Shown here: positions 1 through 64,000 of the stretch, in pieces
Numbering within the stretch: the first letter of the stretch is position 1
Layout of the letters: each line of letters opens with the position of its first letter
From: Streptomyces olivoverticillatus
Lineage (GTDB): Bacteria > Actinomycetota > Actinomycetes > Streptomycetales > Streptomycetaceae
DNA: 64,000 nt
Direction: 5' to 3'
NCBI RefSeq assembly: GCF_014203555.1
Contig: NZ_JACHJH010000006.1
Coordinates: 186,001-250,000, forward strand
Position numbers and translations under genes: made by a program
The notes under the pieces: model-generated
Told to the model about the DNA's origin: nothing
Database searches by the model: none
Seen by the model: the letters and a program-made list of their open reading frames with translations, nothing else

Positions 1-2
1 TC

Positions 3-701
3 ACCGGGGCGATAGCGGGCACTTGGGCCGCCGCCGGGCCGCAGGACCGCCCCGCCGCCCAGGCTGCCTATGCGCGCGGCGGCACCCTCTGGCAGAACGT
101 CCCCGTCGACACGCTCTTTCCGCCCGCCGTGCACGCCGACGCGGCCGGCCCCGGCGGAGCCGACCGCGACTGGACCCGCATCGGCGTCGCCCCCGACGGC
201 GGCTGCACGGGCGCCTTCGACCCCTTGCTGACCAAGGCGCTGGCCCCCGTCGGCTGCAAACGGCTGCTGCGCGCCACCTACGCCGACGCCACCTCCACCA
301 GCGTCACCACGGTCGGCCTGCTCATCACGGACACCGACCCGGCGGGCATGCGGGCGCTGCGCGACCGCTTCACCGAGGAACGGCTCGACGAACGCCCCGA
401 CCTGATGCCCCGCCCCTACGCCCCCAAGGGCACCGTCGCCGACGGCTTCGGCGACGCGCAGCGCGGCAGTTGGCGCATCAGCGTGCTCACCGACGTCCCG
501 GTGGTCGTCTACGCGGTCACCGGCTTCGCCGACGCCCGCACCGGCATCCCACCCCAGCCCGCCGACCAGGCCGTCGTCCCCGGCGCCACCACGGCCCCCG
601 CCCAGGCGGGCCTGGGCCACGACGCGGCCGCCCTCGCCGAGCAGACGGAACGCACCTACCGCGCGGCCGCGCGGCAGAGCCCGCAGGAGGCACGCCGGTG
701 A
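3..701 (+). CDS. Mycosin-associated (type VII secretion-like) protein, 5' truncated
   Basis: The reading frame is open from the first bases of the window to TGA at 699-701, so the N-terminus lies outside. The visible 232 residues begin with what may be the end of a membrane segment (Ala/Gly-rich), followed by an extracytoplasmic-looking domain with two Cys (CTGAFDP and PVGCKRLL) that could form a disulfide, and a charged Arg-rich tail. The stop overlaps the GTG start of the next gene by 4 bp (698-701), so it is translationally coupled to a mycosin-like protease. That pairing suggests a role beside a type VII (ESX-like) secretion or processing function. The family is not recognised with certainty and function is inferred from context only. 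Confidence 0.7.
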   Translation, partial: TGAIAGTWAAAGPQDRPAAQAAYARGGTLWQNVPVDTLFPPAVHADAAGPGGADRDWTRIGVAPDGGCTGAFDPLLTKALAPVGCKRLLRATYADATSTSVTTVGLLITDTDPAGMRALRDRFTEERLDERPDLMPRPYAPKGTVADGFGDAQRGSWRISVLTDVPVVVYAVTGFADARTGIPPQPADQAVVPGATTAPAQAGLGHDAAALAEQTERTYRAAARQSPQEARR

Positions 702-1924
702 GGGGAGGACGCGCGCTCGCCGGGGCCGCCCTGGCCGTGGCCCTCGCGGCCGCGGGCGCCGTGCCCGCCCGGGCCGACGCGATACGGACGCAGGAGTGGG
801 CGCTGGACTCGCTGCACGTCCAGGAGGCCTGGAGGACGACCAAGGGGGCCGGCGTCACCGTCGCGGTCCTCGACACCGGCGTCGACGAGAACCACCCCGA
901 CCTGCACGGCCGGGTGCTGCCCGGCAAGGACCTGGTCGGCCTCGGCGCCGGGCCGGGCGACCGGGCGTGGGCCCGGCACGGCACCGCCATGGCCGGGATC
1001 ATCGCGGGGCGCGGACACGGCGAGGACGACGCGGACGGGGTGGTGGGCGTCGCACCCGAGGCCCGGATCCTGCCGGTGCGAGTGATCCTCGAAGACGGCG
1101 ACCCGGCCCGGGCCAAGGCCCGCGGCGCTCGCGGCGGGGCGCTCGCGGACGGCATCCGCTGGGCCGCGGACCACGGCGCCGACGTCATCAACCTCTCCCT
1201 GGGCGACGACAGCGACACCGCCCACCCCGAGCCGAACGAGGACGCCGCCGTGCGCTACGCCCTCGGCAAGGGCGCGGTCGTGGTCGCCTCGGCGGGCAAC
1301 GGCGGCGAGCACGGCGACCACGTCTCCTACCCGGCCGCCTACCCCGGCGTGATAGCGGTCACCGCCGTCGACCGCTACGGCGCCCGGGCCTCCTTCTCCA
1401 CCAGCCGCTGGTACGCCACCGTCAGCGGCCCCGGCGTCGACGTGGTGATCGCCGACCCCGACCGCCGCTACTACGAGGGCTGGGGCACGAGTGCGGCGTC
1501 CGCCTTCGTCTCCGGCTCGGTGGCGCTGCTGCGGGCCGCGCACCCCGGGCTGACGCCGCCGCAGATCCGCCGGCTGCTCGCGGAGACCGCCCAGGACGTA
1601 CCGGCCGGCGGGCGCAGCGACGAGGTGGGCGCGGGTCTGGTGGACCCGGCGGCGGCCCTGGCCCGTGCCGAGGGGGCGGCGGGGGCGGGCACCCGGGCGG
1701 CTCCGGGCAGCGCCCCGCGCTACTTCGGGTCCGGCCCGCAGGCGGTCGCGGCGGACGCCGGTGACGATGGCTTCGGGGCTCCCGCGATGCTGGCGGGGGC
1801 GCTGGGGCTGCTGTTGCTGGGGGCGGCGGCGGTGCTGCGGCGCACACCCCGGTTCACCCGGCCTTCGAGCACGATGCACGTCGGCGCGGATCCGGGTCTC
1901 CGGGGCCACGCCCCCCGGGGATAA
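698..1924 (+). CDS. Mycosin-like S8 (subtilisin) serine protease
   Basis: Extracellular membrane-anchored subtilase of 408 residues resembling MycP, the ESX-associated protease. The catalytic triad is visible: Asp59 in VLDTGVD, His94 in RHGTAMAGI, Ser265 in GTSAASAF. Residues 1-27 form a signal peptide ending near ARADA. A C-terminal hydrophobic helix at about 362-385 followed by Arg residues is the typical mycosin anchor. The GTG start at 698 overlaps the upstream stop; the open frame continues further 5', but that part is the +1 shadow of the upstream gene. No ESX ATPase or WxG100 gene is visible in the window, so the secretion link is family knowledge plus the upstream partner. Confidence 0.9.
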   Translation: MRGGRALAGAALAVALAAAGAVPARADAIRTQEWALDSLHVQEAWRTTKGAGVTVAVLDTGVDENHPDLHGRVLPGKDLVGLGAGPGDRAWARHGTAMAGIIAGRGHGEDDADGVVGVAPEARILPVRVILEDGDPARAKARGARGGALADGIRWAADHGADVINLSLGDDSDTAHPEPNEDAAVRYALGKGAVVVASAGNGGEHGDHVSYPAAYPGVIAVTAVDRYGARASFSTSRWYATVSGPGVDVVIADPDRRYYEGWGTSAASAFVSGSVALLRAAHPGLTPPQIRRLLAETAQDVPAGGRSDEVGAGLVDPAAALARAEGAAGAGTRAAPGSAPRYFGSGPQAVAADAGDDGFGAPAMLAGALGLLLLGAAAVLRRTPRFTRPSSTMHVGADPGLRGHAPRG

Positions 1925-1933
1925 GCTCGGGCC

Positions 1934-2668
1934 GTGGCGCTCAAGAACATCCCCGACCCCGGCTTCTCCGACGACGACGGCTCCGCCGACCCCGCACTGG
2001 CACAGGCGCTCGCCGCCTGGGCGCGGGACCCGGCCGCCGAGAGCGGGGTGCTCGCCGCCCTCCCGAAGGCCCGCCTGCTGGTGCCCGTCGTCGCCGTGCT
2101 CGGCGAGGTGGAGACCGGCTCGGACGGGCTCAAGCGGGAGAAGACCAGCGACATGGCCGTCCCGACGCTCCAGGCTCCGGACGGGCGGCGCGCCCTTCCC
2201 GCCTTCACCTCCCTGGAGACGCTGGCCCGCTGGCGTGCGGACGCCCGGCCCGTGGCCGTACCGCTGCACCAGGTGCTGCAGGCCGCCGCGCACGAGAAGG
2301 CGGACACGATCGTGCTGGACCTGGCCGGTCCGGTGACCTATCCGCTGACCGGCCCGGCGCTGCTCGCGCTGGCCGAGGGGCGCGCGAGCGCCCACCCGCT
2401 GACGGACCCGGCGGTCGCCGAGGCGCTGCGGGCCGTGCTCGCGACCGAGCCCGGCGTGCACCGCGCCCACCTGGTCGCGGCCGCGGACGCCGACGGCACC
2501 CTGGCCCTCGCCCTGGCCCCCGGGGCCGCGGCCCCCGAGGTGGTGCGGCGCGTCGCCGAGGGGCTGGCCGCCGACGAGGTGCTGCGGGCCCGGCTCGTAC
2601 GGGGCCTGGACCTGGCCCTGCTGCCGCCGGAGGCAGCCGTTCCGGGAGAGCCGCTCTTCACCCGCTGA
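1934..2668 (+). CDS. SseB-family protein
   Basis: Protein of 244 residues starting at GTG 1934, shortly after the protease stop. The central part (LLVPVVAVLGEVE at about 50-62, then GRRALPAFTSLETLARW at about 83-99) matches the SseB N-terminal domain fold found in many actinobacterial proteins of unknown role. The C-terminal half is an Ala/Leu-rich region with no obvious motif. It is probably cytoplasmic: no signal peptide and no membrane segments. The biochemical function of the family in Streptomyces is unknown, and the name comes from a type III secretion protein that is not otherwise relevant here. Confidence 0.8.
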   Translation: MALKNIPDPGFSDDDGSADPALAQALAAWARDPAAESGVLAALPKARLLVPVVAVLGEVETGSDGLKREKTSDMAVPTLQAPDGRRALPAFTSLETLARWRADARPVAVPLHQVLQAAAHEKADTIVLDLAGPVTYPLTGPALLALAEGRASAHPLTDPAVAEALRAVLATEPGVHRAHLVAAADADGTLALALAPGAAAPEVVRRVAEGLAADEVLRARLVRGLDLALLPPEAAVPGEPLFTR

Positions 2669-2742
2669 TCTCCGACAGGCGCCCGGGGAGGGACCGTCCG
2701 ACAATGCCTAAGGACGGTCCACGAGATCCTCAGGAGGTCGCC

Positions 2743-3570
2743 ATGGACGCCCTGAAGAACATCAAGCCGGACCTGAGCCATCTGGATCCGGTCGTGACCA
2801 GGGCCATCGCCGCCGAATTCCTCGGGACGCTGTTGCTGGTCTTCTTCGCCGTGGGCTCCGTGGTGCTCGCAGCCGACTACATCGGTGTGCTCGGTATCGC
2901 GCTGGCCTTCGGCTTCACTCTTATGGCCCTGGTGTACGCGCTGGGCCCGGTCTCGGGCTGCCACGTCAATCCGGCGGTGACCTTCGGCATGCTCCTGGAG
3001 CGCCGCATCACCCTGCACACGGCGATCGAGTACTGGATCGCGCAGCTGCTGGGCTCCATCGTCGGCTCGGCCATCCTTTTCCTGCTCGCCAAGCAGGTGC
3101 CGAAGCTCAAGACCGACGAGGCCTTCGGCAGCAATGGCTACGGCGACCGCTCAGCCGTGCACGTCAACACCGGCGGCGCGTTCCTCGCGGAGGTCGTGCT
3201 GACCTTCCTGCTGGTGTTCGTGCTGCTGGCGGTGACCCACCGGGTGGCCATGGTCGGCTTCGACGGGCTGGCCGTCGGCATCGCCCTCGCGGTGGTGCAC
3301 ATCGTGGGCGTGCCGCTTACCGGCACCTCTGTCAACCCGGCCCGCAGCATCGGCCCGGCCCTGTTCGCGGGCGGCGCGGCGCTCTCACAGCTGTGGCTGT
3401 TCATCATCGCTCCGCTGGTCGGCGGCGCCCTGGCCGCCTACGCGCACCGGGTCACCCATCCGCTGCACTCCGCCGCCGTCTCCGCGGACGACCTCGCGGC
3501 CTCCGAGCCGCTGGCCGGCTCGGGTGAGGGCCGGCCCGACCGGCCCACCTTCGGCGGCCGGGCCGACTGA
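2743..3570 (+). CDS. Aquaporin / MIP family channel
   Basis: Membrane channel of the major intrinsic protein family, 275 residues with about six transmembrane helices. The two hallmark half-helix motifs are intact: HVNPAVT (Asn76) and SVNPARS (Asn198). The second carries Arg after NPA, as in the aquaporin selectivity filter, which favours water (AqpZ-like) over glycerol. I chose ATG 2743 because CAGGAGG lies just upstream; ATG 2704 is in frame but has no ribosome-binding site. The C-terminal ~40 residues are a hydrophilic tail. Substrate specificity is inferred. Confidence 0.9.
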   Translation: MDALKNIKPDLSHLDPVVTRAIAAEFLGTLLLVFFAVGSVVLAADYIGVLGIALAFGFTLMALVYALGPVSGCHVNPAVTFGMLLERRITLHTAIEYWIAQLLGSIVGSAILFLLAKQVPKLKTDEAFGSNGYGDRSAVHVNTGGAFLAEVVLTFLLVFVLLAVTHRVAMVGFDGLAVGIALAVVHIVGVPLTGTSVNPARSIGPALFAGGAALSQLWLFIIAPLVGGALAAYAHRVTHPLHSAAVSADDLAASEPLAGSGEGRPDRPTFGGRAD

Positions 3571-3574
3571 CGGC

Positions 3575-3973
3575 TCAGCCGAAGACCGGGCCCGTGAACT
3601 GCTCGCCCGGACCCTTGCCCGGCTCGTCCGGCACCACCGACGCCTCGCGGAAGGCCAGCTGGAGCGACTTGAGGCCGTCGCGCAGCGGTCCGGCGTGGAA
3701 GTTGCTGATCTCGGTGGCGCTCGCGGTGACCAGGCCGGCCAGCGCGTGGATCAGCTTCCTGGCCTCGTCCAGGTCCTTGTGGGCCTCGCCCTGCTCGGCC
3801 AGGCCCAGGTTGACCGCCGCCGCGCTCATCAGGTGCACCGCCACCGTCGTGATCACCTCGACAGCGGGGACGTCCGCGATGTCGCGCGTCATGGTGTCGA
3901 AGTCCGGTGCCCCGGCCTCGTCGGCGGTCCCGGGGGTGGGCTCGGGAGTGGCGTCGGGGGTCGCGTCGCTCAT
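3575..3973 (-). CDS. DUF1844 domain protein
   Basis: Protein of 132 residues. The first 25 residues are Pro/Thr/Glu-rich and probably disordered. The conserved core follows (MTRDIADVPAVEVI, then HLMSAAAVNLGL, EARKLIHALAGL), typical of DUF1844, a small helical family of unknown function. It is transcribed away from infC, and I recall this divergent arrangement beside infC from other Streptomyces. The ATG at 3973 has GGAAG upstream. The stop is 5 bp from the aquaporin stop, so the two genes converge. Confidence 0.85.
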   Translation of the reverse strand: MSDATPDATPEPTPGTADEAGAPDFDTMTRDIADVPAVEVITTVAVHLMSAAAVNLGLAEQGEAHKDLDEARKLIHALAGLVTASATEISNFHAGPLRDGLKSLQLAFREASVVPDEPGKGPGEQFTGPVFG

Positions 3974-4178
3974 CGTTGTTCTTCCGCTTCTTCGGGCACT
4001 GCTTCGTGCTGGACGATGGCCCCAGCCTATGGCCACGGCGCGCACGAGTGGGGACCGGGCCGGGTCGCTGGTATGCTGGTGAGCGACCGGTCGGACACTC
4101 GTGTGCCCGACCCACAAGTGGAGGCTCCGATCTCCCACCTCGCAGACCCCCGGGTCGGCAGGTCTCCGGTCGGCAGAA

Positions 4179-4203
4179 CTCATCGTTCCGTACGGACGAT
4201 GAG
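4179..4203 (+). promoter_or_regulatory. Hairpin in the infC leader
   Basis: CTCATCGT at 4179-4186 pairs perfectly with ACGATGAG at 4196-4203, and two more pairs (one G-U) extend the stem to 10 bp around a 5-base loop. It sits about 170 bases before infC in a ~375-base gene-free stretch (3974-4351). That stretch also holds a T-run (GCGTTTTTTGCG near 4282-4293). A structured leader that regulates infC is plausible but unproven. Confidence 0.45.
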
Positions 4204-4375
4204 AAGCTGTCCAGCGCGCCTCGCGGTTCACCGCGGCGGTGCTCCGGTGTGTGAGGAGCTCTGCCTGTGACCCGTCCGAGGCGTTTTTTGCGTTTCGTGC
4301 GACGCGGCGGTCATACCGAAAAGACGTTACGCGGCTGTCCGCCAGGCGGCCGTGTGGTGCTACCGAGGAGGCCCC

Positions 4376-4990
4376 ATCAGCGCCGAGCCCCGCATCAACG
4401 ACCGGATCCGAGTCCCCGAGGTGCGACTTGTCGGTCCCAGTGGCGAGCAGGTCGGCATCGTGCCGCTTGCCAAGGCCCTGGAGCTTGCGCAGGAGTACGA
4501 CCTCGACCTGGTCGAGGTGGCGGCGAACGCCCGTCCGCCGGTCTGCAAGCTCATGGACTACGGGAAGTTCAAGTACGAGTCGGCCATGAAGGCCCGTGAG
4601 GCGCGCAAGAACCAGGCGCACACGGTCATCAAGGAGATGAAGCTCCGGCCGAAGATCGACCCGCACGACTACGACACCAAGAAGGGTCACGTCGTCCGGT
4701 TCCTCAAGCAGGGCGACAAGGTCAAGATCACGATCATGTTCCGTGGTCGCGAGCAGTCCCGGCCCGAGCTGGGCTACCGACTGCTGCAGCGCCTCGCGGA
4801 GGATGTCCAGGAGCTGGGTTTCGTCGAGTCGAACCCCAAGCAGGACGGCCGCAACATGATCATGGTTCTCGGTCCGCACAAGAAGAAGACCGAGGCGATG
4901 GCCGAAGCCCGCGAGGCGCAGGCCGCCCGCAAGGCCGAGCGCCAGGGTGGATCCAGCGCGGACGCCGCCGAGGAGCCCGCAGAGGCGTGA
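4376..4990 (+). CDS. infC: Translation initiation factor IF-3, probable ATC start
   Basis: IF-3 binds the 30S subunit, keeps subunits apart and proofreads the initiator tRNA and start codon. The N-domain begins [15 protein letters not shown], the linker region is rich in Lys/Arg (KAREARKNQ), and the C-domain carries [12 protein letters not shown] and [10 protein letters not shown]. An Ala/Glu-rich tail follows. No ATG, GTG or TTG lies at the expected N-terminus. GAGGAGG at 4365-4371 is followed by ATC at 4376, so an ATC start is most likely, paralleling the AUU start by which E. coli IF-3 autoregulates. The in-frame GTG at 4352 would add eight residues encoded by the Shine-Dalgarno region itself. 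First gene of infC-rpmI-rplT. Confidence 0.93.
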
Positions 4991-4992
4991 TT

Positions 4993-5034
4993 CCGGGGCC
5001 CTCGGCCCCGGCTCACCCGGGGCATCCGCCCCGG
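4993..5034 (+). promoter_or_regulatory. Two consecutive hairpins between infC and rpmI
   Basis: CCGGGGCC (4993-5000) pairs with GGCCCCGG (5004-5011) around a 3-base loop, and CCGGGGC (5017-5023) pairs with GCCCCGG (5028-5034) around ATCC. There is no T-run, so they are more likely mRNA-stability, pausing or ribosomal-protein-binding elements than full terminators. Confidence 0.5.
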
Positions 5035-5111
5035 ACAGCAATCGAACCAGCTGACGCTCCCGTGCGCCCGCATGCCGGGTGGGAGCGCCACCGACGAGGA
5101 GATACGGCGCG

Positions 5112-5306
5112 ATGCCGAAGAACAAGACGCACAGCGGTGCCAGCAAGCGCTTCAAGATCACGGGCTCCGGCAAGGTGCTGCGTGAGCGCGCCGGCAAGCG
5201 CCACCTGCTCGAGCACAAGTCGTCCAAGCTGACGCGTCGCCTCACCGGCAACGCCGAGATGGCCCCGGGCGACGCCAAGAAGATCAAGAAGCTTCTCGGC
5301 AAGTGA
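5112..5306 (+). CDS. rpmI: 50S ribosomal protein L35
   Basis: Small basic protein of 64 residues of the large ribosomal subunit. It starts [15 protein letters not shown] and ends KKIKKLLGK, both canonical L35 ends, and its length is normal. GAGGAG at 5096-5101 provides a good ribosome-binding site. It lies in the standard IF-3/L35/L20 order. A 7-bp hairpin (5313-5319 with 5335-5341) follows the stop. Confidence 0.97.
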
Positions 5307-5417
5307 CGCCCTGCACCCCCGGCCGCAAGGTCACGGGGTGCGCGTCTGACACCGGGACCCAATCGATTTCGGGCCGCGTGAGATTCGACCGCGGCCCCGC
5401 TACAAGGAGTTAATCAA

Positions 5418-5804
5418 GTGGCACGCGTCAAGCGCGCAGTCAACGCGCACAAGAAGCGTCGGGCGATCCTCGAGGCGGCCAGCGGTTACCGCGGCCAGCG
5501 GTCGCGCCTGTACCGCAAGGCCAAGGAGCAGGTCACCCACTCCCTGGTCTACAACTACAACGACCGCAAGAAGCGCAAGGGCGACTTCCGTCAGCTGTGG
5601 ATCCAGCGCATCAACGCCGCTGCCCGCCAGAACGGCATGACGTACAACCGCCTCATCCAGGGTCTGAAGGCCGCCAACATCGAGGTGGACCGCAAGATCC
5701 TGGCCGAGCTCGCGGTCAACGACGCCAACGCGTTCGCCGCGCTCGTCGAGGTGGCCCAGAAGGCGCTGCCGGCCGACGTCAACGCGCCGAAGGCCGCCGC
5801 CTGA
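5418..5804 (+). CDS. rplT: 50S ribosomal protein L20
   Basis: Ribosomal protein of 128 residues needed early in 50S assembly by binding 23S rRNA. Recognised by [13 protein letters not shown] at the N-terminus and the conserved helix region [15 protein letters not shown] and [18 protein letters not shown] start preceded by AAGGAG. A 7-bp stem (5372-5378 with 5390-5396) lies just before the ribosome-binding site. In other bacteria L20 represses this operon by binding its mRNA, so these intergenic structures are candidates for the same control (inference). A strong terminator follows. Confidence 0.97.
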
Positions 5805-5825
5805 TCCGGCGCCCGCAAGGCTCGA

Positions 5826-5867
5826 GCGGACCCGCAGGCCCCGGAGGCCTGCGGGTCCGCTGCCTTT
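5826..5867 (+). terminator. Terminator after rplT
   Basis: A perfect 15-bp stem: GCGGACCCGCAGGCC (5826-5840) and its complement (5846-5860) around loop CCGGA, followed by TGCCTTTT. It closes the infC-rpmI-rplT operon. Confidence 0.9.
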
Positions 5868-5951
5868 TGCACGCCGCCTGCCGGCCTGCCGCGCGCGTCA
5901 AGCGCAGCTCCGTACCGCACCGCACCACCACAGTGAAGTGAGCCGCCGCCC

Positions 5952-6806
5952 ATGGGCACCCCCGAGCTGATCTCCTCGCGCTCCCCCCGCGTCATCGCCG
6001 CACGGCGGCTGGCCAAACGCAGCTTCCGGGTCAAGGAGCGCCGGTTCATCGCCGAGGGCCCCCAGGCCGTGCGCGAGGCCATCGAGCACCGCAGCGCCGG
6101 CGAGCCCACCCTCCTGGAGCTCTTCGCCACCGTCGAGGCGGCCGAACGGCACGCCGAGATCGTCGGCGCCGCCCGCGCCGCCGGGGTGCGCTTCCACCTC
6201 GCCTCCGACGAGGTCATCGCCGACCTCTCGCAGACCGTCACCCCGCAGGGCCTGATCGGCGTCTGCCGCTTCCTGGACTCGCCCTTCGAGGAGATCCTTG
6301 CGGCCCGCCCCAAGCTGGTCGCCGTCCTGGCCCACGTCCGCGACCCCGGTAACGCCGGCACCGTGCTGCGCTGCGCGGACGCCGCCGGGGCCGACGCCGT
6401 CGTGCTGACCGACGCCTCGGTGGACCTGTACAACCCCAAGTCCGTACGGGCCTCCGTCGGCTCCCTCTTCCACCTGCCGGTCGCCGTCGGCGTCCCCGTG
6501 GAGCAGGCCGTGCACGGCCTGCGCGGCGCCGGGGCGCGGATCCTGGCCGCCGACGGCGCAGGCGAGCGCGATCTGGACGCCGAGCTGGACGAGGGCACCA
6601 TGGGTGGCCCCTCCGCCTGGATCTTCGGCAACGAGGCCTGGGGCCTGCCCGAGGAGACCCGGGCGCTGGCCGACGCGGTGGTGCGGGTCCCGATCCACGG
6701 CAAGGCCGAGAGCCTCAACCTCGCGACGGCCGCCGCGGTGTGCCTGTACGCCTCCGCCCGTGCGCAGCGCGCGTCCGGAGGGTGCCGCTCCGTGACCTCC
6801 AGCTAG
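5952..6806 (+). CDS. SpoU/TrmH-family rRNA 2'-O-methyltransferase
   Basis: SPOUT-class RNA methyltransferase of 284 residues using SAM. The N-terminal substrate-binding part (FRVKERRFIAEGPQAV) is typical of RlmB/TrmH-type enzymes. The three SPOUT motifs are present: RDPGNAGTVLRCADA, WIFGNEAWGLP, and VPIHGKAESLNLATAAA. The exact target nucleotide cannot be read from sequence; 23S rRNA is usual for this subgroup. ATG 5952 follows a short gap after the rplT terminator. Its position directly after the ribosomal operon is conserved in Streptomyces as I recall it. Confidence 0.9.
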   Translation: MGTPELISSRSPRVIAARRLAKRSFRVKERRFIAEGPQAVREAIEHRSAGEPTLLELFATVEAAERHAEIVGAARAAGVRFHLASDEVIADLSQTVTPQGLIGVCRFLDSPFEEILAARPKLVAVLAHVRDPGNAGTVLRCADAAGADAVVLTDASVDLYNPKSVRASVGSLFHLPVAVGVPVEQAVHGLRGAGARILAADGAGERDLDAELDEGTMGGPSAWIFGNEAWGLPEETRALADAVVRVPIHGKAESLNLATAAAVCLYASARAQRASGGCRSVTSS

Positions 6807-6842
6807 TAGGGTTGCGCTCCGGGGGCTCGGGAGGGGGTGCGG

Positions 6843-7961
6843 ATGACGAACGTCAGGACTTCCGGGAGCGTGGCCGCCGACTGCGTGCCCGCTTCCTTCG
6901 ACGGCCTCGGCCTGCACCCCGACGACCTGCCTCACGGCCTGGTCGTCGCCGACGACAGCGGACGCGTGACCTGCTTCAACGCCGCCGCCGCCCGGATCAC
7001 GGCGGTGCGCCCGGGCGAGGCGCTCGGCCGCCCGCTGGAGAGCGCCCTGCCGCTGGAGGACCTCGACGGCCGCCGCTGGTGGGCGCTGACGGACCCCTAC
7101 GGCGGCCTGGCCACCCGGATCGGGCAGCCCGAGCGGAATCTGCTGCTCCCCGGCGGCCGCCAGGTGCTGGTCTCCGCCCGCTACATCCGGCCGCGGCCGG
7201 GCGGGCCCGTGGTGCGCCTGGTGATCCAGCTGCGCGGCACGGAGGCCCGCCGCCGCACCGAGCGCAGCCACGCCGAGCTGATCGCCACCGTCGCCCACGA
7301 GCTGCGCTCACCGCTGACCTCCGTCAAGGGGTTCACGGCCACGCTGCTGGCCAAGTGGGAGCGGTTCACCGACGACCAGAAGCGGCTGATGCTGGAGACC
7401 GTCGACGCCGACGCCGACCGCGTCACCCGGCTGATCGCCGAGCTGCTCGACATCTCCCGCATCGACTCCGGCCGCCTGGAGTTGCGCCGCCAGCCGGTCG
7501 ACATGGCCGCTGCCGTGCGGCGCAACGTCGAGGCGCGCACCCGGGCCGGCCAGCCCGCCGACCGCTTCGAGATCAAGGTCGCGGATTCGCTGCCGCCTCT
7601 ATGGGCAGACCCGGACAAAATCGACCAGGTGCTGGGCAACCTCCTGGAAAACGCGGTGCGCCACGGTGAGGGAAGGGTCACCATAGAGGTGTCACCAGCA
7701 CTGATCAAGGCCCGGACGGAGGGGACGGCGGTCACCGTGAGCGATGAGGGCCCCGGCATCCCCGAGGAGTCGATGGGCCGCGTCTTCACCCGCTTCTGGC
7801 GGGGCAGCAAGCGCGGCGGCACCGGCCTGGGCCTGTACATCGTCAAGGGCATCGTCGAGGCCCACGGCGGGACAATCACGGTGGGGAGGGCCGTCAAGGG
7901 CGGCGCCCAGTTCCGATTTACCCTGCCCGTGGGCGCCCCGGCCTTCCTGTCCCAGGGCTGA
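6843..7961 (+). CDS. Sensor histidine kinase (PAS-HisKA-HATPase), orphan
   Basis: Cytoplasmic-looking kinase of 372 residues. A PAS domain (about 20-120: [19 protein letters not shown]) precedes a HisKA dimerisation domain with phospho-acceptor His152 in [12 protein letters not shown]. The ATP-binding domain follows with N-box ([12 protein letters not shown]), G1 (DEGPGIPEE) and G2 ([12 protein letters not shown]). No transmembrane helices are evident, so the signal is probably sensed internally by the PAS domain. No response regulator is adjacent, so the partner is unknown. ATG 6843 has GAGGG about 7 bases upstream; GTG 6837 is too close to the same site. Confidence 0.9.
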
Positions 7962-8097
7962 GCGGCCGCCCGCGGGCTCATCCGACCACACGCGCCCCTT
8001 AGACTCGACCTTTGGCACCTTTGGCAACCACCAGTGGCCAACGTCGTCGGGCGAAGCAGCGCGAACCGAAGCCAGCGAATCGGAAGCACGGGAAGAG

Positions 8098-9243
8098 ATG
8101 TCGGCACCCAATAAGTCGTACGACCCTGTCGAGGTCGAGGCACTGAAACCGGAAGAGATCGAGCGCATGCGGGACGAGGCGCTCGCCGCCTTCGCCGCCG
8201 CGGGCGGTCTCGACGCGCTCCACGAGGCCAAGGTCGCGCACACCGGCCCCACCTCCCCGCTGTCCCTCGCCAACCGCGAGATCGGCGCGCTGCCCCCGCA
8301 GGCCAAGGCCGAAGCGGGCAAGCGCGTGGGCATGGCCCGCGGTGCCGTGAACAAGGCCCTCGCCGCCCGCCAAGCCGAGCTGGAGGCCGAGCGCGACGCC
8401 CGGGTGCTGGTCGAGGAGGCAGTGGACGTCACGCTGCCGCACGACCGCCTCCCGGCCGGCGCCCGGCACCCGCTCACCACGCTCTGCGAGCGCATCGAGG
8501 ACGTCTTCGTGGCCATGGGCTACGAGGTCGCCGAGGGCCCCGAGGTCGAGACGGAGTGGTTCAACTTCGACGCCCTGAACTTCGGCCCCGACCACCCGGC
8601 CCGCGCCATGCAGGACACCTTCTTCGTGCAGGGCAAGGCTGCTGCTGATAGCGGCTCCGCCGCGGGGTCGGCCGAGTCCGGCGTCGTCCTGCGCACCCAC
8701 ACCTCCCCGGTGCAGGTCCGCGCGATGCTCGACCGCGAGCCGCCCGTCTACGTGGTCTGCCCGGGCCGTGTCTACCGCACGGACGAGCTGGACGCGACCC
8801 ACACCCCGGTCTTCACCCAGGTCGAGCTCCTCGCCATCGACGAGGGCCTGACCATGGCCGACCTCAAGGGCACCATCGAGCACATGGTGCGCTCGCTGTT
8901 CGGCGAGGGGCTGACCACGCGGCTGCGCCCGAACTACTTCCCCTTCACCGAGCCCTCCGCCGAGCTGGACATGCAGTGCTATGTCTGCCGCGGCGAGTCG
9001 GCCGGCAACCCCGACCGTCCGTGCCGCACCTGCTCCAGCGAGGGCTGGATCGAGCTGGGCGGCTGCGGCATGGTCAACCCGCGGGTGCTGATCGCCGCGG
9101 GCATCGATCCGGAGAAGTACAGCGGCTTCGCCTTCGGGTTCGGCATCGAGCGACTGCTGATGTTCCGCCACAACGTCGAGGACATGCGAGACATGGTCGA
9201 AGGTGACGTGCGCTTCACCCGGCCGTTCGGGATGGAGATCTGA
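8098..9243 (+). CDS. pheS: Phenylalanine-tRNA ligase alpha subunit
   Basis: Catalytic alpha chain (381 residues) of the alpha2-beta2 PheRS that charges tRNA-Phe. An N-terminal coiled coil binds tRNA (about 15-110). The class II core has motif 1 ([34 protein letters not shown] region), motif 2 ([22 protein letters not shown]) and motif 3 ([14 protein letters not shown]). Residues about 180-195 carry a short Ala/Ser/Gly-rich insertion before [13 protein letters not shown]. The ATG at 8098 has only a weak GGAAGAG site. TAGACT near 8000 may be the -10 box. The stop shares one base with the pheT start. Confidence 0.97.
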
Positions 9244-11753
9244 TGCGCGCCCCGCTTTCCTGGCTGCGGGAATACGTCGACCTGCCCGCGGGCGAGACCG
9301 GCCGTGACGTACAGGCCGAGCTCATCGCCGCAGGTCTCGAGGTCGAGCGCGTCGAGCAGCTCGGCACCGGCCTCACCGGACCCCTGGTCGTCGGCCAGGT
9401 CCTCACCATCGAAGAGCTCGAAGGCTTCCGCAAGCCGATCCGCTTCTGCACGGTCGACGTCGGGCAGGCCAACGGCACCGGCGAGCCGCAGGAGATCGTC
9501 TGCGGCGCCCGCAACTTCTCCGTCGGCGACAAGGTCGTCGTCGTGCTGCCCGGCGCCGTGCTCCCCGGCGACTTCGCCATCGCCGCCCGCAAGACCTACG
9601 GCAAGACCTCGCACGGCATGATCTGCTCGGGCGAAGAGCTCGGCATGGGCGACGACGGCACGCACGGCATCATCGTGCTCCCGCAGGAGTACGAGCCCGG
9701 CACCGACGCCATCGAGCTGCTGGAGCTCGTCGACGAGGTCCTGGACATCGCCGTCACCCCCGACCGCGGCTACTGCCTGTCCATGCGCGGCATCGCCCGC
9801 GAGCTGGCCACCGCCTACGGCCTGCCGCTGCGCGACCCGGCCCTGCTGGACGTCCCGGCGCCCAACAGCTACGGCTACCCCGTCCAGGTCGCCGACCCGG
9901 CCGCCTGCGACCGCTTCACCGCCCGCACGGTCACCGGCCTCGACGCCGAGGCGCGCTCCCCGATCTGGCTCCAGCGCCGCCTGCAGAAGGCGGGCATGCG
10001 CCCGGTCTCGCTCACCGTGGACATCACCAACTACGTGATGCTCGAGCTGGGCCAGCCGCTGCACGCCTACGACCGCACGCGCATCCAGGGCGCCATCGGC
10101 GTCCGCCGCGCCGAGCCCGGCGAGAAGCTCACCACCCTCGACGGCACCAAGCGCGTCCTGGACGCCGAGGACCTGGTCATCACCGACGACCGCGGCCCCA
10201 TCGGGCTCGCGGGCGTCATGGGCGGAGCCGAGACCGAGATCGCCGACCACGGGGCCGCCACGAGCTCCACCGAGGTCGTCATCGAGGCCGCGCACTTCGA
10301 CCCCATCGTCGTCGCCCGTGCCGCCCGCCGCCACAAGCTCTCCTCCGAGGCGGCCAAGCGCTTCGAGCGCGGCGTCGACCCGCAGGCGGCCTCCGCGGCC
10401 GCCCAGCGCACTGTCGACCTGCTGGTGCTGCTCGCGGGCGGCACCGCCGAGGCCGGAGTCACCGAGGTCGTCACCCCCAGCGGCCCGCACACCATCGCGA
10501 TGCGCGCCGACCACCCGGACCGTGTCGCCGGCGTCCGCTACGGCCGCGAGAGCGTCGTGCGCCGCCTGCAGCAGGTCGGCTGCGACGTCTACGGCCAGGA
10601 CGAGCTGATCGTCACCGTCCCCAGCTGGCGGCCCGACCTGACCGACCCCAACGACCTCGCCGAAGAGGTCATCCGGCTGGAGGGCTACGAGAACCTGCCC
10701 TCCACCCTGCCGCAGCCGCCCGCCGGGCGCGGCCTGACCGAGCGGCAGCGCCTGCACCGCCGCGTCGGCCGGGCACTGGCCGGGGCCGGCTACGTCGAGG
10801 CGCTCAACTACCCCTTCGTGGGCGACGAGGCCCTCAACCACCTGGGCCTGGAGGCCGACGACCCGCGCCGCACCGCCGTGCGCCTGGTCAACCCGCTCTC
10901 CGACACCGAGCCCGCGCTGCGCACCACCCTGCTGCCGGGGCTGTTCGCCGCCCTGCGCCGCAACGACGGCCGCGGTGAGCACGACCTGGCGCTCTTCGAG
11001 ACCGGCCTGGTCTTCCGGCCCACCGGTGACGAGGCCACCCCGGTCCGGCTGCCGGTCGACCGCCGCCCGACCGACGAGGAGATCGCCGCCCTCGACGCCG
11101 CGCTGCCCCGGCAGCCGCGCCGTGCCGCGGTGGTCCTCGCCGGCGCCCGCGAGCAGACCGGCTGGTGGGGCCAGGGCCGCCCGGCCACCTGGGCCGACGC
11201 CGTCGAGGCCGGCCGGACCGTGGCCCGCGAGGCGGGCGTCGAGCTGATCGTCCGCCAGGACCAGCACGCGCCGTACCACCCCGGCCGCTGCGCCGCGCTG
11301 CTCGCCGTGGTCGACGGCCAGGAGACGCTCGTCGGCAACGCGGGCGAGCTCCACCCGCGCGTCACCAAGGCGTTCGGCCTGCCCGAGCGCACCTGCGCGA
11401 TGGAGATCGAGCTGGACCTGCTGGAGCGGGCCCGCACGGGCGCCCTCCAGGCCCCGCACGTCTCCGCCTTCCCGGTGGCCACCCAGGACGTCGCGCTCGT
11501 CGTCGACGCCTCGGTCGCCGCGGCCGACGTCGAGGCCGCGCTCAAGGCCGGCGCCGGTGAACTGCTGGAATCGCTGCGCCTGTTCGACGTCTTCACCGGC
11601 GAACAGCTCGGCGAGGGCAAGAAGTCGCTGGCGTACGCGCTGCGCTTCCGCGCCGACGACCGCACCCTGACCGCCGAGGAGGCCTCGGCGGCCCGCGAGG
11701 CGGCGGTCCGCTCGGCCGTCGAGCGCACGGGCGCGGTGCTGCGCGGCGCATAG
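9243..11753 (+). CDS. pheT: Phenylalanine-tRNA ligase beta subunit
   Basis: Beta chain of 836 residues of PheRS. Domain order: tRNA-binding EMAP-like domain (about 40-155, [13 protein letters not shown]), B3/B4 editing domain that hydrolyses Tyr-tRNA-Phe (about 215-390), B5 DNA-binding-like domain (about 405-480), the inactive class II core-like domain, and the C-terminal ferredoxin-fold anticodon-binding domain (about 740-836, [12 protein letters not shown]). Length is normal. Its ATG overlaps the pheS TGA (TGATG), indicating coupled translation for stoichiometric subunits. Confidence 0.97.
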
Positions 11754-11785
11754 CACCGCACGGCAGCTGCGCCGTCCGCACAGGT

Positions 11786-11817
11786 GAGGGGCGCCCCGGA
11801 GATCCGGGGCGCCCCTC
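11786..11817 (+). terminator. Terminator after pheST
   Basis: A perfect 14-bp GC stem, GAGGGGCGCCCCGG (11786-11799) with its complement (11804-11817), loop AGAT. There is no T-tract, as is common in Streptomyces. It closes pheS-pheT. Confidence 0.85.
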
Positions 11818-11952
11818 GCGTCTGTCACGCGTGATGGCCGAGCACCACCCGAATATCACTCAATGGGTGGAATCGGGAGGTCGGGTCGTTACTTCGGCGT
11901 GAAGGCTCGGCAAGAATCGTGCGCGTCATTGCTGCTATGGGGGGCCGACGGC

Positions 11953-13134
11953 ATGATCCGTACAGGGGCGGTGCGCTGCCGGCGGAATCTGGTGTTGGCG
12001 CTTCCCGGACTCTGGGTGCTCGCCGTGGTCGTCTGGGAGCTGGTCAGCCCGCTCGGCACACAGTTCGTCGAACTGCTCGCCGCCGCGCCCGCGATCGCCT
12101 GTGCGGGCAGCGGCCGCCGCCAGTGCGTCGTGCTCGGCGGCGGCTGCGCGCTCTTCGCGCTCCTCCCGCTCGGCTCCGCCGGGCGCGCCGCCCCCGGCAC
12201 CCGGCTCGGCACCTGCTGCGCGATCCTTGCCGTCGTCGCCGCCAGCTACCTCACCTCCGGCCGCGGCCGCAGGCTCGCCCAGGAGCTGGAGCGGGTCAAG
12301 GAGATCGCGGCCACCGCACAGCACGCCCTGCTGCGCCCCGTGCCGCCCCGGCTGGGCGGCCTCACGCTCGCCGGCGGGCACCTGTCGGCGAGCGAAGGCG
12401 CCCTGGTCGGCGGCGATCTCTACGAGGCCCTGGCCACCCCGTACGGCGTGCGGGTCGTCATGGGCGACGTCCGCGGGCACGGGCTGCCCGCGCTCGGCAT
12501 CGTCGCCGCGCTCCTCGGCAGCTTCCGCGAAGCCGCCCACGACGAGAGCGAACTCCCCGGCGTGCTGCGCCGCCTGGAGCGCGCCCTGCACCGGCACCTC
12601 GGCGACGGGGCGTGCGGGGAAGCACAGCCGGAGCGGCAGTCGGCCGAGGAGTTCGCGACCGTGCTGCTGCTCGAAGTCCGCGAGGACGGCGAGGTCGTGG
12701 CGCTCAACTGCGGGCACCCCTGGCCGCACCGGCTCTCCGCCCTGGGCCACGGCCGCAGCAGCCGTGCCGTCGCCATGGCGCCCGGCGACCCCATGCCGCC
12801 GCTCGGGATGTTCCCGCTCCCCGCCGACACCCCACCGCTCGCCCTGGACCGGCTGCTGCCCGGCGAGGCTCTGGTGCTGCATACGGACGGCGCCGAGGAC
12901 GCCCGGGACGCGGCGGGGGAGTTCTTCCCGCTCACCGGGGTCCTCGCCGAGGCGGCCCATGGCCGGTCCGTCGTCCCCTCGGCCGTCGTCGAGCACGTCC
13001 GGGGCGCCCTGCTGAGGCACACCGGCGGCGTGCTCACCGACGACTTCGCCCTGCTGGCCCTGCGCAACGACCACCCGCGCTCGCCGGCCGCCATGGCCGC
13101 CCTGCCGCCCGTCCGTTCCTGCCTGCGCGAGTGA
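11953..13134 (+). CDS. Membrane PP2C/SpoIIE-type serine phosphatase
   Basis: Protein of 393 residues. The N-terminal ~100 residues hold three to four hydrophobic helices (LVLALPGLWVLAVVVW, FVELLAAAPAIA, and others). The cytoplasmic C-terminal part is a PPM/SpoIIE phosphatase with metal-binding acidic motifs GGDLYEAL, MGDVRGHG, HTDGAEDARD and LTDDFALL. Such enzymes dephosphorylate anti-sigma antagonist proteins in partner-switching modules, but no anti-sigma or antagonist gene is adjacent, so the target is unknown. Start ATG 11953 has a G-run about 8 bases upstream; longer in-frame starts exist (11863). Confidence 0.87.
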   Translation: MIRTGAVRCRRNLVLALPGLWVLAVVVWELVSPLGTQFVELLAAAPAIACAGSGRRQCVVLGGGCALFALLPLGSAGRAAPGTRLGTCCAILAVVAASYLTSGRGRRLAQELERVKEIAATAQHALLRPVPPRLGGLTLAGGHLSASEGALVGGDLYEALATPYGVRVVMGDVRGHGLPALGIVAALLGSFREAAHDESELPGVLRRLERALHRHLGDGACGEAQPERQSAEEFATVLLLEVREDGEVVALNCGHPWPHRLSALGHGRSSRAVAMAPGDPMPPLGMFPLPADTPPLALDRLLPGEALVLHTDGAEDARDAAGEFFPLTGVLAEAAHGRSVVPSAVVEHVRGALLRHTGGVLTDDFALLALRNDHPRSPAAMAALPPVRSCLRE

Positions 13135-13219
13135 ACGCCCGTCCGTCCGTGGCCCGTTCACACCCCGTGCGAATCGATCTCCACTACGCTGAGCCCACCG
13201 AGCGCATCGGAGGGCAGGG

Positions 13220-14557
13220 ATGGAGCCCAACACACTGCTCGACGCCATCCTGGACGAGGCGGGGATATCCCACGCCGGTCTGGCCGCCCACGTCAACGCG
13301 GCGGGCCGGGCCCGGGGGCTGGCGTTGCGCTACGAACACACCGCCGTCGCCCGCTGGTTGAAGGGTCAGCGCCCGCGCGGTCAGGTGCCCGACCTGATCT
13401 GCGAGGTCCTCGGCGAGCGGCTGCACCGCGCGCTGACCCTCGACGACATCGGGCTCGGCACCCCCGGCACCCCGCGGGTGCCCGGCACCCCGCTGTCCGG
13501 CTTCGTCGAGCGCGCCACCGCCCTGTGGCGCTCCGACGAGCAGCAGCGGGAGCACATCGTGCGCGCCCCCGCGGTCACCGGCACCCCCGCCGTCATCCCC
13601 GTGTGGGAGTGGGAGAACCCGCCCGAGGACGCCGACGTCTCCCGGCGCGGACTGACCCGGGTCTCGGCCGACGACATCGAGATGCTCCGCGCGGCCCGCG
13701 CCCACTACGAGCAGATGTACCGCAAGGCCGGGGGCATCGCGACCCGCGTCCGCGTCGTCGGTTTCCTCAACTCCGAGGCGGCGCCGCTGCTGCGCGGCGC
13801 CTACTCGGATGCCACCGGGCGCCAGCTGCACCGCGCCACCGGCGGCCTGGTGGCCGTCGCGGGCATCTGCGCCTACGACTCCGATGCGCACGGACTCGCC
13901 CAGCGCTACTTCCACCAGGCCCTGCGGCTGGCCAAGGCCAGCGGGGACCGGGGCCTGGGCGCGTATGTGATAGCCCTCCTCGTCAACCAGTCGCTCTTCA
14001 TGGGGGAGTACCGGCAGGCCGTCGCCTTCGCCGAATCCGCGCTCCGCGCCGCCGGCGCGCAGCTGACCCCGGCGCTCGCCGCCGACCTCTACGCCATGCA
14101 GGCCAAGGCATACGCCCGGCTCGGCGACGGCCAGGGCGCGCTCGGCTGCATCCGGCGCGCCGAAGCGGCCGCCGAACGCATCCACCGTGGCCAGGAGCCC
14201 GCCGAAACCGGCTACGTCCAGCCCGGCCTGGTGAACGTACAGGTGGCGGAGGCGCTGCTGAGCCTCGGCGACCTCGGACCCGCCCGTGAGCATGCGGACC
14301 GGGCCGTCGACACCCCCGCGCACGACCGGGGCCGTGTCCACCGGCTCGCCATGCTCACGCACATCGAGCTGCGTCAGGGAGACGCGGACAAGGCGGTGGC
14401 CACCGCACGGGAGATGACCGAGCAGGCGAGAGGCATGGAATCGCAGCGCTTACGGGACCGGCTCCGTGCGGTGCGCGAGCACCTGATCGAGAGTGGGTGC
14501 GCGGCCACGGCCGAGGCCGCCGAGATGATCGACGGGGCGCTGCGCGTGCCCTTGTGA
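13220..14557 (+). CDS. NsdA-like HTH/TPR regulatory protein
   Basis: Protein of 445 residues. The first ~75 residues resemble the helix-turn-helix of the Streptomyces NsdA family (LAAHVNAAGR, then EHTAVARWLKGQRPRG). A long helical region of tetratricopeptide-like repeats follows (about 200-430: FHQALRLAKASGDRG, AFAESALRAAG, AEALLSLGDLGPAREHADRAV). NsdA-type proteins repress sporulation and antibiotic production in S. coelicolor; whether this paralogue does so is inference. ATG 13220 has AGGGCAGGG upstream. It is followed closely by a NUDIX gene on the same strand. Confidence 0.75.
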   Translation: MEPNTLLDAILDEAGISHAGLAAHVNAAGRARGLALRYEHTAVARWLKGQRPRGQVPDLICEVLGERLHRALTLDDIGLGTPGTPRVPGTPLSGFVERATALWRSDEQQREHIVRAPAVTGTPAVIPVWEWENPPEDADVSRRGLTRVSADDIEMLRAARAHYEQMYRKAGGIATRVRVVGFLNSEAAPLLRGAYSDATGRQLHRATGGLVAVAGICAYDSDAHGLAQRYFHQALRLAKASGDRGLGAYVIALLVNQSLFMGEYRQAVAFAESALRAAGAQLTPALAADLYAMQAKAYARLGDGQGALGCIRRAEAAAERIHRGQEPAETGYVQPGLVNVQVAEALLSLGDLGPAREHADRAVDTPAHDRGRVHRLAMLTHIELRQGDADKAVATAREMTEQARGMESQRLRDRLRAVREHLIESGCAATAEAAEMIDGALRVPL

Positions 14558-14615
14558 GGAGTGTCGTGAGGACAGCGCCCGGGAGGTGGCCACCTCGGCG
14601 GAAGGTGGCAGACAC

Positions 14616-15146
14616 GTGCGTTGGAAGAATCTCAAGGAACTGACGGTCTACGAGAACCGCTGGTTCCAAGTCAATCTCGCGGATGTCGAACTCCCCGACG
14701 GCCGTCACCTCGACCACTTCCTCATCAGGCTGCGGCCCGTCGCCGTGGCCACGGTGGTCAACGCGGCCAACGAGGTGCTGCTGCTCTGGCGGCACCGTTT
14801 CATCACCGACAACTGGGGCTGGGAGCTGGCCGCGGGCGTCGTCGAGGACGGCGAGGACATCGCCTTCGCGGCGGCCCGCGAGATGGAGGAGGAGACCGGC
14901 TGGCGGCCGGGGCCGCTCAAGCACCTGATGTCCGTCGAGCCGTCCAACGGCCTCACCGACGCCCGGCACCACATCTACTGGTCGGATGAGGCGGAGTACA
15001 TCGGTGACCCGGAGGACGGCTTCGAGTCGGACCGGCGCGAGTGGGTGCCGCTGAAGCTGGTGCCCGACCTGATCGCCCGCGGCGAGGTGCCGGCCGCCAA
15101 CATGGCGGCGGCGCTGCTGCTCCTGCACCACATCCGGCTCGGCTGA
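14616..15146 (+). CDS. NUDIX hydrolase
   Basis: Hydrolase of nucleoside-diphosphate-linked compounds, 176 residues from GTG 14616 (GAAGG ten bases upstream) or 186 from GTG 14586. The Nudix box is complete: GVVEDGEDIAFAAAREMEEE followed by TGW. The context (YENRWFQVNLADVELPDG, LKHLMSVEPSNGLTDARHHIYW) resembles ADP-ribose pyrophosphatase-like members rather than MutT. The substrate cannot be assigned from sequence. Confidence 0.88.
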   Translation: MRWKNLKELTVYENRWFQVNLADVELPDGRHLDHFLIRLRPVAVATVVNAANEVLLLWRHRFITDNWGWELAAGVVEDGEDIAFAAAREMEEETGWRPGPLKHLMSVEPSNGLTDARHHIYWSDEAEYIGDPEDGFESDRREWVPLKLVPDLIARGEVPAANMAAALLLLHHIRLG

Positions 15147-15169
15147 CGGGCCCGGAGGACAGGGCGCGC

Positions 15170-15427
15170 TCACCGTCCCGAGGCCTGCCAGACGGCGACC
15201 GCGAGGCCGGCCAGGCCGGTGAGCGCGGCAAGTGACGCCAAGGGCCATTTGCCGTGCTCCAGGGCCCGCAACCGCTCCTCGACCTCGGTGAGGTCGCGCT
15301 CGGCCTGGTCGCTGCGCTGGGTGAGGAGGGCGAGGTGGCCGTCGATGCGGACGACGCCGACGTCGAGGCTGCGCCTGAGCTCCGCGAGCTCGGCCGCCTT
15401 CGCGGCGTGCTCGGGATGGATGGTCAC
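15170..15427 (-). CDS. Small coiled-coil tail-anchored membrane protein
   Basis: Hypothetical protein of 85 residues with GTG start at 15427 and GGAAGGGG eight bases upstream. Residues about 10-58 are charged with heptad Leu spacing (LAELRRSLDV, LTEVEERLRALEHG), predicted coiled coil. Residues about 62-81 form one hydrophobic helix (LASLAALTGLAGLAVAVW), giving a tail-anchor topology. No family is recognised. It converges on the NUDIX gene with a 23-bp gap. Confidence 0.7.
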   Translation of the reverse strand: MTIHPEHAAKAAELAELRRSLDVGVVRIDGHLALLTQRSDQAERDLTEVEERLRALEHGKWPLASLAALTGLAGLAVAVWQASGR

Positions 15428-15556
15428 GGTCCGTACCCCTTCCGGAAGAATCTCCGCGTGTTTGCGTAACGAGGCGAGTCAACCGCGTGGGCGGGCGGGG
15501 CGGGAGCGTGTGCGGAGGGTATCTGCGGGTCAGTGGCGCACACCCCGTGCGAACGA

Positions 15557-15588
15557 CGGCCCCCGGCGCGGAAGAGCGCCGGGGGCCG
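15557..15588 (-). terminator. Terminator downstream of the 3-hydroxybutyryl-CoA dehydrogenase gene
   Basis: A perfect 13-bp stem CGGCCCCCGGCGC (15557-15569) with its complement (15576-15588), loop of 6. It sits 16 bp beyond the stop of the minus-strand gene. Confidence 0.8.
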
Positions 15589-15604
15589 GTCGGGGAAAAG
15601 CAGG

Positions 15605-16474
15605 TCAGTAGGTGTAGAAACCCGACCCGGTCTTGCGGCCGAGGCGGCCTGCGTCGACCATCCGCTGCAGCAGCGGGGGAGCGGCGTACAGCGGTTCCTT
15701 GTACTCCGCGTACATGCTGTCGGCGACCGAGGCGACCGTGTCGAGGCCGATCAGGTCGGCGAGCTTGAGCGGGCCCATGGGGTGGGCGCAGCCCATCTCC
15801 ATGCCGTTGTCGATGTCCTCGCGGCTGGCGATGCCCGACTCGAACATCCGGATGGCGGAGAGCAGGTAGGGGATCAGCAGGGCGTTGACGACGAAGCCGG
15901 AGCGGTCCTGGGCCCGGATGGCGTGCTTGCCCAGGACCTTGCCGACCAGCGCCTGGGCGCGCTTGATCGTCTCCTCGCCGGTGGTGAGCGCCGGGATCAG
16001 CTCGACGAGCTCCTGCACCGGGGCCGGGTTGAAGAAGTGGATGCCGATGACCCGGTCCGGGCGGGAGGTCGCCACGGCCAGCTTCACCAGCGGGATGGAA
16101 GAGGTGTTGGAGGCCAGGATGGCGTCCGGGCGGGTGACCACCTGGTCGAGCACCTGGAAGATCTCGGTCTTGACCTGCTCGTTCTCGACGACCGCCTCGA
16201 TGACCAGGTCCCGGTCGGCGAATTCGCCGAGGTCCGTGGTGAAGCTCAGGCGCGCCAGGGTCGCATCGCGCTCCTCCTCGGTCATCTTGCCGCGCTCGGC
16301 GGCCTTGCCCAGGGAGTTGGTCAGCCGGGTGCGGCCCAGCTCCAGGGCCTCACCGGTGGTCTCCGCGACCTTGACGTCCAGGCCGGAGCGGGCGCACACC
16401 TCCGCGATGCCCGCGCCCATCTGGCCGCAGCCCACCACCCCGACGCGTGCCACGTCTGCCACAGTGTCCGTCAC
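15605..16474 (-). CDS. 3-hydroxybutyryl-CoA dehydrogenase
   Basis: NAD(P)-dependent 3-hydroxyacyl-CoA dehydrogenase of 289 residues. It interconverts acetoacetyl-CoA and 3-hydroxybutyryl-CoA in butyrate/ethylmalonyl-CoA metabolism or beta-oxidation. A Rossmann motif (GVVGCGQMGAGIAEV, residues about 11-25) opens the N-domain; the active-site stretch VIGIHFFNPAP follows, with the family signature DRSGFVVNALLIPYL. The C-terminal helical domain includes NGMEMGCAHPMGPLKLADLIGLD. GTG start at 16474 with GAAAGG upstream. Monofunctional, with normal Hbd/PaaH length. Confidence 0.93.
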   Translation of the reverse strand: MTDTVADVARVGVVGCGQMGAGIAEVCARSGLDVKVAETTGEALELGRTRLTNSLGKAAERGKMTEEERDATLARLSFTTDLGEFADRDLVIEAVVENEQVKTEIFQVLDQVVTRPDAILASNTSSIPLVKLAVATSRPDRVIGIHFFNPAPVQELVELIPALTTGEETIKRAQALVGKVLGKHAIRAQDRSGFVVNALLIPYLLSAIRMFESGIASREDIDNGMEMGCAHPMGPLKLADLIGLDTVASVADSMYAEYKEPLYAAPPLLQRMVDAGRLGRKTGSGFYTY

Positions 16475-16647
16475 ATCGTGCCTTTCGCTGATCTTCGTCG
16501 ACCGGCGGGAGGCCGAAGGTCGTCCGGCTGCCGCCTTGGGAAAAGACGTTACTCCGCGCGGCGGGGTGCCCGGCGGGCCGGGGCGGGCATGCTGTGCGCA
16601 GACGGTGCACCCGTTGCGACGGGACGACAGCGAGAGGGGGCCCGCAT

Positions 16648-17892
16648 ATGGGGCGTATGGGTCGAAGGTCGTTCACCGTGGCCTCCGTGGCCTCCGTGGC
16701 GGGTGTGCTGGCCACCGGTGAAGCGGCCGCGCAGACAGTGGCCGAAAAAGGCGCCCATGACCGGAAGCGAGAATTCCGCGGCATGTGGGCGGCCACGGTG
16801 GTCAACGTCGACTGGCCCTCACGACCGGGCCTGCCCCCCGATCGGCAACGCGCCGAGCTGCTCGGGCTGTTCGACACCGCCGTGGCCCGCCGGCTCAACG
16901 CCGTGCTGCTGCAGATCCGCCCGACGGCGGACGCCTTCTGGCCCTCGCCGTACGAGCCCTGGTCGGAGTACCTGACCGGCACTCAGGGGCGCTCGCCCGG
17001 CTGGGATCCGCTGGCCTTCGCGGTGCGCGAGGCCCACCGGCGCCGGCTGCAGCTGCACGGCTGGTTCAACCCGTACCGGGTGGCCAATCACACTGACCCC
17101 ACGCGGCTCACCCCGACCCACCCGGCGCGCAGACACCCGGACTGGGTGCTGCCCTACGGCGGCAAGCTCTACTACAACCCCGGCCTGCCCCAGGTCCGTC
17201 GCTTCGTCCAGGACGCCATCCTGGACGCCGTCCGGCGCTACGACCTCGACGGCGTGCACTTCGACGACTACTTCTACCCCTACCCCGTCGCCGGGCAGAC
17301 CTTCGACGACACCGCGGCCTACGAGCGCTACGGCAAGGGCTTCCCCGACCGCGCGGCATGGCGGCGCGACAACATCGACCTTCTGGTGAGGGAGACGGGG
17401 GAGCGCATCAAGAGGTGCAGACGGGAGGTGCGGTTCGGCATCAGCCCGTTCGCCGTCTGGCGCAACGCCGACACCGACCCCCGCGGCTCGGACACCCGGG
17501 CCGGGGTGCAGACCTACGACGACCTGTACGCCGACACCCGCAAGTGGGCCCGCGAGGGATGGATCGACTACATCGTCCCGCAGTGCTACTGGCACCTCGG
17601 CTTCGCCCCGGCCGACTACGCCAAGCTGGTGCCCTGGTGGGCACAGACGGTCCACGGCACGAAGACGCAGCTCTACATCGGTGAAGCCCTCTACCGCGCG
17701 GGCGATCCGGCACAGCCCTCCCCCTGGCAGGACCCCGCCGAGCTCTCGCGGCACCTCACGCTCTGCCACGAGCACCCGGAGGTCCTGGGGAATGTCTATT
17801 TCTCGGCCAAGCAGGTGGTCGCGGACCCCATCGGGGCGATGGCGCGCGTGGTGAAGGACCACTACCCCCACCGCGCACGCCCGCCGCGCTGA
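16648..17892 (+). CDS. Secreted GHL10/DUF187-type glycoside hydrolase-like protein
   Basis: Exported (beta/alpha)8-barrel protein of 414 residues related to GHL10 (B. subtilis YngK-like). The N-terminus has a twin-arginine signal (GRRSFTVASVASVAGVL) cleaved near AAAQT. Conserved features include the start strand FRGMWAATVVNVDWPS, LQIRPTADAFWPS, HGWFNPYRV and the acidic cluster DGVHFDDYFYPYP, the likely catalytic region. The family is thought to act on polysaccharides or peptidoglycan-like glycans, but the substrate is unknown. ATG 16648; an in-frame TTG further up is not supported by a ribosome-binding site. Confidence 0.88.
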   Translation: MGRMGRRSFTVASVASVAGVLATGEAAAQTVAEKGAHDRKREFRGMWAATVVNVDWPSRPGLPPDRQRAELLGLFDTAVARRLNAVLLQIRPTADAFWPSPYEPWSEYLTGTQGRSPGWDPLAFAVREAHRRRLQLHGWFNPYRVANHTDPTRLTPTHPARRHPDWVLPYGGKLYYNPGLPQVRRFVQDAILDAVRRYDLDGVHFDDYFYPYPVAGQTFDDTAAYERYGKGFPDRAAWRRDNIDLLVRETGERIKRCRREVRFGISPFAVWRNADTDPRGSDTRAGVQTYDDLYADTRKWAREGWIDYIVPQCYWHLGFAPADYAKLVPWWAQTVHGTKTQLYIGEALYRAGDPAQPSPWQDPAELSRHLTLCHEHPEVLGNVYFSAKQVVADPIGAMARVVKDHYPHRARPPR

Positions 17893-17913
17893 GCCGTGCG
17901 GCCACCGGGGCCG

Positions 17914-18114
17914 CTATGCGTTGCCGGTGGCCTTGCGGTGGTCCACCACGGAGTCGGGGCCGGGAGACATGACCGTCTCGTGGCCGTTCTCCGCACGGAC
18001 ACGGTACGGCGGTGTGCCGTTGGGGCCCAGCACCTCCACGATCTCCACGACGTGGTCCTCCTTGCCGACCACTCTGCCGTGCACAACCAACCGGTCGCCC
18101 TTGCTCGCATGCAT
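17914..18114 (-). CDS. DUF1918 domain protein
   Basis: Small protein of 66 residues starting MHASKGDRLVVHG, with VEIVEVLGPNGTPPYRVR in the middle and HETVMSPGPD near the end. This is the complete DUF1918 fold, a small SH3-like barrel of unknown function common in actinobacteria. GGAAGG lies about 12 bases before the ATG. A TAGGCT hexamer on the minus strand near 18170 could be its -10 box. Confidence 0.85.
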   Translation of the reverse strand: MHASKGDRLVVHGRVVGKEDHVVEIVEVLGPNGTPPYRVRAENGHETVMSPGPDSVVDHRKATGNA

Positions 18115-18208
18115 CGACGGTGACCCTTCCGTTCGAGAGGGGACAGGTGCCTCGGACGCTCCCAGCCTAGGGTGACCGCCGGTATATGGCACGCGCAACG
18201 TACGAGCC

Positions 18209-19096
18209 CTATGCCCGCTGGGTCACCCCGATGCAGACCAGCACGGCCACGGCCGCCAGCGGCGCCGCCGGCGTCAGGTGCTCGCCCAGCAGCGCCACCG
18301 ACCAGACGAGGGTGAGCAGCGGCTGCGCGAGCTGGAGCTGGCTCGCCTTGGCGATGCCGATCGCGCCCATCCCGCGGTACCACACCCATAGGCTCAGGAA
18401 CTGGGCCGCGCCCAGCCACAGCATCCCCGCCGTCATCCGTCCGCCCAGGTGGACGGGCTCGACGGACAGGGCCACGGCCGCCCCGGCCAGGGCCAGGGGC
18501 AGGCAGAGCACCAGCGCCCAGCCGATGATCTGCCAGCCCGGCAGCTCGCGCGCCAGCTTGCCGCCCTCGGCGTAGCCCGCCGCGCAGATCAGCAGGGCGC
18601 CCAGCAGGTACAGGTCGCTCAGGCCGGGCCGGCCGCCGCTCTGCTGCACGGCGAAGACGACGACCACGGCGGCCCCGGTTAGTGCCGCGGCCCAGAACCG
18701 CCCGGAGTGCCGGGTGCGGGTGCGCACCGCCGCATACGCGGCCGTGGTCAGCGGCAGCAGGCCCACGACCACGGCGGCGTGCGAGGTCGAGGAGGTCTGC
18801 AGGGCGAGGGTGGTGAGCAGGGGAAAGCCGACGACGGTTCCGGCGGCCACCGCCAGCAGGCCGCCCAGATGCCGCCGCGCCGGAGGGGAGACCCGCCGGT
18901 CGAGCAGGCACCCGCCCGCGATCAGCCCGCCGAGTACGGCCCGGCACGCGGTCACCGACCAGGGGCCGAGCCCGTCCAGGGCCCACACGGTCGCCGGGAA
19001 GGTCAGCGAGAACATCGCCACGGCGAGCGCCGCGAGCAGGACTCCGCCGCTTACTGCTATCGCCACGCGGCCGGTAGCGCTATCTTGTGCTGTCAT
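18209..19096 (-). CDS. EamA/DMT-family transporter
   Basis: Integral membrane protein of 295 residues with ten predicted helices arranged as two EamA repeats (about 12-145 and 155-290), typical of drug/metabolite exporters. The start ATG at 19094-19096 overlaps, on the opposite strand, the ATG of the MocR-type regulator (shared CATG at 19094-19097). No Shine-Dalgarno is visible, so its message may be leaderless. The divergent pairing suggests that the regulator controls export, perhaps of an amino acid or an aminated compound (inference). Confidence 0.88.
   Translation of the reverse strand: MTAQDSATGRVAIAVSGGVLLAALAVAMFSLTFPATVWALDGLGPWSVTACRAVLGGLIAGGCLLDRRVSPPARRHLGGLLAVAAGTVVGFPLLTTLALQTSSTSHAAVVVGLLPLTTAAYAAVRTRTRHSGRFWAAALTGAAVVVVFAVQQSGGRPGLSDLYLLGALLICAAGYAEGGKLARELPGWQIIGWALVLCLPLALAGAAVALSVEPVHLGGRMTAGMLWLGAAQFLSLWVWYRGMGAIGIAKASQLQLAQPLLTLVWSVALLGEHLTPAAPLAAVAVLVCIGVTQRA
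19056..19084. promoter_or_regulatory. Candidate MocR operator between EamA and MocR starts
   Basis: The hexamer GCTATC occurs at 19056-19061 and again at 19079-19084, 23 bp apart on the same helical face. The second copy runs into TATCTT (19081-19086), a possible -10 box for a leaderless regulator mRNA starting near 19095. MocR proteins commonly bind direct repeats near their own promoters; assignment here is inference. Confidence 0.4.
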
Positions 19097-20534
19097 GCAC
19101 GAGCGTAACAGCGTCGCCGAACTGGCTCTCACCCTGCGGAGCGAGCTCAACCGCTACTCTCCGGGTGAGAAGCTGCCGTCCAGTCGGGCACTGGTCGAGC
19201 GGTTCAGGGTCAGCCCCGTCACCGTCTCGCGGGCGCTGGCGACCCTGGCGGCCGAGGGCCTGGTCGTGACCCGCCCCGGCGCCGGGGCCTTCCGTGCCGA
19301 GCCGCACCCCGCTTCCGCACCGCCCGGCGACACCTCCTGGCAGCAGGTCGCGCTCAGCGCCGAGGCCGGCGAGGAGGCGGTGCCCCGGTCCGTGGACGCC
19401 GCCGGAGTGATCGCGAGCCTCGCCGGGCCGCCGCCCGGCGTCATCGAGCTCAGCGGCGGCTACCTCCACCCCTCCCTCCAGCCCGAACGCGCCCTGGCGG
19501 CCGCCCTCGCCCGGGCCGGCCGGCGCCCCGGCGCCTGGGAGCGCCCGCCCCTGGAGGGCGTGGCCGAGCTGCGCTCCTGGTTCGCCCGCGAGATCGGCGG
19601 CCCGACGGGCTCCGTCACCCCCTCCGGGGTCCTGGTCACCGCGGGCGGACAGAGCGCACTCACCACCGCGCTGCGCGCCCTCGCCCCGCCCGGCGCGCCC
19701 GTGCTCGTCGAATCGCCCACCTATCCCGGCGTGATCGCCGCCGCCCGCGCCTCGGGGCTGCGGCCCGTGCCCGTGCCCGTCGACGCCCAGGGCGTACGGA
19801 CCGATCTGCTCGCCGAGGCGTTCCGGGCCGGCCGGGCGCGGGTCTTCGTCTGCCAGCCGCTCTTCCACAATCCGACCGGCTCCGTCCTCGCCGAGGACCG
19901 CCGCCGAGAGGTGCTGCGCATCGCCCGCGAGGCGGGGGCCTTCGTCGTCGAGGACGATTTCGCGCGCCGTCTCGCACACGAGGATGCGCCGCCGCTGCCG
20001 CCCACGCTCGCCTCCGAGGACGCCGACGGCGTGGTCGTCCACGTCTGTTCGCTGACGAAGTTCACCTCGCCCAGCCTGCGGGTGGGCGCCCTCGCCGCCC
20101 GTGGCCCGGTTCTCGACCGGCTGCGGGCCATCCAGGTCGTGGACAGCTTCTTCGTGCCCCGGCCGCTGCAGGAGACCGCGGTCGAACTCGTCGGCTCGCC
20201 CGCCTGGCCGCGCCACCGCCGCGCCCTCGCCGCCGAGCTGCGCGTGCGCCGAGAGGCGCTGCTTGCGGCGCTCGGCCGCGAACTGCCCGGATCCGAGGTG
20301 GCGTACGTGCCGCCGGGCGGCTTCCACGTGTGGGTGCGGCTGCCCGACGGCACGGACGAATCCGCCCTCGCGGCGGCCACCCTGCGCGCGGGCGTCCTGG
20401 TCACGCCCGGCCGCCCCTTCTACCCCGCGGAGCCCGCGGCGCCGCACCTGCGCCTGTGCTTCGCCGCCGCCGCGGGGGTGGCGGAACTGAGGGAGGGCGT
20501 ACGGCGGTTGGGTGCGGTGATGCGCGAGGTGTGA
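19095..20534 (+). CDS. MocR-type GntR/aminotransferase fusion regulator
   Basis: Transcription factor of 479 residues: a GntR winged helix (about 5-75, LPSSRALVERFRVSPVTVSRAL) joined to a fold-type I PLP aminotransferase domain (about 110-475). The probable PLP lysine lies in VCSLTKFTSPSLRVG and the cofactor-binding Asp in FVVEDDFARRL. This group senses PLP or amino compounds and regulates neighbouring metabolism or transport. It is divergent from the EamA exporter, with overlapping start codons. No ribosome-binding site precedes the ATG, consistent with a leaderless transcript. It converges on the LysR gene with a 12-bp gap. Confidence 0.9.
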   Translation: MHERNSVAELALTLRSELNRYSPGEKLPSSRALVERFRVSPVTVSRALATLAAEGLVVTRPGAGAFRAEPHPASAPPGDTSWQQVALSAEAGEEAVPRSVDAAGVIASLAGPPPGVIELSGGYLHPSLQPERALAAALARAGRRPGAWERPPLEGVAELRSWFAREIGGPTGSVTPSGVLVTAGGQSALTTALRALAPPGAPVLVESPTYPGVIAAARASGLRPVPVPVDAQGVRTDLLAEAFRAGRARVFVCQPLFHNPTGSVLAEDRRREVLRIAREAGAFVVEDDFARRLAHEDAPPLPPTLASEDADGVVVHVCSLTKFTSPSLRVGALAARGPVLDRLRAIQVVDSFFVPRPLQETAVELVGSPAWPRHRRALAAELRVRREALLAALGRELPGSEVAYVPPGGFHVWVRLPDGTDESALAAATLRAGVLVTPGRPFYPAEPAAPHLRLCFAAAAGVAELREGVRRLGAVMREV

Positions 20535-20546
20535 CGGTCCCCGGCC

Positions 20547-21440
20547 TCAGCCACCGGCCGCGGCCCGCGCCGCGGCCCGGCGCAGCCACGCATGGGCCGG
20601 ATCCGCATCCAGCCGTGCATGCCAGGCCATCCCCATCGGCACCTGCGGCAGCGACAGTGGAATCTCCAGCACCGCCAGCGGCATGACCTCGGCAGCCCGT
20701 GCCCCCACCGGTGCCGGCACCAACGCCAGGGCATCCGAGTGCAGAGCGAGGAAGCACGCCGTCATCTGCGTGGGCACCGTCGCCAGCACGTTCCGCCGCA
20801 GGCCGAGCTCCGCGAGGCGCTCGTCGACCACGCTGTGGAAGCGCCCCCGCCGCGAGACGGTGATGTGCGCGGCCGCCGCGAACCCCTCCACAGTCAACGG
20901 CCCTTGCGCGTGCGGGGAATCCGCGCGGCAGACGGCCGCATAGCCGTGCGGGGGCAGCTCCAGGCTCCGTACGTCGTGCGGGAGCTCCGGAAGATGGCCG
21001 ATGTCCAGGTCGACGCGGTCGCGCAGGTCGGCGGGGTCCTCCTCGCACTCGGGCAGGATCCGCAGCCGGATGCCGGGCGCCTCACGCGCGATGCGGCCCG
21101 TCAGCTCCGGCCCGATGACGACGGCCAGGCCGTCGTTGGTGCGCACGGTGAACTGCCGTGCCACGGAGGCGATGTCGAGCGGCTGCGCCGGCTGCAGTGC
21201 GGCCAGCGCGCCGATGAGCGCCGCCTCCACCTGCGGACGGAGCTCCAAGGCCCGTGGGGTGAGGGCGAGTCCGCGCCCGGCCGGCACGAGGAGCGGATCC
21301 CCCAGCACCCGCCGCAGTCGGCCGAGCGTACGGCTCATCGCGGAGGCGGAGACGCTCATCTCGGCAGCCGCGCCCGTCACACTCCCCTCGCGCAGCAGGG
21401 CGTTGAGGGCCGGGAGCAGATTCATGTCCGGTAGCTGCAT
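20547..21440 (-). CDS. LysR-family transcriptional regulator
   Basis: Regulator of 297 residues. The N-terminal winged helix reads LLREGSVTGAAAEMSVSASAMSRTLGRLRRVLG. The C-terminal effector domain follows from about residue 90. LysR proteins usually activate a divergent gene; here that is the MFS pump at 21524. No Shine-Dalgarno precedes its ATG (21440), so it may be leaderless. The intergenic region holds repeats listed separately. Confidence 0.92.
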   Translation of the reverse strand: MQLPDMNLLPALNALLREGSVTGAAAEMSVSASAMSRTLGRLRRVLGDPLLVPAGRGLALTPRALELRPQVEAALIGALAALQPAQPLDIASVARQFTVRTNDGLAVVIGPELTGRIAREAPGIRLRILPECEEDPADLRDRVDLDIGHLPELPHDVRSLELPPHGYAAVCRADSPHAQGPLTVEGFAAAAHITVSRRGRFHSVVDERLAELGLRRNVLATVPTQMTACFLALHSDALALVPAPVGARAAEVMPLAVLEIPLSLPQVPMGMAWHARLDADPAHAWLRRAAARAAAGG

Positions 21441-21496
21441 GCGGTCATAGTTGCATGCGGATCAAGGCTGGTATGACCACTCGGACCTTGTGGTCA
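21437..21496. promoter_or_regulatory. Candidate LysR operator region
   Basis: GCATGCGG occurs at 21437-21444 and 21453-21460. A perfect inverted repeat TGACCAC (21474-21480) / GTGGTCA (21490-21496) with a 9-bp spacer lies next to the MFS start. The position between the divergent LysR and pump genes makes these the likely binding sites; not demonstrated. Confidence 0.45.
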
Positions 21497-21523
21497 ACTG
21501 TCCCGGGCCCGAGGATGAGAGAC

Positions 21524-22954
21524 ATGATCGACGCCAAGCAACGCAACGTCGCGCTCCTGGTCGCGGGCTGCTTTTTTATGGAAAACCTGGACGGCACCAT
21601 CGTGTCGACCGCCGCCCCGAGCATGGGCGCGGCCCTGGGCGTGGCCCCCGCCGCGATCGGCCTGGTCGTCACCGCCTACCTGGTGACGCTGGCCGTGCTG
21701 ATACCCCTCAGCGGCTGGCTGACCGCCCGCTTCGGGGCGCGGCGGGTGTTCCTCACCGCCATCACCGTCTTCACCCTTGCCTCGCTCGCCTGCGCCCTGA
21801 GCGAGAACCTCGGGCAGCTGGTCGCCATGCGGGTGCTGCAGGGCGCGGGCGGTGCGATGATGGTGCCCGTCGGCCGGCTGATGGTCGTGGCGAAGGCGGA
21901 GAAGCCCGACATCCCGCGGCTCGTGTCGTACGTGGTCTGGCCGGCCCTCGCCGCCCCCGTCATCGCGCCGCTGCTCGGCGGCCTCATCACCACCTACGCC
22001 GACTGGCGCTGGATGTTCCTCGTCAACCTCCCGCTGGGGGCGGTGGCCTTCGCCGTCGCCTGGCGGCTCGTGCAGGCCGGGCCGGAGGCCGGCCGTCCGC
22101 CGCGCCTGGACTGGTGGGGCGTCGCCCTCACCTCCACCGGCCTCGGCGCCCTGACCTGGACCGCCCATCTGCTGTCCGCCGCAGGCGCGGCCTGGGGCCC
22201 GGCGGCCGCCACCGGTGCGCTGTCCGTCCTCCTGCTGGCGGCGGCGGCCCGTCATCTGCTGCGCACCGAGCAGCCGTTGGCCGACCTCCGAACGCTGAAG
22301 GTGGCCACCTTCAGGGCGTCGGTGTCCGGCGGTTCGCTGTTCTGGATCGTGGTGGCGGCTGTTCCCTTCCTGCTGCCGCTGCTGTTCCAGGAGGCCTTCG
22401 GCTGGAGCGCGGTGGAGTCCGGCACGGTGGTGCTCTTCGTCTTCGTGGGCAACATCGGCATCAAGCCCGCCACCAACCGGCTGCTCGACCGCTACGGCTT
22501 CCGTCCGCTGCTGCTGGCCGCCACCGCCGGGGTGGCGGCGACCACGCTGCTGTGCGGCTTCCTCACCGCGTCGACGCCGGTTGCCGCGATCGTCGTCCTC
22601 GCCGTCGTCAGCGGCGCCGCGCGCTCGCTGGGGCTGACCTGCTACCAGGTCATCGCCTTCGCCGACATGCCCCAGGAGCGCATGCGCCACGCCAACACCC
22701 TGCAGTCCACCGCCCAGCAGGCCGCGGCGGGCCTCGGCGTGGTGGCCGCCACGGTCGCCCTCCGCCTCGGCGGCCCCCTCGGCGACGCGCTGCCGGGCCG
22801 GCCCGGCGCGACCACCGCCTACCACGTGGCATTCGGCCTGCTCGCGCTCGTATCGCTGGGCGCCCTGGCCGGAGCCCTGCGGCTGCACCCGGCCGCGGGC
22901 GACGCGGTCCGCCGCCCGGCGGCGCCCAAGCAGCCCGCCCCGGCCGGGCGGTAG
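21524..22954 (+). CDS. MFS drug efflux transporter (DHA2/EmrB-QacA type)
   Basis: Proton-driven exporter of 476 residues with about 12-14 helices. It begins with FFMENLDGTIVSTAAPSMG, the DHA2 motif D1 region in TM1. Motif A-like GWLTARFGARRVFLTAI lies after TM2, and WRWMFLVNLPLGAVAF is the DHA2 signature in TM6. ATG 21524 has GAGGA eight bases upstream; ATG 21515 is an alternative. It is divergent from a LysR gene, the probable regulator. It ends 3 bp from the convergent hydrolase gene. The substrate is unknown. Confidence 0.9.
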   Translation: MIDAKQRNVALLVAGCFFMENLDGTIVSTAAPSMGAALGVAPAAIGLVVTAYLVTLAVLIPLSGWLTARFGARRVFLTAITVFTLASLACALSENLGQLVAMRVLQGAGGAMMVPVGRLMVVAKAEKPDIPRLVSYVVWPALAAPVIAPLLGGLITTYADWRWMFLVNLPLGAVAFAVAWRLVQAGPEAGRPPRLDWWGVALTSTGLGALTWTAHLLSAAGAAWGPAAATGALSVLLLAAAARHLLRTEQPLADLRTLKVATFRASVSGGSLFWIVVAAVPFLLPLLFQEAFGWSAVESGTVVLFVFVGNIGIKPATNRLLDRYGFRPLLLAATAGVAATTLLCGFLTASTPVAAIVVLAVVSGAARSLGLTCYQVIAFADMPQERMRHANTLQSTAQQAAAGLGVVAATVALRLGGPLGDALPGRPGATTAYHVAFGLLALVSLGALAGALRLHPAAGDAVRRPAAPKQPAPAGR

Positions 22955-22957
22955 CGG

Positions 22958-24205
22958 TCAGGACGGCGGCAGGTGCCGGGCGAAGAAGGAGTGCACCCGG
23001 CGGCGCACCTCGGGCACCGCCACGGCCGGGGAGGCCGCGCCGACCAGAGCGTTCCGGTCGGCGGCGGGCATCAGTCCGGCGGCCTGCAACTGGGGTGCGA
23101 GCGCCGCGTAGTCGGTGAACACCCAGTGCGCGGCGTCGCGGATCCTCTCCCGGCGCGCGCATCCCCGCGGGTGGGCGAGCAGCGGGGTCCAGGACCGCTC
23201 CAGCTCCTCCCGGTGCGTGAAGCCGTCGCTGCCCAGCAGAAGCAGCGGCCGGCCCGCCCCGTACCGGGCCACCGGGAACAACTCCCCGGGCCGGCCGGGT
23301 GTTTGCGGAGTGTGGTCCAGATAGCCCTCCATGTTGACCGCCGCGCGGATGCGACCGTCCTCGTACAGCGCCTCGGCCGCGGTGGTGCCGCCCGCCGAAT
23401 GGCCGTAGACGCCCACCCGTCGCATGTCCAGCGCGAGGCCCAGGCCCTCGGGCAGCGCGCGGCCCTTCGCATCCGGGTTCCGGCCCGCCGCCAGGGCCTC
23501 CAAAGAGTCCAGTACGAAACGGACGTCGGCGATCCGGGTGGTGATCGCGGTGTCGAAGCGGTGCGCATCCATGCGGGGGTCCCCGCGGAAGACGGTCGTA
23601 CGGACCTTCTCCCGCCCCTGCATCGTGCCGGGGAAGTCCACCTCGCTCGCGTCGCCCGGGTGGTCGACGGTCACCACGATCCAGCCGTGGCTGGCCAGTT
23701 CACCGGCGAGCCCGGTGCCCATGGTGCGCGGGTCGCCGCCGCCGGGGCTGTACACCAGCACCGGCCGCCGCACGGTCTGTGCGGGGGCGCCCGTGTGCAC
23801 GTACGTCAGGGTGGACCCCCAGTTCACGCCCTTGTCCGGCAGGTGGTGGAAGACGACGTCCACGTCCCGGAAGGCCTTCGCGGCGCCCTCGGTCAGCTGC
23901 GGTGCGAGGGGGTGGCCGTGGACGGTGCGGGCCGGATAGCAGACCGTGATCATCACCTCCCGGACGGGGATCGCCTCCCACGGGTCGCGCCGCTTGTGGT
24001 CGACGAGATACAGCGTGGCGGCCCCGACCGGGTGCGGGCCGCTCGGCGCGGGCAGCCGCAGGGTGAGCCCGTCCGCGGCCCGGGCCCGCGCGGTGCCCAG
24101 CGGTCCCGCGAGCACGAGCCCGGCGGCGAGTACGGACGAGGCGAGGAAGGTCCGCCGGTCCGTACCGACGGTCTTACGGATCAAGGAAGAGGTCATGCCG
24201 TGCAT
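22958..24205 (-). CDS. Secreted alpha/beta hydrolase (PAF-acetylhydrolase-like)
   Basis: Exported hydrolase of 415 residues. A Tat signal is present (TDRRTFLASSVLAAGLVLAG), cleaved near ARAADG. The mature part has the nucleophile elbow VYGHSAGGTTAAEA, the oxyanion-side motif YSPGGGDPRTMGTGLA and DHPGDASEVDFP. The layout resembles PAF-acetylhydrolase/chlorophyllase-type lipases. ATG 24205; MTSS at 24196 is an alternative start. Divergent from an ArsR-type regulator 77 bp away. Substrate unknown. Confidence 0.85.
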   Translation of the reverse strand: MHGMTSSLIRKTVGTDRRTFLASSVLAAGLVLAGPLGTARARAADGLTLRLPAPSGPHPVGAATLYLVDHKRRDPWEAIPVREVMITVCYPARTVHGHPLAPQLTEGAAKAFRDVDVVFHHLPDKGVNWGSTLTYVHTGAPAQTVRRPVLVYSPGGGDPRTMGTGLAGELASHGWIVVTVDHPGDASEVDFPGTMQGREKVRTTVFRGDPRMDAHRFDTAITTRIADVRFVLDSLEALAAGRNPDAKGRALPEGLGLALDMRRVGVYGHSAGGTTAAEALYEDGRIRAAVNMEGYLDHTPQTPGRPGELFPVARYGAGRPLLLLGSDGFTHREELERSWTPLLAHPRGCARRERIRDAAHWVFTDYAALAPQLQAAGLMPAADRNALVGAASPAVAVPEVRRRVHSFFARHLPPS

Positions 24206-24282
24206 GCTGGCGCCCGGCGGCCGGTACGGGCGATGGTTGAGGCCCAGCCCGAAACGATGGCGCAGCGCCACCGGGGAGAGCA

Positions 24283-25269
24283 GTGATCCGCATCCGCCTG
24301 ACGGCCGCCGACTTCGCCCGGGTGCGCTTCGCGTCCAGGCCGGCCCCGTTGCAAGAGCTCAACACCGCCCTCGGCATGATGGTCCGTCACGACGAGGAGC
24401 TGTTCTTCGGCAGGTGGCGACGGCGCGTGCTGCGCTGTCTGCCCGCTGCCGTCGAGCCGCTGGCCGACCTCGTCCCCGCCGGGCGGGCGCCCGGATTCCT
24501 CGACGTGACCGACGACAGCCTGGGGGAGGGGCTCGACACCGTCCGGTCCTGGCACCCCGACCGGGTCCGCTCCGAGATCGAGCGCGTCTACGCCGGCCAC
24601 CCCGCGCCGCCCCCGCCGTGGATCCGCGGCCTGCACCGGGGCGATGCCGAGGCCTGGCGCCTCCTGTGCCGCGCCCAGCAGGCGGCCTTCGACACGATCG
24701 TGGGCCCCGTATGGCCCGTCGTACAGGACCTGCACCACCGGGAGTTCGCCCGCCGGGCCGTGGCCGTGGCCGAGCAGGGCATCGGTGCCGTGCTCGCCGG
24801 GCTCGTCCCCGGCGGCCGACTGCGGGGGGACGTCTGGGAGTTCGCGGGGCCCGGCGGCCTGGAGATCGAGCCGGGCGGCCGGGGCGTGCTCCTCCTGCCC
24901 GCCTTCCACTGGACCGGCCACCCCCTCATATCCGACCTGCCCAGCCGCCCCCTGGTCGTGACCTACCCGGCCGGTACGGGCCTTCCGCCCGCACCGGCCG
25001 GGCCGGGCGGCGCGGAGGACGCACTGGCCGCGGTGCTCGGCCGCACGCGCTTCGAGATCCTGCTTCTGCTGGCCGAGGAGCACACCACCGGCGACCTGGC
25101 GCGGCGCCTGCGCGTCAGCAACGCCACCGTCTCTGCCCACACGGCCGCACTGCGCGGTGCGGGCCTGGTCACCACGGCCCGCGCCGGACGCGCGGTGCTG
25201 CACCGGCGCACCGCCCTGAGCGCCTTGCTGGTGCAGCGCCGTACGGGCCCCGCCTCACGGGCCAGGTGA
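24283..25269 (+). CDS. ArsR-family winged-helix regulator with N-terminal extension
   Basis: Protein of 328 residues. The C-terminal ~80 residues are an ArsR winged helix (LGRTRFEILLLLAEEHTTGDLARRLRVSNATVSAHTAALRGAGLV), written here across two turns of the HTH. The first ~245 residues are a conserved actinobacterial extension (AADFARVRFASRPAPLQEL, WIRGLHRGD) with no metal-binding Cys motif, so it is unlikely to be a classical metal sensor. GTG start with GGGGAGAG upstream. It may regulate the divergent secreted hydrolase (inference). Confidence 0.82.
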   Translation: MIRIRLTAADFARVRFASRPAPLQELNTALGMMVRHDEELFFGRWRRRVLRCLPAAVEPLADLVPAGRAPGFLDVTDDSLGEGLDTVRSWHPDRVRSEIERVYAGHPAPPPPWIRGLHRGDAEAWRLLCRAQQAAFDTIVGPVWPVVQDLHHREFARRAVAVAEQGIGAVLAGLVPGGRLRGDVWEFAGPGGLEIEPGGRGVLLLPAFHWTGHPLISDLPSRPLVVTYPAGTGLPPAPAGPGGAEDALAAVLGRTRFEILLLLAEEHTTGDLARRLRVSNATVSAHTAALRGAGLVTTARAGRAVLHRRTALSALLVQRRTGPASRAR

Positions 25270-25283
25270 GTGGCACCCCTCGG

Positions 25284-26162
25284 TCAGCCGTCGAGATCCT
25301 CCACTTCGAGCCGGCCCAGCCGCTCGGGGTCGGCCAGGATGTCGATGGCCGTGACCTTGCCGTCGGTGACCGTGAAGCCCAGGACCGCCACCGGCCGCCC
25401 GTCCACGGTCGTGACGATGCCCGCCGCACCGTTGACGAGCGCGGGCCGGGCGGATTGCGAAACGCGCTGGAAGGTGAGCGCCTGCCCGGCCACCGCGGCC
25501 GCACCGCGCACCACCTTGGCCGCGGCCTCGCCCCCGGTGTCGGCGCGCAGCACGACGTCCGGGTCGAGCACGGCGACGAGCGCGTCGAAGTCGCCGTCCC
25601 GGGCCGCGGCGAGGAAGGCGTCGACGGCCTTCCGCTGACGGGTGAGATCGGCGTCGGGCACCGTGGCCGCCCCCTGCACCCGGCGGCGCGCCCGGCTGGC
25701 CAGCTGCCGGGCCGCGGCCGGGGTGCGCCCCACCATCGGGGCGATCTCGTCGAAGGGCACCGCGAACATGTCGTGCAGGACGTACGCGAGCCGCTCCGCG
25801 GGGCCCAGCGTCTGCACCACCACGAGCAGCGCCAGGCCGACCGAGTCGGCCAGCATCGCCTGGTGTTCGGGATCGATGGCCTCCACATGGCCGACGAGCG
25901 GATCGGGCACCCGTACGTCCAGCGGCTCCTCACCGCGCGAGGTGCGCGACCGCAGCATGTCGAGGCACACCCGGCCGACGACGGTCGTCAGCCAGCCGCC
26001 CAGGTTCTCGATGCCGTCGCTGTCGCTGCGCACCAGGCGCAGCCACGCTTCCTGCACCGCGTCGTCCGCCTCGGCCAGCGAGCCGAGCATGCGGTAGGCC
26101 ACCGCCCGGAGATGGGTGCGGTGGGTCTCGAAGCACTCCGCCAGAAAATCTTTCTCGTCCAT
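25284..26162 (-). CDS. ECF41-type RNA polymerase sigma factor with SnoaL-like tail
   Basis: Sigma factor of 292 residues. Region 2 (about 10-75: RAVAYRMLGSLAEADDAVQEAWLRL) and region 4 (about 110-160: LGPAERLAYVLHDMFAVPFDEIAPMVG) are followed by a SnoaL/NTF2-like C-terminal domain. That domain has DTGGEAA and ILADPERLGRL in the places where the ECF41 group has DGGG and NPDKL motifs. In ECF41 factors this tail replaces an anti-sigma factor and tunes activity. The divergent partner is a carboxymuconolactone-decarboxylase-like gene, the hallmark ECF41 neighbourhood. A TGTCACA-N16-CGTC promoter reads into this gene, implying autoregulation. Confidence 0.93.
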   Translation of the reverse strand: MDEKDFLAECFETHRTHLRAVAYRMLGSLAEADDAVQEAWLRLVRSDSDGIENLGGWLTTVVGRVCLDMLRSRTSRGEEPLDVRVPDPLVGHVEAIDPEHQAMLADSVGLALLVVVQTLGPAERLAYVLHDMFAVPFDEIAPMVGRTPAAARQLASRARRRVQGAATVPDADLTRQRKAVDAFLAAARDGDFDALVAVLDPDVVLRADTGGEAAAKVVRGAAAVAGQALTFQRVSQSARPALVNGAAGIVTTVDGRPVAVLGFTVTDGKVTAIDILADPERLGRLEVEDLDG

Positions 26163-26163
26163 C

Positions 26164-26190
26164 GGTCACATTCTCTCTGCGCGTTCCGTC
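26164..26190 (+). promoter_or_regulatory. ECF41-type promoter for the AhpD-like gene
   Basis: GGTCACA at 26164-26170, exactly 16 bases, then CGTC at 26187-26190. This matches the ECF41 group consensus TGTCACA-N16-CGTC except the first base. The expected transcript start near 26197 lies about 47 bases before ATG 26244. Confidence 0.8.
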
Positions 26191-26198
26191 AGTGGGAT

Positions 26199-26225
26199 GA
26201 CGGACGAAATCCCGTCGATGTGACA
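26199..26225 (-). promoter_or_regulatory. ECF41-type promoter for the sigma factor gene
   Basis: On the minus strand TGTCACA occupies 26225-26219, then 16 bases, then CGTC at 26202-26199: a full match to the ECF41 consensus. It faces the plus-strand promoter, with the two -10 boxes only 8 bp apart, so transcripts in both directions cross the other promoter. Confidence 0.82.
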
Positions 26226-26243
26226 CGTGATGGAGGAGCACTC

Positions 26244-26699
26244 ATGCAGGCACGTATGCAGAACCCCGCCCAGATCATTCCCGAGGCCATGCCGGCCGTC
26301 CTCAGCGTGGTCAAGGCCGCACACCGGGGCGGTGTGCCGGAGACGACCCTCCAGTTGGTGCACCTGCGGGCGAGCCAGATCAACGGCTGCAGCTACTGCG
26401 TCGACGGCGGCGTGCGCGGCGCCAAGCAGAAGGGCGAGACCGACGAGCGGCTCCACGCGGTCGCGGCCTGGCGGGACGCGCCGTACTTCACCGACGCCGA
26501 ACGCGCGGCCCTGGCGCTCGCCGAGGCCGTCACCCGGCTCGCCGACCGCACCGACCCGGTGCCGGACGAGGTGTGGGACGAGGCGGCCGCGCACTACGAC
26601 GAGAAGCAGCTTTCCGGGCTGCTCCTGTGGATCGGCCTGACCAACCTCTTCAACCGGCTCAACGTGCCCACCAAGCAGCCCGCGGGCGCCGCCTGGTAG
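26244..26699 (+). CDS. Carboxymuconolactone decarboxylase / AhpD-like protein (ECF41 partner)
   Basis: Protein of 151 residues with the AhpD/CMD helical core and redox motif CSYC (in ASQINGCSYCVDGGVRGAK), as in alkylhydroperoxidase-like proteins. ATG 26244 is preceded by GGAGG. It is the typical single target of ECF41 sigma factors and has a matching promoter 54-80 bp upstream. The physiological substrate is unknown for the family. It converges on the KAS gene; a palindrome GCCCGCG/CGCGGGC (26706-26719) lies between the stops. Confidence 0.92.
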   Translation: MQARMQNPAQIIPEAMPAVLSVVKAAHRGGVPETTLQLVHLRASQINGCSYCVDGGVRGAKQKGETDERLHAVAAWRDAPYFTDAERAALALAEAVTRLADRTDPVPDEVWDEAAAHYDEKQLSGLLLWIGLTNLFNRLNVPTKQPAGAAW

Positions 26700-26720
26700 G
26701 ACAGCGCCCGCGCGCGGGCC

Positions 26721-27944
26721 TTACGGAGCCGGGGTGAACACCAGCGAGGCGTTGTGGCCACCGAAGCCGAACGAGTTCGTCAAGGCGGCGGTCACCGCGC
26801 CCCGCCGGGGCGCGCCCGCGACGACGTCGAGGGGCACCTCGGGGTCGAGGCGGTCGAGGTTCGCGGTCGCGGGGACGACGCCGTCGCGGACCGCGAGGAG
26901 CGCGGCCAGCGCGCCGAGCGCCCCGGCGGCACCGAAGAGGTGACCGGTCATCGACTTGGTCGCGGTGACGGACGGATGGGTGCCGATGGCCTCGGCGACC
27001 GACCGTGCCTCGGCGAGGTCGCCCATGGGCGTCGACGTCGCGTGCGCGTGCACATGCTGCACATCCAGCGGGGACAGTCCCGCGGAGGCCAGGGCGAGCC
27101 GCATCGCGCGGACCTGGCCCTCCGGATGCGCGGCGGTGATGTGGTGGGCGTCCGAGGTGACCCCCGCACCGGCCAGGGTGGCGTGGGCGCGGGCCGCCCG
27201 CGCGGCGGCGAAGGAGGCACGCTCCAGCACGACCACGGCGGCCCCCTCGCCGATCACGAACCCGTCCCGGTCGGCATCGAAGGGCCGGGAGGCCCGCTGC
27301 GGCTCGTCGTTGCGCGTCGAGTGCGCCTTGGCCTGCGAGAACCCGGCCAGCGGCAGCGGATGGATGCAGGCCTCCGCGCCGCCCGCCACGACCACGTCGG
27401 CCCGGCCCAGCCGGATCAGGTCCAGCCCCATCGCGATCGCCTCCGCCCCGGATGCGCAGGCGCTGACCGGGGTGTGGGCGCCGCCCTTGGCCCCGAGCTC
27501 GATGCTGACCCAGGCCGCGGGCCCGTTCGCCATCAGCATCGGAACGGTGTGGGGGGAGACCCGCCGCACCCCGGACGCCTCCAGCACGTCGTCCTGCGCC
27601 AGTGTGGTGAGCACGCCGCCGGTGCCCGTGCCGATCACCACGGCGAGCCGTTCCGGATCGACCTCCGGCCGCCCCGCGTCGCCCCACGCCTCCCGCGCCG
27701 CGACGAGCGCGACCTGCTCGCAGCGGTCCATCCGGCGGGCCTGCACCCGGTCCAGCACCTCGGTCGGCTCGACCGCGAGCCGCCCCGCGATCCGCGCGGG
27801 CAGCGCCTCGGCCCACTCTTCCTCGATCCTGCCGATCCCGGACCGCCCGTCGAGCATCGCCCGCCAGGTCGACACGGCGTCCCCGCCGAGCGGAGTCGTG
27901 GCCCCGAGACCGGTGACCACCACGGCGTCGGTGTGAGTGCTCAT
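26721..27944 (-). CDS. Stand-alone beta-ketoacyl-ACP synthase II-like (FabF-like) enzyme
   Basis: Condensing enzyme of 407 residues. The Cys-His-His triad is complete: Cys163 in SACASGAEAI, His301 in AHATSTPMGD, His335 in KSMTGHLFG (Lys330 also conserved). NSFGFGGHNASLVF closes the protein. It would elongate acyl-ACP with malonyl-ACP. No ACP, malonyltransferase or reductase is next to it, so it is not part of the housekeeping fab operon or an obvious polyketide cluster. GGGGG precedes the ATG. Its role may be a spare or modified-substrate KAS (inference). Confidence 0.92.
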   Translation of the reverse strand: MSTHTDAVVVTGLGATTPLGGDAVSTWRAMLDGRSGIGRIEEEWAEALPARIAGRLAVEPTEVLDRVQARRMDRCEQVALVAAREAWGDAGRPEVDPERLAVVIGTGTGGVLTTLAQDDVLEASGVRRVSPHTVPMLMANGPAAWVSIELGAKGGAHTPVSACASGAEAIAMGLDLIRLGRADVVVAGGAEACIHPLPLAGFSQAKAHSTRNDEPQRASRPFDADRDGFVIGEGAAVVVLERASFAAARAARAHATLAGAGVTSDAHHITAAHPEGQVRAMRLALASAGLSPLDVQHVHAHATSTPMGDLAEARSVAEAIGTHPSVTATKSMTGHLFGAAGALGALAALLAVRDGVVPATANLDRLDPEVPLDVVAGAPRRGAVTAALTNSFGFGGHNASLVFTPAP

Positions 27945-28257
27945 GGACTACCCCCTTTGTGTTACTGCTACAACTCCCGCGATCGCGGCCGCGAGAGGAA
28001 GATCAACCTGTGGGCAACTCTGCCAGGGTGGTGATGGAGGGTCGGATGCCGTGATCGACGGAGTGGGTCGCCGGGGATTTGTAGGGTCCGCCTATTTTCT
28101 GCGCCCGATGCGGCCTGCTCGGCGGCCCCCTACCCGTAGTACTCGCGAGCTACGCGGCAGGTGCCCTCTCCGGCGGGACGCCGACCACCCGCGCTGATCC
28201 ATAGCTTCGGTGCCGAACCCACGACGGAGAAATCCGGCACCGGAAGGACCACCCACC
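27945..28257. other. Gene-free stretch between the divergent KAS and hydrolase genes
   Basis: About 313 bp with promoter-like space for both flanking genes. The only structure I see is a short inverted repeat CGTAG/CTACG around 28134-28155 next to CTCGCGAG. No convincing -35/-10 pair, operator or small ORF was found. Confidence 0.5.
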
Positions 28258-29226
28258 ATGGCGCCCCGCCCGCCCCGCAGCCGCTTGCGGCGCACCCTGC
28301 TCGCCGCACTCGTCATCGGCTCGGTGACCCTGCCGGTGCTGGGCGCGGCCCGCCCCGCGGCCGTACCGGCGCCCGCGCCCTCCGCGCTCGCCCCGCTGCG
28401 GGCCGCCACCCCCGCCGCCCTCGCCGAGCGGTACGCCGCAACCCGCGCCGACATCCGGGCCGCCGAGCGGGCCGCCACGGACCACGGCGACCTGCGGCGG
28501 GCCGCCGCGCTGCACGCCATGGCCGAACCGGCCCGCCACTTCCTCTCGTTCGACGGCCGCGACGGCGGCCGCACCGCCGAGGTCTTCGGCGACCTGTCCC
28601 GGGCCGAGCGGACAGCCGTCCTCGTCCCGGGCTCGGACACCAGTCTCGACCGGTACGGACGCCTGCAGGCCGGTGCCACGGCACTCCAGCGGCAACTCGG
28701 CGACCGCTCCGCCGTCGTCGCCTGGCTGGGATACCGGACACCGGCCACGGTGAGCCTCGATGCAGTGACCCCCGGCCGCGCCGCCGCCGCGGCCCCGGCG
28801 CTGCGGCGGTTCGTCGGCGAGCTGGGCGCGCTCAAGCCCGCCACCCGGATCTCCCTGCTGTGCCACTCCTACGGCTCCGTGGTCTGCGGCCGGGCCGTGT
28901 CCGGCCTCGACGTCGCGGACGTCGTCCTCTACGGCAGCCCCGGCATCGGGGTCGGCACCGCCGCCGCGCTGCACACCCGGGCCACCGTCTGGGCCGGCCG
29001 CGGCACCGGCGACTGGGTCGCCGAGGTGCCCCACGCGCACCTCACGCTCCCCTTCGCGACCCTCGGCTTCGGGACGGACCCCCTCTCGCCGCGCTTCGGC
29101 GCCCGGATCTTCGCGGCGGGCGACGGCGGACACAGCGACTACCTCGCCCCCGGCTCCGTCTCCCTGGCCAACATCGCCCGGATCGTCTCCGGCCGGACCC
29201 CCGCCGAGGAGGGCCGTCATGCGTGA
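28258..29226 (+). CDS. Exported alpha/beta hydrolase (DUF1023-like)
   Basis: Protein of 322 residues. The signal peptide RRTLLAALVIGSVTLPVLGAA ends near residue 30. The hydrolase domain contains VLVPGSDTSLDRYGR, the nucleophile elbow LLCHSYGSVVCG and a likely His near GDGGHSDYLAPGS at the C-terminus. This is the actinobacterial DUF1023/TAP-like pattern. ATG 28258 follows GGAAGG. Its stop overlaps the next start by 8 bp, so it is co-translated with a membrane acyltransferase and then a two-component system; it may modify an envelope component (inference). Confidence 0.85.
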   Translation: MAPRPPRSRLRRTLLAALVIGSVTLPVLGAARPAAVPAPAPSALAPLRAATPAALAERYAATRADIRAAERAATDHGDLRRAAALHAMAEPARHFLSFDGRDGGRTAEVFGDLSRAERTAVLVPGSDTSLDRYGRLQAGATALQRQLGDRSAVVAWLGYRTPATVSLDAVTPGRAAAAAPALRRFVGELGALKPATRISLLCHSYGSVVCGRAVSGLDVADVVLYGSPGIGVGTAAALHTRATVWAGRGTGDWVAEVPHAHLTLPFATLGFGTDPLSPRFGARIFAAGDGGHSDYLAPGSVSLANIARIVSGRTPAEEGRHA

Positions 29227-30388
29227 CCTCGTCCGCCGGATCGATTCCGCGACCCCACCCGGCCGCGACCGCGCCGTCGACGCGCTGCGCGCCTTCGCCA
29301 TCTCCGGCGTCGTGCTCGGCCACTGGCTGGTGACGGCCCTGGTGGTCGACAGCGGCACGGTCCGCGCCGTCAGCCCGCTCCACTACATGCCCCTGCTGAC
29401 GCCGGTCTCCTGGGTCGTCCAGACCCTCGCGGTCTTCTTCCTGGTGGGCGGCTACGCCGGCGCCACGGGTTACTCCGCGGCCCGCGCCCGCGGCGCGACG
29501 TACGGGCAGTGGCTGCGCGCCCGGGGCGCACGGCTGTTCCGGCCGGTCGCCGCCGTGCTGGTGGTGTGGGCCGTGGCCGCCACCGCGATGCTCGCCCGCG
29601 GAGCCGGCCTGGACACCGTGCACACGCTGTTCAAGCTGGTCGTCTCCCCCCTCTGGTTCCTGCTGGTCTTCACCGCGCTGACGGCGGCGACCCCGCTGGT
29701 CGCCCGGCTGCACCCGGCGTGGCCGCTGGCCGTCGTGCTCCTCGTCGACCTGATCCGGTTCGGCCTCGGCGGACCGGCGTGGCTCGGCTGGATCAACGTG
29801 GCGGCGGGCTGGCTCGTCCCGTACTGCCTGGGCGCGATGTGGGCCCGGGGCGCTCTGCGCGGCCGTGCGACGGGGTGGGCCCTGCTGCTCGGCGGCGCCG
29901 CGGCCACCGCCGCACTCGTCCTCGCCGCCGGCTACCCGGCCTCCATGGTCGGCGTGCCCGGTGAGCGGATCTCCAACCTCAACCCGCCCACCCTCGCCGC
30001 CGTCACCTTCGGCCTCGCCCAGTGCGGCGCGGCCCTGCTGCTGCTCGGCCCGCTGCGGCGGGTGCTCGCCCGGCCCGCCGCCTGGGCCGCGGTGGCCCTG
30101 CTGAACCTCTCCGCCATGACGGTCTTCCTCTGGCACCAGACCGCGATGATGACGGTCACCTCGCTCGGACTCCTCGCGGGCTGCCCCCTGCCCGGCCTGC
30201 ACACCGTCCCCGACGGCCCGGCCTGGGTGTGCGCCCGGCTGGCGTGGCTGCCGGTGTTCGCCATGGCGCTGCTGATCTGCCTGGCCGCGTTCCGCGCGTA
30301 CGAGCACGGGCGGCACACACGTGGCGCTCGCGGCCGGGTCGTACGCGAGCAGCGGCCCGCACGGGCCACGGAGGTGCCGCGTGTCTAG
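29219..30388 (+). CDS. Membrane acyltransferase 3 family protein
   Basis: Integral membrane protein of 389 residues with about ten helices. The family starts VDALRAFAISGVVLGHWL, with the conserved early Arg and His; MTVFLWHQTAMM is the late conserved segment. Such proteins transfer acyl groups to sugars, peptidoglycan or antibiotics at the membrane. It overlaps the hydrolase gene upstream (8 bp) and the kinase gene downstream (8 bp, 30381-30388). Acceptor unknown. Confidence 0.87.
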   Translation: MRDLVRRIDSATPPGRDRAVDALRAFAISGVVLGHWLVTALVVDSGTVRAVSPLHYMPLLTPVSWVVQTLAVFFLVGGYAGATGYSAARARGATYGQWLRARGARLFRPVAAVLVVWAVAATAMLARGAGLDTVHTLFKLVVSPLWFLLVFTALTAATPLVARLHPAWPLAVVLLVDLIRFGLGGPAWLGWINVAAGWLVPYCLGAMWARGALRGRATGWALLLGGAAATAALVLAAGYPASMVGVPGERISNLNPPTLAAVTFGLAQCGAALLLLGPLRRVLARPAAWAAVALLNLSAMTVFLWHQTAMMTVTSLGLLAGCPLPGLHTVPDGPAWVCARLAWLPVFAMALLICLAAFRAYEHGRHTRGARGRVVREQRPARATEVPRV

Positions 30389-31682
30389 AGTGGATCTTGT
30401 GAAGTGGGGGAACGGGGAGGACGGCCGACGCGCGCCGACCGTGCGGCAGGTGGCGCGCGCCGTGCGTGAGGACCTGCTGACGCTGTCCCGCGACCCGCTG
30501 CCGCGCTCGGCCTGGATGGGCCGGGTGCCGCACGTCCATGCGGTGGCAGTCGTCTTGCTGGTGGGCTGGGCCAACGCCGCCCAGCACGTAGGGGGCGTCG
30601 GGACCTCGCCCACCGGGGTGCTGCTCGGCCTGCTCGAGTGCGGCGCCGCCCTTCTCGCGCTGTCCCGCCCGGTGCCCGCCTGGTGGCTCTCGACGGCAGT
30701 GCTCGTCGCCGTGGCGGTCTTCCGGGAAGACACCATGAACCCCAACGTGCTGTTCCCCTGGAACGTCGAGGGCATCGCGCTGCACACCCTCGTGCTGCTC
30801 CTCCTCGCGCTGCGCGCCCGCCCCTGGGTCACGGCCACGGCGCTGGGCATCACGGTCCTGGCGGGGCTGGGCAACATGTCCTTCACGACACAGGCTCACA
30901 ACTCCGGCCTGGGCATCGGCACGGTGTTCTTCGCGGCCGCGGCGGCGGTCGGCGCCTCGCTGCGCATGAGCCGGCTGGCCCGGACGCGGCTGGTCGTGCA
31001 GGAGGAACTCACCGCCGAGGAGCGGGCCCGGCGCACCCTCCTGGAGGAGCGCAACCGGATCGCCCGCGAGCTGCACGACGTGGTCGCCCACCACATGTCG
31101 GTGATCTCCATCCAGGCGCAGGTCGCCCCGCACCTGGTCGAGAACCCGTCCGAGGAGCTGAGGGAGAACCTCGCGGGCATCCGCGAGAACGCGGTCGAGG
31201 CCCTCGCCGAACTGCGCCGGGTGCTTGGCGTCCTGCGCTCCGAGGACGCCCTGGCGGACGGCGTGCGGCACGCCCCGCAGCCCACCCTGGACCGGCTGGA
31301 CGAGCTGGTCGGCAAGGTGCGGGGCGCCGGGCTCACCGTCACCACCAGGACCACCGGGGAGCGGTGCCCGCTGCCGCCGGGCGTCGAGCTGTCGGCGTTC
31401 CGCATCGTGCAGGAGGCGCTCAGCAACGTCATGCGCCACTCGCCCGGGGCGACGGTGCGGGTGGAGATCGGCTACCGCCGGTCCGGGGTCATGGTCCGCA
31501 TCGCCAACACCGCCCCGGACCGCCCCGCCCCGCCCTCGCCGGGCGCCGGCCACGGACTGCTCGGCATGCGGGAGCGCACCGCCATGCTGGGGGGCGAACT
31601 CGCCGCCGGAGCCACCCCCGACGGCGGCTACGAAGTGACCGCGATCCTGCCCACCCAGGCCCTCCCCAAGGACGACTCGTGA
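30381..31682 (+). CDS. NarL-type sensor histidine kinase
   Basis: Kinase of 433 residues. The N-terminal half has about five transmembrane helices (residues about 50-200). HisKA_3 domain with phospho-acceptor His232 in NRIARELHDVVAHHMSV. The ATP-binding domain includes GLLGMRERTAMLGG. GTG 30381 is chosen because GGAGG lies six bases upstream; it overlaps the acyltransferase stop. Its stop overlaps the regulator start (GTGA). Probably senses envelope state, given its overlap with membrane enzymes. Confidence 0.92.
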   Translation: MSRVDLVKWGNGEDGRRAPTVRQVARAVREDLLTLSRDPLPRSAWMGRVPHVHAVAVVLLVGWANAAQHVGGVGTSPTGVLLGLLECGAALLALSRPVPAWWLSTAVLVAVAVFREDTMNPNVLFPWNVEGIALHTLVLLLLALRARPWVTATALGITVLAGLGNMSFTTQAHNSGLGIGTVFFAAAAAVGASLRMSRLARTRLVVQEELTAEERARRTLLEERNRIARELHDVVAHHMSVISIQAQVAPHLVENPSEELRENLAGIRENAVEALAELRRVLGVLRSEDALADGVRHAPQPTLDRLDELVGKVRGAGLTVTTRTTGERCPLPPGVELSAFRIVQEALSNVMRHSPGATVRVEIGYRRSGVMVRIANTAPDRPAPPSPGAGHGLLGMRERTAMLGGELAAGATPDGGYEVTAILPTQALPKDDS

Positions 31683-32374
31683 CCATCCGCGTACTGATCG
31701 CCGACGACCAGGTCATGGTCCGTCAGGGCTTCACCGTGCTGCTCAACGCCGAACCCGGCATCGAGGTCGTCGGCCAGGCCGTCGACGGCCTCGACGCCCT
31801 CGCCAAGGCCGACGAACTCGACCCCGACGTCGTCCTGATGGACATCCGCATGCCCGGACTCGGCGGCATCGAGGCGACCCGCCGCATCACCGCCCCCTCC
31901 CCCGAGCTCTCCGAGCAGGGGGGACCCCCAGCCACCGTCAAGGTCCTGGTGCTGACCACCTTCGACCTCGACGAGTACGTGTACGAGGCGCTGCGCGCGG
32001 GCGCGTCCGGCTTTCTGCTCAAGGACGCCTCGGCGGCCGAACTCGCCCAGGCGGTCAGAGTGGTGGCGGGCGGCGACGCCCTGCTCGCCCCGAACATCAC
32101 CAAGCGCCTGATAGCCGAGTTCTCCCGGATGGCCGCCGCTCCCCGCGCCCCCCTCAAGGACCGGATCGGCGGCCTGACGGAACGCGAGACGGAGGTCCTG
32201 TCCCTGATCGCGCAGGGCCTGTCCAATGCGGAGATCGCCGCGAGACTGGTGGTGGCGGAGCAGACGGTGAAGACCCATGTGAGCCGCATCCTGGTCAAGC
32301 TGGGCCTGCGCGACCGCACCCAGGCCGCGGTCTTCGCCTACGAGACGGGCCTGATCCGCCCCACCGGGTACTAG
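31679..32374 (+). CDS. LuxR/NarL-type response regulator with in-frame repeat insertion
   Basis: Response regulator of 231 residues, partner of the preceding kinase. The receiver domain (1-~125) has the acidic pocket at ADD and the phospho-acceptor Asp55 in VVLMDIRMPG, with LVLTTFD and FLLKDAS (Lys) intact. The HTH (about 165-225) reads LTERETEVLSLIAQGLSNAEIA. Residues about 73-86 (PSPELSEQGGPPAT) are an extra loop encoded by a Streptomyces-type palindromic repeat at 31897-31930. The TAG stop (32372-32374) lies in the end of a MITE-like element. Confidence 0.93.
   Translation: MTIRVLIADDQVMVRQGFTVLLNAEPGIEVVGQAVDGLDALAKADELDPDVVLMDIRMPGLGGIEATRRITAPSPELSEQGGPPATVKVLVLTTFDLDEYVYEALRAGASGFLLKDASAAELAQAVRVVAGGDALLAPNITKRLIAEFSRMAAAPRAPLKDRIGGLTERETEVLSLIAQGLSNAEIAARLVVAEQTVKTHVSRILVKLGLRDRTQAAVFAYETGLIRPTGY
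31897..31930 (+). repeat. Streptomyces-type G/C palindromic repeat inside the response regulator gene
   Basis: TCCCCCGAGCTCTCCGAGCA followed by GGGGGGACCCCCA. The outer CCCCC/GGGGG halves and inner CTC-GAG pairs form an imperfect palindrome. The sequence resembles a short repeat I recall as frequent between Streptomyces genes. Here it is read in frame without stop and adds about 14 residues to the receiver domain. Confidence 0.6.
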
Positions 32375-32495
32375 GGCGTGTCCGGTGGGTCGGCACAGGC
32401 CCCGCGACTCCCCCAGCTACCGCCGGGAGGTGCCCCCAGCGCCAGACGCCGCGGGGCCCGCACTGACCCATCGGACACGCCCTAGGGCGTGTCCG
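32371..32495. repeat. MITE-like palindromic element plus partial third terminus
   Basis: The left end CTAGGGCGTGTCCGGTGGGT (32371-32390) and the inverted right end (32465-32485) match at 20 of 21 positions; the element is 115 bp. Inner arms GGCCCCGCG/CGCGGGGCC pair as well. Both outer ends sit on CTAG, as for IS5/IS427-type insertion at YTAR. The right CTAG continues into a third copy CTAGGGCGTGTCCG (32482-32495), making a 24-bp perfect palindrome at 32472-32495. It lies between convergent genes and could terminate both. No transposase is present. Confidence 0.7.
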
Positions 32496-32498
32496 CCG

Positions 32499-33107
32499 TC
32501 ATCCGCCGCCGCGCCAGATGTTGTCGAAGGCCGCATCCTCGATGACCTTCCGCTGTCGCACGGCCCCCAGCTCCACCAGCGCGTCGCTGACGGCGGCCAG
32601 CACTGTCGCCACGGCGTCGTCGGTCACGTCGGGGGAGTCCCCGGTCCGCTTGCTGCCGACCCCGACCGCCTCCGCGAGCGTGGCGAGGACGGGCTCGTCC
32701 GAGGCCCAGCGCTCCGCCGCCCGGTGACGGGCGGGCGAATCGGTCAGCGTCGGCCGCCCGGCCCGGAAGCTCAGGCCCTGGCGGCGCTGCCGGACGAGCT
32801 GGCCTTCCGCCTCAAGGGCGGCCTGGTAGGCCGCGGACAGGCCCCGGCCCCTGCGCCACAGCCAGTCGGTGACCGACTCGTAGGGCGCCTCCCGGACGAG
32901 CGATGCGGCCGCCTCGTTCAGCAGGTGGTCGGCCAGCGCCGGCCGGTAGCCCGGCACGATGCGCTCGTCGTCCAGGGTGACGGCTTGGGAGCCGAGGAGG
33001 TCGATCACCTCGGCTGCCGCGAGCGCGAGCGACAGGTCGCCCTGCTCGACGGGGCGACTGGACTCCATGTCCATGGTGACGATCAACAGGTCCCGCGGTG
33101 TATTCAT
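32499..33107 (-). CDS. GPP34 (GOLPH3/Vps74-like) family protein
   Basis: Protein of 202 residues that starts with the family pattern PRDLLIVTMD and later ALAAAEVIDLLG, with DDERIVPGY and a helical C-terminal half. The eukaryotic homologues bind phosphatidylinositol-4-phosphate on Golgi membranes. The bacterial GPP34 proteins are common in actinobacteria and their role is not established. ATG 33107 has GAGGAG upstream. The 260-bp region in front carries three tandem 20-bp repeats shared with a divergent MFS gene. Confidence 0.88.
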   Translation of the reverse strand: MNTPRDLLIVTMDMESSRPVEQGDLSLALAAAEVIDLLGSQAVTLDDERIVPGYRPALADHLLNEAAASLVREAPYESVTDWLWRRGRGLSAAYQAALEAEGQLVRQRRQGLSFRAGRPTLTDSPARHRAAERWASDEPVLATLAEAVGVGSKRTGDSPDVTDDAVATVLAAVSDALVELGAVRQRKVIEDAAFDNIWRGGG

Positions 33108-33199
33108 GAAGGGCTCCTCGCGACCGTACGGACAGAGGCACGGGCCGACTATTCGGTCAAAGTCGCAGTGTCGACGTCACAGTACTGACCCGCCCTGTG

Positions 33200-33259
33200 A
33201 CTGAGCGATTCAGTTGGCGACTGAGTGCTTGAGTTGGCGGCTGGGCGTTTCAGTTGGTG
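33200..33259. repeat. Array A: three tandem 20-bp elements
   Basis: Units start at 33200, 33220 and 33240: ACTGAGCGATTCAGTTGGCG, ACTGAGTGCTTGAGTTGGCG and GCTGGGCGTTTCAGTTGGTG. Exact 20-bp periodicity (about two helical turns) between the divergent GPP34 and MFS genes indicates cooperative protein binding, probably an operator. Related copies lie at 36405-36530 and 37437-37476. Confidence 0.8.
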
Positions 33260-33367
33260 GGCAGGGCCACCGCACCACCATCGCATCCTCGCCGAGGACG
33301 AGCCGAGGACGAAGCAGGAAGCGCCGGCCCGGCGGCATGGGGCACTGGAGTGAGGTCGAGAGGCGGC

Positions 33368-34825
33368 ATGGACACTATGCAGGTCGGCATGCATCGGCGC
33401 ATGGCGCTGGTCGTGCTGCTGGCCGCCACGTTCATGGGAATCCTGGACGTGCTGATCGTGAACGTCGCCGCCCCGTCCATCCAGCGTGATCTGGGGGCGA
33501 GCTTCGGCGATATCCAGCTGGTGATCAGCGGCTATGTGCTTGCCTATGCCGTCGCCCTGACGTCGGGCGGCCGGTTGGGTGATTCTCTGGGCAAGAAGGA
33601 GGTCTTCCTCGCCGGGCTGCTGGCGTTCGTCGTGTGCAGCGCGGGTTGCGCCTTGGCGCCCTCGGTCGGGGTGCTTATCGGGCTGCGGGTGGCGCAGGGG
33701 TTCGCAGCGGCGGTGATGCTGCCTCAAGTGCTCTCGATCATCCAGGACGTCTTCCCGCCCGACCGTCGTCCGCGCGCTTTGGCCCTTTATGGCGGGACGA
33801 TCGGGATGGGCGCAGCGGTCGGGCAGATCGTCGGCGGGGCGCTGATCCACGCTGACGTGCTCGGGCTCGGCTGGCGCTCGGTGTTCTGGGTCAACATGCC
33901 GATCGGCCTGGCCGCGGCCGCGTGCGTGCCCTTCGTCCTGCCGAAGACCGGGGCGATGCGGCGACCGGCGGACATCCAGGGGCTGGTCCTGACCGCGGTG
34001 GCGATGACGCTGCTGGTGTATCCCCTGGTACGGGGAAGTGACGATGGCTGGCCGTGGTGGGTGTGGCCGGCGTTCGCCGGATCGGCCCTGTCCCTGGTGG
34101 GGCTGTGGTCCGTCGAACGGGGCCGGGAGAAAGCGGGACGGGCGCCTCTGATTACGCCCTCGCTGTTCCGAGATCGTGGATTCACCACGGGGCTGGGCGC
34201 AGCGTTGGTGTTCTACAGCGGCAACTACGGCCTGTTTCTGCTGCTGGCTTACGTCTTCCAGGAGGGGCTGCATCTGTCACCGTTGGCTTCTGGCGTGGGG
34301 TTCCTGCCGCTCGGGCTGGGCTTCGCGGGGGCCTCGCTCGCCGGGCGGCGGTTCGCCGTCCGCCGTGGGAACGCGGTCTTGAAGGTGGGCGCGGTCACGA
34401 TGGCTATGGGCTACCTGGTCCTGATCGTCACGCTGGCCCCGGCCCCGTCGGCCTCCCCCCATGCGGAGGCCTTGGTTATGGCCCCCGCGCTGCTGATCGC
34501 GGGGGTGGGGCAGGGGCTCGTGGCGGCGCCGCTGATCGGCGTCATCCTGGCCACCGTGCCCCCGCCCGAGGCGGGAGCGGCCTCGGGAGTCGTCCTGACG
34601 GTCAACCAACTCGCCAGCTCTCTCGGCGTGGCCGTGTTCGGCGCCCTGTTCGTTGCCCTCCTCGGCGTCGACCCACAGCAGAGGAGCGCACACCTGACGG
34701 GCCGCGACTTCACGGCGGCCCTGATGGGGTGTGCGTGGGCCCTGTTCGCCCTCGCGGGGGCCACCGGCCTGCTGGCCTGGCGCCTTCCGAGCCGATCGCA
34801 GCCTGCCGTTGGCACCTCGCGCTGA
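33368..34825 (+). CDS. MFS efflux transporter (DHA2 family), first of the accessory block
   Basis: Exporter of 485 residues with about 14 helices. TM1 has FMGILDVLIVNVAAPSIQRDLG; motif A is GGRLGDSLGKKEVFLAG; TM6 shows WRSVFWVNMPIGLAAAA. ATG 33368 has GAGG upstream and follows array A by 108 bp. Third-position G/C bias is visibly weaker than in neighbouring core genes (for example runs such as GCTTTGGCCCTTTATGGC), suggesting later acquisition. About 100 bp separates it from a second DHA2 pump. Substrates unknown. Confidence 0.9.
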   Translation: MDTMQVGMHRRMALVVLLAATFMGILDVLIVNVAAPSIQRDLGASFGDIQLVISGYVLAYAVALTSGGRLGDSLGKKEVFLAGLLAFVVCSAGCALAPSVGVLIGLRVAQGFAAAVMLPQVLSIIQDVFPPDRRPRALALYGGTIGMGAAVGQIVGGALIHADVLGLGWRSVFWVNMPIGLAAAACVPFVLPKTGAMRRPADIQGLVLTAVAMTLLVYPLVRGSDDGWPWWVWPAFAGSALSLVGLWSVERGREKAGRAPLITPSLFRDRGFTTGLGAALVFYSGNYGLFLLLAYVFQEGLHLSPLASGVGFLPLGLGFAGASLAGRRFAVRRGNAVLKVGAVTMAMGYLVLIVTLAPAPSASPHAEALVMAPALLIAGVGQGLVAAPLIGVILATVPPPEAGAASGVVLTVNQLASSLGVAVFGALFVALLGVDPQQRSAHLTGRDFTAALMGCAWALFALAGATGLLAWRLPSRSQPAVGTSR

Positions 34826-34908
34826 GACGGCTGTCACCCGGGCGGCGGCACATGGCGTCCCGACATGGCGGGAAGACAGGGATGCGCTGCCACCCCAATC
34901 CTCGACGT

Positions 34909-34925
34909 GGAGGTGCAATACCTCC
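34909..34925 (+). promoter_or_regulatory. Hairpin sequestering the ribosome-binding site of the second MFS gene
   Basis: GGAGGT (34909-34914) pairs perfectly with ACCTCC (34920-34925) around loop GCAAT, and the ATG follows at once at 34926. The only Shine-Dalgarno-like sequence is therefore in the stem, so translation may depend on upstream ribosomes or a regulator. Confidence 0.6.
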
Positions 34926-36326
34926 ATGACCCCCCAGTCCACCGCGCCAGGGACCGAGATCGCCGACAGGCGGCACCGCCGCTGGGTGCTGGTCGCGATG
35001 AGTGGCGCGCTTGCCATGACGTTCATCGACGAGACCGGTGTCGGCGTCGCGCTGGCGACGATCCACCGGGAGCTTCACGCCTCCCGTACCGGGACGCACT
35101 GGGTGATGAACGCCTACATGCTCACCCTGGCCGCTTTCGTCGCCGTCGGCGGACGGCTCTCCGACATCTGCGGCCGTCGCCGGACCTTCGCCGTCGGTTT
35201 GGCCGTCTTCGGCCTGGCATCGCTGTTCAGTGCCACCGCCCCCGACCTGGCCCTGCTCATCACCTGGCGGGCGGTACAGGGGGTCGGCGCGGCCCTGGTG
35301 ATCCCCACCGCGCTCGCCATCGTCTCCCAGACCTTCCCACCGGCCGAACGCGGCCGTGCAGTGGGCGCTTACATCGGCGCCGCCAGCGTCTTCTACGTCA
35401 TCGGCCCCCTGCTCACGGGAGCCCTGATCGACCAGATCAGCTGGCGGGCCGTCTTCTGGATCAACGTCCCCATCGCCTGCGCCGTCGGGCTCATCTGCGC
35501 CACGACCGTCCGCCATGACGTCCGGTCAGGGCGCCGCGAGCGATTCGACGTACCCGGTCTGCTCACCAATGCGGCCGGACTCGCCGCACTCGTCGTCGCC
35601 TTGATGCAAGCCCCCGCTTGGGGCTGGGACTCGCTCCCGGCCGGGCTGCTGTATGCGGCCGCGGTGATCCTCTTCGCCGCCTTCGCCCTCATCGAGTTGC
35701 GCCGCCGTACACCGCTGTTCGATCTGGGCATCCTGCGCGACCGGGTCTTCTCCAGCGCCGTCGCGATCGTCTTTCTGGTCTACGTGGTCTACCTCGGCCT
35801 GATCGTCTTCGCGCCCCTGTTCCTGCAGCACGAGGCCGGATTGCGGCCGCTCCTGGCGGGTCTCGCCCTGGCCATTGCGCTTGGCCCGATCATCGCGGTC
35901 GCTCCGGTCACCGGCCACGTCGTCGACCGGGTCGGATCCCGCCTCCCGGCTTTGGTCACCGCCCTTACCGCGATCGTCGCCTTCGCCTGGCTCGCCCTGG
36001 CCGCCTCGGCACACTCCCTGCCGTGGATCATCCCCGCTCTGCTGCTGTACGGAATCTCCATCCCCGCCGTCTACAACTGTGCGGTCACCGCGGCCCAGAA
36101 CACCGTCGCCGACGAGCACCGAGGACAAGCCTCCGGCATCATCACCAGCGCAGCCCAGATGGGCGCCACCATCGGCATCGCTGTCATCGGCGCGGTCATC
36201 GCCGCCGTCTCCGGCTCCGCCGACTACACCACGGCCGGCTTCCAAGCAGGCTTCGCCGCCTGCGCCGTCTTCTCCGTCCTCATCGCCCTCCTTGCCCTCG
36301 CACTCCCGCACGCACCATCACCATGA
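34926..36326 (+). CDS. MFS efflux transporter (DHA2 family), second of the accessory block
   Basis: Exporter of 466 residues with about 14 helices. Family signs: TFIDETGVGVALATIHREL in TM1, GGRLSDICGRRRTFAVG as motif A, and WRAVFWINVPIACAVGL in TM6. ATG 34926 is placed by the GGAGG site, which is within a hairpin. It is on the same strand as the previous pump. Two adjacent DHA2 pumps with different sequences and shared repeat arrays suggest a resistance or export unit. The gene ends 275 bp before the convergent reductase gene. Confidence 0.9.
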   Translation: MTPQSTAPGTEIADRRHRRWVLVAMSGALAMTFIDETGVGVALATIHRELHASRTGTHWVMNAYMLTLAAFVAVGGRLSDICGRRRTFAVGLAVFGLASLFSATAPDLALLITWRAVQGVGAALVIPTALAIVSQTFPPAERGRAVGAYIGAASVFYVIGPLLTGALIDQISWRAVFWINVPIACAVGLICATTVRHDVRSGRRERFDVPGLLTNAAGLAALVVALMQAPAWGWDSLPAGLLYAAAVILFAAFALIELRRRTPLFDLGILRDRVFSSAVAIVFLVYVVYLGLIVFAPLFLQHEAGLRPLLAGLALAIALGPIIAVAPVTGHVVDRVGSRLPALVTALTAIVAFAWLALAASAHSLPWIIPALLLYGISIPAVYNCAVTAAQNTVADEHRGQASGIITSAAQMGATIGIAVIGAVIAAVSGSADYTTAGFQAGFAACAVFSVLIALLALALPHAPSP

Positions 36327-36404
36327 CCTCAAAATTCTCAGCGGCACAGCGAGTGCCTTCGGTGCCTGCACTGCAGACGATGGCCCGATCCCAGGTCGTC
36401 CCCC

Positions 36405-36530
36405 CGCCAACTGAAGCACTCACTCGCCAACTCGGGCGCTCAGCCACACTCATTCGCCGTCTGCCGCCGAAGACCACTCGTTGTGACTGAGCGCTGTAGT
36501 TGGCCAGTATGGCCAACTACAGCGCTCAGG
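36405..36530. repeat. Array B: two tandem plus two head-to-head 20-bp elements
   Basis: Units in reverse orientation at 36405-36424 and 36425-36444 (reverse complements AGTGAGTGCTTCAGTTGGCG and GCTGAGCGCCCGAGTTGGCG). A forward unit is at 36486-36505 (ACTGAGCGCTGTAGTTGGCC) and its inverted copy at 36511-36530. The last two form a perfect 19-bp inverted repeat (36487-36505 with 36511-36529) around AGTAT. The array lies between two convergent stop codons, not in front of a visible gene. Confidence 0.8.
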
Positions 36531-36600
36531 GCATGGGGCGCCTGTCGGCTATCTGCATCGTCACGTCCGGCCGAACTGGAAGCTGGAGGGCGCGAGCGGT

Positions 36601-37329
36601 TCAGGAGAGCCAGTCGGCGTAGCGGGTAGGGGCGAGGTGAGCGTCCATGTCGGTGAGGACGTCGCCCTTGACGACGGCGAACATGCCAGCGGTGGGGTCG
36701 GTAACGACGGTACGGTTGTCGCCCTTGTGGGACAGGGTGATCCGGCCCAGTTCGTCCAGGGGGAAGATCTCGGGGCCGGCGATGTTGCGGATGCCACTCA
36801 GCGGGGCGCCCGTGGCAACCTCGGCCACCGCGTTGGCCACGTCCTTGGAGGCGATCGGCTGGATCGGCGTGGCGGGCAACCGGACACTGTCGCTGTCGAC
36901 GGTCCAGGACAGGACGGCATCCATGAACTCCATGAACTGCGTCGCCCGGACGATTGAGTAGGGGATCGGCCCGGCCGCGAGGATGTCCTCCTGGAGCACC
37001 TTGGCCCTGTAGTAGTCCAGTTCCGGCACCTGGTCCGCGCCGACGATCGAGAGGATGACGAAGTGGCCGACGCCGCCCTTCTGGGCCGCGGCCAGAAGGT
37101 TGTCCATCGAGGTCTGGAAGAAGGCCAGGGAGGCTTCGTCGAAGGTAGGGGAGTTCGTCAGGTTGACGACGGCGTCGGCTCCCGCCACCGCCTCGTCCAG
37201 TCCCTGGCCGCTGATGACGTCGATTCCGGTGGACTGCGAGTGTGGTATCGCCTCGTGCCCGTCGGCGTTCAGAATCTTGACGACCTGCGACCCGATCAGC
37301 CCGGTACCGCCGATGACTGCGAACTTCAT
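36601..37329 (-). CDS. NmrA-like NAD(P)-binding oxidoreductase
   Basis: Atypical short-chain dehydrogenase of 242 residues. The Rossmann motif FAVIGGTGLIGSQVVKIL (residues 3-20) is intact, but the catalytic YxxxK is replaced by a YYRAKVLQED stretch as in NmrA/HSCARG-type sensors and quinone reductases. Conserved VILSIVGADQVP and VRATQFMEFMD follow. ATG 37329 has GAAAGG upstream. It lies on the opposite strand from the two pumps and has a repeat array in its promoter region, suggesting a shared regulator. Confidence 0.88.
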   Translation of the reverse strand: MKFAVIGGTGLIGSQVVKILNADGHEAIPHSQSTGIDVISGQGLDEAVAGADAVVNLTNSPTFDEASLAFFQTSMDNLLAAAQKGGVGHFVILSIVGADQVPELDYYRAKVLQEDILAAGPIPYSIVRATQFMEFMDAVLSWTVDSDSVRLPATPIQPIASKDVANAVAEVATGAPLSGIRNIAGPEIFPLDELGRITLSHKGDNRTVVTDPTAGMFAVVKGDVLTDMDAHLAPTRYADWLS

Positions 37330-37436
37330 GACGTGCCTTTCGTCGGGAGATATGTCCGTAATATGACACATGATTCCGATATGGGTGTTTGGTGCGAGGT
37401 AAGGGCCGTACGTCTGGCAAGTGTGGTTACCCAACT

Positions 37437-37476
37437 GGGCAACTCTCGCACCCAGTGGCCAACGGAAGCGCTCAGT
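37437..37476. repeat. Array C: two tandem 20-bp elements
   Basis: Reverse-oriented units at 37437-37456 and 37457-37476 (reverse complements ACTGGGTGCGAGAGTTGCCC and ACTGAGCGCTTCCGTTGGCC). They lie about 110 bp in front of the NmrA-like gene and about 35 bp upstream of the argC -35 box. The first unit is the most diverged copy. Confidence 0.7.
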
Positions 37477-37512
37477 CACATCACGCCCGCTCCCCGGCAT
37501 GCGCGGAGGCCA

Positions 37513-39740
<2,228 letters not shown>

Positions 39741-39744
<4 letters not shown>

Positions 39745-40661
39745 CGACCACCCAGGCCACTACCGGCGCCACCCGCAAGCACACCGCGCTGCCCAAGGCG
39801 CGCACCCTCGTCGAGGCGCTGCCCTGGCTGACGCGCCACCACGGCAAGACCGTCGTCATCAAGTTCGGCGGCAACGCCATGGTCGACGACGAGCTGAAGG
39901 CCGCCTTCGCCCAGGACGTCGTCTTCCTGCGCCACGCGGGCCTCAAGCCCGTCGTCGTCCACGGCGGCGGCCCGCAGATCAGCGCACAGCTCGACAAGCT
40001 CGGCATCGACTCCGAGTTCAAGGCCGGACTGCGGGTCACCACGCCCGAGGCCATGGACGTCGTACGGATGGTGCTGGCCGGACAGGTGCAGCGCGAGCTC
40101 GTCGGGCTGCTCAACCGGCACGGCCCGCTCGCCGTCGGCATGACCGGCGAGGACGCCCACACCATGACCGCCACCAAGCGCTACGCCCACGTCGACGGCG
40201 AGCGCGTCGACATCGGGCGGGTCGGCGAGATCACCGCGACCGACACCGGCGCCATCCGGGCCCTGCTGGACAACGGCCGCATCCCCGTCGTCTCCTCCAT
40301 CGCCCGCAGCGCCGACGACGGCCACGTCTACAACGTCAACGCCGACACCGCGGCCGCCGCGCTCGCCGCCGCGCTCGGCGCCGAGACGCTGATGGTCCTC
40401 ACCGACGTCGAGGGGCTGTACGAGGACTGGCCGCACAGCGACGAGGTCATCAGCAAGCTCACCGCCGGCGAGCTGGAGGCGCTGCTGCCCGAGCTGGCCA
40501 GCGGCATGGTCCCCAAGATGGAGGGCTGCCTGCACGCCGTGCGCAACGGCGTCAGGACCGCCCGGGTGATAGACGGCAGGGTGCAGCACGCCATCCTGCT
40601 GGAGATCTTCACCGACGAGGGCGTCGGCACCATGGTCGTACCGGACGAGGAGGAGTCGTGA
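39741..40661 (+). CDS. argB: Acetylglutamate kinase
   Basis: Phosphorylates N-acetylglutamate, usually the arginine-feedback step in cyclic pathways. 306 residues of the amino-acid kinase family. Substrate and phosphate loops: [24 protein letters not shown], and [20 protein letters not shown] with [10 protein letters not shown]. An N-terminal extension of about 28 residues ([19 protein letters not shown]) fits the helix that mediates arginine-sensitive hexamers (inference). Overlaps argJ and argD by 4 bp. Confidence 0.97.
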
Positions 40662-41863
40662 CCAACGCGGAGCTCACCAAGCGCTGGCAGGGCGCCCTGA
40701 TGGACAACTACGGTACCCCCCGCATCCCGCTCGTGCGGGGCGAGGGCCCGTACGTCTGGGACGCCGACGGCAAGCGCTACCTGGACTTCGTCGGCGGCAT
40801 CGCCGTCAACGCCCTCGGCCACGCCCACCCGGCCGTCGTCCGCGCGGTCTCCGACCAGATCGCCACGCTCGGCCACGTCTCCAACCTCTTCTCCGCCGAG
40901 CCCACGGTCGAGCTGGCCGAGCGGCTGCTGGCGCTGGCCGGGCGGCCCGGGCGGGTCTACTTCGCCAACTCCGGCGCGGAGGCGGTCGAAGCCGCCTTCA
41001 AAATCGGCCGGCGCACCGGGCGTACGCACATGGTGGCCGCCGCCGGCGGCTTCCACGGCCGCACCATGGGCGCCCTCGCCCTCACCGGCCAGCCCGCGAA
41101 GCAGGCACCCTTCCTGCCGCTGCCCGGCGACGTCACCCACGTCCCGTACGGCGACGTCGAGGCCCTGCAAGCCGCGGTCACCACCGACACCGCGCTCGTG
41201 ATGCTGGAGCCGGTGCAGGGCGAGAACGGCGTCGTCGTGCCCCCGGCGGGCTATCTCGCCGCGGCCCGCGAGATCACCCGGGCCACCGGAACCCTCCTCG
41301 TCCTGGACGAGATCCAGACAGGTATCGGACGCACCGGACACTGGTTCGAGCACCAGGCGCAAGGGATCGAGCCGGACGTCGTCACCCTCGCCAAGGGGCT
41401 CGGCGGCGGGCTGCCCATCGGCGCCACGCTGGCCTTCGGCACCGCCGCCGACCTGCTGACACCTGGTCAGCACGGCTCGACCTTCGGCGGAAACCCCGTC
41501 TCCTGCGCCGCCGCACTCGCCGTTCTGGACACCCTCGGGGCGGACGGCGCGCTGCAACGGGTCGCGCGCACGGGGGCGCTGCTGCGTGACGGGATCGCTG
41601 CGCTCGACCACCCGCTCGTCGACCACATCCGTGGTGCGGGCCTGCTGCTGGGTATTGTCCTTTCCGAGCCCCTCGCACCAAAGGTGCAGCACGCTGCACA
41701 GGAAGCCGGTCTCCTGGTGAACGCGGTCGCACCCGACGTGGTGCGGCTGGCCCCTCCGCTGATCATCACAGAAGATGAGGCGGAGACGTTCCTCCGGGCA
41801 CTGCCGGGTGTCCTGGACGCCGTCGCCGACGGGGCCCACGAGGAACGACGATCCGGAGACTGA
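40658..41863 (+). CDS. argD: Acetylornithine aminotransferase
   Basis: PLP enzyme making N-acetylornithine from the semialdehyde and glutamate, 401 residues. Class III aminotransferase motifs: [32 protein letters not shown] (Asp for PLP) and the Schiff-base Lys in [15 protein letters not shown], with [19 protein letters not shown] start overlaps the argB stop by 4 bp. Followed 7 bp later by argR. Confidence 0.97.
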
Positions 41864-41870
41864 CGAAGAG

Positions 41871-42413
41871 ATGCCCGAGGCACAGCAGACCGAGCCGGTG
41901 CACGGCGGACAGGCCGTGCCGCAGACCCGCACCGCCCGGCACCGCCGGATCGTGGACATCCTCGGCCGCCAGGCCGTGCGCTCGCAGAGCCAGCTCGCCA
42001 AGCTGCTCGCCGACGACGGCCTGTCGGTCACCCAGGCGACGCTCTCGCGCGACCTCGACGAACTGGGCGCGGTCAAGATCCGCAACACGGGCGGCGAGCT
42101 GATCTACGCCGTCCCCTCCGAAGGCGGCGACCGCACCCCCCGCGCACCCCTGGGCGAATCGGCCACCGAGGCCCGCATGGGCCGCCTGGCCGCCGAACTC
42201 CTGATCTCGGCGGAGGCCTCCGCCAACCTGGTGGTCCTGCGCACCCCACCGGGCGCGGCCCAGTTCTTCGCCTCGGCCATCGACCAGGCGGGCGTCCACG
42301 AGATCATCGGCACGATCGCGGGCGACGACACGGTCCTCCTGATCAGCCGCGACCCCCTGGGCGGCCAGGCCCTGGCGGACCACTTGCTGAGACTGGCCCA
42401 GAAGGAGCGGTGA
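41871..42413 (+). CDS. argR: Arginine repressor
   Basis: Hexameric arginine-responsive repressor, 180 residues. N-terminal winged helix: [20 protein letters not shown] and [19 protein letters not shown]-terminal oligomerisation and arginine-binding domain: [20 protein letters not shown] and [14 protein letters not shown], with the Asp pair that contacts arginine. Last gene of the argCJBDR operon, so it is probably autoregulated through the argC promoter. Strong terminator at 42480. Confidence 0.97.
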
Positions 42414-42479
42414 GGCGCTGAAAGGGCGGCGCGGGGCACCCCAATGTTCCCCGCCCGCCGCCCGCTCGGGGAAAACGGC

Positions 42480-42517
42480 CAGGGGCCCTGCTTCACCGTA
42501 GTGAAGCAGGGCCCCTG
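42480..42517. terminator. Terminator after argR
   Basis: A 17-bp perfect stem CAGGGGCCCTGCTTCAC (42480-42496) with its complement (42501-42517), loop CGTA. It separates argR from the convergent tRNA gene and can work in both directions. Confidence 0.88.
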
Positions 42518-42540
42518 AATGGCCTTCTACATCCGACCCA

Positions 42541-42617
<77 letters not shown>

Positions 42618-42712
42618 ATGCCGTGTCCCTCCGGGCGTTTCTTCCCGGTGGGGCGTGCAGGAAGAAAATATCCTGTTCCGGGCTGTGATCCAAATCCGGG
42701 GGGCTGGGGCGG

Positions 42713-43255
42713 TCAGATGCGGCGCTTGAACGTGTGCGTGGGGATCTCGATGCTGCTGCCGTCTCGGAGTCGGAAGGAGATGGTGTCGCCGTACTTGTAC
42801 TCCTCGCACGAGGTGTACAAGTCGTTCGCCGGCTCGGTGAGCAGGCTGCATTGGCCGCTGAAAGGGTCAATGATCAAGTAGGCGGGCACGCCGAAGCGGG
42901 CGTACTGGTGCACCTTGATCGCGTAGTCGTTCCTGTCGTGCTTCGAGGAGACGATCTCGATGGCGGCCAGCAGGTCGTCGTAGGTGTACGGGTTGTCGGC
43001 GCCGTCTTCGGTGATCGCCACGTCGGGGCACCGCGGGGGTTCCCCCGGGAACTGGATCATTACGTCCGACAGGATGCGCTCCTCGGTGATGCCGCAGGCC
43101 TCGACGGCGTTCACCACCCGGCGGATCGTCCAGCACTGGACGCTGCTCTGTGGCGTCATGATGATCCGGTCCCCCACCACTTCGATCTTGAAGCCCTCGA
43201 TCACCGACGCTGCAAGCTCGACGGTCTCCCGCAAGAAGTCGTCCTGCACGGTCAT
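42713..43255 (-). CDS. Uma2 (DUF820) family PD-(D/E)XK nuclease-like protein
   Basis: Protein of 180 residues. The restriction-endonuclease-like core is visible: [11 protein letters not shown] (metal-binding Asp), [21 protein letters not shown] (Glu and Lys) and [17 protein letters not shown]. Uma2 proteins are abundant in actinobacteria and cyanobacteria without an agreed function. ATG 43255 has GGAGGT upstream. Base use is less GC-biased than the arg genes around it, and it separates argCJBDR from argGH together with the tRNA. Confidence 0.87.
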
Positions 43256-43346
43256 GGCGGAACCTCCCCTGGTTGGGCACCCGGATACTCGCATCGTAGA
43301 ACGCCCCGCCGACATCCACTCGTGACCGATTCACCCTCACGCGCTA

Positions 43347-43400
43347 TTGACGAAACATGCGGCGCACTGCATAGTTATACCTATCAGCGCATGAATGCGC
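43347..43400 (+). promoter_or_regulatory. argG promoter and candidate ARG boxes
   Basis: TTGACG (43347-43352), 17 bases, CATAGT (43370-43375) is a plausible promoter. The -10 region lies in GCATAGTTATAC (43369-43380), related to the argC element. A perfect palindrome GCGCAT-GA-ATGCGC (43387-43400) with the TGAAT core of ARG boxes lies just downstream. Confidence 0.6.
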
Positions 43401-43417
43401 AGCGCACTGCACCGTAA

Positions 43418-46045
<2,628 letters not shown>

Positions 46046-46065
46046 CCACGAGCAAAGCGATACGG

Positions 46066-46107
46066 CGATAACCCGAATGAGACATCAACGTCTCATTCGG
46101 GTTATCG
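46066..46107. promoter_or_regulatory. Palindromic operator of the TetR/MFS operon
   Basis: A perfect 18-bp inverted repeat: CGATAACCCGAATGAGAC (46066-46083) with its complement (46090-46107), 6-bp centre. It overlaps TATCGT (46103-46108), the likely -10 box, six bases before the ATG of the TetR gene. Repressor binding would block transcription; the hairpin may also end argGH transcripts. Confidence 0.75.
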
Positions 46108-46114
46108 TTGTCTC

Positions 46115-46666
46115 ATGAGTGTTGACCGTGACCATGTCCTGAGAGCGGCAGCGACCCTGCTCACCCGCAAGGCGACCGCGTCCATGGACGAGATCGCCAA
46201 GGCCGCCGGCATCGGCCGCGCCACCCTCCACCGGCACTTCGCGGGCCGCGACGCACTGGTGCGCGCCCTGGAAGAGCTCGGCATCGAGCAGTTCGGACGG
46301 GCTCTGGACGCGGCGCGGGTGGACGAGGGCGACGCGGCCGAGGCCGTGCGCCGGCTGGTGGCCGAAGCCGAGCCGGTGGCCGGCATCCTCGCCTTCCTCT
46401 TCACCGAGAACCAGCTCTACGAAGGCGGGATCAACGAGGGCTGGAACCGCCTCGACGCCCGCGTCCAGGCGCTCTTCAGCCGGGGCCAGGAGCAGGGTGC
46501 CTTCCGCATCGACCTGTCACCCGCCTGGCTCACCGAGGCCCTCTACGGGCTGATCGGCACCGGCGCCTGGGCCGTGCAGGACGGCCGGGTGGCCGCCAAG
46601 GACATCAGCCGCATGGTCTCCGAGCTGCTGCTGGGCGGCGCGCAGCGACGGAGGATGGAGCCGTGA
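46115..46666 (+). CDS. TetR-family repressor
   Basis: Repressor of 183 residues. HTH region: MDEIAKAAGIGRATLHRHFAG (about residues 24-44). The C-terminal part is a ligand-binding helical domain resembling TetR_C (EGWNRLDARVQALFSRGQEQ). There is no Shine-Dalgarno before ATG 46115 and a -10-like box ends six bases upstream, so the message is probably leaderless. It overlaps the pump gene by 4 bp, and an operator palindrome lies at its promoter: a self-controlled efflux operon. Confidence 0.92.
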   Translation: MSVDRDHVLRAAATLLTRKATASMDEIAKAAGIGRATLHRHFAGRDALVRALEELGIEQFGRALDAARVDEGDAAEAVRRLVAEAEPVAGILAFLFTENQLYEGGINEGWNRLDARVQALFSRGQEQGAFRIDLSPAWLTEALYGLIGTGAWAVQDGRVAAKDISRMVSELLLGGAQRRRMEP

Positions 46667-48219
46667 GCAGCGAGATCCTCTCCCCGCAGCCGGACGCGCC
46701 CAAAATGGCGGACGCTCCGCGTCCGGGACGCTGGCTCGCCCTGGCCGTCCTGGTGCTGGCCGTCCTCCTCGTCGCCGTCGACGCGACCGTCCTCGGCCTC
46801 GCCACGCCGTTCCTCAGCGAGGACCTCAAGCCCTCGGGCACCCAGCTGCTGTGGATCGGCGACGTCTACTCCTTCGTCATCGCCGGACTGCTGGTCTCGA
46901 TGGGCAGCCTTGGTGACCGCATCGGCCGCAAGCGGCTGCTGCTGAGCGGCGCGGTGGCGTTCGGGGCCGTCTCGGTGCTCAACGCCTATGCCTCCAGCCC
47001 CGAGATGATGATCCTCGCCCGGGCGCTGCTGGGCGTGGCGGGCGCGACGCTGATGCCCTCCACCCTGGCCATGATCCGCAACCTCTTCCACGATCCCCAG
47101 GAGCGCAGCCTGGCCATCGGCATCTGGGGCGCCATGGCCTCGGCCGGTGCCGCGGTGGGCCCGGTGGTGGGCGGGTTCCTGCTGGAGAACTTCTGGTGGG
47201 GCTCGGTCTTCCTGATCAACCTGCCGGTGATGGCCGTGCTCGTGCTCGTCGGCATCCGGCTGCTGCCCGAGTCGCGCGACCCCTCGCCCGGCCCCTGGGA
47301 CCTGCTCAGCGTGGCGCTGTCGATGGTCGGCATCGTGGCGATCATCTACGCGGTCAAGGAGTGGGCGACGGCCGGCTTCGGCGTGCAGGTCGCCCTGGCG
47401 GGCGCCGTCGGCCTGCTGGCGCTGCTGTGGTTCGTACGGCGCCAGCTCAAGCTGCCCGCGCCGCTGCTGGACATGCGGCTCTTCCACCATCGGGGGTTCT
47501 CGGGGGCCGTGCTGGCCGATCTGCTGACGATCCTGGGCCTGTCGGGGCTGGTGTTCTTCCTCTCGCAGTTCCTCCAGCTGGTGCAGGACCGCGATCCGCT
47601 GGAGGCGGGCCTGGCGGAACTGCCCGCCGCCGTCGGCGCGGTGACCGCGGGGCTGCTCGCCGGGCAGGCCGCCCGGCGCTGGTCGGTGCGGTCGGTGGTG
47701 GCCGGCGGGCTCGCGGCGATCGGCGTCGCCCTCGCCGTGCTGGTCTGGCTCCGGGGGGACACCGCCTATCCGGTGCTGGGCGTGGTGCTGCTGGTCGTCG
47801 GCGTCGGTGCGGGCTTCTCCTTCACCGTCACGGCCGATGTGATCCTCTCCAGCGTGCCCAAGGAGCAGGCGGGCGCGGCCGCGGCCGTCTCGGAGACGGC
47901 CTACGAGCTCGGCGCGGCGCTCGGCATCGCGCTCCTGGGGTCGATCGTCACCGGCGTCTACCGCGGGTTCGCCGTGCCGTCGGGGGTCCCGGCGGGCGCG
48001 GCGGCGGAGGCCCACGAGTCCCTCGGCGGCGCGGTCGAGTCGGCCGGCCAGCTGCCCGCCGACACCGGGGCCGTGCTGCTCTCCTCGGCGCAGGACGCCT
48101 TCGTCGACGGCTTGCGGATCGCCTCCGGCGTGGGCGCGGCGGTGCTGCTGGGCACGGCCGTCACCGCGTGGTTCCTCCTGCGGGGCCAGCGGCTGGAAGA
48201 GGGCACGACGGGGCACTGA
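46663..48219 (+). CDS. MFS multidrug transporter (QacA/DHA2, 14-helix type)
   Basis: Exporter of 518 residues. VDATVLGLATPFLSEDLKPS in TM1 corresponds to QacA motif D1; GSLGDRIGRKRLLLSG is motif A; WWGSVFLINLPVMAVLV is in TM6. A long extracytoplasmic loop before the final helix (GGAVESAGQLPADTGAVLL) is typical of SmvA/QacA proteins for cationic compounds. GTG start overlaps the TetR stop. A 21-bp perfect terminator stem follows. Confidence 0.92.
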   Translation: MSSEILSPQPDAPKMADAPRPGRWLALAVLVLAVLLVAVDATVLGLATPFLSEDLKPSGTQLLWIGDVYSFVIAGLLVSMGSLGDRIGRKRLLLSGAVAFGAVSVLNAYASSPEMMILARALLGVAGATLMPSTLAMIRNLFHDPQERSLAIGIWGAMASAGAAVGPVVGGFLLENFWWGSVFLINLPVMAVLVLVGIRLLPESRDPSPGPWDLLSVALSMVGIVAIIYAVKEWATAGFGVQVALAGAVGLLALLWFVRRQLKLPAPLLDMRLFHHRGFSGAVLADLLTILGLSGLVFFLSQFLQLVQDRDPLEAGLAELPAAVGAVTAGLLAGQAARRWSVRSVVAGGLAAIGVALAVLVWLRGDTAYPVLGVVLLVVGVGAGFSFTVTADVILSSVPKEQAGAAAAVSETAYELGAALGIALLGSIVTGVYRGFAVPSGVPAGAAAEAHESLGGAVESAGQLPADTGAVLLSSAQDAFVDGLRIASGVGAAVLLGTAVTAWFLLRGQRLEEGTTGH

Positions 48220-48248
48220 TCGCTGAGCCGTACACAGCTCAGATGAGC

Positions 48249-48296
48249 AAACATCACAGGGACCGGGGCGGGCAAGCCCCGGTCCCTGTGATGTTT
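48249..48296 (+). terminator. Terminator after the TetR/MFS operon
   Basis: Perfect 21-bp arms (48249-48269 and 48276-48296) around loop GGGCAA. The core is ACATCACAGGGACCGGGGC and ATGTTT ends the right arm. One of the longest perfect stems in the window. Confidence 0.85.
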
Positions 48297-48411
48297 ACCA
48301 GCGAGTAACTCTCTTGACGCGCTCCTGACGCCCGGGGAACCATCTCGACCACTGGTCGACAATGTCGAACGTGGTTCGGACGACAGTCCGGTGTTCTAAG
48401 GAATCCCCCAC

Positions 48412-49242
48412 ATGCGTCCCATCCGTCTGCGCAGCACCGTCAGGTTCCTGCTCGCCGCCGCGGCCACCGCCGCCCTCGGCCTCACGGGCCTCGCCGCCCC
48501 GGCCTCCGCCTCGCCCCTGGACATCCCGCCGAGAGGGGCCAACGACTGGTCCTGCAAGCCGGATTCGGCGCATCCGCAGCCCGTCGTGCTGGTCAACGGC
48601 ACGTTCAAGCTGATGGTCGAGAACTGGGCGGCGCTCTCGCCGAAGCTCAAGGAGGCGGGCTACTGCGTCTTCGCCTTCAACTACGGGCACATGGAGACCG
48701 ACCCGATACCCCAGGCGGCCGCGGAACTGCGGGACTTCGTCGAGGCCGTGCGCGGCGCCACCGGCGCGGCCAAGGTCGACATCGTCGGCCACAGCCAGGG
48801 CGGCATGATGCCGCGCTACTACGTGAAGTTCCTCGGCGGCGCGGACAAGGTCGACGACCTCATCGGCATCGTGCCTTCCAACCACGGCACCAAGAACCCG
48901 CTGGCGATCCCCGCGGGCTGGACCTTCTGCCCGTCCTGCGTGGACCAGCAGTTCGGCTCCGACCTGATGAAGAAGCTCAACGCGGGCGACGAGACCCCGG
49001 CCGGCCCGGACTACACGGTCATCACCACCCGGCACGACGAGGTCGTCATCCCCTACACCAGCGCCCTGCTGACCGGGCCCAAGGAGCACCTCACCAACGT
49101 CGTGCTCCAGGACAAGTGCCCGCTCGACCCGTTCATGCACGACCAGGCGACCAAGGACCCGGTTGTCGCACAGTGGGTGCTGAACGCACTGGGCCGCAAG
49201 GGCCCGGCCGACCCGGCGTACCAGCCGCACTGCTGGGGCTGA
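48412..49242 (+). CDS. Secreted lipase/esterase (EstA/LipA-like, class 2)
   Basis: Exported alpha/beta hydrolase of 276 residues. Signal peptide: RFLLAAAATAALGLTGLAAPASA, cleaved near residue 34. Nucleophile elbow VDIVGHSQGGMMPRYYVKF. The oxyanion strand PVVLVNGTF is at the N-terminal side; likely His in the C-terminal segment (DPFMHDQATKDP). Four Cys (CKPD, GYCVF, FCPSC) suggest disulfides. Resembles Streptomyces triacylglycerol lipases. A bidirectional terminator follows. Confidence 0.9.
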   Translation: MRPIRLRSTVRFLLAAAATAALGLTGLAAPASASPLDIPPRGANDWSCKPDSAHPQPVVLVNGTFKLMVENWAALSPKLKEAGYCVFAFNYGHMETDPIPQAAAELRDFVEAVRGATGAAKVDIVGHSQGGMMPRYYVKFLGGADKVDDLIGIVPSNHGTKNPLAIPAGWTFCPSCVDQQFGSDLMKKLNAGDETPAGPDYTVITTRHDEVVIPYTSALLTGPKEHLTNVVLQDKCPLDPFMHDQATKDPVVAQWVLNALGRKGPADPAYQPHCWG

Positions 49243-49254
49243 GCCGGAAAAGCG

Positions 49255-49289
49255 GGATGCCCCGGCGCGCAAGGCACCGGGGCATCCCT
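49255..49289. terminator. Bidirectional terminator between lipase and acyltransferase genes
   Basis: GGGATGCCCCGG (49255-49266) pairs with CCGGGGCATCCC (49278-49289), loop of 11. It lies between two convergent stop codons. Confidence 0.8.
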
Positions 49290-49306
49290 GAACGTCAGTG
49301 CAGCTG

Positions 49307-49984
49307 TCAGGCCGCCTCGGCCCGGCGCGCCTTGGTCGCGTAGATGTCCACGTACTCCTGGCCGGACAGGCGCATCACCTCGCTCATCACCTCGTCGGTG
49401 ACGGCGCGCAGCACATAGCGGTCGCGGTCCATGCCCTCGTAGCGGGAGAAGTCCAGCGGCTCGCCGAAGCGGACCGTCACCGGTGCGATGCGCGGCAGGC
49501 CCTTGCCGCTCGGCTGGACCTTCTCGGTGCCGATCATCGCGAACGGCACCACCGGGGCGCCCGTCATCAGTGCGAGCCGGGCGATGCCGGTGCGGCCGCG
49601 GTAGAGGCGGCCGTCGGGGGAGCGGGTGCCCTCCGGGTAGATGGCGAAGACCTTGCCCTCGTCCAGCACCCGACGGCCGGTCATCAGCGCGGCGACACCG
49701 CCGTGGCCGCCGTCGCGGTCGACCGGGATCATCCCGCTGGCGCCGAAGAACCACGCCATCACACGGCCCTTGAGCCCCTTGCCCTTGACGTACTCGTCCT
49801 TGCCGATGAAGTACACCGCGCGCTTGACGGTCAGGGCGAGGAACAGCGAGTCGATGAAGGTGACGTGGTTTCCGGCCAGGATCACCGGGCCGTTCTCGGC
49901 AATACGCTCGGCGCCCTCCACCTTGGGACGGTACAGGACGCGCATCAGCAATCCGAGGAATGCCTTGAGCAGAATGCGGGACAA
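49307..49984 (-). CDS. 1-acyl-sn-glycerol-3-phosphate acyltransferase (PlsC-like)
   Basis: Membrane-associated lysophospholipid acyltransferase of 225 residues making phosphatidic acid. The catalytic HX4D motif is a variant, NHVTFIDSLFL (His-Val-Thr-Phe-Ile-Asp). The phosphate-binding motif is AIYPEGTRSPDG and the substrate motif TGAPVVPFAMIGT. I favour the TTG at 49984 (GGAGGG 4 bases upstream, protein starting LSRILLKAF); ATG 50020 is in frame but has no ribosome-binding site. Divergent from a glycerophosphodiesterase gene, so both sit in phospholipid metabolism. Confidence 0.88.
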   Translation of the reverse strand: MSRILLKAFLGLLMRVLYRPKVEGAERIAENGPVILAGNHVTFIDSLFLALTVKRAVYFIGKDEYVKGKGLKGRVMAWFFGASGMIPVDRDGGHGGVAALMTGRRVLDEGKVFAIYPEGTRSPDGRLYRGRTGIARLALMTGAPVVPFAMIGTEKVQPSGKGLPRIAPVTVRFGEPLDFSRYEGMDRDRYVLRAVTDEVMSEVMRLSGQEYVDIYATKARRAEAA

Positions 49985-50135
49985 CGGACCCTCCGGTCGT
50001 GATGGTTCGGTACGGCGCATGCTGGGCAGCCGCTGACGATACTCGCGGGTACAACGGCCGCGCACACCAGGTTCACGGAGTCGATACACAGTGTTGACGT
50101 GAGTTTCCCCTCCGTTCGATCTTCGTCCTTCTGTG

Positions 50136-50156
50136 CGTATGCCAATCATGCATACG
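50136..50156. promoter_or_regulatory. Inverted repeat upstream of the glycerophosphodiesterase gene
   Basis: CGTATGC (50136-50142) and GCATACG (50150-50156) with a 7-bp centre, perfect. It lies in the divergent promoter region of the PlsC-like and GDPD genes, 72 bp before the GDPD start. A candidate operator; no adjacent regulator gene is obvious. Confidence 0.4.
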
Positions 50157-50227
50157 ATCTGCCCGGCCGGGCAGCCGCCAGGACGGCTGCCACACCGGGC
50201 AGCGGACGAAGTGAACGAGGAGCGTAC

Positions 50228-51400
50228 ATGCAGCAGGAGCAGCGGCCGGGCAGGCGCACGATGCTGGGGGCCGCGGCGGCCCTCGGCGCGGGGGCGGTCG
50301 CCCTCGGCAGCGGGGCGGGCCAGGCGACGGCGGCTTCGCGGAGCGCGGCGGACGGGTACGGGCGGGACACCGGTTCGTACAAGGACCTGCCGAAGCCGAC
50401 CGTCATCGGCCACCGCGGTGCCTGCGGCTACCGGCCCGAGCACACCTTCGGCTCCTACGAGTACGCGCTCGCCAACGGCGCGGACGTCATCGAGCAGGAC
50501 CTGGTGCCCACCAAGGACGGCCACCTGGTGTGCCGTCACGAGAACGACATCACCGCCACCACCGACGTGTCCAAGCGGCCGGAGTTCGCCTCCCGCAAGA
50601 CCACCAAGACCGTCGACGGCGAGGCCCACACCGGCTGGTTCACCGAGGACTTCACGCTCGCCGAGCTCAAGACGCTCCGCGCCGTCGAGCGCCTGCCGCA
50701 GAACCGGCAGCACAACACGCTCTACGACGGCCGCTGGGACGTGCCCACCTTCGAAGAGGTCCTCAAGTGGGCCGACGAGCAGGGCCGCAAGCGCGGCCGC
50801 CGGATCTGGCTGCACACCGAGACCAAGCACCCCACGTACTTCCGCAAGCTGGGTCTGGGCCTCGAGGAGCCGCTGGCCAAGCTGCTGCGCCGGTACGGCC
50901 GGCACCGTGCCGACTCGGCGCAGTTCCTGGAGTCCTTCGAGCCGAGCAGCCTCCAGCGGCTGAGCCGGCTGGGTGTCCACAGCCCGAAGATCTTCCTGCT
51001 GGACGACCTCACGACCCGGCCGTGGGACTTCGTCGAGGCCAAGGACCCGCGCACCGTCGCCGACCTCATCACGCCCAAGGGGCTCAAGTGGATCGCCGGC
51101 TTCGCCGAGGGCATCGGCCCGTGGGTGCAGCAGATCATCCCGCGCGACGCCAAGGGCAAGCTCGGCAAGCCCACCACCCTCGTCCGCGACGCGCATGCCG
51201 CCGGGCTGATACTGCACCCGTACACCATGCGCAACGAGAACACCTTCCTGCCCGCGGACTTCCAGCGCGGCTCGGACCCGAACGCCTACGGTGACGCGTT
51301 CGGGGCGTTCAAGGCGTACTACGCCACCGGGATCGACGGCATCTTCTCGGACAACTGCGACACCGCGGCCTTCGCGCGGGCGGACTTCCTCAAGAAGTGA
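50228..51400 (+). CDS. Secreted glycerophosphodiester phosphodiesterase
   Basis: Exported GDPD of 390 residues, releasing glycerol-3-phosphate from deacylated phospholipids. Tat signal QRPGRRTMLGAAAALGAGAV. Catalytic motifs: VIGHRGACGYRPEHT (HRG...PE(H/N)T) and DLVPTKDGHLVCRHE (D..DG..VxxHE). WLHTETKHPTYF contributes another Glu. Ends GIDGIFSDNCDTA, as in GlpQ-type enzymes. GAGGAG before the ATG. In Streptomyces such enzymes are often part of the phosphate-starvation response, but I see no clear PHO box here. Confidence 0.93.
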   Translation: MQQEQRPGRRTMLGAAAALGAGAVALGSGAGQATAASRSAADGYGRDTGSYKDLPKPTVIGHRGACGYRPEHTFGSYEYALANGADVIEQDLVPTKDGHLVCRHENDITATTDVSKRPEFASRKTTKTVDGEAHTGWFTEDFTLAELKTLRAVERLPQNRQHNTLYDGRWDVPTFEEVLKWADEQGRKRGRRIWLHTETKHPTYFRKLGLGLEEPLAKLLRRYGRHRADSAQFLESFEPSSLQRLSRLGVHSPKIFLLDDLTTRPWDFVEAKDPRTVADLITPKGLKWIAGFAEGIGPWVQQIIPRDAKGKLGKPTTLVRDAHAAGLILHPYTMRNENTFLPADFQRGSDPNAYGDAFGAFKAYYATGIDGIFSDNCDTAAFARADFLKK

Positions 51401-51410
51401 CCCGACGGGC

Positions 51411-51441
51411 GGCACCGCCGGGCCGGGCGTCCGGCGGTGCC
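51411..51441 (+). terminator. Terminator after the GDPD gene
   Basis: GGCACCGCCGG (51411-51421) pairs with CCGGCGGTGCC (51431-51441), loop of 9. Confidence 0.7.
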
Positions 51442-51480
51442 ACCCACCCGGAAGGGTGATTCCGGAGGGTTCCGGAAACC

Positions 51481-52005
51481 ATGGAAGCGGAGACTCACGT
51501 CCCGCTTGCCATGACGCAGAGTGATCTCCTGACCCGGCTGAGCCCGCTGCTCAAGGCGGAGTGCGCGGCGGAGGCGTCCGCCGCCGGAGTCGACGCCGCG
51601 GATCTCGAACAGGCCGTCTGGGTACGGCTGCTGAGCGAACGCGACGGGCAGCCCGCCGTGCGGTTACATGCGGCCGTACGGGCCGAGGCGCGTGCCGCCC
51701 GCCGCCGGGCCCGCCGCGAGGTGCCGTACGACCCCACCGCCGCCGAGCCGTCCGGGCGGCGCCTGGAATCCGGAGTGGAACAGCAGGTGCTGGCCGCCGA
51801 GGCGGGGCGGGAACTGAGGGCGGCCGTGCGCCGGCTGCCCGGCAGATGTCCCCGGCTGCTGGCCGCACTGCTGTCCCGCAGCGACCCGACGTACCGGGAA
51901 ATCGCAGGGAAGTTGGGAATGTCACAAGGATCTCTGGGGCCCGTGCGTTCCCGCTGCCTGGGATGCCTGCGCAGAATGCTCTTGGCGGAGATTGCGGCTC
52001 CTTGA
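51481..52005 (+). CDS. Small RNA polymerase sigma-70-like (ECF-type) factor
   Basis: Protein of 174 residues. The first half is compatible with a degenerate region 2 (DAADLEQAVWVRLLSERDG). The second half is a region 4 helix-turn-helix (LRAAVRRLPGRCPRLLAALLSRSDPTYREIAGKLGMSQGSLGPVRSRCLGCLRRML, read across several helices). Cys residues cluster in the region 4 end (RCLGCLRRM). No anti-sigma gene is adjacent. The ATG at 51481 is preceded by GGAGGGTTCCGG. The targets are unknown. Confidence 0.8.
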   Translation: MEAETHVPLAMTQSDLLTRLSPLLKAECAAEASAAGVDAADLEQAVWVRLLSERDGQPAVRLHAAVRAEARAARRRARREVPYDPTAAEPSGRRLESGVEQQVLAAEAGRELRAAVRRLPGRCPRLLAALLSRSDPTYREIAGKLGMSQGSLGPVRSRCLGCLRRMLLAEIAAP

Positions 52006-52106
52006 CCCGGGGGAAAGGAGCGTTAGACAACCGGTGCCACGGAGGCGGCGTAACCGCGACGGCTCCCGTCAGGGCGGACCGAACCGAAAAGGGGAGGCAG
52101 GCGCAC

Positions 52107-52619
52107 ATGGGCATGAGCGTGACCGTCTCGGCCGCGGCCGAGACCGATGCCGAGCAGATCCTCAAACTCCAGTACCTCTGTTATCAGAGCGAAGCCGAGC
52201 TCTACGGCGACTACTCCATCGAACCCCTCACCCAGAGCCTGGACGCGCTCCGCGCCGAGCTGGGCGGGGGCTGCGTCCTGGTGGCGCGGCTGGGCGACGA
52301 GGTCGTCGGCTCGGTGCGCGGCACGGTCGACGGCGACGGCACGGCCGTCATCAGCGGACTCATCGTGCACCCCCGGATGCAGCGGCACGGCCTGGGCCGC
52401 CGGCTGCTCGGCGCGATCGAGGAGCGACTGGCGGGGGAGTGGTCGGCCAAGCGCTACCGGCTCGCCATCGGCCAGCGCAGCGAGCGCACATTGCGGCTGC
52501 ACCGCAAGTGGGGTTACACGCAGACCGGTACGGAGCGGGTCACCGGCAAGCTCACCGTGATCACCCTGGAGAAGGAGGCCGGGCCCGCCGAGGCGCCCGC
52601 CCTCGCCACCAGTGCCTGA
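52107..52619 (+). CDS. GNAT-family N-acetyltransferase
   Basis: Acetyltransferase of 170 residues. The acetyl-CoA-binding motif A is VISGLIVHPRMQRHGLGRRLLGAIEE (the Q/RxxGxG/A element is QRHGLG), and motif B is RTLRLHRKWGYTQTG. It starts MGMSVTVSAAAETDAEQI with GGGGAGG in front. The substrate is unknown. It is separated from the sigma factor by about 100 bp on the same strand. Confidence 0.87.
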   Translation: MGMSVTVSAAAETDAEQILKLQYLCYQSEAELYGDYSIEPLTQSLDALRAELGGGCVLVARLGDEVVGSVRGTVDGDGTAVISGLIVHPRMQRHGLGRRLLGAIEERLAGEWSAKRYRLAIGQRSERTLRLHRKWGYTQTGTERVTGKLTVITLEKEAGPAEAPALATSA

Positions 52620-52637
52620 CCCGCCCCGCCTTACGCC

Positions 52638-53057
52638 TCAGCGCTCGGACCGGCGCAGCCAGATCATCGCGGTCACCGGCAGGATGACCGGGATGAAGAG
52701 ATAGCCCATGCCGTAGTCGGACCAGACCGTCGCATCGGGGAAGGCGGACGGCGCAACCAGCGTCCAGGTCCCCACGGTCAGCACCCCCGCCAGCTCGGCG
52801 GCGCAGCACACCAGCGCCGCCTTGCGGGCGGACTCGCCGCCGCGCACCAGCGAGTACGTGATGAACGCGTACACCACGGCCGCGGCCGCCGACAGGGCGT
52901 AGGCGAGCGGCGCCCTGCCGAAGTCCAGGATCATCTGGACGACCGAGCGGGACGCCGCGGCGACGGTGAACACCCCGTACAGCCACACCAGCAGCCTTCC
53001 CGGGCCCTGCCCGAGGTCGAAGCCGGACTTCGCCTGCGCGTCGGTGGATTCGGACAC
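52638..53057 (-). CDS. Small integral membrane protein, about four helices
   Basis: Hypothetical protein of 139 residues. After a ~20-residue hydrophilic start it has four hydrophobic segments (LLVWLYGVFTVAAASRSVVQ, LAYALSAAAAVVYAFITYSLV, AALVCCAAELAGVLTVGTW, GYLFIPVILPVTAMIWL). The ending WLRRSER is basic. GTG start 53057 with GGGGAGG. It follows another small membrane gene by 2 bp, so the two are co-transcribed. No assigned function. Confidence 0.8.
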   Translation of the reverse strand: MSESTDAQAKSGFDLGQGPGRLLVWLYGVFTVAAASRSVVQMILDFGRAPLAYALSAAAAVVYAFITYSLVRGGESARKAALVCCAAELAGVLTVGTWTLVAPSAFPDATVWSDYGMGYLFIPVILPVTAMIWLRRSER

Positions 53058-53059
53058 GG

Positions 53060-53419
53060 TCAGCCTCCCCAGATGTCGTAGAGCCGTACTTCCAGCACGG
53101 CGAGGATCACGGCGCCCGCCGACACCGTGGCCGAGCCCCAGCGGGTCCGCTCGGCCAGGGACATGAAGCCCGCCGCGGGCACGGCGGCCGCCGCGCCCAG
53201 GAGATACGCCACGAAGATCGCCGTGCCCTGCGCGGGCTTGTCGCCGCCCGCGAGGCGGACCAGGCCGATGACGAGCTGCAGCAGGACGAGCACCGAGACC
53301 ACGGCCATGCCGATGAAGTGCCAGTCCTTGGTGGGCTGGTCGCGCTTGAAGGCGAAGCCGCACCAGGCGGCCAGCGCGAGAGCGGCCAGCGAGGCCGCGA
53401 ACGTCAGCGCGTCGATCAC
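53060..53419 (-). CDS. Small integral membrane protein, four helices
   Basis: Hypothetical protein of 119 residues with GTG start at 53419. Four hydrophobic segments (ALTFAASLAALALAAWCGF, GMAVVSVLVLLQLVIGLVRL, TAIFVAYLLGAAAAVPAAGF, ATVSAGAVILAVLEVRLY) with KRDQPTKDWH between the first two. It forms a two-gene unit with the downstream membrane protein. Function unknown; conserved in Streptomyces as I recall it. Confidence 0.78.
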   Translation of the reverse strand: MIDALTFAASLAALALAAWCGFAFKRDQPTKDWHFIGMAVVSVLVLLQLVIGLVRLAGGDKPAQGTAIFVAYLLGAAAAVPAAGFMSLAERTRWGSATVSAGAVILAVLEVRLYDIWGG

Positions 53420-53619
53420 CGCGGCCGCCGGGCGGCGCGGGGGCGCGGAAGGGACAGGACAGGCATGGGGACGACTTTAATGGCCCGGCCCCCGACCACC
53501 GCGTGCGACCCCTGGGGCGGCTGCGGTGCCGACCGTGGACCGTCCACGGACCGATCAAGCCTGTCCGCTATTCGGACAAGCTTGGCCTGTTCGCACACCC
53601 TTCTGTTTTACTTGCCCGC

Positions 53620-53709
53620 ATGACCACGACGAGCACCCGCATTCTTGCGACCGAGGCGATGAAGACGCCCGGTGCTGCTCGTTGCATGTGTCGAATGTGT
53701 GACTGCTGA
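53620..53709 (+). CDS. Cys/Met-rich leader peptide upstream of metNIQ
   Basis: An ATG ORF of 29 codons whose last eight residues are CMCRMCDC, that is four Cys and two Met before TGA. TTTTAC (53606-53611), 8 bases before the ATG, could be a -10 box, and TTGGCC (53582-53587) a weak -35, so the ORF would be leaderless. Polycysteine leaderless ORFs act as cysteine-responsive attenuators in mycobacteria. The ~200 bases before metN hold a hairpin (CTCGC 53726-53730 with GCGAG 53739-53743). Role inferred. Confidence 0.75.
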   Translation: MTTTSTRILATEAMKTPGAARCMCRMCDC

Positions 53710-53923
53710 GGGCCCCCGTCTGTGCCTCGCGCCCCGAAGCGAGACCCGTAGAGCCCCGCATCCGGCCTCCCCGCCGGCGCGGCCCGCTCCGCCCCCGCGT
53801 CACCAGGATCCCTTAAGACCCCGCGCCCAGAAGTGCGCCCGGGCTCCCAATGCCGCGTTCCGCAATGAATGCCCGTGCGTCGGCACCACCACCGCCACGC
53901 ACTCGACAGTGACGGAATCCCCT

Positions 53924-54973
53924 GTGATCACCACTACGGGCCTGACAAAGGTCTACCGCTCACGAGGCCGCGAGGTCACCGCTCTCGACGGCGTCGATCT
54001 GCACGTCCGCGAGGGCGAGGTGTACGGCGTCGTCGGCCAGAGCGGCGCCGGAAAGTCGACCCTCATCCGCTGCGTGAACCTCCTGGAGCGTCCCACCTCC
54101 GGCACGGTCACCGTCGCGGGCCAGGACCTCACCGCACTCGCCGGACGGGGACTGCGGGCGGGCGCCGCCCTGCGCGAGGCGCGCAGCCACATCGGCATGG
54201 TCTTCCAGCACTTCAACCTGCTCTCCTCGCGCACCGTGCAGTCCAACATCGAGCTGCCGCTGGAGATCCTCGGCCTCTCCGGCCAGGAGCGCCGGCGCAA
54301 GGCCCTCGACCTGCTGGACCTGGTCGGCCTCGCCGACAAGGCCAAGGCCTACCCCGGCCAGCTCTCCGGCGGCCAGAAGCAGCGCGTCGGCATCGCCCGC
54401 GCCCTGGCCGGCGACCCCAAGGTGCTGCTCTCCGACGAGTCGACCTCCGCGCTCGACCCGGAGACCACCCGCTCCATCCTCCAGCTGCTGCGCGACCTCA
54501 ACCAGCAGCTCGGCCTGACCGTCCTGCTCATCACCCACGAAATGGACGTCGTCAAGACCATCTGCGACTCCGCGGCCCTGATGAAGGGCGGCCGCGTCGT
54601 GGAGTCCGGCACCGTCGCCGAACTGCTCGCCACCCCCGGCTCCGAGCTCGCCGCCGAGCTCTTCCCGGTCGGCGGCGAGCCCTCCGGCCCCGACCGCACC
54701 GTCGTGGACGTCACCTTCCACGGCGAGGCCGCCACCCAGCCGGTCATCTCCCAGCTCTCCCGTACCTACAACGTCGACATCTCGATCCTGGGCGCCGCGA
54801 TGGACACCGTCGGCGGCAAGCAGGTCGGCCGGATGCGCATCGAACTGCCCGGCCGCTTCGAGGAGAACGTCGTCCCCATCGGCTTCCTGCGCGAGCAGGG
54901 CCTGCAGGTCGACGTCGCCGACGTGCACACCCCGGCACCCGCCGACGCGCTCCTTAAGGAAGGTGCCAAGTGA
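53924..54973 (+). CDS. metN: Methionine ABC transporter ATP-binding protein
   Basis: ATPase of a MetNIQ-type importer for methionine (or related sulphur amino acids), 349 residues. Walker A GQSGAGKST (residues 38-46), Q-loop in GMVFQHFNLLSSRTV, signature LSGGQKQR, Walker B VLLSDESTSALD, and H-loop LLITHEMD. The C-terminal NIL domain (about 265-345, VVDVTFHG) is the methionine-sensing regulatory domain. Start GTG 53924; GTG 53909 is a possible alternative; neither has a strong ribosome-binding site. Overlaps metI by 4 bp. Confidence 0.94.
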   Translation: MITTTGLTKVYRSRGREVTALDGVDLHVREGEVYGVVGQSGAGKSTLIRCVNLLERPTSGTVTVAGQDLTALAGRGLRAGAALREARSHIGMVFQHFNLLSSRTVQSNIELPLEILGLSGQERRRKALDLLDLVGLADKAKAYPGQLSGGQKQRVGIARALAGDPKVLLSDESTSALDPETTRSILQLLRDLNQQLGLTVLLITHEMDVVKTICDSAALMKGGRVVESGTVAELLATPGSELAAELFPVGGEPSGPDRTVVDVTFHGEAATQPVISQLSRTYNVDISILGAAMDTVGGKQVGRMRIELPGRFEENVVPIGFLREQGLQVDVADVHTPAPADALLKEGAK

Positions 54974-55749
54974 CCTGGACCGAGATGCAGCCCCTGCTGC
55001 ACGACGCCTGTCTCGACACCCTCTTCATGGTGTGGTGGTCCACCCTCTACGCCGTCCTCGGCGGCCTGCCGCTCGGCCTGCTGCTCGTCCTCACCGACCG
55101 GGGCGCGCTGCTGCAGAACGTGGTGGTCAACAAGGTCCTCGGCGCCGTGCTCAACCTCGGCCGCTCGCTGCCCTTCATCATCCTCATCGTCTGGCTGATC
55201 CCCTTCAGCCGCGCCGTGGTCGGCACCTCCATCGGCCCCAGCGCCGCCGTGGTGGCCCTCGCCGTCGGCGCCGTCCCCTTCTTCGCCCGCCTGGTGGAGT
55301 CCTCGGTGCGCGAGGTCGACCACGGGCTCGTCGAAGCGGTGCAGTCGATGGGCGGCGGCACCTGGACGATCGTCTTCAAGGTGCTGCTGCCGCAGGCCCT
55401 GCCCTCCCTCATCGCGGGCCTCACCACCACCGTGATCACCCTCATCGGCTACTCGGCGATGGCCGGCGCGGTCGGCGGCGGCGGCCTGGGCAACCTCGCC
55501 ATCACCTACGGCTACATGCGCCACGAGACCGGCCTGATGAACATCACCATCGTGCTGCTCATCGTCATCGTCACCGCCGTCCAGCTCCTCGGCGACCTGG
55601 TCGTGCGCCGCCTCGCCGGACGCGGCGGCCGCCAGGCGGCCCCCGTGGGCCTGCGCCGGCTGCTGCCCGCCCAGCGCACCCCCGCCACCGTGCCCGCCCC
55701 CCGGGCCGCGGCGGAAGCCGAGGCCACCACGGCCGGCAAGGCGGCCTGA
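54970..55749 (+). CDS. metI: Methionine ABC transporter permease
   Basis: Permease of 259 residues with about five helices and the EAA loop VEAVQSMGGGTWTIVFKVLLPQALP (partly quoted) that docks to MetN. LGRSLPFIILIVWLIPF and GGGGLGNLAITYGY are MetI features. The C-terminal ~45 residues are an Ala/Pro-rich cytoplasmic extension not needed for the fold. Translationally coupled to metN. Confidence 0.93.
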   Translation: MTWTEMQPLLHDACLDTLFMVWWSTLYAVLGGLPLGLLLVLTDRGALLQNVVVNKVLGAVLNLGRSLPFIILIVWLIPFSRAVVGTSIGPSAAVVALAVGAVPFFARLVESSVREVDHGLVEAVQSMGGGTWTIVFKVLLPQALPSLIAGLTTTVITLIGYSAMAGAVGGGGLGNLAITYGYMRHETGLMNITIVLLIVIVTAVQLLGDLVVRRLAGRGGRQAAPVGLRRLLPAQRTPATVPAPRAAAEAEATTAGKAA

Positions 55750-55847
55750 GCGCCGCAACCCCCCACAGCCTCCCAGGAGCCCGGACCCTTTGCCGGGCGG
55801 CAACACCTCGGGACACCCGGAAACACCAAGCAAGGAAGGCACTCTTC

Positions 55848-56714
55848 GTGCGTACCACCATCAAGCTCACCGCCGCCGTCGCCGCAGCCGCAGCCCTCAC
55901 CCTGGGCCTGAGCGCCTGCAGCGCCCCCTCCGACACCTCCGCCGGTTCGGAGAAGAAGGGCAAGGACGCCGACCCCAGCGCCGAGCTCGTCGTCGCCGCC
56001 AGCCCCACCCCGCACGGCGACATCCTCAACTTCGTCCGCGACAACCTCGCCGCGAAGGCCGGGCTCAAGCTCAAGGTCAGAGACTTCAACGACTACGTCC
56101 TGCCCAACACCGCCACGCAGAACGGCGAAGTCGACGCCAACTTCTTCCAGCACAAGCCCTACCTCGACGACTTCAACAAGAAGAACAAGACGGACATCGT
56201 GCCCGTCGTCAACGTCGAGATCGAGCCGCTGGGCCTGTACTCCAAGAAGGACAAGAAGGTCTCCGACCTCGGCTCCGGCTCCACCATCGCCGTCCCCAAC
56301 GACGCCACCAACGAGGGCCGCGCCCTCAAGCTCCTCGCGGACAACGGCGTCATCAAGCTGAAGGACGGCGTCGGCGCCGAGGCCAAGCTCTCCGACGTCG
56401 AGGACAAGAAGGGCGTCAAGTTCACCGAGCTCGAGGCCGCCCAGATCCCCTCCCGCCTCGCCGACGTCGACGCCGCCGTCATCAACGGCAACTTCGCCAT
56501 CGGAGCCAAGCTCAACCCCGCCAAGGACTCCCTCGTCCTGGAGAAGGCCGAGGGCAACCCCTACGCCAACTTCCTCGCGGTCAAGAAGGGCAACGAGTCC
56601 GACCCCCGGATCCAGAAGCTCGCCAAGCTCCTCAACTCCGACGAGGTCAAGAAGTTCATCCAGCAGAAGTTCAGCGGCGCCGTCATCCCCGCCTTCGGTC
56701 CCGCAAAGAGCTGA
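55848..56714 (+). CDS. metQ: Methionine-binding lipoprotein (NlpA/MetQ family)
   Basis: Substrate-binding lipoprotein of 288 residues. The lipobox LGLSAC places the lipidated Cys at residue 24. The NlpA fold is shown by VVAASPTPHGDIL, QNGEVDANFFQHKPYLDDFNK and INGNFAIGAKLNPAKDSL. A Ser/Gly/Lys linker follows the Cys. AAGGAAGG lies upstream of the GTG. About 100 bp separates it from metI, and a terminator follows. Partner of MetN and MetI. Confidence 0.95.
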   Translation: MRTTIKLTAAVAAAAALTLGLSACSAPSDTSAGSEKKGKDADPSAELVVAASPTPHGDILNFVRDNLAAKAGLKLKVRDFNDYVLPNTATQNGEVDANFFQHKPYLDDFNKKNKTDIVPVVNVEIEPLGLYSKKDKKVSDLGSGSTIAVPNDATNEGRALKLLADNGVIKLKDGVGAEAKLSDVEDKKGVKFTELEAAQIPSRLADVDAAVINGNFAIGAKLNPAKDSLVLEKAEGNPYANFLAVKKGNESDPRIQKLAKLLNSDEVKKFIQQKFSGAVIPAFGPAKS

Positions 56715-56744
56715 CACCTTGTAACCTCGGCCGTCCGTACGGTT

Positions 56745-56783
56745 GTAGGCCCCGCGCACGAAACCGTCGTGCGCGGGGCCTAC
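56745..56783 (+). terminator. Terminator after metNIQ
   Basis: A 17-bp perfect stem: GTAGGCCCCGCGCACGA (56745-56761) and its complement (56767-56783), loop AACCG. Confidence 0.88.
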
Positions 56784-56900
56784 GCGCTTGGCGCACCGGC
56801 ACGCCCATGCTGCATGCTGGTGCACCCGACAAGCGACACCCCGCCACACCCGAGAAACCCAGAACCACCGAGCCCACCCGCCCCGGCGTTGGAGCAGCGC

Positions 56901-57551
56901 ATGACTTCCACCTTTCCGGACATCTCCATCAGTACGGACCGGCTGGTGCTGCGCCCGTTCGAGGCCGGTGACATCCCCGCCCTCGCGGAGATGATGAACG
57001 ACGAGCTCATCACGGCCTGGACCTCCGCCCCGCACCCCTACACCACCGCCGACGCCCGCGACTGGGCCCTGCGGCAGGCGCCCGCCGAGCGCACCTCCGG
57101 CCGCGGAATCGTCTTTGCGGTCGCCGAGTTCCTCACCCACCGCCTCGTGGGCATCGTCCACCTGCGCAACACCGACTGGCGCAACCTCGCCGCCGAGGCC
57201 GCCTACGTCACCGCGCCCTGGGCCCGCGGCGAGGGCTACGCCTGCGAAGCGGTCCTGGCGAGTGCCCAGTGGCTCTTCCGCGACCAGAAGTTCGAGCGCC
57301 TGGAGCTGCGCACCGCCGCCGACAACACCGCCGCCCAGCAGGTCGCCCAGAAGACCGGCTGCGTCAGCGAGGGCGTGCTGCGCAACGCATGGATAGCGCG
57401 CAGCCGCACGGAAGACGGCGGCTGGACCGACATCCGCACCGACCTCATCGTCTGGAGCCTGCTGCCCGAGGACCTCGACGAGGTCCGCGAGACCCACGCC
57501 GGCGGCTACGACTACTCCGACTACGCGACCGCCTTCCCCGACTGGCGCTGA
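56901..57551 (+). CDS. GNAT-family acetyltransferase (RimJ/RimL-like)
   Basis: Acetyltransferase of 216 residues of the Acetyltransf_3 type. It begins ISTDRLVLRPFEAGDIPALAEM, a RimJ/RimL hallmark, and has VTAPWARGEGYACEAVLASAQWLF for acetyl-CoA binding and ELRTAADNTAAQQVAQKTG near the end. Likely acetylates a small molecule or protein N-terminus; the substrate is unknown. GGAGC precedes the ATG. It lies between the met and cob blocks. Confidence 0.87.
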   Translation: MTSTFPDISISTDRLVLRPFEAGDIPALAEMMNDELITAWTSAPHPYTTADARDWALRQAPAERTSGRGIVFAVAEFLTHRLVGIVHLRNTDWRNLAAEAAYVTAPWARGEGYACEAVLASAQWLFRDQKFERLELRTAADNTAAQQVAQKTGCVSEGVLRNAWIARSRTEDGGWTDIRTDLIVWSLLPEDLDEVRETHAGGYDYSDYATAFPDWR

Positions 57552-57647
57552 GCGCCACAGCCACCGGACCGAAGGTCCGGACCAACCGGGGTACTCTCAG
57601 CCTGCCCGCGCCCGCCCGATCCCGACAAGCCCAGGAGACTGACGACG

Positions 57648-58862
57648 ATGGCCGACCGGGTCACGGTGATCGGATGGGACGGCTCACCGCTGACGGAAGC
57701 GGCCCGCTCCGCCGTCGGCGCCGCCACCCTCGTGGCCGGAGCCGCCCACCACCTGGCCCTGCCGGAGATCCCGCCCACCGCCGAACGCATCCGCCTCGGC
57801 AGCGTCGACCTCGCCGCCCGCCGCATCGCCCAGCACCGCGGCTCCGCCGTGGTCCTCGCCGACGGCGACCCCGGCTTCTTCGGCGTCGTCCGCACCCTGC
57901 GCGCCCCCGAACACGGCCTCGAGGTCGAGGTGGTGCCCGCTGTCTCCTCCGTCGCCGCCGCCTTCGCCCGGGCCGGCATGCCCTGGGACGACGCCCAGAT
58001 CGTCGCCGCCCACGCCCGCGACCTGCGGCGCGCCGTCAACGTCTGCCGCGCCCACCCCAAGGTCGCCGTCCTCACCTCGCCCGGCGCGGGCCCCGCCGAA
58101 CTCGCCCTGCTCCTCGGCCCCGTCCACCGCACCTTCGTCATCTGCGAGGAACTGGGCACCGAACGCGAGCAGGTCACCGTCGTCACCTCCGACCGGGCCG
58201 CCGACCACGCCTGGCGCGACCCCAACGTCGTCATCGTCATCGGCGGCTCGGTGGCCGCCGCGGGCCGCGCCGGCGGCTGGATCGCCGGCCGCGAGAGCGG
58301 CTACCCCCCGCCCGTACGCGGCTGGGCGCTGCCCGCCGACGCCTACGCCACCGCCCTCGGCGAAGGCGAGCGCACCGAACTGCGGGCCGCCCAACTCGCA
58401 CGGCTCGGGCCCCGTGTGGGCGACCTGGTCTGGGACATCGGCGCCGGCAGCGGCGCCGCCGCCGTGGAGGCGGCCCGCTTCGGCGCGGCCGTCATCGCCG
58501 TGGACCGGGACCCCGAGGCCTGCCGCCACACCGCCGCCACCGCCCGCCGCTTCGGCGTGCAACTGCAGGTCGTCCACGGCACCGCGCCCCACGTCCTGGA
58601 GGACCTGCCCGAACCCGACGTGGTGCGCATCGGCGCGGGCGGAGCCCCCGTCGTCACCGCCTGCGCCGCCCGCCGCCCCGAGCGCATCGTCACCCACGCC
58701 GCCACCCGGGACGAGGCCGAGGCCATCGGCCGGGCGCTCGCCGAGGGCGGGTACGCGGTGGAATGCGTACTGCTCCAAGCAGTGGAGTTGGACACAAGCG
58801 CCTGGACGGAACGCGAGCGGGCCGTAGCCTTCCTTCTGAGTGGCCGTCGTACCCACCCCTGA
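57648..58862 (+). CDS. cobL: Precorrin-6Y C5,15-methyltransferase (decarboxylating), CbiE-CbiT fusion
   Basis: Bifunctional enzyme of cobalamin (corrin ring) synthesis, 404 residues. The N-terminal ~200 residues are the CbiE-like tetrapyrrole methylase (VIGWDGSPLTEAA, VVLADGDPGFFG, VVPAVSSVAAAFARAG). The C-terminal ~180 residues are the CbiT-like methyltransferase/decarboxylase with the SAM motif LVWDIGAGSGAAAVEAAR. Length is normal for fused CobL. Upstream of the BluB-CobT gene on the same strand. I see no cobalamin riboswitch before it. Confidence 0.93.
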   Translation: MADRVTVIGWDGSPLTEAARSAVGAATLVAGAAHHLALPEIPPTAERIRLGSVDLAARRIAQHRGSAVVLADGDPGFFGVVRTLRAPEHGLEVEVVPAVSSVAAAFARAGMPWDDAQIVAAHARDLRRAVNVCRAHPKVAVLTSPGAGPAELALLLGPVHRTFVICEELGTEREQVTVVTSDRAADHAWRDPNVVIVIGGSVAAAGRAGGWIAGRESGYPPPVRGWALPADAYATALGEGERTELRAAQLARLGPRVGDLVWDIGAGSGAAAVEAARFGAAVIAVDRDPEACRHTAATARRFGVQLQVVHGTAPHVLEDLPEPDVVRIGAGGAPVVTACAARRPERIVTHAATRDEAEAIGRALAEGGYAVECVLLQAVELDTSAWTERERAVAFLLSGRRTHP

Positions 58863-59063
58863 GGGCAGGGGGCCGGGCGCGGGGTAGGCTGGCGGACCGT
58901 TGTGCAGCCGCCCGGTGTCCGACACCACAGTCGCCAATGCTCCGAACGCACCCTCGTCTTGGCGCGTACAGGGCAGGGTGGCTCGGGACGGCACACAACG
59001 TGCCGCGAGGCACCGACGCTCGTTCTTGTCTATGGGCGTCAGCGGTTGGAAGGAGCACTACCG

Positions 59064-59084
59064 ATGGGCGAGGGGTACGCATGA
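59064..59084 (+). CDS. Six-codon minigene overlapping the cobT-fusion start
   Basis: ATG GGC GAG GGG TAC GCA TGA encodes MGEGYA. AAGGAG eight bases upstream (59050-59055) is a better ribosome-binding site than that of the following gene, and its TGA overlaps the downstream ATG (ATGA at 59081-59084). It is the tail of a longer frame open from GTG 58902. It may serve translational coupling. Whether it is translated is inference. Confidence 0.4.
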   Translation: MGEGYA

Positions 59085-62000
59085 CCGACACCGGCCGGTT
59101 CCCGGGCGAGGGACAGCCGGAGAACGCAGGCGCACTGCCCGGCCACCCGCTTCCGGCGGATGCCGCAGCCCCTGCCGACACCGGAACCCCGGCTCCCTAC
59201 ACCTTTGCCGACTCCGCCGACGCGGCGGACGAGGACGACCTGCTGCTGATGCCGGGCGCCCAGGGCGCCTGGATGGAGCAGCCGCCGGTCCAGGGCGGCA
59301 CGCACGAGACGGGCGGCCGCGACACCGGCTCCGTCGAGTACCACGGTGTCCGTACGGCCCCGGCCGCCGCCGCTGCGTCGGCGCAGCCGCGCCGCCCGCT
59401 GCACATGGGCCCGCCCGTGCCGGAGCCCAACACCGGCGTCGTGCGCTCCCTCGCCGACCGCGGCCCGGCCGCGCCCCAGCAGCCCGTGGGCGCCCCCGTC
59501 GTGCCGCAGCAGGCGCAGGCCACCACCCCCGGCCTGGAGTACCTCGACGTCCCCGGCGCCGACGCGCAGTCCACGCCGGGCACCTGGGAGGCGGAGCCCG
59601 CTCCGGTCGCCTTCGTGCCCCCGCAGGCCACCGGGCACGAGATAGTCGCGGAAGAAGCCGCGCCGGCCGCGCCCACGGTTGACTCGCCGTCAACGGACCA
59701 GGCGGCACCGGCCGCGCCCGCGGGCGGTCTCGACCTCGGCGGCATGCGCGCGTTCGTCGAGCCGGCGCAGCCCGCACAGCCGGCCCCGGTGGCTGCGCCC
59801 GCGGAGCCGGTTGGCGCCGTGTCAGCCCCCGAGGCCGCCGTGGCCGCTGTGGCCGCTGTGGCCGCTGTGGCCGCTGTGGCAGCCGAACCGGTGCCGGCCG
59901 CGGATGCGCCGCAGGTCACGCAGGCCGCGCAGGACGAGCCGGTCGCCGTGCCGGTCCCGGCCGAGGCGCAGCCTGCCGCCGCCCCCGCGGAAGCGGTGGC
60001 CGTGCAGAGCGTGCCCGAGCCCGTGGCCGAGGCGCCGCAGGAAGCTCCGGCCGCTGTCGAGAGCGCCCCCGCGCCCGTCCAGGAGGCCCAGCCTGCCGCC
60101 GTCGCCGCGCCGGTTGACGGTGCGGCGCAGGTGCCCGCGCCCGCCCCGGAGCCCGAGGCCGCGCCCGTGCCCGTGCCCGCGCCCGCGCCCGTGCCCGCGC
60201 CCGTGCCCGTGACCGTGCAGGAGGTCCAGGCCGCGGTCGAGGCCGCCCCGGAGCCCGTCGTCGAGGTTCCGGCAGCTCCGGCGGACGAGCCCCAGGTCCA
60301 GCAGGCTGCCGCCGCTCCGGTGCCCGCTCCCGTGCCCGTGCCCGAAACTCAGACGCCCGCGCCCGCCGTGAGCCAGCCGGTTGCCGAGGCTGCTCCGCAG
60401 GAGGTCCAGGCCGCCGAAGAGCCGGCCGCGCCCGCGCAGGAGCCCGTGGCCGAGGCGGTGCAGGAAGCCCCGGTGCAGGAGGCCCCGATTGCCGCCGCGG
60501 CGGTCGAGGCTCAGGCGCCGGTGCTCGTCCAGGAGGCCGACGGCGCCGGTACGCCGGTTGACGGTGGGTCGCCCGCTCCGGCCCAGGAGACCGTCGTCGA
60601 CAACGCGGCGTCCGTGCTGCCCGCCCAGGAAGTGCCTGCCGCTGCCGTCAGCGCCCCCGACAGCGAGGTGCCCGTGCCCGTCCAGGAAGCTGCCCCCGTG
60701 GCCGCGGCTCCCGAGGGCGTATCGCCCGTGCTCGTCCAGGAAGCCGCCGTCGGCATCGTCCCCGACAGCGAGGTGCCCGTGGCCGCTCCGGCCGAGCCGC
60801 AGGACGTCCCGGCCGAGGCCGTCGCCCCCGAGCCGCCGGCCGTCACCGTCGACGAGGTGCAGCCCGTGCCGGAACAGCAGGCCGAGGCCGTGACCCCCGA
60901 GGCGCAGCCGGTGCCGGAAGAGCAGAGTGCCGCTGCCGCCCCCGTGCCCGTACCCGACGAGCAGCCGCAGCAGGCGGCGCCCGTCGAGACGCCCGCTCAC
61001 ATCCGTCTGGTACCGGACGAATCCGAGCCGGCCGTCGTCCCCGACGCGGCAGCCGAGCCGCAGGAGCCCGCCCCGGCGCCGGAGCCGCTCGGCCCGCCCG
61101 CCGTCGGTTACGGCGAAGCCGAGCGCGCCGCCGTGCACCGCGTGATGCGCGAGCGCCGCGACATCCGCAAGGGCTTCCGCACCGACCCCATCCCGCACGA
61201 GGTGCTGCTGCGCGTCCTGGAGGCCGCGCACACCGCGCCCAGCGTCGGGCACTCCCAGCCCTGGGACTTCGTCGTCATCCGCTCCGAGGAGACCCGCCGT
61301 ACGATGCACGAGCTGGCGGCCCGCCAGCGCGAGGCGTACGCCAAGTCCCTCCCCAAGGCCCGGGCCAAGCAGTTCAAGGAACTGAAGATCGAGGCCATCC
61401 TCGACACGCCCGTCAACATCGTCGTCACCGCCGACCCCACGCGCGGCGGCCGGCACACCCTCGGCCGGCACACCCAGCCGCAGATGGCCCCCTACTCCTC
61501 GGCCCTCGCCGTCGAGAACCTCTGGCTCGCCGCCCGCGCCGAAGGCCTCGGCGTCGGCTGGGTCAGCTTCTTCGACGAGCGCGAGATGGTCCGCACCCTC
61601 GGCCTGCCCGAGCACCTGGAGGTCGTCGCCTACCTCTGCATCGGCTACGTCGACGAGTTCCCGGACGAGCCCGAGCTGATGCAGGCCGGCTGGTCCAAGC
61701 GGCGGCCGCTGTCCTGGGTCGTGCACGAGGAGGAGTACGGACGCCGCGCCCTGCCCGGCGAGGACCCGCACGACCTGCTCGCCGAGACGCTCCGCGGCAT
61801 CCGCCCGCTCGACGCCAAGGCGCTGGGCGAGGCCTGGGAGCGGCAGAAGCGGATGACCAAGCCGTCCGGCGCGCTCGGCATGCTGGAGATCATCTCGGCG
61901 CAGCTGTGCGGCCTGTCCCGCAAGTGCCCGCCGCCGATCCCGGAGCCTGCGGCCGTCGCGATCTTCGCGGGGGACCACGGCGTGCACGCCCAGGGCGTCA

Positions 62001-62827
62001 CGGCGTGGCCGCAGGAGGTCACCTCGCAGATGGTGGCCAACTTCCTGGGCGGCGGGGCCGTGTGCAACGCCTTCGCGAACCAGGTCGGCGCCGAGGTCTG
62101 CGTCGTCGACGTCGGCGTGGCCGGCGAACTGCCGAGCACCCCCGGACTGCTGCCCCGCAAGATCCGCCCCGGCACGGCCGACTTCACCGCGGGCCCCGCG
62201 ATGAGCCGCGAGGAAGCACTGCGCGCCATCGAGGTCGGCATCGAGACGGCCCGCGACCTGGTCACGGCCGGGAACAAGGCGCTGCTCACCGGCGAGATGG
62301 GCATCGCCAACACCACCGTGTCGGCCGCCCTCATCGCCATCTACACCGGCGCGGACCCGGCCGAGATCACCGGTCGCGGCACCGGCATCAACGACGAGAT
62401 GCACGCCCGCAAGATCGATGTGGTCCGCCGCGCGCTGGAACTGCACCAGCCCGATCCGAACGACCCCATCGGGGTCCTGGCCGCGGTCGGCGGCCTGGAG
62501 CACGCCGCGCTCGTCGGCCTGATCCTCGGCGGCGCGTCGCTGCGCACGCCGGTGATCCTGGACGGCGTCAGCGCGGGTGCCGCGGCCCTGGTGGCCCGGG
62601 CCATCGCCCCCGAGGCGCTGGCGGCGTGCATCGCCGGGCACCGCAGCGCGGAGCCGGGCCACGTCGCGGCCCTGACCAAGTTGGGCCTGCGCCCGCTGGT
62701 GGACCTCGACCTGCGCCTCGGCGAAGGCACGGGCGCCCTCCTGGCGCTGCCGGTGGTGCAGAGCGCGGCGCGTGCGATGCACGAGGTGGCGACGTTCGAC
62801 ACGGCGGGCGTCACGGAGAAGAGCTGA
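59081..62827 (+). CDS. cobT: BluB-CobT fusion with long Ala/Pro/Val/Glu-rich N-terminal region
   Basis: A 1248-residue protein. Residues 1-~675 are low-complexity, dominated by A, P, V, E and Q with repeats such as VAAVAAVAA and PVPAPAPVPAP. Residues ~676-895 are nitroreductase-like, close to BluB, which makes 5,6-dimethylbenzimidazole from FMNH2 (RRDIRKGFRTDPIP, HTAPSVGHSQPWDF, GLGVGWVSFFDE). Residues ~905-1248 are CobT, which joins DMB to nicotinate mononucleotide: TKPSGALGMLE, IFAGDHGVHAQGV, GRGTGINDEM, GEGTGALLALPVVQSA with the catalytic Glu. ATG 59081 has GAGGGG upstream. Supply and use of DMB are thus on one chain (inference). Confidence 0.9.
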   Translation: MTDTGRFPGEGQPENAGALPGHPLPADAAAPADTGTPAPYTFADSADAADEDDLLLMPGAQGAWMEQPPVQGGTHETGGRDTGSVEYHGVRTAPAAAAASAQPRRPLHMGPPVPEPNTGVVRSLADRGPAAPQQPVGAPVVPQQAQATTPGLEYLDVPGADAQSTPGTWEAEPAPVAFVPPQATGHEIVAEEAAPAAPTVDSPSTDQAAPAAPAGGLDLGGMRAFVEPAQPAQPAPVAAPAEPVGAVSAPEAAVAAVAAVAAVAAVAAEPVPAADAPQVTQAAQDEPVAVPVPAEAQPAAAPAEAVAVQSVPEPVAEAPQEAPAAVESAPAPVQEAQPAAVAAPVDGAAQVPAPAPEPEAAPVPVPAPAPVPAPVPVTVQEVQAAVEAAPEPVVEVPAAPADEPQVQQAAAAPVPAPVPVPETQTPAPAVSQPVAEAAPQEVQAAEEPAAPAQEPVAEAVQEAPVQEAPIAAAAVEAQAPVLVQEADGAGTPVDGGSPAPAQETVVDNAASVLPAQEVPAAAVSAPDSEVPVPVQEAAPVAAAPEGVSPVLVQEAAVGIVPDSEVPVAAPAEPQDVPAEAVAPEPPAVTVDEVQPVPEQQAEAVTPEAQPVPEEQSAAAAPVPVPDEQPQQAAPVETPAHIRLVPDESEPAVVPDAAAEPQEPAPAPEPLGPPAVGYGEAERAAVHRVMRERRDIRKGFRTDPIPHEVLLRVLEAAHTAPSVGHSQPWDFVVIRSEETRRTMHELAARQREAYAKSLPKARAKQFKELKIEAILDTPVNIVVTADPTRGGRHTLGRHTQPQMAPYSSALAVENLWLAARAEGLGVGWVSFFDEREMVRTLGLPEHLEVVAYLCIGYVDEFPDEPELMQAGWSKRRPLSWVVHEEEYGRRALPGEDPHDLLAETLRGIRPLDAKALGEAWERQKRMTKPSGALGMLEIISAQLCGLSRKCPPPIPEPAAVAIFAGDHGVHAQGVTAWPQEVTSQMVANFLGGGAVCNAFANQVGAEVCVVDVGVAGELPSTPGLLPRKIRPGTADFTAGPAMSREEALRAIEVGIETARDLVTAGNKALLTGEMGIANTTVSAALIAIYTGADPAEITGRGTGINDEMHARKIDVVRRALELHQPDPNDPIGVLAAVGGLEHAALVGLILGGASLRTPVILDGVSAGAAALVARAIAPEALAACIAGHRSAEPGHVAALTKLGLRPLVDLDLRLGEGTGALLALPVVQSAARAMHEVATFDTAGVTEKS
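59830..59885 (+). repeat. Tandem 9-bp coding repeat in the cobT-fusion linker
   Basis: GTGGCCGCT is repeated four to five times in tandem and encodes VAA repeats. Being in multiples of three it can expand or contract without shifting the frame. Further repetitive GCGCCCGTGCCC-type runs occur around 60170-60220. Confidence 0.7.
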
Positions 62828-62963
62828 CGCTCACGGCCCGGACGCACGCGTCCGGGCCACGAGCCGGTGGCCGGGCGGGCGCCGGGCCCGCCCACCCCCT
62901 CCACCGACCCGCCGTTGCACCTTAGGGTGTCCCCACCAGCGCATTTACGAGGAGACCCGCCCC

Positions 62964-64000
62964 ATGGCCGAGCCTGCACCCGTTGCCGCCTACCCCGTCG
63001 GACTGCGTCTCACCGGGCGCCGCGTCGTCGTCCTCGGCGGCGGCCAGGTCGCCCAGCGCCGTCTGCCGGCCCTGATCGCCGCCGGCGCCGACGTCCGGCT
63101 CGTCTCCCCCTCCGCCACCCCGTCCGTGGAAGCCATGGCCGAGGCCGGCGAACTGCGCTGGGAGCGCCGCCGCTACCGGCCCGGCGACCTCGACGGCGCC
63201 TGGTACGCCCTGATCTCCACGGACGAGCCCGCCGCCAACGAGGCCGCCTCCGCCGAGGCCGAGGAGCGCCGCGTCTGGGCCGTGCGCAGCGACGACGCGG
63301 AAGCCGCCTCCGCCTGGACCCCGGCCACCGGCCGCAGCGAGGGCGTCACCGTCGCCGTCCTGACCGGCCAGGACCCCCGCCGCTCCGCCGCCGTCCGCGA
63401 CGCCATCGTCGAGGGCCTGCGCGACGGTTCCCTCGCGGCCCCCCACCACCGCGCCCGCCACAAGGGCGTCGCCCTCGTCGGCGGCGGCCCCGGCGACCCG
63501 GACCTGATCACCGTGCGCGGCCGCCGGCTCCTGGCCGAGGCCGACGTGGTCATCGCCGACCGCCTGGGCCCCCGCGACCTCCTCGACGAGCTGCCCCCGC
63601 ACGTCGAGGTCATCGACGCGGCGAAGATCCCGTACGGCCGCTTCATGGCCCAGGAGGCCATCAACAACGCTCTCATCGAGCACGCCAAGGCGGGCAAGGC
63701 TGTCGTGCGACTCAAGGGCGGCGACCCGTTCGTCTTCGGCCGCGGCATGGAAGAGGTCCGGGCGCTGGCCGAACACGGCATCCCGTGCACGGTCGTCCCC
63801 GGCATCTCCAGCTCCATCAGCGTGCCGGGCGCCGCCGGAATCCCCGTCACCCACCGTGGCGTGGCCCATGAGTTCACCGTGGTCAGCGGGCACGTGGCGC
63901 CCGACGACCAGCGGTCCCTCATCGACTGGGCGGCCCTGGCCCGGCTGCGCGGCACGCTCGTGCTGCTGATGTCGGTCGAGAACATAGCCGCGATCGCCGC
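62964..64000 (+). CDS. cysG: Siroheme synthase CysG / uroporphyrinogen-III methyltransferase, 3' truncated by window
   Basis: The first ~345 residues are visible. Residues ~1-150 are the precorrin-2 dehydrogenase/ferrochelatase domain (GRRVVVLGGGQVAQRRLPALI with the NAD-binding GGG). From ~167 the SUMT domain begins (GVALVGGGPGDPDLITVRG), with VVIADRLGPRDLL, RLKGGDPFVFGRGMEE and VVPGISSSISVPGAAGIPVTHRG. It converts uroporphyrinogen III to precorrin-2 and siroheme, feeding cobalamin synthesis and sulfite reductase. GAGGAG precedes the ATG. TTAGGGT near 62921 may be a -10. The frame is open to the window end. Confidence 0.94.
   Translation, partial: MAEPAPVAAYPVGLRLTGRRVVVLGGGQVAQRRLPALIAAGADVRLVSPSATPSVEAMAEAGELRWERRRYRPGDLDGAWYALISTDEPAANEAASAEAEERRVWAVRSDDAEAASAWTPATGRSEGVTVAVLTGQDPRRSAAVRDAIVEGLRDGSLAAPHHRARHKGVALVGGGPGDPDLITVRGRRLLAEADVVIADRLGPRDLLDELPPHVEVIDAAKIPYGRFMAQEAINNALIEHAKAGKAVVRLKGGDPFVFGRGMEEVRALAEHGIPCTVVPGISSSISVPGAAGIPVTHRGVAHEFTVVSGHVAPDDQRSLIDWAALARLRGTLVLLMSVENIAAIA

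Follow-up and report, generated by a model that had tools for sequence, protein, structure and literature searches.

Leaderless polycysteine attenuators of mycobacteria were reportedly described by Canestrari in 2020. Such attenuators are cited in PMC13236596, and Cys-directed attenuation in mycobacteria has also been the subject of speculation (Shell 2015, PMC4633059). Seliverstov 2005 (PMC1262725) presented Cys leaders for Propionibacterium and Bifidobacterium as well as for mycobacteria and, in the portion of the paper available here, found that methionine operons lacked conserved RNA structures. The same source described in Actinobacteria the LEU element, in which Leu codons pair with the Shine-Dalgarno box of leuA. 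Closest to the present locus is metL (SLIV_29928, MSTTSDRTPATEATTTPGARCMCRRMCAF) in the 2021 reannotation of S. lividans TK24, leaderless by RNA-seq and located before metNIQ; the accessible passages characterize it by several methionines and threonines and call its termination unclear (PMC8079986).

We have analyzed a window of 64,000 nucleotides (the whole stretch of DNA under study) of Streptomyces olivoverticillatus, in which a sequence-only reading had proposed a leaderless Cys/Met leader peptide controlling a methionine ABC transporter. The main elements are:

53604 to 53612, plus strand: extended -10 element TG-T-TTTACT in leaderless placement, found in 108/108 Streptomyces loci and 38/40 loci of other genera
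53620 to 53709, plus strand: leader peptide ORF of 29 codons plus TGA, orthologue of metL of S. lividans (PMC8079986), with a conserved peptide
53924 to 54973, plus strand: metN, methionine ABC transporter ATPase (ABC_tran and NIL of Pfam; TIGR02314 with 375 bits, below the cut-off of 499.7)
54970 to 55749, plus strand: metI, permease (NF008049 with 219.9 bits, cut-off 212)
55848 to 56714, plus strand: metQ, NlpA-type substrate-binding lipoprotein (Lipoprotein_9)

The ORF ending in CMCRMCDC that had been noticed before metN was confirmed (MTTTSTRILATEAMKTPGAARCMCRMCDC, coordinates including the stop). No other octapeptide that ends at a stop codon has 5 or more Cys/Met on either strand of the 64 kb, and in 40 shuffles of the window the same criterion gave a mean of 0.0. 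The -10-like element, TTTACT at 53607-53612, is extended by an upstream TG (TGTTTTACT for the whole of it) and leaves 7 nt to the leader ATG. This spacing was 6 or 7 nt in all of the 105 Streptomyces loci measured, which, together with the RNA-seq of the S. lividans orthologue (PMC8079986), fits the leaderless arrangement that had been suggested. The order downstream is metN-metI-metQ, with metN starting at a GTG 214 nt 3' of the leader stop, and the proposed linkage to metN is supported. We found no entry for the leader peptide in NCBIfam or Pfam. The search for a second copy of the leader in the genome gave none that was convincing (next best E 0.18).

With a probability that we put at roughly 0.7, the leader would act as an attenuator that responds, through the ribosome, to sulphur amino acids. 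Such an attenuator is built like the present locus, with a leaderless ORF whose conserved block encodes two amino acids that are rare and linked in metabolism, followed by a transporter for one of the two. Taken as a whole, the earlier proposal of a leaderless Cys/Met leader peptide controlling metNIQ is partly supported by our analysis.

The metN gene was searched in 150 Streptomyces genomes, giving 143 strong matches (E 2.4e-145 or better) and 7 weak matches to ABC ATPases. Upstream DNA was examined for 110 of the 143 strong-match genomes (G050, among the other 33, came without upstream DNA), and as two of the loci (L089 and L103) were cut by contig ends, 108 intact loci remained. The leader ORF was detected in 97/110 loci by a first peptide pattern and in 108/108 intact loci when the search was anchored on the -10 element. 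The usual Streptomyces peptide reads MTTTSxRxxATEAxxTPGARCMCRM(C/R)(A/D)(F/R/C), and those of L017 and L041 are letter-for-letter the published metL. Peptide length varied from 28 to 37 aa, always by whole codons, with the insertions mostly within the Cys/Met block (e.g. CMCRLMCRMCAF) and the frame, the end and the stop preserved, which argues that the frame of the ORF is read.

For the other genera of the Streptomycetaceae we used a covariance model (R1) that represents the leader, run with filters that lose weak matches. It hit 92 of the 121 genomes in the family, once in each, and these belong to 14 of the 17 genera. From the 64 matches outside Streptomyces 40 were taken, a sample that was selected by the model itself. 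In all 40 an ORF with an ATG start and terminal Cys codons occupied the expected position, and in 37 of them a metN start was recognised downstream. The peptides were much different outside the Cys codons (e.g. MTATTTCTPTGAAPAGERCMCCRMCHC). What persists between genera is the Cys/Met codons of the following element, while the remaining sequence and the bases of the hairpin described below change:

53683 to 53706, plus strand: regulatory codon block C-M-C-R-M-C-D-C, defined by Cys/Met and CGAATG counts over 148 loci

In the last 11 codons of the 148 Streptomycetaceae peptides there was at least one Cys in 148, at least one Met in 147 and at least two Cys in 142, and the pair Arg-Met stood close to the end in 147. 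A lack of conservation of the Cys/Met codons, which would have refuted the sequence-only reading, was thus not observed. Runs of adjacent Cys are absent from the window peptide and appear only in some of the other genera. These numbers bear on the published interpretation of metL (PMC8079986), that of a sensor of methionine, with threonines named as well, in which the Cys codons would be incidental. Methionine is the cargo imported by metNIQ, and the nearly universal Arg-Met, like the metL description itself, would suit a sensor of methionine only. However, the Cys codons are as constant as those for Met, and the Thr codons sit in the ORF hairpin, where their third positions are fixed, and vary in other genera. 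We consider it unlikely that methionine alone is read.

The leader is constrained also as RNA. Among the Streptomyces peptides 83 have 28 aa, and in these the third codon positions were nearly fixed, even at sites with four codons available, and Arg24 was encoded by CGA in 80/80. The hexamer CGAATG (Arg-Met) was found near the end of the ORF in 106/108 Streptomyces loci and 39/40 of the others (145/148). In genomes of this kind CGA is one of the rare Arg codons and is translated slowly. In the window the Arg codon between Cys and Met is located at 53692-53694. Nearly all loci have CGA at this place, and the codon may favour pausing of the ribosome in the leader. Two hairpins were identified:

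53626 to 53682, plus strand: hairpin within the ORF, from the inverted repeat 53626-53646 / 53662-53682 and the consensus fold, with a 3' arm that stops immediately before the Cys/Met codons
53726 to 53743, plus strand: post-stop hairpin CTCGC-GCCCCGAA-GCGAG with a conserved core and no T-run behind it, negative in the terminator scan

The covariation of the ORF hairpin was evaluated in an alignment (A1) of 27 of 30 deduplicated leaders, leaving out L066, L068 and L090. Both sides had changed in 7 of 23 pairs, compared to 2.1 +- 1.0 in shuffles, and none of 500 shuffles reached 7; the counted 23-pair structure takes in four pairs of the post-stop hairpin. In these 27 sequences 96.4% of the hairpin cells were paired, and 93.8% in the shuffles. 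When the hairpin was slid along the alignment as a control, 24-45% of the cells paired. The slide by -2 columns came near the observed 7 with 6 both-side pairs, but these comprised 6 cells versus 15, with 39% versus 96% of the cells paired. The folding z-score over 67 ORFs averaged -1.2. Single-sequence folds of 15 ORFs of other genera often had a hairpin at a similar place made of different bases, by visual reading and with no statistics attached.

The core of the post-stop hairpin (GCGCCCCGAAGCG, with up to 1 mismatch in the 110 nt that follow the stop) was present in 104/108 Streptomyces loci and in 20/40 loci of other genera, and its loop looks invariant. As a motif of a genome-wide regulon it was discarded, with 22 matches at up to 1 mismatch versus 18 for the backward control. 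The window contains one further exact copy of the 14-base core, at 21728-21741 on the minus strand, and the backward-control counts suggest that this copy is due to chance. The cmscan of 52500-55000 against Rfam gave four sub-threshold matches, none of them in the leader, in agreement with the earlier remark that no SAM riboswitch pattern could be recognised. The terminator scan of 53400-54000 found no intrinsic terminator, so a trp-type attenuator was discarded too.

Such constraint raises the question of a mainly structured regulatory RNA, for example one binding a metabolite or a protein, whose ORF would be read with the amino acids being irrelevant. The near-fixed third positions, with CGA at Arg24, the covarying ORF hairpin and the conserved post-stop hairpin with its invariant-looking loop would all be expected from it. 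Against this, the Cys/Met codons outlast the changes of sequence and of hairpin bases between genera, the changes in length keep the frame, Rfam gave no match of note and the post-stop hairpin is missing in half of the other-genera loci. We regard an RNA indifferent to the amino acids as improbable.

A leader that senses Cys and Met through the ribosome could work as follows. Transcription, we infer for this genome, would start at or beside the ATG at 53620, and the leader would be translated at once. When charging of Cys-tRNA and/or Met-tRNA falls short, the ribosome would stall on C-M-C-R-M-C, directly after the 3' arm of the hairpin. The stalled ribosome would hold the ORF hairpin open and cover the conserved GTGTCGAATGTG, preventing the OFF state, and metNIQ would be expressed. 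With plentiful Cys and Met the ribosome would finish and leave, the leader would refold and metN would be kept off. How the OFF step could be achieved involves two further regions:

53746 to 53885, plus strand: spacer rich in C (C over G skew 0.25) and with low column conservation, where Rho may load
53899 to 53926, plus strand: metN initiation region GCACTCGACAGTGACGGAATCCCCTGTG, partly complementary to the regulatory codon block, from conservation and the consensus fold

For the OFF step we tentatively and slightly favour over Rho a version in which the stretch of regulatory codons occludes the region where metN begins, a mode described for LEU elements and for the polycysteine leaders of mycobacteria. 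In the pairing model the stretch GTGTCGAATGTG would pair with GCACTCGACA. The helix is present in the consensus fold, and the complementarity is conserved in Streptomyces. Counts of the start region exclude L102, with no recognised metN start, as well as L143, L144 and L164, and refer to the remaining 144 of 148 loci. The covariation analysis of this helix gave a null result, with 80.7% of the cells paired versus 80.9% with permuted partners and 3 both-side pairs versus 4.3; outside Streptomyces 53% of the cells were paired. Duplex energies in Streptomyces were likewise the same with own and foreign partners (-25.4 versus -25.5 kcal/mol), with -22.4 (sd 4.3) for the shuffled codon block. Between genera (37 loci) there was a small difference, -24.3 kcal/mol for own and -23.7 for foreign partners. 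We have also masked the bases that a ribosome would occupy. With the mask at the first Cys codon, the opening energy of metN was lower by 0.54 kcal/mol on average, decreasing by more than 1 kcal/mol in 33/107 loci and increasing by more than 1 in 8. Control masks gave similar counts (decreases and increases above 1 of 29 and 14 at codon 7, 37 and 6 at the stop, and 3 to 13 and 7 to 18 in the spacer), indicating that the effect of masking is small and unspecific to the Cys codons. We keep this pairing as a hypothesis for the OFF step.

Attenuation dependent on Rho is a nearly as probable version of the same step. Once the ribosome is done with the leader, Rho would load on the C-rich spacer and stop transcription before metN. 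Rho would be blocked by a ribosome that stalls close to the end of the leader or by the fold which that ribosome enforces, with the Cys/Met codons still being read. In the window the C over G skew of the spacer, 0.25, falls at the 98th percentile of the 140-mers, a comparison drawn within the same window. In all of the 138 spacers that measure 50 nt or more C exceeded G, with a mean skew of 0.21. The distance from leader stop to metN was 108-359 nt, with a median of 214.5 (144 loci). The lack of an intrinsic terminator mentioned above goes in the same direction, and a role of Rho was proposed for the mycobacterial cys leaders (Seliverstov 2005, PMC1262725, in the part available). However, the spacers were no less structured than their shuffles (mean z -0.6, 33 spacers), and Rho leaves unexplained why the metN start region is conserved so far upstream of the start codon.

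Upstream of the promoter there is another conserved element:

53563 to 53577, no strand: palindrome GTCCGCTATTCGGAC, putative regulator site, 57 bp before the leader ATG

The pattern GTCCG-N5-CGGAC with up to 1 mismatch was found in 102/108 Streptomyces loci versus 1/108 shuffled controls, mostly 56-58 bp before the leader ATG, and in 22/40 loci of other genera. In this genome it occurs 49 times with up to 1 mismatch, against 19 for the backward control. The frames adjoining the three other exact matches were not recognisable, by inspection, as sulphur or leucine genes. The site at 53563 fits the 15-bp form GTCC-N7-GGAC of NdgR, a regulator of IclR type. We take SCO1557-SCO1559 to be metNIQ. 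The published sites of NdgR include GTCCGCCATGCGGAC and its MEME consensus has A at position 5; metNIQ is absent from the list of 34 NdgR genes as far as the available text extends, and neither metN nor SCO1557-SCO1559 occurs in that text (PMC4340878). NdgR was rejected as the candidate for the palindrome, which is alike in form but precedes genes outside its published list.

To look beyond the Streptomycetaceae, metN was searched in 80 genomes of a second actinomycete family (f17); 37 passed 1e-90 and 35 upstream regions were examined. A short ORF with at least 4 Cys/Met in its last 14 codons was present in 16/35 metN loci, while in controls on 34 loci the same test gave 0 on the antisense strand and 1.8% in dinucleotide shuffles. 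The other 19 loci, including L201, had no Cys/Met-rich short ORF by this test. Two of the peptides, L212 (ending in CRCRMCDR) and L213 (CCRMCAF), have Streptomyces-like ends and lie close behind TTAACT or TTTACT. Others are unrelated in sequence; that of L194, for example, ends in MCRGTRMCGTARMCAMGGMPSMR. Besides, 11/35 loci of this family have a short frame with an LPFxPGT motif (e.g. MNCPADTLVLRRLSHLPFHPGTR) close before metN, within 450 bases and usually behind the Cys/Met-rich ORF (L194, L196, L200, L215, L217 and L222, the remaining ones being L223, L227, L234, L235 and L237). This frame could be a second leader peptide. Among 11 metN loci outside both families (L195 and L202-L211, of which L202 is short and several keep a metN start that was not re-anchored), a leaderless-looking Cys ORF was seen in L203 only. 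This locus (family f28) carries MTTTAGTPRHLRRAAPMACCRRPDASC, 459 bases upstream of metN.

The synthesis of drugs in Streptomyces often draws on Cys, Met and SAM, and the sensing of sulphur amino acids at the RNA level has been little explored there. A leader found throughout the family offers a sensor that can be tested directly and, if both types of codons count, a single leader peptide would read two amino acids of one metabolic module. We put forward, with some reserve, that through the interleaved Cys and Met codons the ribosome gauges sulphur amino acids in general for the import of methionine, using in place of a terminator the ORF hairpin that it would open when stalled, throughout the Streptomycetaceae, and that this arrangement recurs, partly with unrelated peptides, in the second actinomycete family.

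The element itself is already known, as it is an orthologue of metL and a leader of a known kind. It holds the same place before metNIQ as metL of S. lividans, and the same peptide pattern appears in 108/108 Streptomyces loci. In the accessible part of the metL paper (PMC8079986) the emphasis is on Met and Thr. Our additions to it are the Cys codons and the distribution of the leader in the family, along with the hairpin within the ORF and the upstream palindrome. No report of a mixed Cys/Met leader at metN was recognised in the literature searched (one library, partly by passages). What our analysis adds is the conserved Cys/Met block, the RNA constraint on the ORF and its covarying hairpin, and the recurrence in f17, together with the post-stop hairpin, the C-rich spacer devoid of a terminator and the upstream palindrome. 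The LEU element, as described in the available text of Seliverstov 2005 (PMC1262725), resembles this leader in having no terminator and in regulatory codons that complement the sequence around the start of the following gene, a likeness in description. In LEU the codons are for Leu, a pseudoknot was proposed and the pairing involves the Shine-Dalgarno box itself, whereas at metN the putative pairing lies just upstream of that box and is without covariation support. With the mycobacterial polycysteine leaders, as far as the sources at hand describe them, the window leader shares a leaderless ORF (in the window, a predicted one), Cys codons near the end, a sulphur operon next to it and the lack of a terminator. 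Also there the stalled ribosome was proposed to free the start region of the next gene, as we tentatively propose here. In contrast to that type, the Cys codons form no run but are interrupted by Met and Arg, the genes downstream encode a methionine importer and not cysteine functions, the ORF contains a covarying hairpin, and the response to Cys is a predicted one.
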